DNA from: an uncultured Oscillibacter sp.
Lineage (GTDB): Bacteria; Bacillota; Clostridia; Oscillospirales; Oscillospiraceae
Direction of reading: 5' to 3'
Assembly: GCA_946183175.1 (NCBI GenBank)
Contig: CAMHBH010000003.1
Coordinates: forward strand, 1 to 32,762
DNA length: 32,762 nucleotides
Shown: positions 1-32,762 of the stretch, one piece after another
Layout: each line of letters starts with the position of its first letter
Numbering within the stretch: the stretch's first letter is position 1
The notes under the pieces: generated by a model
Databases searched by the model: none
The model's input: the letters and a program-made list of their open reading frames with translations, nothing else
Told to the model about the DNA's origin: nothing
Made by a program: the position numbers and the translations under genes

Positions 1-2
1 AG

Positions 3-236
3 TACGAGGGATATTTCCACATGGCGGGGGATACGAACTATATGCCCGTGGAGTGCGTGTCGGGGCGCGAAAATCCGGACGGTTCCCTGTCCCTGGAAGT
101 CCGGGAGAGTTCGGATTGGAGCGGCGATTCGGCCTGTTCGTTCGAGACCACGCTGAAACCCGATACCACCGGGCAGACTATGCTCTTTGACAAGAACACC
201 GTCACGGGCGGCTGGCTGACCTGGGAAGACGAATAA
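3..236 (+). CDS. C-terminal fragment of an uncharacterised protein (5' end outside window)
   Basis: Frame is open from the window edge (YEGYFHMAGDTNYMPV...WEDE*), stop at 234-236, terminator immediately after. Confidence 0.6.
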   Translation, partial: YEGYFHMAGDTNYMPVECVSGRENPDGSLSLEVRESSDWSGDSACSFETTLKPDTTGQTMLFDKNTVTGGWLTWEDE

Positions 237-280
237 AAAAGCGTCCCCGCGCGTTCGACGACGTGCGGGGGCGTTCGTTT
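235..280. terminator. Putative bidirectional intrinsic terminator between convergent genes
   Basis: CGTCCCCGCGC (242-252) pairs with GTGCGGGGGCG (263-273) using two G-U pairs; A-run on the left, T-rich tail on the right. Confidence 0.7.
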
Positions 281-287
281 TCGCGGC

Positions 288-1718
288 TTACACCGCCACG
301 AAGAACTTGACAAGGAACAGCGCCGAAATGACGTAAGTCAGGGCGGAAACGCGGTTCGCGCGGCCCGTGAAGAGCTGAATCACCGTATAGCAAATCATGG
401 CGAGGCCGATACCGTGCCCGATAGAGCCCGAAATCGGCATGGCAAGCAACATCAGGAATACGGGTACGGCCTCGTCCACGGAGGAGAAGTCGACGTTGCC
501 GAGGCCCTGAAGCATGAGGATTCCGACGTAAATCAGGGCGGCGGAGGTGGCCTGCGCCGGGATGACCGCCGCGACGGGCGCGATAAACACGCACAACAGG
601 AACATAACAGCGGCAGTCAGGGCGGTCAGGCCGGTACGCCCGCCGGCCTCCACGCCGGAGGCCGATTCGACGAACGTCGTCACGGTGGAGGTACCCGTAC
701 AGGCCCCCGTCACGGTGCCGATGGCGTCCGAGAGAAGCGCCTCGCGCATTTGGGGCATGTTGCCGTTTTTGTCGACCATGCCCACGCGCGACGCCGTGCC
801 GATAAGGGTGCCGATGGTGTCGAACATGTCAATCATGCAGAAAGTAATGATGAGCGTAATGGCCGTGAACCAGCCGATTTGGAAGAACGTCGCGAAGTTG
901 AACTTAAACAGCGTCGTGGAGGCCATATCGGCGAACGGCGGCACGAAGGACGCCGTAGAGAGCGACGCGAACGGGTTGACATGCAGAATGAGCGCCTCCC
1001 CGACCCAGTAGACGCACGACGCCGCGAGCATGCCCAGCAGAACCGCGGCCTGTACGCCCCGGAGGCTTAACAGGATAATCACGAACAGCCCGACGAACAT
1101 CGTCACCACGGACAGCACCATCATGGAGTATTCCGCGCCCATGCTGTTCTTGAGTACGCTGGGGGTCATGGCCCCGAAGAAATCGCGCATGACGTAGAAG
1201 GGCGTGGAATAGCCGTTGCCTTCCGCGTAGATTCCGGCGTTGGAGCCGAGGCCGATGTTCATGAGCATGAGGCCAATGGCCGGGCCGATTCCCAGCCGGA
1301 TACACGGCGGAATCGCGGTCACAATGCGGTCGCGGATGTGGAAAATCGACAGCGGGATGAACACGAGGCCCTCTACAAGAATAATGCAGAGCGCGGCCTG
1401 AAAGGCGTTGGTGTAGTCGGTTTCGAGCATTGCGGCGATGTTGGCGACGATGACGGCGAAGAAGCTGTTGAGGCCCATGCCGGGGGCCATGACAAAGGGC
1501 TTGTTCGCCAGGAAGGCCATGCAGGCCGTGCCGAACGCCGACGCCAGGCAAGTCGCCAGAAAGACGCCGTTCCACAGCGGCGTACCCACCTGGAAGCCCG
1601 TCAGAAGGTTCGGGTTCAGGGCGATGATGTACGCCATGGTCATGAACGTGGTCAGGCCGGCGAGAATCTCAGTCCGGACGCTCGTCCCGTTCTCGCGGAG
1701 ATGGAAAAGCTGTTCCAT
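288..1718 (-). CDS. NCS2 family purine (adenine/guanine/hypoxanthine) permease
   Basis: 476 aa polytopic; MEQLFHLRENGTSVRTEILAGLTTFMTMAYIIALNPNLL and NKPFVMAPGMGLNSFFA are typical of PbuG/AdeQ-like permeases; RBS AAGGAGGG upstream. Confidence 0.93.
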   Translation of the reverse strand: MEQLFHLRENGTSVRTEILAGLTTFMTMAYIIALNPNLLTGFQVGTPLWNGVFLATCLASAFGTACMAFLANKPFVMAPGMGLNSFFAVIVANIAAMLETDYTNAFQAALCIILVEGLVFIPLSIFHIRDRIVTAIPPCIRLGIGPAIGLMLMNIGLGSNAGIYAEGNGYSTPFYVMRDFFGAMTPSVLKNSMGAEYSMMVLSVVTMFVGLFVIILLSLRGVQAAVLLGMLAASCVYWVGEALILHVNPFASLSTASFVPPFADMASTTLFKFNFATFFQIGWFTAITLIITFCMIDMFDTIGTLIGTASRVGMVDKNGNMPQMREALLSDAIGTVTGACTGTSTVTTFVESASGVEAGGRTGLTALTAAVMFLLCVFIAPVAAVIPAQATSAALIYVGILMLQGLGNVDFSSVDEAVPVFLMLLAMPISGSIGHGIGLAMICYTVIQLFTGRANRVSALTYVISALFLVKFFVAV

Positions 1719-1754
1719 AGGAAAAATCCCTCCTTGTTAGACGCGTTACGCTGA

Positions 1755-1783
1755 ACTGTACCATAGTTTTACGGAAATTACAA
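1755..1783 (-). promoter_or_regulatory. Candidate sigma-A promoter of the purine permease
   Basis: On - strand TTGTAA-17 nt-TACAGT, upstream of the permease. Confidence 0.5.
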
Positions 1784-1972
1784 GGCCTTTGCGGAACTTT
1801 GTCGGAATCGCCACGACGCGCGCGGCGGGAAAACGAAAATTTCGGCGCTTTTTTGTCGGAAGTCCCGGAAATTTCCGCGCTCCCGGCAACGGCAAAACGG
1901 CGTTTCGCGCTTCTACGCGGATTCCCGCTTTCCGTACGGGATAGCGGAGTGATAAAACTACGCTATTTTCGC

Positions 1973-1994
1973 GCGCAAAAAAACATTTTTGCGC
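1973..1994. promoter_or_regulatory. Perfect inverted repeat upstream of purE promoter (candidate operator)
   Basis: GCGCAAAAA-aaca-TTTTTGCGC, 18 nt upstream of the -35 box at 2012. Confidence 0.4.
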
Positions 1995-2011
1995 CGCAAA
2001 GAATAAAAGAT

Positions 2012-2040
2012 TTGACATAGAGGGCGCTTTGTAGTATTCT
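2012..2040 (+). promoter_or_regulatory. Sigma-A promoter of the pur operon
   Basis: TTGACA (2012-2017), 17-nt spacer, TATTCT (2035-2040). Confidence 0.7.
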
Positions 2041-2055
2041 TGACGGCATACAGGG

Positions 2056-2079
2056 CGCGGAATCATAAGCGGTTCCGCG
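2056..2079 (+). other. Stem-loop in the purE 5' leader
   Basis: CGCGGAATC-ataagc-GGTTCCGCG, 9 bp with one G-U, just after the predicted start of transcription. Confidence 0.5.
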
Positions 2080-2113
2080 AATTGCGATAGAATCAAAGGA
2101 GGGAATGTTTATC

Positions 2114-2608
2114 ATGAAGAAAGTCGCGGTGATTATGGGCAGCGATTCCGACTGGCCGGTCGTGAAGGCGTCCTGCGACGCGCTCGGCGCGTTCGGGATT
2201 CCCTACGAGGCCCACATCTACAGCGCGCACCGTACCCCGGAGGAGGCCGCGCGGTTCGCCCGCGACGCCCGCGCGAACGGCTACGGCGTCCTGATTTGCG
2301 CGGCGGGCATGGCGGCACACCTCGCGGGCGCGTTCGCGGCGAATACCACCCTTCCCGTGATTGGCATTCCCATGAAGGGCGGCGCGCTCGACGGCCTCGA
2401 CGCCTTACTCGCTACCGTACAAATGCCGGGCGGTATTCCCGTCGCGACCGTCTCGCTCAACGGCGCGAAGAATGCCGCGATTCTGGCGGCGGAAATTCTG
2501 GCCGTCGGCGACGATACGCTCGCCGCGAAACTCGAAGCCGAACGCGACACCATGCGGCGGCAAATCGCCGAAAAAGAGGCGGCCTTGCAGGCCTCCTTGA
2601 AGGCCTGA
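2114..2608 (+). CDS. purE: 5-(carboxyamino)imidazole ribonucleotide mutase, PurE
   Basis: MGSDSDWPV...YSAHRTPE...AGMAAHLAG...[30 protein letters not shown] favours ATG 2114 over 2105. Confidence 0.95.
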
Positions 2609-2622
2609 CGGGGAGAAATGGC

Positions 2623-4044
2623 ATGGGCGGATTTTTTGGAACAATATCCCGGCGCAACTGCGTGATGGACTTGTTTTTCGGCGTGGACTATCACTCCCAT
2701 TTGGGCACGCGACGCGGCGGCATGGTGGTCTACAGTCCGAAGGACGGCTTTCAGCGGCAGATTCACAGTATCGAGAACACGCCCTTCCGGACGAAGTTCG
2801 AGGCCGATTTGCCGAAATTCCACGGCACCAGCGGAATCGGCTGTATCAGCGACACCGACCCGCAACCGCTTTTAGTGCGGTCGCATTTGGGCCTCTACGC
2901 GATTTCCACCGTAGGGCGAATCAACAACGCCGAACAGCTCGCGGAGAAATACTTCTCCATGGGCGGGCGGCAGTTCATGGCGATGAGTTCCGGCGAAGTC
3001 AACGCCTCCGAACTGACGGCGGCGCTTATCAACGAGGCGGATTCGTTCCCGGAGGGTATCCGGCGGGCACAGGAGAGTATCGACGGCTCGTCGAGTATCC
3101 TGCTACTGACGCCCGACGGCCTGATTGCGGCCCGTGACAGGCTGGGCCGCCTGCCCGTACTCGTAGGCCAGAACGACGACGGCTGTTGTGTGTCGTTCGA
3201 GTCGTTTGCCTACCAGAAGTTAGGCTACCGGACAGTCCGTGAACTCGGCCCGGGCGAAATCGTGCGTATCACGCCGGAGGGTGTCGAACAACTGCGCGCG
3301 CCGGGGGACACTATGCGCATTTGCGCCTTTCTCTGGACTTACTACGGCTACCCCAATTCCAACTATGAGGGCGTCAACGTGGAGGTCATGCGCTACCAGA
3401 ACGGGGAAATCATGGCGCGCGAGGAGGCGCTACAGGACACGCTCCCCGACGTGGATTTCGTGGCGGGGGTGCCGGATTCCGGACTTCCGCACGCTATCGG
3501 CTACGCGAACCGTTCCGGCAAACGCTTTGCGCGCCCGTTCGTGAAGTATACGCCAACCTGGCCGCGCTCGTTCATGCCGGAAAATCAGGAAGTACGAAAC
3601 CAGGTTGCCAAAATGAAGCTGATTCCCGTCCCGGAACTCATTGAGGGGCGGAAACTGCTGTTCGTGGATGATTCGATAGTCCGGGGAACGCAGTTGCGGG
3701 AGACGCTCGAGTTTCTCTACGGGAGCGGCGCGAAGGAAGCGCATATTCGTTCGGCCTGTCCTCCGGTGATGTACGGCTGTAAGTACCTGAACTTCTCGCG
3801 GAGCAATTCCGACATGGAACTGCTGGCGCGCCGTACCGTGCAACTGCTGGAAGGCAACGACGGACAGGAGCACCTCGAAGAGTACGCGGACGCCTCGACG
3901 GAGCGCGGGCAGTGCCTGTTGAAGTCGATTTGCGAACAGATGGGGTTCCACTCACTGGGCTACCAGTCGATGGACGGGCTTTTGGAGGCAATCGGAATCG
4001 ACCGGGACAAGATTTGCACCTACTGCTGGACGGGGAAGGAATAG
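2623..4044 (+). CDS. purF: Amidophosphoribosyltransferase homolog (PurF family) with an atypical glutaminase domain
   Basis: PRTase motif [38 protein letters not shown]-terminus [37 protein letters not shown]; pur operon context. Confidence 0.88.
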
Positions 4045-4055
4045 GAGGACATTCT

Positions 4056-4775
4056 ATGGAAAAGCTGGAACAAATCTACGAAGGCAAGGCCAAGAAGGTA
4101 TACCGCACGGACGACCCCGAACTCTGTATTGTGGAGTACAAGGACGACGCGACGGCGGAGAACGGCAAGAAACGCGGTACGATTGTCGGCAAGGGCGTCG
4201 TCAACAACCAGATGACCAACCGTCTCATGGCGCGCATGGAGAAGGCCGGGATTCCGACGCATTTCGTACGGGAACTCAGCGAGCGCGAGACACTGGTCAA
4301 GAAGGTGTCGATTGTGCCGCTGGAAGTGATTATCCGGAACATTTCGGCGGGGCATTTCGCGTCGCGCTACGGCGTCGAGGAGGGGATTGTATTCGACAGC
4401 CCCACGATTGAGTTTTCGTACAAGAATGACGAACTCGACGACCCGCTTCTGAACGCCTACCACGCCCGCGCGTTGAAACTCGCGACGGCGGAGGAAATCG
4501 AGACCATCAAAAAGTACGCGTTCGCGGTCAACGACAAGCTGAAAGCGTTCTGGAAGGAATGCGGCGTGATACTCGTCGACTTTAAGCTGGAGTTCGGGCG
4601 TCTCCCCGACGGTACCATCGTACTCGCCGACGAAATCAGCCCGGACACCTGCCGCCTGTGGGACGAGAAGACGCATGAGAAATTAGACAAAGACCGTTTC
4701 CGCCGCGACATGGGCGGCGTCGAGGACGCCTACGCGGAAGTCATGAAGCGCTTGCTTGCGCACGACAACGGATAA
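4056..4775 (+). CDS. purC: Phosphoribosylaminoimidazole-succinocarboxamide synthase (SAICAR synthetase)
   Basis: YEGKAKKVYRTDD...DDATA...VPLEVIIRNISAGHFASRYG...LADEISPDTCRLWD; RBS AGGAGG. Confidence 0.96.
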   Translation: MEKLEQIYEGKAKKVYRTDDPELCIVEYKDDATAENGKKRGTIVGKGVVNNQMTNRLMARMEKAGIPTHFVRELSERETLVKKVSIVPLEVIIRNISAGHFASRYGVEEGIVFDSPTIEFSYKNDELDDPLLNAYHARALKLATAEEIETIKKYAFAVNDKLKAFWKECGVILVDFKLEFGRLPDGTIVLADEISPDTCRLWDEKTHEKLDKDRFRRDMGGVEDAYAEVMKRLLAHDNG

Positions 4776-4796
4776 TTCGCGGAGGAGGTGCTAGGG

Positions 4797-5831
4797 GTGC
4801 GCAGTTTTTCGGAGAGCTACAAGGCGGCGGGCGTCGATATCGAGGCCGGATACGCCGGAGTGAAACTCATGCGCGGGCACGTCGAGCGGACGAATATCCC
4901 GGGCGTACTGTCGGGGCTGGGCGGTTTCGGGGGGCTGTTCGCCCCGGACTTGAGCGCATACAAAGACCCGGTACTGGTGTCGGGCACGGACGGCGTCGGG
5001 ACTAAAATCCGTATCGCGCAACTGATGAACCGTCACGACACGGTCGGCATTGACTGCGTGGCGATGTGCGTCAACGACGTGCTGTGCTGTGGGGCAAAGC
5101 CGCTGTTCTTCCTGGACTATATCGCAATCGGGAAGAACGACCCGGAGAAAGTAGCGTCGATAGTTTCTGGCGTGGCGGAGGGCTGCGTACAGGCCGGGTG
5201 CGCGCTTCTGGGCGGCGAGACCGCCGAACACCCCGGAATCATGAAGGCCGACGACTACGATTTAGCCGGGTTTACGGTGGGCATTGTCGACCGCGCCCGG
5301 CTCCTTGACAATACGGCTATCGTCCCCGGCGACGTTGTAATCGCGCTTCCGTCGTCCGGACTGCACTCCAACGGCTTTTCGCTGGTGCGGCAGGTGTTCC
5401 ACGTCGAGACGGGGAGCTTGACGCGCAAAGTGCCGGAGTTGGGCTGTATGCTGGGCGAGGCCTTACTGACCCCGACGACGATTTATGTCAAGCCGGTGTC
5501 GCGCTGTCTGGAAACCCTGCGGGTAAAGGGTATCAGCCACATTACGGGCGGCGGCTTTCAGGAGAACATTCCGCGCTGTCTGCCGAAGGGCGTCTCGGCG
5601 AAGCTGGACAAGGCCGCGATTCGCACTCCGCCCATATTCCAACTCTTGCGGGACATGGGCCACATCCCGGAGCGCGACATGTTCAATACGTTCAACATGG
5701 GCGTGGGCATGGTCATGGTCGTGGCGGCGGACATCGCCGACCGGGCTATGGAACTCTTGCGCGGGGAGGGCTGTCAGGGGTATCTACTCGGCGAGATTGT
5801 CGCGGGCGACGAGGGCGTGATTCTCTGTTGA
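4797..5831 (+). CDS. purM: Phosphoribosylformylglycinamidine cyclo-ligase (AIR synthetase)
   Basis: SYKAAGVDIEAGYAGVKLM...VSGTDGVGTK...CCGAKPLFFLDYIA...GGETAEHPG...HITGGGFQENIPR; likely GTG start at 4797 (4788 also possible). Confidence 0.95.
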   Translation: MRSFSESYKAAGVDIEAGYAGVKLMRGHVERTNIPGVLSGLGGFGGLFAPDLSAYKDPVLVSGTDGVGTKIRIAQLMNRHDTVGIDCVAMCVNDVLCCGAKPLFFLDYIAIGKNDPEKVASIVSGVAEGCVQAGCALLGGETAEHPGIMKADDYDLAGFTVGIVDRARLLDNTAIVPGDVVIALPSSGLHSNGFSLVRQVFHVETGSLTRKVPELGCMLGEALLTPTTIYVKPVSRCLETLRVKGISHITGGGFQENIPRCLPKGVSAKLDKAAIRTPPIFQLLRDMGHIPERDMFNTFNMGVGMVMVVAADIADRAMELLRGEGCQGYLLGEIVAGDEGVILC

Positions 5832-5855
5832 AGGCGTGAAAGGGAGAGAGGGAGT

Positions 5856-6476
5856 ATGGAGAAAGTCCGGATAGCGGTATTCGTGTCGGGCGGCGGTACG
5901 AATCTGGAAGCGTTGCTCAACGCGCAGGAGCGCGGGGAAATCCCGCACGGGGAAATTGTACTGGTGGTGTCGAGCGCGGCGGGGGCCTACGCGCTGACGC
6001 GCGCGGAGCGGCACGGCGTACACGCTGTGACAGTCGCGCGGAAGGGCCGCGCCCCGCAGGATTTCGAGGCGGAACTGTTGCGGCGTCTGCTGGAAGCCAA
6101 AATAGACGTAATCGTACTGGCGGGGTTCCTGACGATTCTCTCGGAGGAGTTCGTAAAGCTCTGGCCGGGGCGTATCCTGAATGTACACCCGTCGCTGATT
6201 CCGTCGTTCTGCGGCAAGGGCTACTACGGGCTGAGAGTACACGAGGAGGCGCTGGCGCGGGGCGTGAAAGTCACGGGCGCGACGGTTCACCTTGTCAACG
6301 AGATTCCCGACGGCGGCGAGATTCTCTTACAGAAAGCCGTGGAAGTCCTCCCCGGCGACACCCCGGAAGTTTTGCAAAAGCGCGTGATGGAGCAGGCGGA
6401 ATGGGTACTCCTCCCGCGCGCAGCGGAGATGGTATGCGCACAACTTTTCGAGAACGGAGGCGGCGAAAATGCGTGA
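5856..6476 (+). CDS. purN: Phosphoribosylglycinamide formyltransferase (GART)
   Basis: VFVSGGGTNLEALL...VLAGFLTILS...RILNVHPSLIPSFCGKGYYG...VTGATVHLVNEIPDGGEIL. Confidence 0.95.
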   Translation: MEKVRIAVFVSGGGTNLEALLNAQERGEIPHGEIVLVVSSAAGAYALTRAERHGVHAVTVARKGRAPQDFEAELLRRLLEAKIDVIVLAGFLTILSEEFVKLWPGRILNVHPSLIPSFCGKGYYGLRVHEEALARGVKVTGATVHLVNEIPDGGEILLQKAVEVLPGDTPEVLQKRVMEQAEWVLLPRAAEMVCAQLFENGGGENA

Positions 6477-7647
6477 ACTGGAATTGAAGTACGGCTGTAA
6501 CCCGAACCAGAAGCCCGCGCGAATTTTCATGCGCGGGGAGCGGGAGTTGCCGATTGAGGTACTCAACGGCAAACCGGGCTATATCAACTTTCTGGACGCG
6601 TTCAACTCGTGGCAGTTGGTGCGGGAGCTGAAAGCGGCGACGGGTATGCCGGCGGCGGCGTCCTTTAAGCACGTCTCCCCGGCGGGGGCCGCGCTGGGGA
6701 ATCCGATTTGCGAGACGGGCCGGAAAATCCTGTTCGTCGAGGACGGGCTGGAACTGTCCCCGATTGCCTGTGCCTATGTCCGCGCGCGCGGCTCGGACAG
6801 GCTCTGCTCCTACGGCGACTGGGCCGCGCTGTCGGACATCTGCGACGAACCCACGGCGCGCTATCTCAAAAACGAGGTCTCCGACGGGATAATCGCCCCC
6901 GGCTACACGAAAGAGGCGTTGGAAATCCTCAAAACCAAGAAGAAGGGCGGCTACAACGTCGTGCAAATCGACCCCGACTACGTGCCGGAGCATGAGGAGT
7001 ACAAGGACGTATTCGGTATCACGTTCCAGCAGGGCCGCAACGACTACAAAATCGACGCGTCGATTTTAGGCAACATCGTCACGAAGAACAAAGACCTCCC
7101 CGACGCCGCCAAGCGTGACATGATGGTCGCGCTGATTACGCTCAAATATACGCAGTCGAACTCCGTCTGCTACGTGCGGGAGGGGCACGCAATCGGGGTT
7201 GGGGCCGGACAGCAAAGCCGGATACACTGTACGCGCCTGGCCGGGAATAAGGCCGACAACTGGTTTTTGCGCCACCACCCGCGCGTATTGGAACTGCAAT
7301 TCGTGGACAGTATCCGCCGCGCCGAGCGCGACAACGCGATTGATGTGTATTTGTCCGACGAGTACGAGGACATTCTGGCGGAGGGCGTCTGGCAAAATAC
7401 GTTCCGTATCAAGCCCGAACCCCTCACGCGCGAGGAGAAACGCGACTGGATTGCAAAGTTTTCGGGCGTGACGGTCGGCTCCGACGCCTTTTTCCCGTTC
7501 GGCGACAACGTCGAGCGGGCGCGCAAGAGCGGCGCGAACTATATCGTACAGCCCGGCGGTTCCATCCGCGACGACAACGTCATCGCCACCGCCGACAAGT
7601 ACAATATGGTCATGTCCTTCACGGGAATGCGCCTGTTCCACCACTGA
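6469..7647 (+). CDS. purH: Stand-alone AICAR formyltransferase (PurV / PurH C-terminal domain only)
   Basis: 392 aa; [14 protein letters not shown]...[12 protein letters not shown]...[10 protein letters not shown]...[19 protein letters not shown]...[13 protein letters not shown]; no MGS-like IMP cyclohydrolase domain. Start overlaps the purN stop by 8 nt. Confidence 0.9.
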
Positions 7648-7662
7648 GCGACGGAGGCAGTC

Positions 7663-8940
7663 ATGAAATTACTGGTAGTAGGCGGCGGGGGCCGCGAACA
7701 CGCAATCATTAAGAAACTGCGCGAAAATCCCGACGTGTCCGAGATTTACGCGCTCCCGGGCAACGGCGGAATCTCCGCTGACGCGATTTGTATTCCGGAA
7801 ATCGGCGCGAAAGACCTTGACGGCATTGTGAACTTTGCCAGGTCGCGCGCGATTGATTTCGCGGTTGTCGCGCCCGACGACCCGCTGGCGCTGGGCTGTG
7901 TCGACAGGTTGCACGCGGCCGGGATTCCGTGTTTCGGCCCCGACGCCAAGGCCGCGCGTATCGAAAGCAGTAAGGTATTCGCCAAGAATCTTATGCGGAA
8001 GTACGGCATTCCTACGGCGGATTACCGGGTTTTCACGTCGCCGGAGACGGCGCTAGAGTATCTGGAAACGGCGAAATTCCCGATAGTCTTAAAGGCCGAC
8101 GGTCTCGCGCTGGGGAAAGGCGTACTGATTGCGCAAAGTCCCGACGAGGCGCGTCAGGCCGTGCGGACGCTCATGCAGGACAGGATTTTCGGCGCGGCGG
8201 GGGACGAAATCGTCATAGAGGAATTTCTGACGGGCCCGGAGGTCAGCGTACTGGCCTTCACGGACGGGACGGCGATTTCGCCGATGGTCTCGTCAATGGA
8301 CCATAAGCGCGCCGGGGACGGCGACACCGGGCTGAATACGGGCGGCATGGGGACGGTAGCCCCGAACCCGTACTACACGCCGGAAGTCGCGAAAATCTGT
8401 ATGGACACGATTTTCCTGCCGACGCTGGACGCCATGCGGAAAGAGGGGTGCCCGTTCAAGGGCTGTCTGTACTTCGGGCTCATGCTGACGCCCGACGGCC
8501 CCCGGGTTATCGAGTACAACTGCCGTTTCGGCGACCCGGAGACGCAAGTCGTGCTACCGCTCCTGAAAACCGACCTTCTGACGATTATGCAGGCGGTTGA
8601 GGCGGGAACGCTGTCGGAAATCGCGGTGGAGTGGGCGGACGCCTGCGCGGCCTGTGTCATACTGGCGTCGGGGGGCTACCCGGAGAAGTACGAGACCGGA
8701 AAGCCGATTCACTTTACGTCGCCCATGCCGCCGAACGTCACCTGCTACCACGCCGGGGACAGGGACAGTCACGGACAGCTCGTGACATCCGGCGGGCGCG
8801 TACTGGGTGTAACCGCCGTCGCGCCTACGCTACGGGAGGCCTTGCGCGACGCGTACCGGGCCGCGGATACGGTGGAATTCGACGGAAAGTATCTGCGTCG
8901 CGACATCGGGGCCCGGGCCTTACAGGCCGGAATGCGCTGA
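7663..8940 (+). CDS. purD: Phosphoribosylamine-glycine ligase
   Basis: [15 protein letters not shown]...[13 protein letters not shown]...[19 protein letters not shown]. Confidence 0.97.
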
Positions 8941-8967
8941 GCGACACTAGCAAAGGAGGGAGAGTGC

Positions 8968-11900
8968 GTGGTAAGGCGGGTTTATGTAGAGAAGAAAGAG
9001 GGCTTGCGGCAGGAGGCCGAAAGTCTGTGCCGGGAACTGCGGAGCGTGCTGGGCATCAAGGCCCTGCGGGGCGTGCGTATCGTTCACCGCTACGACGTGG
9101 AGGGACTGGACGGGCCGACATTCGACCGCGCTGTCCGGACGGTGTTTTCGGAGCCGCAAGTCGACGAGGCGTCGCCGGTGCTGTCGCTCGACGCCGACGG
9201 CGTGGAGACGATATTCGGCGTGGAGGCGCTCCCGGGACAGTTCGACCAGCGCGCCGACTCGGCGGCGGCGTGTATCCAGCTCATGACGCGCGGGGCGCGG
9301 CCCGTCGTGCGCGCGGCGGAGGTGTACAGGCTTTCGGGGAAGCTGACTGCGGAAGACGTGGAGCGTATCAAGCGGTACGTCATAAACCCCGTGGAGACGC
9401 GCGAGGCGTGCCGGGAAGTCCCGGAGACTTTACAGGCCCATTGGGAGCCGCCCGCGCCCGTGGAGACCGTGGACGGATTCACCACACTGGACGAGGGCGG
9501 GCTGTCGGCGTTACTCGACCGGATGGGCCTTGCCATGGACATCGACGACCTGAAATTCCTACAGGCGCATTTCCGCGACGAGGAGCGCCGCGACCCCACC
9601 GTGACGGAAATCCGCGTCGTCGACACCTACTGGTCAGACCACTGCCGGCACACGACATTCTCGACGCATATTGACCGCGTGGAAATCGTGAGCCCGGAAG
9701 TACAGGCGGCGTATGAGCGCTACTTGTCAGCGCGGGCGGAAGTCTACGGGGAGAAGGCGTCGACGCGGCCTCAAACCCTGATGGACATCGCCACCGTCGG
9801 GGCGAAAGTCCTGAAGCGGCGCGGACTGCTGAAGAATCTGGACGAGAGCGAGGAAATCAACGCCTGTTCGGTGCGCGTGACGGCGACCGTCGACGGCAAG
9901 CCGGAAGATTGGCTGTTGATGTTCAAGAACGAGACGCACAACCACCCGACGGAAATCGAGCCGTTCGGCGGGGCGGCGACGTGTATCGGCGGGTGTATCC
10001 GCGACCCGCTGTCGGGGCGGGTATGGGTGTACCAGGCCATGCGCGTGACGGGCTGTGGAGACCCGCGCGCGCCCGTCGCGGACACGCTTCCCGGGAAACT
10101 CCCGCAACGCAAATTGGCGCAGACCGCCGCCGCCGGGTATTCGTCCTACGGCAACCAAATCGGCCTCGCGACGGGACTTGTCAGCGAGCTTTACCACCCC
10201 GGATACGTGGCGAAACATATGGAAATCGGCGCGGTCGTGGGCGCGGCCCCGGCTGGGAATGTCGTCCGGGAGCGCCCCGCGCCGGGGGATGTCGTGATAC
10301 TCCTGGGCGGGCGTACCGGGCGCGACGGAATCGGCGGCGCGACGGGTTCGTCGAAGAGCCACAATCAAAAGTCGCTGTCGACGATGGCGAGCGAAGTACA
10401 GAAGGGCAACGCGCCCGAAGAGCGTAAACTGCAACGGCTGTTCCGCGACGCGGCGGTGACGCGCCTTGTGAAGCGCTGTAACGATTTCGGGGCGGGCGGC
10501 GTGAGCGTGGCAATCGGGGAACTCGCCGACGGGCTGGAAATCAATCTGGACGCGGTTCGGAAGAAGTACGAGGGCCTCGACGGAACGGAACTTGCGATTT
10601 CGGAATCGCAGGAACGAATGGCGGTGGTCGTCGCGCCGGAGAATGTGGACGCGCTGACGGCGGCGGCGGAGCGTGAGAATTTAGAGGCGTACCCGGTGGC
10701 GGAGGTGACGGACGCGCCGCGCATGGTCATGAAGTGGCAGGGCGCGACGATAGTCAACCTGTCGCGGGCGTTCCTGAATACGAACGGCGCGGAGAAGCAT
10801 ATTACCGTAGAGGTGACGGAGCGCCGGACGGCCCCGGAAGCGTTCCCGGACACCTTGCGCGGCATGGCGTCGGACTTGCGCACGGCGTCGCGGCGCGGAC
10901 TGGCCGAACGGTTTGATTCGACCGTCGGCGCGGGTTCGGTACTCATGCCGTTCGGGGGCGTGGCGCAGAAGACCCCGACACAGGTCATGGCGGCGCTGTT
11001 GCCCGTACTCCCCGGGCAGGAGACGGAAGACTGTAGCGTGATGTCGTGGGGCTTTGACCCGGAGGCGATGTCGGCGGACCCGTTCGAGGGGGCGCGGCGG
11101 AGCGTGACAGTCTCGCTCGCGAAGCTGTGCGCGGCGGGTTGCGACTACCGCGACGCGTACCTGACGTTCCAGGAGTATTTCGAGAAACTCCGGCAGGAGC
11201 CGACGCGCTGGGGCGTACCGTTCGCGGCGCTGCTGGGCGCGCTGGACGCGCAGTTAGGCTTTGGCGTGGCGGCGATTGGCGGAAAGGATTCCATGTCGGG
11301 TTCGTTCCTTGACATGGACGTGCCGCCGACGCTGGTCTCGTTCGCGATTGCCCCGGCGAAGGCCGGTGACATTCTGTCGCCGGAGTTCAAGCGCGCTGGG
11401 AAGAAGTACGGGAACCCGGTGTACCTGTTCGGCGGTTCGCCCGACTATACCGAACTGAAAACGGCGTGGGACAAGTTCCACGCGCTCTGTCAGGCCGGGA
11501 AAGTCAAGGCGGCCTGGGCGGTGGAGTACGGCGTAGCCGAGGCCGTCATGAAGATGTCGTTCGGGAATCACGTCGGATTCCGCGCGGAAACCGAGGCCGA
11601 TATTCCGTGGTACGCTCCCTGTCCGGGCGCGATTGTCGCGGAACTGTCGGAGGAAGTCGGGGACGGCGTACAAATCGGCGTCACGACGCTGGAGCCCGTC
11701 GTAAGTATCGGCGACGACCGCGCGGCGGTCAAAGAACTGATTGCCTTAAACGAAGGCGTATTAGAGGACGTGTACCCGAACCGCGCGGAGACCGGGGAGA
11801 CGTGGGCCCCCGTCCTGACCGACACCGGGGCGCGCGAGAAAATCGCGCCGAAAGTCGGCGTTGCGACGCCGCGCGTACTGATTCCGGTATTCCCGGGCAC

Positions 11901-12666
11901 CAACTGCGAGTACGACAGCGCGCGCGCCGCCATACGCGCCGGACTGCACGCCGAAATTTTCGTGATTAACAACCAGTCGGCGGAGGGCGTGGAGGATTCC
12001 GCGAACCGTTTCGCCGGGAGGGTGGCGGAAAGTCAGATTATTTTCATCCCGGGCGGATTCTCGGGCGGCGACGAACCCGACGGTTCCGGAAAGTTCATTA
12101 CGGCGTTTTTCCGCAACCCGGGCGTGTCGGACGCGGTCATGGAACTGCTCAAGGAGCGCGACGGGCTGATGTTAGGCGTCTGCAACGGCTTTCAGGCGCT
12201 CATCAAACTCGGCCTCGTGCCCTACGGCGAAATTCGCGACATGGACGCCGACTGTCCCACGCTCAGTTACAACGTCATCGGGCGGCACCAGTCGCGCATT
12301 GTCCGGACGCGGGTCGCGTCGCGGCGTTCGCCGTGGCTGTCGCGCGTCCGCGAGGGCGATATTGTAAACGTGCCGATTTCCCACGGCGAGGGGCGCTTCC
12401 TGTGCCCGCATGACCTGTTGACGAAACTCGGCGCGAATGGGCAGATTGCCACGCAATATGTTGATTTGAAAGGGAATCCGTCGATGGATGTGGAGTACAA
12501 CCCGAACGGGTCAGCATGGGCCGTAGAGGGCCTGCTGTCGCCGGACGGGCGCGTATTCGGCAAGATGGGACACTCGGAGCGCGTTGGCCCGGCGCTCTAC
12601 CGCAACGTCCCCGGCGACTACGACTTGGGCCTGTTCGATTCCGCAAAGGACTATTTCAGTGTATAA
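8968..12666 (+). CDS. purL: Phosphoribosylformylglycinamidine synthase, long fused form
   Basis: 1232 aa; ETHNHPTEIEPFGGAATCIGGCIRD; C-terminal glutaminase with FPGTNCEYD and LGVCNGFQAL; GTG start with AAAGGAGGG RBS. Confidence 0.96.
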   Translation: MVRRVYVEKKEGLRQEAESLCRELRSVLGIKALRGVRIVHRYDVEGLDGPTFDRAVRTVFSEPQVDEASPVLSLDADGVETIFGVEALPGQFDQRADSAAACIQLMTRGARPVVRAAEVYRLSGKLTAEDVERIKRYVINPVETREACREVPETLQAHWEPPAPVETVDGFTTLDEGGLSALLDRMGLAMDIDDLKFLQAHFRDEERRDPTVTEIRVVDTYWSDHCRHTTFSTHIDRVEIVSPEVQAAYERYLSARAEVYGEKASTRPQTLMDIATVGAKVLKRRGLLKNLDESEEINACSVRVTATVDGKPEDWLLMFKNETHNHPTEIEPFGGAATCIGGCIRDPLSGRVWVYQAMRVTGCGDPRAPVADTLPGKLPQRKLAQTAAAGYSSYGNQIGLATGLVSELYHPGYVAKHMEIGAVVGAAPAGNVVRERPAPGDVVILLGGRTGRDGIGGATGSSKSHNQKSLSTMASEVQKGNAPEERKLQRLFRDAAVTRLVKRCNDFGAGGVSVAIGELADGLEINLDAVRKKYEGLDGTELAISESQERMAVVVAPENVDALTAAAERENLEAYPVAEVTDAPRMVMKWQGATIVNLSRAFLNTNGAEKHITVEVTERRTAPEAFPDTLRGMASDLRTASRRGLAERFDSTVGAGSVLMPFGGVAQKTPTQVMAALLPVLPGQETEDCSVMSWGFDPEAMSADPFEGARRSVTVSLAKLCAAGCDYRDAYLTFQEYFEKLRQEPTRWGVPFAALLGALDAQLGFGVAAIGGKDSMSGSFLDMDVPPTLVSFAIAPAKAGDILSPEFKRAGKKYGNPVYLFGGSPDYTELKTAWDKFHALCQAGKVKAAWAVEYGVAEAVMKMSFGNHVGFRAETEADIPWYAPCPGAIVAELSEEVGDGVQIGVTTLEPVVSIGDDRAAVKELIALNEGVLEDVYPNRAETGETWAPVLTDTGAREKIAPKVGVATPRVLIPVFPGTNCEYDSARAAIRAGLHAEIFVINNQSAEGVEDSANRFAGRVAESQIIFIPGGFSGGDEPDGSGKFITAFFRNPGVSDAVMELLKERDGLMLGVCNGFQALIKLGLVPYGEIRDMDADCPTLSYNVIGRHQSRIVRTRVASRRSPWLSRVREGDIVNVPISHGEGRFLCPHDLLTKLGANGQIATQYVDLKGNPSMDVEYNPNGSAWAVEGLLSPDGRVFGKMGHSERVGPALYRNVPGDYDLGLFDSAKDYFSV

Positions 12667-12678
12667 GTGAGGTGCGTC

Positions 12679-14184
12679 ATGGCATACTTTTTCCCGGAAC
12701 CGTCCCACACGTTCAGCGAGTACCTTCTTGTCCCGGGCTACTCCTCCTCGGAGTGTATCCCGGCGAACGTGTCGCTCAAGACCCCGGTCGTGAAGTTCCG
12801 CCGGGGCGAGGAATCCCCCCTGACAATGAATGTCCCTATGGTCTCCGCCGTCATGCAGGCGGTGTCCGGGGAAAAGATGGGCGTCGCGCTGGCCAAAGAG
12901 GGCGGAATCGCCTTTATCTACGTCTCCCAGCCGATAGCCGAACAGGCCGACATGGTTCGCCGCGTCAAGCGTACGAAGGCGGGCTTTGTGGTCAGCGCGA
13001 GCAACCTGAAAATCGGCGACACCCTCTCCGACGTGCTGGCCCTCAAGGAACGTACGGGCTACTCCACGATGGCGGTCACGGAGGACGGCACCGGAACCGG
13101 AAAGCTGTTGGGGCTTGTCACGAGCCGGGACTACCGGGTGAGCCGGATGTCGCCGGAGACGAAGGTCGCGGATTTCATGACGCCCGTCTCGAAACTCGTC
13201 ACGGCGAAGGCGGGCGTGACGCTCAGCGAGGCCAACGACATTCTGTGGGAGCACAAGCTGAACGCGTTGCCGATTGTCACGCCGGACGGCTACCTTGATT
13301 CGTTCGTGTTCCGCAAGGACTACGATTCGCACAAGGAAAACCCGCTGGAACTCCTCGACGGCAAAAAGCGCTACGTCGTCGGCGCGGGAATCAACACGCG
13401 CGACTACGAGGAACGCGTCCCGGCGCTGGTCGAGGCGGGCGTGGACGTATTAGTGATTGATTCGTCGGAAGGCTTTTCGGAGTGGCAGTCGCGGACGCTC
13501 TCCTGGATTCGCTCCCGCTACGGCGACAAGGTGAAAGTCGGGGCGGGGAACGTCGTCGACGGCGACGGCTTCCGGTTCCTGGCCGACGCGGGCGCGGATT
13601 TCGTGAAAATCGGAATCGGCGGCGGGTCGATTTGCATCACCCGCGAAACGAAGGGTATCGGGCGCGGACAGGCCACGGCGGTTATCGACACCGCCAAGAC
13701 CCGCGACGAATACTTTGAGCAAACCGGCGTCTACGTGCCGCTCTGCGCCGACGGCGGAATCGTGCAGGACTACCACATCACGCTCGCGCTGGCGATGGGG
13801 GCCGACTTCTGCATGCTGGGCCGCTACTTCTCGCGGTTCGACGAGTCGCCGAGCAACAAAATCCTCATGGGCGGGAGCTACATGAAGGAATACTGGGGCG
13901 AGGGGAGCGCGCGCGCGCGCAACTGGCAACGCTACGACTTAGGCGGGGCGTCGAAGCTGAGCTTTGAGGAGGGCGTGGATTCCTACGTGCCCTACGCGGG
14001 GGCGCTGTCGGACGGCATGGCCTCGACGCTGGCGAAAATCCGCTCGACCATGTGCAACTGCGGCGCGCTGACGATTCCCGAACTCCGCGACAAGGCTAAA
14101 CTGACGCTGGTTTCGTCGGTGTCGATAGTCGAGGGCGGCGCACACGACGTGCTCTTGAAGGATACCACCAACGGCAGTAAATGA
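12679..14184 (+). CDS. guaB: IMP dehydrogenase
   Basis: [35 protein letters not shown]-like middle; [23 protein letters not shown]. Confidence 0.92.
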
Positions 14185-14206
14185 CAGGACGTTTCAGGGG
14201 GCCGAT

Positions 14207-14362
14207 ATGAACTCTGACAGCATTCCGGCGGATGACCCGACGCGTTTTACAGAGGCGGAGTTGATGGAGAAACATCAGCGCGGCATTGAGGCCATAGAGG
14301 CCGGAAAGGGTATCCGCGTCACCATAGAGCAGTTAGAAGCTATGGCGGACTTGAAATCATAA
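14207..14362 (+). CDS. 51-aa small protein, last ORF of the pur operon
   Basis: MNSDSIPADDPTRFTEAELMEKHQRGIEAIEAGKGIRVTIEQLEAMADLKS*; below the ORF-track cutoff; lies between guaB and the terminator. Upstream AGGGGGCC could act as RBS. Confidence 0.5.
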   Translation: MNSDSIPADDPTRFTEAELMEKHQRGIEAIEAGKGIRVTIEQLEAMADLKS

Positions 14363-14370
14363 CGGCGGGA

Positions 14371-14400
14371 CAGTTCCGGGTTTTCCGGGACTGTTTTTTT
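14371..14400 (+). terminator. Intrinsic terminator of the pur operon
   Basis: ACAGTTCCGG-gttttc-CGGGACTGT followed by TTTTTT. Confidence 0.85.
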
Positions 14401-14493
14401 GAAAACCGGGGCTTTTCGTCAAAATGCCCTCTGTCCGGAGACGCGCGGCGGATTCTTTCCCCGATTCCCACAAAAGAAAATGCGCCCGTCCTG

Positions 14494-14522
14494 TTGTATC
14501 GGGGCGAAAAATGTGGTAGGAT
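14494..14522 (+). promoter_or_regulatory. Candidate promoter for the ACT-hom-lysC cluster
   Basis: TTGTAT, 17-nt spacer, TAGGAT. Confidence 0.45.
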
Positions 14523-14562
14523 TGTGGGCGCGAAAAACAAATGCGCATGGGAGGCGGACAGC

Positions 14563-15003
14563 ATGGCAGGATACGTCAAATATTATCTCGTCGCCGCCGA
14601 CGTGTTGCCGGAAGTGATTCTCCGCGCCGCCGAGGTCAACCGCATGATGGAGGCCCACGAGGCCGACACCGTCGAGGCCGCCGCCCGCGCCGCCGGAATC
14701 AGCCGGAGCGCCTACTACAAGTACAAGGACACCGTCCGCCCCTTCTTCGACATGAAGTCCGACCGGATTGTGACCTTTCAGGCCATTTTGAAGGATGTTG
14801 CCGGGGTACTCTCGCGTATGCTGGCGCTGTTCGCGACTTCCGGGGCCAATATCCTGACGATTAACCAGAGCATTCCGGTCAACGGCTGCGCGGCGGTGAC
14901 GGTCTCCGCCGAGGTCTCCGGTCTGTCCGGGGAGCCGGAACAGCTCATCGCGGACGTTTCGGCGCTGGAGGGCGTCATCAAGTTTGAAATTCTGGCGGGC
15001 TGA
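14563..15003 (+). CDS. ACT domain-containing protein (PheB-like)
   Basis: MAGYVKYYLVAADVLPEVILRAAEVNRMM...ISRSAYYKYKDTVRPF then ACT domain; typical neighbour of hom. Confidence 0.85.
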   Translation: MAGYVKYYLVAADVLPEVILRAAEVNRMMEAHEADTVEAAARAAGISRSAYYKYKDTVRPFFDMKSDRIVTFQAILKDVAGVLSRMLALFATSGANILTINQSIPVNGCAAVTVSAEVSGLSGEPEQLIADVSALEGVIKFEILAG

Positions 15004-15027
15004 ACGCAGGCAAGGAGTACGGAATCA

Positions 15028-16212
15028 ATGATACAGACAGCAATCATGGGCTACGGCACGGTCGGAAGCGGCGTCGCCAAGGTCATCGAGAACAACGCCG
15101 GGGAAATCCGGAAAAAACTGGGGGAAGTCCTGAACGTCAAGACGGTACTGGTACGGCGCTTCCGCGACTGTCCGTACCGCGCCCGCATGACCGACGACTT
15201 CCGCGACATCGAACAGGACCCCGAAATTCAAGTCGTCGTCGAGACTATCGGCGGCGTCGGCCCGGCCTACGAGTACACGAAGCGCGCCCTGCTGGCCGGA
15301 AAGCACGTCGTGACGGCGAATAAGCAACTTGTCGCCGAGCGCGGCTGTGAACTGCTGGAACTGGCCCGGGAGCGGCGCGTACACTACCTGTTCGAGGCGA
15401 GCGTCGGCGGGGGGATTCCGATTCTGCACCCGCTGACGGAGTGCATGTCGGCGAACCACATCGAGGAAATTTACGGCATTTTGAACGGCACGAGTAACTA
15501 TATCCTCACGCGCATGGTACGGAACGGGGCCTCTTTCGACGGCGCGCTGGCCGAGGCACAGCGCCACGGTTACGCGGAGGCCGACCCGACCGCCGACGTG
15601 GACGGCCTCGACGCCGGACGCAAAATCTGTATCCTGGCGGATTTGGCTTTCGGACACCAGGTGAACCCGTCCGCCGTGCCGATGGAAGGTATTCGAGGAA
15701 TTACGTTGCGAGACGTGAATATTGCACGGCGGGGCGGCTACCGTATCAAACTTTTGGGGCGGGCGGTACGCCTCCCGAACGGGCACACCGCCTATGTAGC
15801 CCCACACTTAATCCCGGAGACACTGCCCGTGGCGAATGTCGAGGACGTGTTCAACGCCATTATTGTACGCGGCAACGCGACGGGGGAAGTCATGTTCTAC
15901 GGGCGCGGGGCGGGCGAACTGCCCACGGCGTCGGCGTGCGTGGCGGACGTGATGGAGTGCCTGACTTCCCAGCAGTGGAACGTAAACTGGTCTCCCGACC
16001 CGGCGGGATTCCGCGACCCGATGGAACTCGAAACCCGCCACTACTTCCGTATCGACGGGAGCCTCACGGACGCGGTACGCGCATTCGGGGAAGTCGAAGC
16101 GTTGCGGGAAGACCACGAGACGGCCTTCCTGACGGAGCGAATCAGCGGGGCGGAGGCGGCGGAGCGCGCGAAAGAACTGCAAGTGTTAGCCTGTATCCGC
16201 GCCCTGTCGTGA
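15028..16212 (+). CDS. hom: Homoserine dehydrogenase
   Basis: IMGYGTVGSGVAKVI...VVTANKQLVAERG...FEASVGGGIPIL...NGTSNYILTRM...YAEADPTADVDGLDAGRK. Confidence 0.96.
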   Translation: MIQTAIMGYGTVGSGVAKVIENNAGEIRKKLGEVLNVKTVLVRRFRDCPYRARMTDDFRDIEQDPEIQVVVETIGGVGPAYEYTKRALLAGKHVVTANKQLVAERGCELLELARERRVHYLFEASVGGGIPILHPLTECMSANHIEEIYGILNGTSNYILTRMVRNGASFDGALAEAQRHGYAEADPTADVDGLDAGRKICILADLAFGHQVNPSAVPMEGIRGITLRDVNIARRGGYRIKLLGRAVRLPNGHTAYVAPHLIPETLPVANVEDVFNAIIVRGNATGEVMFYGRGAGELPTASACVADVMECLTSQQWNVNWSPDPAGFRDPMELETRHYFRIDGSLTDAVRAFGEVEALREDHETAFLTERISGAEAAERAKELQVLACIRALS

Positions 16213-16257
16213 CGCGTAGGATAGAGCGCAAGACTGAAAACGAAGAAGGTATAAACA

Positions 16258-17463
16258 ATGAGTTTGATTGTTCAGAAATTCGGCGGGAGTTCCGTCCGGG
16301 ACGCCGAACGGATTCGCAATGTCGCCCGGATTATCGCGGAAACGTACCTCAAGGGCAACGATGTCATGGTCGTGCTCTCCGCGCAGGGCGACACCACCGA
16401 CGACTTAATCGCCAAGGCGGAGGAAATCAACCGCCACCCGTCCAAGCGCGAAATGGATATGCTTTTAGCCACGGGAGAGCAGATTTCCGTCGCGCTGTGC
16501 GCGATGGCGCTGGAAGCAATGGGTTTGCCGTGCGTGTCGCTGACGGCCTGGCAAGTCGGCATTCACTCGACGACCCAGCACGGCGACGCGCGAATCAAGC
16601 TGATTGACCCCGACCGTATCCGGATGGAGCTGGATTCCCACCGGATTGTGATTGTCACGGGCTTTCAGGGCGTCGACAAGCGCGGCGACGTGACGACATT
16701 AGGCCGCGGCGGTTCGGATACCAGCGCCGTCGCGCTGGCGGCGGCGTTCCGGGCCGACCTCTGTCAGATTTTCACGGACGTGGACGGCGTCTACACGACC
16801 GACCCGCGCCTCGTGCCCAACGCGCGGAAGCTGGAGGAAATCACCTACGACGAAATGCTCGAACTCGCCTCACAGGGCGCGCAAGTCCTGCACAACCGGA
16901 GCGTGGAACTTGCGAAAAAGTTCCGTGTGAATCTGGAAGTGCTCTCCAGTCTGGAAAGAAAACCGGGCACAAAAGTCAAGGAGGTCACGAAAGTGGAAAA
17001 GACCAATATCGCCGGCGTCGCAAAAGATACGAGTATCGCGCGGGTGGCCCTCGTGGGACTGGAACATACTCCCGGAATCGCCTTTCAGATTTTCGACCTG
17101 CTCAGCCGCCACAATATCAACGTCGACGTGATTTTGCAGTCCATCGGGCGCGAGGACAGCAAGGACATTACGTTTACGATTCACCGGAAAGACCTCGACG
17201 AGACGCTCGACCTGTTGAACGACAACAAGGCTACTCTGCACTTCGACCACATCGAATCCGACGACCATATTGGCAAGGTGTCGATTGTGGGCGCGGGCTT
17301 CATGAGCAACTGCGGCATTGCCTCCCGGATGTTCGAGGCGCTCTACGAGGCCGGAATCAATATCCAGATGATTAACACGTCGGAAATCCGTATCTCCGTA
17401 CTGCTCAACGAGGAAGATGTCAACCGGGCCGTCAAGGCGATTCACGCCAAGTTCTTTGACTGA
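16258..17463 (+). CDS. lysC: Aspartate kinase
   Basis: LIVQKFGGSSVRDAERI...VIVTGFQGVDKRGDVTTLGRGGSDTSAVALAAAF; C-terminal ACT region. Confidence 0.96.
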   Translation: MSLIVQKFGGSSVRDAERIRNVARIIAETYLKGNDVMVVLSAQGDTTDDLIAKAEEINRHPSKREMDMLLATGEQISVALCAMALEAMGLPCVSLTAWQVGIHSTTQHGDARIKLIDPDRIRMELDSHRIVIVTGFQGVDKRGDVTTLGRGGSDTSAVALAAAFRADLCQIFTDVDGVYTTDPRLVPNARKLEEITYDEMLELASQGAQVLHNRSVELAKKFRVNLEVLSSLERKPGTKVKEVTKVEKTNIAGVAKDTSIARVALVGLEHTPGIAFQIFDLLSRHNINVDVILQSIGREDSKDITFTIHRKDLDETLDLLNDNKATLHFDHIESDDHIGKVSIVGAGFMSNCGIASRMFEALYEAGINIQMINTSEIRISVLLNEEDVNRAVKAIHAKFFD

Positions 17464-17464
17464 T

Positions 17465-17866
17465 ATGGGCAAGTATTTTCTGTCGTTCGGGCTGTCCTAT
17501 TTGGGGGCGCTGTTGCTGTTCGCGGCACTGGGGACAGTCTCTCTTTTCCGCTGGCCCGTAGGGCCCGTCCCCGCGGGATTCCGCCTGTTCTGGACGCTGA
17601 TTCCCATGGCGGGCGTATTCCTGCTGGGCCGCCTCTGCGCGCGCCACTGGCGTACCGCCGCCGTAGCGCTCGCCCCCAAAGAACTCCTGATTCTGCTGTT
17701 GGTTATGGCTTGTGTGTTCGCGCTCTCGTGGTTCGTGGAGGCCCTGCAACCCCTGACCGCCCCCGGATTCTTCGGACTTTCCGCGCACGGAATCGGGGCG
17801 TTCCTGCTGGGACTGGCCGGGAATCTGCTCTTTCCCGTGTTATTTCATCTGGGCTGGCGTCTGTGA
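17465..17866 (+). CDS. Small integral membrane protein, unknown function
   Basis: Hydrophobic 133-aa ORF starting 1 nt after the lysC stop. Confidence 0.6.
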   Translation: MGKYFLSFGLSYLGALLLFAALGTVSLFRWPVGPVPAGFRLFWTLIPMAGVFLLGRLCARHWRTAAVALAPKELLILLLVMACVFALSWFVEALQPLTAPGFFGLSAHGIGAFLLGLAGNLLFPVLFHLGWRL

Positions 17867-17941
17867 AGCCGTCTAAAATGCCCCTTCTGTCAGATTATGA
17901 CACCCGCTTTTTGAGGGATGGAAGATTTTTCTAACCCCCTC

Positions 17942-17969
17942 TTGCAACGGCGGGCACCTCTTCTATAAT
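17942..17969 (+). promoter_or_regulatory. Promoter of radC
   Basis: TTGCAA, 16-nt spacer, TATAAT. Confidence 0.6.
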
Positions 17970-17987
17970 TTGCTTTGTACAATTCCA

Positions 17988-18009
17988 GGCGCGGAAACGA
18001 TTCCGCGCC
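17988..18009 (+). other. Perfect stem-loop in the radC 5' leader
   Basis: GGCGCGGAA-acga-TTCCGCGCC, 9 bp perfect. Confidence 0.6.
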
Positions 18010-18034
18010 GGATTTTTCGGGAGGAACGACACCC

Positions 18035-18730
18035 ATGAAAAAGAACGAATCCGGGAACTGTCACAAGGGACACCGTGAAAATGTGCGTCGTCGTTTCCTG
18101 ACAGGCGGCTTGGAAGTGTTCGCTTCCCATGAGATTCTCGAACTCCTCCTCTTCTACTCGATTCCCCAAAAAGATACGAACCCTCTCGCGCACAGGCTGA
18201 TAGACAAATACGGCAATCTGTTCAACGTTCTGTCCGCGCCTGTGGAGGAGTTGCAGTCGGTCGACGGCGTGGGCGAACGGACGGCGATTCTGCTTTCGCT
18301 GGTATTCCAGATAAGCCGCTGGATTCGCCTGGAAGCCATGAAAGAAGCGGGCGTTAATTTTCTTTCCACGCAAGCCGCCGGGGAGTATTGCCGGGAGTTG
18401 TTTTGCGGGAAGAAGGCCGAGGAAGTCTGGGAACTGTGCCTGAATCAGCGCGGGAACCTGATAGGACAGCACAGCATGACAAACGGCAGTATTGTTTCGG
18501 TGTCGATGGACCTCCGGACTTTGATTGCCAACGCCATCCTCAGCCACGCCGAGTCGATTCTTCTGGCGCACAATCACCCGGGCGGCGACGCGAACCCTTC
18601 CGAGGAGGACTGCGCTGCGACACGCTACATCCGGGAGGCGCTGTCGAAAGTGAATATCCCGCTACAAGACCATATCATCGTCGGCGAAAACGAGGTGGTT
18701 TCCATGCGGGAAGCCGGATTTCTGGACTAG
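18035..18730 (+). CDS. radC: RadC family (JAB domain) protein
   Basis: GHRENVRRRFLTGGLEVFASHEILELLLFYSIPQKDTN...LLAHNHPGGDANPSEED. Confidence 0.94.
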   Translation: MKKNESGNCHKGHRENVRRRFLTGGLEVFASHEILELLLFYSIPQKDTNPLAHRLIDKYGNLFNVLSAPVEELQSVDGVGERTAILLSLVFQISRWIRLEAMKEAGVNFLSTQAAGEYCRELFCGKKAEEVWELCLNQRGNLIGQHSMTNGSIVSVSMDLRTLIANAILSHAESILLAHNHPGGDANPSEEDCAATRYIREALSKVNIPLQDHIIVGENEVVSMREAGFLD

Positions 18731-18746
18731 AACGAAAGGGACTTTT

Positions 18747-19907
18747 ATGGAAACGGAGAAACTTTACTACGCGGACGCGTTTATGACGGATTTCAGCGCG
18801 CGGGTGCTCAGTTGCGAACCCGATAAAGGGAAATACCTTGTCACGCTTGACCGGACGGCGTTCTATCCGGAGGGCGGCGGACAGCCCGCCGATTCCGGTA
18901 CTCTCGGCGGCGCGTCGGTCGTCGACGTACACGAGCGCGGCGGCGTGATTGTCCACACCTGCGACGCCCCATTAGAAGTCGGCGCGACGGTCTCGGGGCA
19001 AATCGACTGGCCCCGGCGCTTCGACCACATGCAGCAGCATTCCGGGGAACACATCATTTCCGGCATTCTCTGCGAAATGTTCGACTGCGACAACGTAGGC
19101 TTTCACTTGGGCGCGGACGCCGTGACCATCGACTACAACGCCGTGATTCCGTGGGAGGGGCTCTTGGAGGCCGAAGCCCGCGCCAACGCGGTTATCTGGG
19201 CCGACAAAGAGGCGGAGATTACCTTCCCCGCCCCGGACGAACTGGAACAGATGACCTACCGGAGCAAAAAGGCGCTGACGGGTGCCGTGCGGATTGTGAC
19301 GTTCCCGGAGGCCGACCGTTGCGCGTGTTGCGGGACGCACGTCCGGCGCGCCGGACAGGTCGGGCTTGTGAAGGTGATTTCGTGTCAGAAGTTCCGGGAG
19401 GGCGTCCGGATTGAGATTCTCTGCGGGAAACGGGCCGTCGACTACCTCTCCGCCGTATTCGAGCAGGGCAGGGCCGTCGGACAGCGGCTGTCCGTGAAGC
19501 CGACGGAGACGCTTCCGGCGGTGGAGCGGCTGGAAGCCGAACTCGCGGCAGTCAAGGAGGAACTCGCCGCGCGCGAACAGGAAGCCTACGACGCCCTCGC
19601 GCGGGAGCGCGCCGGGGCCGGGAACGTCGTATTATTCCGCGCGCCGACGCGTCCGGACAGCGCGCGGCGTCTGGCCGACACCGTCGCCAAACAGTGCGGG
19701 GGCCTCGCGGCGGTATTCGCGGGGCAGGACGGCGCGGGGTACGTCTACGCGCTTGTCCGCGCGGACGGCGCGGCCTTCTCCGTCAAAGACATGAACACGG
19801 CCTTACACGGGCGCGGCGGCGGGCGCGGCGGATTCGCGCAGGGAAGCGTACAGGCCGCGCGCGCCGACATTGAGACGTTTTTCCGGGAACACCCCGGTTT
19901 GGCCTGA
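18747..19907 (+). CDS. AlaX-type alanyl-tRNA editing protein with DHHA1-like C-terminus
   Basis: RTAFYPEGGGQPADSGTL...DHMQQHSGEHIISGIL...CACCGTHVRRAGQVGLVKV; C-terminal GGGRGGFAQGS. Confidence 0.9.
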   Translation: METEKLYYADAFMTDFSARVLSCEPDKGKYLVTLDRTAFYPEGGGQPADSGTLGGASVVDVHERGGVIVHTCDAPLEVGATVSGQIDWPRRFDHMQQHSGEHIISGILCEMFDCDNVGFHLGADAVTIDYNAVIPWEGLLEAEARANAVIWADKEAEITFPAPDELEQMTYRSKKALTGAVRIVTFPEADRCACCGTHVRRAGQVGLVKVISCQKFREGVRIEILCGKRAVDYLSAVFEQGRAVGQRLSVKPTETLPAVERLEAELAAVKEELAAREQEAYDALARERAGAGNVVLFRAPTRPDSARRLADTVAKQCGGLAAVFAGQDGAGYVYALVRADGAAFSVKDMNTALHGRGGGRGGFAQGSVQAARADIETFFREHPGLA

Positions 19908-19918
19908 TTTTACGCGAC

Positions 19919-19950
19919 GCCTCCCCCGTTACGCGGGGGAGGCTGATTTC
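19919..19950. terminator. Hairpin between convergent alaX-like and sigE genes
   Basis: GCCTCCCCCG-ttacg-CGGGGGAGGC, 10 bp; only a weak T-rich tail. Confidence 0.6.
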
Positions 19951-19954
19951 GTTT

Positions 19955-20656
19955 TCACGACAAACGCAGAATTTCCTTTTTCAGACGCGAGATAATGCGC
20001 TTTTCCAGCCGGGAAATGTACGACTGCGAAATGCCCAGCACGTCGGCGACTTCCTTCTGTGTACGCTCCCGCCCGCCGCCGAGGCCGAAGCGGAGTGTGA
20101 TAATCTGCCGTTCGCGCGGCGGCAACAGGCTGATGGCGTGGAACAGCAGTTCCCTGTCCACGTCCTCCTCGATGGGCCTCATGACGATATCGGCCTCCGT
20201 GCCGAGTACGTCCGAAAGCAACAGCTCGTTTCCGTCCCAATCGGTATTGAGCGGCTCGTCGAACGAGATTTCGCCCTTGCGGCCCGCGTTCTTGCGTAAG
20301 TACATGAGAATCTCGTTCTCGATACAGCGCGAGGCGTAGGTCGCCAGTTTGATATTCTTTTCGGCGCGGTAAGTCCCGACGGCCTTGATAAGCCCGATAG
20401 TACCGATGGAAATCAGGTCTTCAATATTGATTCCGGTATTCTCGAAGCGCCGCGCGATGTAGACGACCAGCCGGAGATTGTGTTCGATGAGTTCCTGCCG
20501 GGCGTCCTCCTCCGTGGCCCGTTCCAGTAATTCCGCCTCCCGTTCGCGGCTAAGCGGCATAGGCAAGGTGTCACTGCCGCCGATATAGTAAATGTCGGCG
20601 TCCGTCCGCGCGAGCAGACACCGCGCCGCGTCGCGTATTGCCCGAAACATCCCCAT
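19955..20656 (-). CDS. sigE: Sporulation sigma factor SigE (pro-form)
   Basis: [14 protein letters not shown]...[35 protein letters not shown]...[33 protein letters not shown]. Confidence 0.95.
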
Positions 20657-21488
20657 AACGCGCCTCCTTTTCGATGATTTCCCCGCCCCAGAGGGCCGCG
20701 TAGCCCTGCCCCAATTCCGTCGGCGAGAGGGCCAGCCGCAAACCCGGATACCGTACCGCGCCGAGTTCTACCCAGTCGCTTTCGACGCTCAGGAGTAACC
20801 CGGAGTGTACGCCGACGGCGTGGTAGGGCAACAGCCGGGGCCGCAGGGACGGGGCGCACTCCATACACGGCGACAGTAAGTCCGGCGGATTCCGCAGGGC
20901 GTCGGGCGTCAGCGACGCCGCGAGCGCCGGCGGGAACAGCCGTTCCGGCACCTCCGGCGAGAGTACAAGTACGGGTTGGCCGCCGTCCGAAAGCGTGTTG
21001 CCGCTGTCGTGCAGGGCGGTCAGCTCCGCGACGCGCCCGCCGACGCATACGCGCACCGGGAACAGTTCCCCGGCGGCATGGTGTCGGGCGGCGGTCCGGA
21101 AGAATACCGCGAGTAACAGCCACGCGCACAGCGCCGCGCACAGGAAGGTTACGGCGTCGGTGTCGGCGGCGCTCAGGGCCATGACGCCTCCGGCGAGCGC
21201 GCACGAGACCGCGAAAAAGAGGAGTGTCAGCCGCGCGAGGTGTTCTTCCTGTCCGAAGGCGACGAGGCACAGCCCCACGCCCACGGCGCATTTGACGGGG
21301 GCCGCCGTCAGGAACGCCCAGCCGGGGAGCCACGCCGCCGCCGCGTACAGGCCGCCCATGCAGGCCGCCGCGATACAGTGTCCCATGCGGGGGGCCGTGC
21401 CCGACAGCCGCGCCGTGATGAGCAGTAACAGGAAGTCCGTAGCCGCGTTGAGGACAAAGACACTGTCTATGTAAACAACCGTCGCAAT
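20571..21488 (-). CDS. spoIIGA: Sigma-E processing peptidase SpoIIGA, probable non-canonical start codon
   Basis: Conserved-type N-terminus [27 protein letters not shown] lies upstream of the ORF-track ATG at 21386; DSGN motif ([11 protein letters not shown]); adjacent to sigE. Confidence 0.85.
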
Positions 21489-21630
21489 CGCCCCCGTTCG
21501 CCTCTATTATAGCCCCGGGAGCGCGGGAAAGCGGTCGGAAAAAGGCGTCGGCGGCGAGTTTGTACGGCGGGACGCCTTTCCCGCTTGGCACGGAGGGCGC
21601 GCCGGCGACGGGAAAAAGTGAATTTTCCGG

Positions 21631-21659
21631 TTGACACGGCTACCGATACCGTGTACAAT
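21631..21659 (+). promoter_or_regulatory. Strong sigma-A promoter upstream of comEC
   Basis: TTGACA (21631-21636), 17-nt spacer, TACAAT (21654-21659); inverted repeat ACACGG...CCGTGT (21634-21654) overlaps it. Confidence 0.7.
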
Positions 21660-21749
21660 GGAAGCGACTTTAGAGGGCGATTCCGCACGGTTTCCGGCAC
21701 TTTCCGGTAATTTCTGACAGGTGTCGCGCCGGAAAGCCGGGGACACGCT

Positions 21750-23990
21750 ATGAGAATTTTGGCGCTATTCTGCGGGGCCTTCTCCGCCGGAATCTTTCTG
21801 GCACAGTACCTTGTTCCGGAACGGTTTCTGCTGTCGTGCGCGCTGGCGGCGTTCGTACTGGCCTGTACGCGCTTCTTACTCCCGGGCCGCGCCGGAAAGC
21901 GTCTACTGCTCCTCGGCGTGGGGCTGTCGCTGGCCTTCGGCTACGACTGGCTATACCTCCGGCAGACCGTCGACGCCCTGTCGGGGCTGTACGGCGCGCA
22001 ACAGGCCGTTTCCATGACGCTGTGCGACTACGCGGAGCCTACGGCGTGGGGCGCGCGGGTATCTGTAAAGGTGGACGGCCTCCCGGGGCGCGTGTGCTAC
22101 TACGGCAAGCGCGACTTGTTAGACCTCCGCCCCGGCGTCGTGCTCCGGGATTCGGTGCGCTTCGAGGACGCCCGCCGCATCCGCGAAAGCGACATTACAA
22201 CATTCACGTCAAAGGGCGTCTTTACGCTGGCCTACGGGCGCGGGGTTACGTCTACGGAGAATGTTTCGGGCGTCGATTCCGCGCGGTGGTGGCCTGTCCG
22301 CACGGGCCGCGCCATGCGCGAACAGATACGGCGTATTTTCCCGGGCGACGCCGCGCCATTCCTCTCCGCCCTGCTCACCGGAGACCGTACAGGCCTTTCC
22401 ACGGTCTCCGCCGTGGACATCTCGGAAGTCGGGCTGTCGCACGTCCTGGCGGTGTCGGGCATGCACTGCGGGTTCCTCATTGCCCTGACGGGTTTCCTGT
22501 TCCGGCGGCGCTCCCGCGTGACGGCGGCTGTCGTCGGGATTCTGACCCTCGTCTTCTTCGCCCTGCTGACGGGCGCGAAACCGTCCGTAGTACGCGCCTG
22601 TATCATGCTGTCCCTGCTCCTGATTGCCCCGCTCGTCCGGCGCGACAACGACCCGCCGACCGCGCTTTCCGTCGCGCTGTTCCTGATTCTCCTGCAAAAC
22701 CCCTTCGCGGCGGCCTCGGTCAGTCTGCAACTCTCCTTCGCCTGCGTCGCCGGACTGCTCGCGCTGTCGCCGACGCTCTACGCCTTCTTCCGCGGCGACG
22801 CGCCGTCAGGTGTCCGCAACTTCGTTGCCGCCTCGCTCGCGGCCTCCCTCGGCGTCATTGCCTTCACCGCGCCGCTGTGCGCCGTCTACTTCGGCGCGCT
22901 GTCGCTCGTCATGCCGCTGAGTAATCTGCTGTGCCTGTGGGCTGTCGGCGGGGCGTTCGCCTCCGGACTGCTCGTCACCGCGCTGTCGTTCGCCTGTACG
23001 CCCCTCGCGGCGGTTCTGGCGTGGGTTCCCGCCCTGCTGATTCGCTATATTTTGCTCGTCGCCCATGTACTCGCGAAAATCCCGTGTCACGCGGTCTACT
23101 TCGCGAACCCGTTCCTGCAATACTGGCTCGTCTACGTCTACCTGCTCTTCGCGTGTGCCCGACTGCTACGGCGTCCGGGCGTTAGATTGTACGCGCTTTC
23201 GGTGTTGCTGTCGTGCGCGACGCTCTTCGCCACCATCCGGACGGGGGAGGCGCTGTACAACAGCGACCTGGACGCCCTCGCGCTGGATGTCGGACAGGGG
23301 CAGAGTATCGCGCTGGCGTCGCGCGGACGCTTCGCGCTCGTCGACTGCGGCAGTTCCAACAGTTGGAAGGACGCCGGGACTATCGCCGGGCAGATGTTAC
23401 GTAGCATGGGCTGTCGGCGGCTGGACGCGCTCGTACTTACGCACTTCGACAGCGACCATATCAACGGCGTCGAAACCCTGCTGGCGCGCCTGCGCGTGAA
23501 GGCGCTCTACGTCCCGGACGAACCCGGCGACGAGTTACAGTCTCTCGTCGGACGCTACAAAGTACCCGTACACATTGTGCGGGAGCGTACCGCGACGGGC
23601 TTCGGCCTCGCGCAACTCGTACTTTTCCCGCCCGTGGGCAACGCCGGGAGTAACGACTTGGGCCTGTCGGTACTGGCCTCCGCTGGGGAATCCGATTTGC
23701 TCGTCACGGGCGATATGAACCAAGACACCGAACGGCGCTTACTTTCCCGCTACGCAATGCCCGATTTAGAGGCGTACATCGCGGGGCACCACGGCTCCAA
23801 GTACGCGACTTCCGACGAACTGCTCAACGCCCTGACGCCCGAAACCGTCTGTATCAGCGTGGGGAGCAACAGCTACGGCCACCCCGCCCCCGAAACCTTA
23901 CAGCGCCTTTCCGAACACCAGTGCGCCGTCTACCGGACGGACTTAGACGGAACCATACACCTTCGCATGAACCGCGCCGCGCCGCCCTAG
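21750..23990 (+). CDS. comEC: ComEC/Rec2 DNA internalization protein (competence domain + MBL domain)
   Basis: LSHVLAVSGMHCGFLIAL...GAKPSVVRACIM...DVGQGQSIAL...VLTHFDSDHINGVE...AGHHGSKYATSDELL. Confidence 0.95.
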   Translation: MRILALFCGAFSAGIFLAQYLVPERFLLSCALAAFVLACTRFLLPGRAGKRLLLLGVGLSLAFGYDWLYLRQTVDALSGLYGAQQAVSMTLCDYAEPTAWGARVSVKVDGLPGRVCYYGKRDLLDLRPGVVLRDSVRFEDARRIRESDITTFTSKGVFTLAYGRGVTSTENVSGVDSARWWPVRTGRAMREQIRRIFPGDAAPFLSALLTGDRTGLSTVSAVDISEVGLSHVLAVSGMHCGFLIALTGFLFRRRSRVTAAVVGILTLVFFALLTGAKPSVVRACIMLSLLLIAPLVRRDNDPPTALSVALFLILLQNPFAAASVSLQLSFACVAGLLALSPTLYAFFRGDAPSGVRNFVAASLAASLGVIAFTAPLCAVYFGALSLVMPLSNLLCLWAVGGAFASGLLVTALSFACTPLAAVLAWVPALLIRYILLVAHVLAKIPCHAVYFANPFLQYWLVYVYLLFACARLLRRPGVRLYALSVLLSCATLFATIRTGEALYNSDLDALALDVGQGQSIALASRGRFALVDCGSSNSWKDAGTIAGQMLRSMGCRRLDALVLTHFDSDHINGVETLLARLRVKALYVPDEPGDELQSLVGRYKVPVHIVRERTATGFGLAQLVLFPPVGNAGSNDLGLSVLASAGESDLLVTGDMNQDTERRLLSRYAMPDLEAYIAGHHGSKYATSDELLNALTPETVCISVGSNSYGHPAPETLQRLSEHQCAVYRTDLDGTIHLRMNRAAPP

Positions 23991-24001
23991 GAGGATACGC
24001 T

Positions 24002-25138
24002 ATGCCGCCCAGAAAGCCGAAAACCGATAAAAAAGCGGATACTGTACGGGCATTCCGTGCGGCGCTGGCGTCCGGCGACCCGAACGCCGTCGGGCGCGTG
24101 TACGTCTTCCACGGGGAGGAGACGTGGCTTCGCGACTTCTACCTCGGCGAATTGCGGAAATTACTCGTCCCGGAAGCGTTCTCGGCGTTCAACTACCACC
24201 GTCTCGACGGCGCGGGGCTGGACATTCGCGAGCTGTCCGAAATCGCGGAGGCCATGCCCATGATGGCAGACCGTACTTTGATAGTCGTCGCCGACTACGA
24301 CATGTCGCGCCTGTCGGACGGACAGCGCGCCGCGCTGTGTACGTTCCTCGCCGACGTGCCGGAGTGGTGCTGTGTGGCGTTCCACTACGATACAGTCCCG
24401 TATCGCCTGACCCGGCAGAAGGATTCCGAACCGGAGGAAGCGTCGGACGGCGCGCCCGCGAAAAAGAGCGCCGCCCGCGACTTAAAGAAGGCCCTCGACA
24501 CCTACGCGCAAGTCCTCGACTTCGCCCCCCTCGGACAGTCCGAACTCCTCGACTGGATTGCCGCGCAATTCCGGCAACGCGGAAAGAATATCGACCGCCG
24601 CACGGCGGAATATCTGGTTTTCACCTGCGGGAACCTCATGGACGGACTGCTACAGGAAATCGGCAAAATTTCGGACTACGTCGGCGGCGCGAACGTCACC
24701 CGGCGCGACATCGACGATATCGCCGACCCGGTACTCTCCCGGCAGGCCTTCGACCTTTCCAACGCCGTATCGGCGGGCAACTACGACGCCGCCGCTTCGG
24801 TTCTCGGCGACTTGCTCAAAATGCAGACCGTCCCCTACATGATTTCCGGGGCGCTGGGGAAGGAATTAAGACGCCTTTACACCGCGCGTCTGGCCCTCGA
24901 CTACGGGCGCGGACAGGAATGGCTTATGGACATCTGGAATATGAAGTCAGGCTACCCGGCGAAACTGGCGCTGTCGGCGGCGCGCCGGACTTCGACCGCG
25001 TGGTGTGCGTGGGCCGTGCGGCAGTGCGAGATTCTCGACCGCCGCATGAAGTCGGAACGGGGTATCGACCCCGCGGAGGAACTCAAATTTTTGCTCGTCC
25101 GGCTGAGCATGGGCCCGGGAAAAGCCCAATATAGATAG
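24002..25138 (+). CDS. holA: DNA polymerase III subunit delta
   Basis: VYVFHGEETWLRDFYLGELRKLL...FNYHRLDG...GGANVTRRDIDDIADPVLSRQAFDLSNAVSAGNYDAA; position after comEC. Confidence 0.88.
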   Translation: MPPRKPKTDKKADTVRAFRAALASGDPNAVGRVYVFHGEETWLRDFYLGELRKLLVPEAFSAFNYHRLDGAGLDIRELSEIAEAMPMMADRTLIVVADYDMSRLSDGQRAALCTFLADVPEWCCVAFHYDTVPYRLTRQKDSEPEEASDGAPAKKSAARDLKKALDTYAQVLDFAPLGQSELLDWIAAQFRQRGKNIDRRTAEYLVFTCGNLMDGLLQEIGKISDYVGGANVTRRDIDDIADPVLSRQAFDLSNAVSAGNYDAAASVLGDLLKMQTVPYMISGALGKELRRLYTARLALDYGRGQEWLMDIWNMKSGYPAKLALSAARRTSTAWCAWAVRQCEILDRRMKSERGIDPAEELKFLLVRLSMGPGKAQYR

Positions 25139-25149
25139 GAAGTGTCAGG

Positions 25150-25761
25150 ATGTACCGTGTGGCGGAAGTCATCGTGGTGGAGGGCAAGTACGACAAAAAC
25201 ACGCTGTCGCAGACGGTGGACGCGTCTATTGTGACTTTGGAGGGTTTCGCGGCGTTCCACGACCGGGAAAAGCTCTCGTTTCTCCGCCGCCTGGCGGAAA
25301 AACGGGGGCTGATTGTCCTGACCGACAGCGACGGCGCCGGGTTCGTACTCCGCAATTTCCTGAAGGGCGCGCTCCCGTCCGGGCGTGTGCGACACGCCTA
25401 TATTCCGGACATTCCCGGCAAGGAGCGCCGCAAGCGCGCCCCCGGACGCGAGGGCAAATTAGGCGTCGAGGGCATGCGGCCCGAAATCCTGCTGGACGCC
25501 CTGCGGCGCGCCGGGGCGACGTTTCTGGACGAGCAGACGCGCCCCCCGGACGGCGAACCGCTGACGATGACCGACTTTTTCGAGTGTGGGCTGAGCGGCG
25601 CGCCCGACAGCGCCGCGAGACGCCGCGCCTTATTACGGCGGCTGTCGCTTCCGGAGAAGCTCAACGCGCGTGGGCTTCTGGACGCGTTGAATCTGCTCTA
25701 CGGGCGGGAGCGGTTCTACGAGCTGTTGCGTGACACAGAGGGGCCTAGGGAGACCGTGTGA
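25150..25761 (+). CDS. rnmV: Toprim protein, ribonuclease M5
   Basis: VIVVEGKYDKNTLSQTVDASIVTLEGF...GLIVLTDSDGAGFVLRNFL. Confidence 0.85.
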   Translation: MYRVAEVIVVEGKYDKNTLSQTVDASIVTLEGFAAFHDREKLSFLRRLAEKRGLIVLTDSDGAGFVLRNFLKGALPSGRVRHAYIPDIPGKERRKRAPGREGKLGVEGMRPEILLDALRRAGATFLDEQTRPPDGEPLTMTDFFECGLSGAPDSAARRRALLRRLSLPEKLNARGLLDALNLLYGRERFYELLRDTEGPRETV

Positions 25762-25814
25762 GGGAAAACGCGGGACGGTTCCTCTGTTGGAGTAAGTTTA
25801 CAGGAGGGTGCAAG

Positions 25815-26057
25815 ATGCGGAAATTCTTTTTCGATTCGGCGGCGCTGGGGGAAAACACGGTGGAATACTCCCTCGTGACGTGCGCCGACCGGGGGGAGTA
25901 CGGTATCTTAGTCGAATCGGGCGGCGAACAGGCGCTGATTCCCGCGATATCGGTCTCGCGCTTCCGCGTACAGGAACTGTTAGGCATGATGTGCCGCGGA
26001 CTGGTGACGCCCGTCACCGCGCGGGACGTGACCGAGGACTGGCTGGCGGCAATATAA
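25815..26057 (+). CDS. Small conserved protein, DUF6514-like
   Basis: MRKFFFDSAALGENTVEYSLVTCADRGEYGILVES...VTPVTARDVTEDWLAAI; RBS AGGAGGG. Confidence 0.65.
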   Translation: MRKFFFDSAALGENTVEYSLVTCADRGEYGILVESGGEQALIPAISVSRFRVQELLGMMCRGLVTPVTARDVTEDWLAAI

Positions 26058-26075
26058 CAGACAGGAGGCGTTACT

Positions 26076-27773
26076 ATGGCTGACGAAATAAAGAATGTCC
26101 CCGGAGAGACGGAGGCAAGCCGGAATTTTATTCACGCGTTCATCGAGGAGGACACCGCCCCCGGCGGACGCTTCGCGGGTATGACCGTACACACGCGTTT
26201 CCCGCCGGAACCCAACGGCTATCTGCATATCGGACACTGCAAGGCGCTGGTTATCAATTTCAGCACGGCGGAGAAGTTCGACGGGCTTTGCAACCTGCGC
26301 ATGGACGACACCAACCCGACAAAGGAAGATGTCGAATTTGTCGAGGCCATTCAGGAGGACATTCACTGGCTGGGCTTCGACTGGGGCGACCGCTTCTTTT
26401 ACGGCTCCGACTACTTCGAGGAGGACTACCGGCAGGCCGAACTTTTGATTCAAAAGGGCCTCGCGTATGTGTGCGAACTGACCCCGGAGGAGTTCAAGGA
26501 GTACCGCGGGAGTGTGGGCGTGCCGGCGCGCAGTCCGTGGAGAGACCGCCCCATAGAAGAAAGTCTGGACTTGTTCCGGCGCATGCGCGCGGGGGAGTTC
26601 CCCGACGGCGCTATGACGCTCCGCGCCAAAATCGACCTCGCAAGCGGCAACTTCAATATGCGCGACCCGGTATTCTACCGAATCCGGCACACAAGCCACC
26701 ATCGGCAGGGCGACAAGTGGTGTATTTACCCCATGTACGATTTCGCGCACCCGATTCAGGACGCCTTGGAGGGTATCACGCACAGTCTCTGCTCTCTGGA
26801 GTACGAGAACCACAGGCCGCTGTACGACTGGGTCGTCGAAAACTGCGATTTGCCGTCGAAACCGCGTCAAATCGAGTTCGCGCGCCTCGGGATTGACCAT
26901 ACGGTGTTGAGCAAGCGCAAACTCCGCGCCATGGTCGAGGGCGGACAGGTCTCCGGCTGGGACGACCCCCGTATGCCGACCCTCTGCGGACTGCGCCGGA
27001 GAGGCTATACCCCCCGCGCCATCCGGAATTTCTGTGAGCGCGTCGGCGTGGCGAAAGTGCCCAGTACGGTCGAGTACGGCTTCCTGGAACACTGCCTCCG
27101 CGAGGACTTGAATCTGACGGCGGAGCGCGTCATGGCGGTACTCCGCCCCGTGAAACTGATTATCACGAACTACCCGGAAGGCCAAAGCGAGAGCGTGACA
27201 GTCGAGAACAACCCGACGGACCCGGCGGCGGGTATGCGTCAGGTGACGTTTTCGCGGGAGCTGTGGATTGAGGCCGACGACTTTCTGGAAAAGCCCGTGC
27301 CGAAGTACAAGCGCCTCAGCCCGGGCGGGCTGGAATGCCGCCTGAAAGGGGCGTACTTGGTGCGCTGTACGGGCTGTGAGCACGACGCCGACGGCAATCT
27401 TACGGCGGTACTCTGCGAGTACGACCCCGACAGCAGGGGCGGCGACCCCGCCGACGGGCGTAAAGTCAAGGGCGCGACCATCCACTGGGTCGACGCCGCG
27501 ACCGCCCTTGACGCCGAAGTCCGGCTCTACGACAATCTCTTTTCGGACGCCGCCCCCGACGACGCCGGGAAAGACTTCATGGAATGTCTGAACCCCGCTT
27601 CACTGGAAGTCCTGACGGGGTGTAAGGTGGAATCGACGCTCAAGGACGCCACGGCCCCCGCGAATTTCCAGTTTATGCGCCTCGGCTACTTCTGCCTCGA
27701 CAACAAGGATTCCCGCCCCGGACACCTCGTCTTTAACCGTAGCGTGTCCCTGAAGGACAGCTACAAGCGCTAA
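26076..27773 (+). CDS. glnS: Glutaminyl-tRNA synthetase
   Basis: TRFPPEPNGYLHIGHCKAL...RMDDTNPTKED...YPMYDFAHPIQDALEGITHSLCSLEYENHRPLYDW...VLSKRKL. Confidence 0.96.
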   Translation: MADEIKNVPGETEASRNFIHAFIEEDTAPGGRFAGMTVHTRFPPEPNGYLHIGHCKALVINFSTAEKFDGLCNLRMDDTNPTKEDVEFVEAIQEDIHWLGFDWGDRFFYGSDYFEEDYRQAELLIQKGLAYVCELTPEEFKEYRGSVGVPARSPWRDRPIEESLDLFRRMRAGEFPDGAMTLRAKIDLASGNFNMRDPVFYRIRHTSHHRQGDKWCIYPMYDFAHPIQDALEGITHSLCSLEYENHRPLYDWVVENCDLPSKPRQIEFARLGIDHTVLSKRKLRAMVEGGQVSGWDDPRMPTLCGLRRRGYTPRAIRNFCERVGVAKVPSTVEYGFLEHCLREDLNLTAERVMAVLRPVKLIITNYPEGQSESVTVENNPTDPAAGMRQVTFSRELWIEADDFLEKPVPKYKRLSPGGLECRLKGAYLVRCTGCEHDADGNLTAVLCEYDPDSRGGDPADGRKVKGATIHWVDAATALDAEVRLYDNLFSDAAPDDAGKDFMECLNPASLEVLTGCKVESTLKDATAPANFQFMRLGYFCLDNKDSRPGHLVFNRSVSLKDSYKR

Positions 27774-27777
27774 GAAC

Positions 27778-27820
27778 TCCCCCTGTACGCCGCGCGGCGT
27801 ACGGGGGATTTGATTTGTCT
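27778..27820 (+). terminator. Terminator of glnS
   Basis: TCCCCC-T-GTACGCC-gcgc-GGCGTAC-GGGGGA then TTTGATTT. Confidence 0.7.
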
Positions 27821-27956
27821 CCCCGCGTTGCGGGGCAGCAAAACCAGTCAATGCCTCTGGTCTGGGCGGAGTTGTCAAGGAAATTCGCGTCGGCGGTGGA
27901 AATCCGCGCCGCGCCGTGCTATAATGGGCCAAATTCAGAAACGGACGGGGGATTCC

Positions 27957-29135
27957 ATGGAAACCAAAGAAACCTTGCTTTTGAAACTGGGGGAAGTCGT
28001 GCTGAAAGGCCTCAACCGCCGCGCGTTCGAGGACAGACTGTTGTCGAATGTCAGCCGGCGCTTACGGCGGTATGGCAGTTTCCAGATTTATCTACGCCAG
28101 AGTACGATTTACGTCGAGCCTCTCGGCGGCGACTGCGATATGGACGCCGCGTTCGACGCCGCCCGACAGGTTTTCGGCGTCGTGCGCGTGGCGCGCGCCA
28201 TGCCGTGCGAACGTGACCCGGAAGCTATCCGGCAGGCCGCCGCGCGCTATCTCGCCGGGGAGTTCGCGAAAGCGCGCACGTTCAAAGTCGAGACCAAGCG
28301 CGCCGATAAGCAGTACCCGATGAACTCAATACAGGTCAGTCAGGCCGTCGGCGGACTTCTCGCGGAGACGTTCCCGGAAGTCCGCGCCGAAATGCACAAC
28401 CCCGACCTGACGGTCTACGTGGAAATCCGCGAAAAGGCGGCGTACGTCCACACGCCGTCGGTCAACGGCGCGGGCGGGCTTCCAGTCGGTACGGGCGGGC
28501 GCGCGCTGAGCCTGATTTCCGGCGGACTGGACTCCCCGGTAGCCTCGTGGATGATTGCGCGGCGCGGCGTCGAACTGGAGTTGATTCACTTCGTGTCCCC
28601 GCCGTACACCTCCCCGCAGGCACAGGATAAAGTCCTACAGCTCTCCAAGCTCCTGACTTCCTCCTGTGGGCGCATGAAAATTCACATTGTGCCGTTTACG
28701 CGCATTCAAGAGGAAATCCGGAAGTACTGCCCGGAGGCCTACTTTACGCTGATTATGCGGCGCTTTATGATGAGGCTGTCGCAGGCGGTGGCGAAACAGT
28801 CGGGCGTGACGGCGTTGGTCACGGGGGAATCCCTCGGACAAGTAGCCAGTCAGACTATGAAGGCCCTCGCCGTGACGGAAAGCGTCGTGTCGCTCCCGGT
28901 ACTCCGCCCGCTGATTGGCATGGACAAAGTCGACATCATCCACACGGCGCAGAGAATCGGCACCTATGACACGTCGATACTGCCTTATGAGGACTGCTGT
29001 ACCGTCTTCACGCCGCGCCACCCCGCGACGAGGCCGCAGTTGCCGGACGTGGAGGCGGCGGAGGCGGCGCTTGACGTGGAGGCGCTGTGCGCGGAGGCGC
29101 TGTCGGGTACGGAATGGCAATGGATGAAGCCGTAA
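27957..29135 (+). CDS. thiI: tRNA 4-thiouridine(8) synthase ThiI (no rhodanese domain)
   Basis: LLKLGEVVLKGLNRRAFEDRL...THUMP-like...LSLISGGLDSPVASWMIARRG...ALVTGESLGQVASQT. Confidence 0.94.
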   Translation: METKETLLLKLGEVVLKGLNRRAFEDRLLSNVSRRLRRYGSFQIYLRQSTIYVEPLGGDCDMDAAFDAARQVFGVVRVARAMPCERDPEAIRQAAARYLAGEFAKARTFKVETKRADKQYPMNSIQVSQAVGGLLAETFPEVRAEMHNPDLTVYVEIREKAAYVHTPSVNGAGGLPVGTGGRALSLISGGLDSPVASWMIARRGVELELIHFVSPPYTSPQAQDKVLQLSKLLTSSCGRMKIHIVPFTRIQEEIRKYCPEAYFTLIMRRFMMRLSQAVAKQSGVTALVTGESLGQVASQTMKALAVTESVVSLPVLRPLIGMDKVDIIHTAQRIGTYDTSILPYEDCCTVFTPRHPATRPQLPDVEAAEAALDVEALCAEALSGTEWQWMKP

Positions 29136-29155
29136 CGGCGGAAGGAGTGGAAAGT

Positions 29156-30415
29156 ATGTCGCATATCGCCGAGATTATCGCGGTCGGCACGGAGCTGTTG
29201 CTTGGGAATATCGCCAACACCAACGCGCAGGAACTTTCACAGGCGTTATCGGCGCTGGGAATCAACGTCTATTGGCACACGGTCGTCGGCGACAACGCCG
29301 GGCGTCTCCGGGAGGCCGTCGAGCAGGCGCGGCGCCGCGCCGACATCATCATCACGACGGGCGGCTTGGGCCCCACCTACGACGACCTCACGAAACAGAC
29401 GATTTGCCGCGCGTTCGGGCGGGAACTCGTACTCCATCCGGAGATTGTCGCGCAAATCCGCGCCCGCTACGAGCGCAACTTACACGCGCCCATGCCCGAA
29501 AACAATATCCGGCAGGCCGAACTCCCCGTGGACTGTGTGATTTTCGGCAACCCTGTCGGCACGGCCCCGGGCTGTGCGTTCGAGGAGGACGGCGTACACG
29601 TCCTCATGCTCCCCGGGCCGCCGTTTGAAATGCGCACCATGCTGGAAGGCTACGCAATCCCTTATTTGCGGCGGCTGTCGCAAGAGGTGATTGTCTCCCG
29701 GGATATCATGACATTCGGCATGGGCGAAAGCCGGATTGAGGAACTCTTGCGCGACAAAATGGAGCGTATGAGCAACCCGACCCTCGCGACCTACGCGAAA
29801 CCGAGTGAAGTACGCCTCCGGGCGACGGCGAAGGCGGAGAGCGTACAGGCGGCGGAAGCGATGTTGTCTCCGGTGGTGTCGGAAGTGGCGGCGGCGCTGG
29901 GCGATATCGTCTACGGCGTCGACGTGAAGGGGCTGGAATACGCGTGCGTGTCGGGACTGCGCGCGCGCGGGCTGACGCTGGCGACTGCCGAAAGCTGTAC
30001 GGGCGGACAGCTCGCCGCGCGCCTGACGGCGATACCGGGCGTATCGGCGGTGTACCGGGGCGGCGTCGTCAGCTACTGGACGCAAGTCAAGGCCGACGTG
30101 CTGGGCGTCGACGCCGGTTTACTCGACGCGCACGGCGCGGTCTCCGAGCCGACCGCGCGGGCAATGGCGGAGGGCGTATGCAAGGTGACGGGCGCGCCCG
30201 TGGGGGTATCCGTGACGGGCGTCGCGGGTCCCGACCGCGACGAGCGCGGCGTCGAAGTCGGTACGGTGTACGTCGGCCTCGCCACGCCGGAGGGCACCTT
30301 CTGCCGCGCGCTGGACTTGGGCCGCCGCCGCCGCGACATCCTGCAAAACCTCGCCGCGAACCACGCCTTTGACCTGTTGCGCCGCTGGCTGAACGGACTG
30401 CCGCTGTCGATTTGA
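29156..30415 (+). CDS. cinA: CinA family protein (competence/damage-inducible; MocF-like + NMN deamidase-like domain)
   Basis: AEIIAVGTELLLGNIANTNAQELSQ...TTGGLGPTYDDLTK...LATAESCTGGQLAARLTAIPG...VSVTGVAGPD. Confidence 0.95.
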   Translation: MSHIAEIIAVGTELLLGNIANTNAQELSQALSALGINVYWHTVVGDNAGRLREAVEQARRRADIIITTGGLGPTYDDLTKQTICRAFGRELVLHPEIVAQIRARYERNLHAPMPENNIRQAELPVDCVIFGNPVGTAPGCAFEEDGVHVLMLPGPPFEMRTMLEGYAIPYLRRLSQEVIVSRDIMTFGMGESRIEELLRDKMERMSNPTLATYAKPSEVRLRATAKAESVQAAEAMLSPVVSEVAAALGDIVYGVDVKGLEYACVSGLRARGLTLATAESCTGGQLAARLTAIPGVSAVYRGGVVSYWTQVKADVLGVDAGLLDAHGAVSEPTARAMAEGVCKVTGAPVGVSVTGVAGPDRDERGVEVGTVYVGLATPEGTFCRALDLGRRRRDILQNLAANHAFDLLRRWLNGLPLSI

Positions 30416-30432
30416 CCGGAACCATACCAGAG

Positions 30433-30481
30433 TAACACGGAAACGGGCCGACTTGCAAAAAGTCAGCCCGTTTCCGTGTTA
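30433..30481. terminator. Very strong bidirectional terminator
   Basis: TAACACGGAAACGGGC pairs with GCCCGTTTCCGTGTTA (16 bp), then GACTT/AAGTC inner stem; contains the stop codon of the - strand gene. Confidence 0.85.
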
Positions 30482-30847
30482 TTTCATGCTGTCGATAAGT
30501 TTCTGCGCGTCCTCGTCGGAAATGGAAAACACCGTTTTCGGGAAAAAGAAATCGTGCCCGGTAATTTCCTTCATTTTAGCGGCGGAAATCGGCGGATTCA
30601 GGAAGGTGAACAGATTCAGCGGCGTGGAGTATTCTTCCTCCTCCGGGACGCTGTTCACAACGCCGCTGGCGTAGCCGAACGCCACCAGTCCGACGCCGTT
30701 CTCGTACAGGAAAACAATGTCCTTTTTCGGGATTTTCGCTATCGGCTGGTCGTATCCCGCCCCGTAAGCCGCCGCCTTGTGTTCGTCCAACATCGCCTGA
30801 TGATGCTTCGGACTGGACTTTTTATCCGTGTTGCAGATATACGCCAT
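30479..30847 (-). CDS. Small uncharacterised protein, weakly EVE-domain-like
   Basis: MAYICNTDKKSSPKHHQAML...IPKKDIVFLYENGVGLVAFGYASGVV; RBS AAGGGGGA before ATG at 30847. Confidence 0.7.
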   Translation of the reverse strand: MAYICNTDKKSSPKHHQAMLDEHKAAAYGAGYDQPIAKIPKKDIVFLYENGVGLVAFGYASGVVNSVPEEEEYSTPLNLFTFLNPPISAAKMKEITGHDFFFPKTVFSISDEDAQKLIDSMK

Positions 30848-30951
30848 AGAATTTCCCCCTTGCAATCGGTATTCAGGTGATACGCCCAAATTATAGCAGT
30901 TTTGCGCGGTATGTCAAGCTCCGGCTATTTAGAAAAACTTCAAAACGCCCC

Positions 30952-30980
30952 TTGACAGCGGGGGCGTTTTGTGCTACTCT
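30952..30980 (+). promoter_or_regulatory. Promoter of the sdpR/sdpI-like operon
   Basis: TTGACA (30952-30957), 17-nt spacer, TACTCT (30975-30980). Confidence 0.7.
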
Positions 30981-30981
30981 G

Positions 30982-31003
30982 TATTTAGATGAACTTCTAA
31001 ATA
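30982..31003. promoter_or_regulatory. Palindromic operator candidate for the ArsR/SdpR-like repressor
   Basis: TATTTAGA-tgaact-TCTAAATA right after the -10; related copy TATTTAGAaaaACTTC upstream near 30926. Confidence 0.6.
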
Positions 31004-31018
31004 GAAAGAGGGGTGGAC

Positions 31019-31297
31019 ATGGGATTCGGAGAGACTTTCAAAGCGTTGTCGAACCCCGTCCGGCGGGAAATCCTGACGCTTCTCAAAGGCGGGAAACTGT
31101 CCGCCGGGGAAATCTCCGCGCGGTTCGGCCTCACCGGGGCCACGATTTCCCATCATTTAAGCGTCCTGAAACACGCCGAACTCGTGTTCGAGACCCGCGA
31201 GAAAAATTACATCTACTACCAGTTGAATACGTCCGTACTAGAGGACGCGCTGTGCTGGATTGCCGACTTGAAAGGAGGCTCTTCCCGTGAAACGTAA
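31019..31297 (+). CDS. ArsR/SdpR-family winged-helix repressor
   Basis: FKALSNPVRREILTLLKGGKLSAGEISARFGLTGATISHHLSVLKHAELV; RBS AGAGGGG. Confidence 0.92.
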   Translation: MGFGETFKALSNPVRREILTLLKGGKLSAGEISARFGLTGATISHHLSVLKHAELVFETREKNYIYYQLNTSVLEDALCWIADLKGGSSRET

Positions 31298-31916
31298 TCT
31301 CTTACTGACTTCCGCCTGTATCCTGTTGCCTGTCTGCGCGGGCGTCGTACTCTGGGGGCGACTGCCCGAACGTGTCCCGACGCACTTCAATTTCTACGGC
31401 GTCCCGGACGGGTGGAGTTCCAAGGCGTTCGCCGTATTCGGACTGCCGCTGTTCCTGCTGGGCTTGCAACTGCTCTGCGCGTTCGCGATGTCGCACGACC
31501 CGAAGGCGGGCAACGTCGGCGGGAAAATCCGCGCCCTCGTACTGTGGATTTGTCCGGCGGTGTCGCTGTTCGCGGCGGCGATGATTTACCCGCATGCGCT
31601 GGGCTACTCCGTGAATATGACCATGTTCGCCATGCTCCTTACGGGTACGCTGTTCGTCGTGCTGGGGAACTACCTCCCCAAGTGCCGACAGAATTACACG
31701 ATAGGAATCAAACTCCCGTGGACGCTCGCCGACGAGGACAACTGGAACCGTACGCACCGTATGGCCGGGCCGCTATGGGTCGCGGGGGGCTTTCTGGTGA
31801 TTCTCGACGCCCTGTTACAGTTCGCGGGGCCGTACCTGTTCGCGGGCGTGCTGACGTTGATTGCCGTCGCGCCCATCGTTTATTCCGCCGCGCTGTACGT
31901 CGCGAAGCGCAAGTAA
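31287..31916 (+). CDS. SdpI-family membrane protein (DUF1648 + SdpI)
   Basis: LPERVPTHFNFYGVPDGWSSK...NYTIGIKLPWTLADEDNWNRTHRMAGPLWVAGG; start overlaps repressor stop. Confidence 0.92.
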   Translation: MKRNLLLTSACILLPVCAGVVLWGRLPERVPTHFNFYGVPDGWSSKAFAVFGLPLFLLGLQLLCAFAMSHDPKAGNVGGKIRALVLWICPAVSLFAAAMIYPHALGYSVNMTMFAMLLTGTLFVVLGNYLPKCRQNYTIGIKLPWTLADEDNWNRTHRMAGPLWVAGGFLVILDALLQFAGPYLFAGVLTLIAVAPIVYSAALYVAKRK

Positions 31917-31991
31917 CGCAACTCCCCGTTTCCACGGGTGGCGGTGCTGTACTGGTTCTGGTGGGTGCCGCGCTGTACGCAAATAACGCAA

Positions 31992-32020
31992 CCTCCCCCG
32001 TTTTCACGGGGGAGGCCTTT
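31992..32020. terminator. Hairpin between sdpI-like gene and the 60-aa - strand ORF
   Basis: CCTCCCCCG-ttttca-CGGGGGAGG. Confidence 0.65.
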
Positions 32021-32201
32021 ACTGGTAGCGGTATTGCAGTCCGGCGTACTGGTTGACGCAACTCCAGAACAATTCCTGACTGCGGAACTCCAGCAGACAC
32101 GCGTTTTCCTGTTCGTGGAACGAGACGACGCGCTGTTGGGCGTCAATCCAGACCCGCCAGAGCGTTTCCGGATTCGCCGCCGCTTCTTTTACTCTGTCCA
32201 T
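32019..32201 (-). CDS. Small 60-aa protein of unknown function
   Basis: MDRVKEAAANPETLWRVWIDAQQRVVSFHEQENACLLEFRSQELFWSCVNQYAGLQYRYQ; stop abuts the hairpin; RBS weak. Confidence 0.5.
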   Translation of the reverse strand: MDRVKEAAANPETLWRVWIDAQQRVVSFHEQENACLLEFRSQELFWSCVNQYAGLQYRYQ

Positions 32202-32221
32202 TCCGGACGCCGTTACTGAAA

Positions 32222-32475
32222 ACTTACAAAAAGTTATAAACTCTTCCGTTTCATTCCTGTTTCAACGAGTATGCTTTCGCCGGACGGCTACTCACAGGTT
32301 CTTGTACTCTCCACAGGCGTAAATTCCCGGCTAACGAACCGGTACATATCAAAGCAACGCGTTTCATTGCCTGATACCTTTGATATTTTACGCGGGAAAG
32401 GTTCGACTTGGTTCTCGTCTTTCATTTCTTCCCGCAACCGCCTATATCAAGTTTTCAAGGTGCGTTTGCTTCTCC
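32222..32475 (-). ncRNA. Candidate structured non-coding RNA or long structured leader (possibly raiA-motif-like)
   Basis: Starts just downstream of a consensus - strand promoter; contains stems GCGGGAA/TTCCCGC, ATATCAAAG/CTTTGATAT, CCGG/CCGG, nested CCTGT/ACAGG + GAGTA/TACTC, and GC-GAAA-GC; no convincing ORF. Confidence 0.75.
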
Positions 32476-32478
32476 CGC

Positions 32479-32507
32479 ATTATATCGCACCCCATACCCG
32501 TTGTCAA
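32479..32507 (-). promoter_or_regulatory. Consensus sigma-A promoter for the structured RNA
   Basis: On - strand TTGACA, 17-nt spacer (acgggtatggggtgcga), TATAAT. Confidence 0.85.
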
Positions 32508-32625
32508 GATTCAGAAGTTTATAACAAGTAAATTTTCCTAACGGCTCGCCTCCCTTCTAAAATTTAATAATTTTTAGCAACTTTTTACAAGTTTCTTTTA
32601 ACTGTTAGAACCCCCTTTCCGTCTG

Positions 32626-32762
32626 TCAGTCTGTTTCGGCCTCCGCCTCCGCTTCCGCCACGAGGCGCGCCTTCACCGACGCGATGTCGCCGCGCAACGC
32701 CTCCCATGCCTCCGGGTGCTCCACGTAGTACACCGGACACCGCTTTCCGGTTACGTCATAGT
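32626..32762 (-). CDS. C-terminal fragment of an uncharacterised protein (5' end outside window)
   Basis: Open from window edge: [44 protein letters not shown]. Confidence 0.55.

Follow-up and report, generated by a model that had tools for sequence, protein, structure and literature searches.

Guide-RNA loci without an adjacent nuclease gene are known from the IscB family, in the form of the standalone trans omega RNAs of Ktedonobacter. These belong to the IscB/IS200-IS605 type and, unlike the RNA described here, have no IS607 RAGATH-18 scaffold, and we know of none that carries the leader (D1) reported below. IS607-family TnpB nucleases use a guide RNA (reRNA) whose scaffold is RAGATH-18 (Ren et al. 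2024, PMC11061315). In these systems the reRNA follows tnpB, usually accompanied by tnpA, the guide comes after the scaffold and its 3′ flank with a best length of 20 nt, and the TAM is AGGAG or GAGGG (PMC11061315). As tnpB adjoins 64 % of RAGATH-18 RNAs (PMC11061315), a missing tnpB upstream does not disqualify a reRNA assignment. The locus analysed here shares the scaffold sequence and structure, the 3′ flank, the guide position and an AGGAG-type TAM by the left end, but its RNA stands alone with its own promoter and D1. Group B (IS607-type) IStrons likewise have IS607-type ends, a GG core target, an RNA-coding 5′ module and ORF-less variants (PMC4227781); they contain a group I intron, whereas none was found in our element.

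The window, meaning the whole stretch of 32,762 nt that was analysed, is an entire contig (C3) of a fragmented 2.05-Mb Oscillibacter genome (G000). A preliminary description had placed a stand-alone structured ncRNA of about 250 nt at 32222-32507. A structured RNA does occur there, but the true unit is larger, namely a mobile element of ~402 bp on the - strand (32212..32613) that is IS607-type, non-autonomous and contains neither tnpA nor tnpB. Instead of a stand-alone ncRNA gene, the RNA is the reRNA of this transposable element, and we consider it probable that it represents the product of a miniature IS607-family element, a guide-RNA gene uncoupled from its nuclease that would act in trans. 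The borders, with the left end (LE) at 32613 and the right end (RE) at 32212, were defined by copies whose homology starts and ends at identical bases and by an empty site in a related-species genome (G064). The AT-rich LE (32508..32613, -) is conserved in A-type left ends, carries AAACTTGTAAAAAGTT, an imperfect inverted repeat of the RE as read from the sequence, and is matched with 79 % identity over 42 nt by the LE of an autonomous element (L040). The RE and 3′ flank of the reRNA (32212..32253, -) end in AAGTTTTCAGTAAC, a border common to all A-type copies, and a GG core lies directly beyond the RE at 32211-32210; copies have this core at both ends, ahead of the LE and behind the RE. Over the RAGATH-18 scaffold and RE the window is 97 % identical to tnpB-carrying copies, and the position directly upstream of the scaffold is occupied by the LE, promoter and D1 instead of tnpB.

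Four RAGATH-18 copies were identified in the window's genome. Three are of the window type, one of them truncated at a contig end, and the fourth is a diverged copy on contig C10. The full-length copy on C142 displays 92 % identity to the window element, and two full copies in a second genome (G019) display 90-91 %. Five contigs (C188, C143, C183, C130 and C124) end within further copies, as repeats in a draft assembly would be expected to do. Neither tnpA nor tnpB occurs in any full copy of the window's type. A tnpB-carrying version was found in G024 (L040 and L041) in the order LE (seen in L040), tnpB, reRNA, RE, and the window's genome has a tnpB of matching lineage (92 % identity over 272 aa) that is truncated by the end of contig C129. 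No serine-recombinase tnpA is present inside the element, and no IS607 TnpA scored above the NCBIfam NF033518 cut-off in the eight RAGATH-18-bearing genomes searched (G000, G018, G019, G023, G024, G045, G047 and G064), which contained only sub-threshold serine recombinases; the element was therefore filed as a non-autonomous derivative. Separately, in another RAGATH-18 subfamily, a second and unrelated structured RNA of ~230 nt (module X) lies between the LE and reRNA, occupying the place of tnpB, again in solo elements (L005:5782-6153 on the - strand of G000:C10, L090, L092, L117, L119, L130, L095 and L089). In these elements both members of eight predicted pairs were changed, some of these pairs lying in the reRNA hairpin, and one copy of module X had no Rfam match at E < 10.

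The RAGATH-18 scaffold (RF03064; 32254..32317, -) was detected at 68.8 bits against a gathering threshold of 44.9 (E 6e-12), covering model positions 1-71/71. No other Rfam family reached threshold in the window (cmscan, 4227 families), and a permissive search of an 863-nt region added one match at chance level. The window also contains a purine biosynthesis cluster at 2296-14184 (AIR-synthetase-like, GARS, FGAM synthetase and IMP dehydrogenase), and no purine riboswitch scored above the Rfam threshold in the window despite it. Within the scaffold there are two copies of the CCUGU/GAGUA strand, and the preliminary description and the minimum free energy fold both used the second to build the 3′ domain stem. 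The Rfam alignment uses the first, pairing CCUGU 32317-32313 with ACAGG 32260-32256 and GAGUA 32309-32305 with UACUC 32271-32267. In genus homologs, changes in the inner partner are matched in the first copy (CUGCG/CGCAG, CUGUG/CACAG and GAGUA/UACUC), the second copy staying GAGUA or nearly so, and the first copy was paired in 18/18 sequences checked for the inner helix. The outer helix cannot discriminate the copies because G-U pairs let either fit. The 5′ flank of the reRNA (32318..32345, -) contains a hairpin formed by CCGG 32342-32339 and CCGG 32330-32327, the pairs of which covary in related B-type reRNAs; its sequence GTACCGGTTCGTTAGCCGG also stands after tnpB in L040/L041.

Transcription from the - strand was predicted from a TTGACA-17-TATAAT promoter (32479..32507, -), a perfect 12/12 consensus match, as first described, and the sole promoter-like site in 31000-32762, where shuffles averaged 0.6. 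The promoter is retained at 10-12/12 in the full-length copies on C142 and on C38 and C43 of G019. The stems listed in the preliminary description were all present in the sequence, and its claim of a highly structured RNA was borne out: the 248-nt - strand RNA has a folding energy of -71.4 kcal/mol compared to -58.6 +/- 4.7 for shuffled sequences (z = -2.7), with 3/200 shuffles folding as low. The same description had seen no convincing ORF, and we found none conserved inside the RNA; the start or frame of a 38-aa - strand ORF (32367-32251) is lost in other copies. Homologs keep no protein frame, and covariation among them is present both in the D1 helices and in the scaffold, two outcomes in favour of the preliminary description.

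The D1 leader (32373..32464, -) comprises a probable boxA followed by two covarying helices, P1 (UUGAUAU 32450-32444 / AUAUCAA 32386-32380) and P2 (GCGGGAA 32435-32429 / UUCCCGC 32398-32392). It scored 104.5 bits with our covariance model R1, of which it is a training sequence. No Rfam family matched D1, so that the earlier suggestion of an undescribed class may hold for the leader, whilst the 3′ part of the RNA is the catalogued RAGATH-18. D1 is absent from tnpB-carrying copies, where the part from the promoter to the reRNA is missing. The leader is headed by the 14-mer GCACCTTGAAAACT (32450..32463, -), which occurs seven times in the genomes G001, G085 and G124, 6/7 of these inside 16S-23S rRNA spacers; a reversed control pattern was absent in the same comparison. 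We take this spacer motif of relatives to be boxA, and its position and sequence suggest that the 14-mer of D1 is likewise the boxA of the rRNA antitermination system. The resemblance to rRNA boxA sites extends to placement, as the 14 identical nucleotides closely follow the strong promoter of an RNA that is not translated, but in rRNA spacers no D1 helices follow and the best R1 score there was 11.7 bits. The 14-mer is also found at the start of a long leader of structured appearance that precedes a 365-aa ORF (L067:1501-1526, G124:C40), perhaps another boxA leader.

Oscillibacter copies alone are nearly invariant and thus uninformative for covariation in the 5′ part, for which Bacillus and other relatives were needed. 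Over 23 sequences, 97.2 % of cells in the D1 helices were paired and 9/14 pairs were changed on both sides, giving a covariation score of 0.539 compared to 0.185 +/- 0.020 in shuffles, none of which (0/500) reached the score; slid controls all scored far lower. The ~90 nt after the 14-mer were found by blastn at 73-78 % identity in 70 plasmids, 69/70 of them from Bacillus, and the D1 covariance model recovered the leader in 6/399 genomes of the phylum, a count that includes the window's genome. The new loci inspected by eye (G586, G648, G704, G779 and G543) mostly had what looked like IS200/IS605-type transposon-end hairpins. A promoter-like site was present within 60 nt upstream of D1 in 19/26 loci, compared to 20 % in shuffles. 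Exact matches to the D1 core pattern were absent from viral contigs, and pattern matches in Neomegalonema, Atopobiaceae and an alphaproteobacterium (L061, L063 and L065) were discarded as short chance matches with 23-38 nt aligned, that in L063 falling inside an ORF.

Dispersed short elements of ~355 bp on plasmids of the Bacillus cereus group (L154, L155, L156 and L158) combine D1 with ISBth16-like ends, the left end being 93 % identical to that of ISBth16 and the right-end hairpin related. In these, D1 lies between the left end and an omega-RNA-like 3′ half, a layout as in the window element. ISBth16 itself (L184, Bacillus) belongs to another transposon family, IS200/IS605, and carries tnpA and tnpB in the position that D1 occupies in the short elements. 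Repeats of 100-400 bp have been catalogued in B. cereus as bcr1-bcr18 (PMC6542083), and the short D1 elements of Bacillus plasmids are possibly one of these. Elements of a second transposon family have either kept or taken up D1, and its sequence there shows compensatory changes. Its antitermination role would follow from the boxA assignment, and we tentatively propose, as a possibility that we do not favour strongly, that D1, with its promoter, boxA and two covarying helices, represents a new class of processive antitermination leader acquired by guide-RNA-only elements of the unrelated families IS607 and IS200/IS605 across Bacillota, which would turn nuclease-linked omega/reRNAs into independent trans-acting guide-RNA genes.

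These data bear on an alternative explanation, that the element is a deletion derivative of an IS607 element, untranscribed and unused, with its structure kept only through the youth of the copies. The lack of tnpA and tnpB is consistent with such a dead relic, as are the 87-92 % likeness of some copies and the several cut by contig ends. However, full copies have an intact promoter, boxA, scaffold and set of D1 helices, and D1 is present with compensatory changes in a second transposon family; we regard this explanation as unlikely.

The element parts the Shine-Dalgarno (SD) sequence from the ATG of a downstream 60-aa gene (32019..32201, -), which has matches in 76/86 genus genomes and no Pfam match, and which is followed by a terminator-like hairpin at 32017-31990 (-) identified by a terminator scan. 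The left flank GGAAAGG (32614..32620, -) corresponds to the SD of the split gene, as indicated by anti-SD pairing and by the empty site AAAGGAG/CGTCC in G064, and is the TAM site. In G064 the gene pair is uninterrupted (ACGGAAAGGAG/CGTCCGGAATGGACAGAG), with the junction AAAGGAG followed by CGTCCGGAATGGACAGAG, such that the published TAM AGGAG directly precedes the exact sequence found in the window's guide position. The predicted guide CGTCCGGAATGGACAGAGTA (32190..32209, -), placed after the scaffold as described in PMC11061315, consists of host flank that includes the ATG of the next gene. This insertion preference was general in the genus, where an ATG-started ORF began 5-12 nt beyond the RE at 29/33 distinct RAGATH-18 RE ends compared to 4.2 % at random positions. 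Likewise, anti-SD pairing reached -6.9 kcal/mol or better in 7/10 A-type left flanks, and 8.7 % of random sites reach -6. Because an AGGAG TAM is itself a Shine-Dalgarno sequence, the residence of these elements between ribosome-binding sites and start codons is explained by their targeting. The genes hit include those for anaerobic ribonucleotide reductase, pyruvate kinase, ribosomal protein S9, DNA polymerase III alpha and a class II aminoacyl-tRNA synthetase. Individual RAGATH-18 elements (L115, L106, L093, L052 and L007) lie directly before the starts of rpsI, a dnaE-like gene, a class II aaRS gene, the pyruvate kinase gene and nrdD, with the native SD displaced in each case. Copies thus reside upstream of normally essential genes although the RE supplies no good SD ahead of the downstream ATG, and translation presumably survives via an SD-independent route or some structure. 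In B-type elements CUGCUAC could pair with GUAGCAG, a candidate for SD restoration. A lone A-type left end (L046:4466-4527, G023:C23) lies just upstream of a DinJ/RelB-like antitoxin gene, seemingly supplying its SD.

Given this position, the promoter and folded RNA might instead regulate the downstream gene as its 5′ UTR, with RAGATH-18 as a passenger. Such a leader would hide an SD-like AAAGG of D1 in P1 and free it via an alternative hairpin, D2 (32346..32386, -), formed by AUAUCAAAG (32386-32378) and CUUUGAUAU (32354-32346). The strand AUAUCAA (32386-32380) has two candidate partners, UUGAUAU 32450-32444 in P1 and 32354-32346 in D2, so that P1 and D2 compete for one strand and D2 is a possible alternative fold. 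The local pairing with 32354-32346 listed in the preliminary description may thus form, but the covarying alternative P1 uses the same strand; Oscillibacter copies are too alike for a covariation test of D2 against P1, and P1 has covariation support from the wider set. Outside elements of the kinds described above, D1 stands alone once (L045) and heads one KAP-NTPase gene (L044). In L044:2759-4712 (G023:C12) the same promoter and D1 recur ahead of this KAP-family NTPase gene and an SD (AGAGGAG) immediately follows helix P1 in the manner of a translational switch, an arrangement in keeping with a cis-acting role, as is the orientation of the window element toward the next gene, 8 nt away. In the window, however, no SD is found near the downstream ATG, unrelated genes follow different copies, and in scaffold, ends and guide geometry the element still matches the tnpB-carrying copies. 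A cis-acting leader is accordingly a decidedly improbable account.

The solo guide RNA with its own promoter, and a guide covering the SD/start-codon region, a good place for repression, also recall TldR-like domestication, in which a promoter or gene start would be blocked by a TnpB relative that does not cleave. Among solved structures the L040 TnpB matches 8iaz best, and it aligns to this structure through GIDLGLKD, EDLNV and DR.F.AALNL stretches, and a live nuclease is for this reason likelier than a TldR-like dead one. The partner TnpB keeps these stretches of an active nuclease family and is still in a transposon, and what the guide matches is the empty site, which the filled locus lacks, leaving this reading with very little probability. 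We give even less credence to a mini-IStron, a self-splicing intron fused to transposon ends whose excision from the host transcript would bring SD and ATG back together. IS607-type IStrons exist, insert in GG-containing targets and are known in ORF-less variants (PMC4227781), and splicing would explain insertions before essential genes, but neither the element region nor a B-type solo element has a group I or II intron match in Rfam. Finally, the raiA motif, the first candidate of the preliminary description, or another catalogued stand-alone ncRNA has a probability close to nil, as no supporting point was found, RAGATH-18 was the only family detected by cmscan and raiA had no match in either that or the permissive search.

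We therefore return to a miniature IS607-family element, in which both transposon ends and the guide-RNA scaffold are retained, with promoter and D1 standing where tnpB-carrying copies have tnpB. RNA polymerase would initiate at about 32472, and the D1 boxA would recruit rRNA-type antitermination machinery so that the untranslated RNA is completed, including a guide of ~20 nt copied from the flanking gene start. TnpB from another copy may then bind and process the RNA, and the complex would cut the same site where the element is absent, recognizing the AGGAG TAM in the SD and the start-codon region through the guide. Repair from a filled copy would retain the element. The IscB omega RNAs of Ktedonobacter are a precedent for a guide RNA separated from its nuclease, and the new features here are the promoter-driven mini IS607 element, D1 and the SD/start-codon niche, no description of which was found in text searches of open-access PubMed Central papers, the full scope of our literature search, where absence is weak evidence.

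If this reading is correct, transposon guide RNAs can escape their nuclease gene and share one solution for transcribing a long untranslated RNA. It also raises the puzzle of how translation continues for genes that have lost their SD, the ribosomal protein S9 gene among them. D1 is a candidate antitermination element and a candidate means of expressing guide RNAs, and, should the proposed role of D1 hold, its acquisition would be an evolutionary step on a par with that by which guide and nuclease became separate in CRISPR systems.
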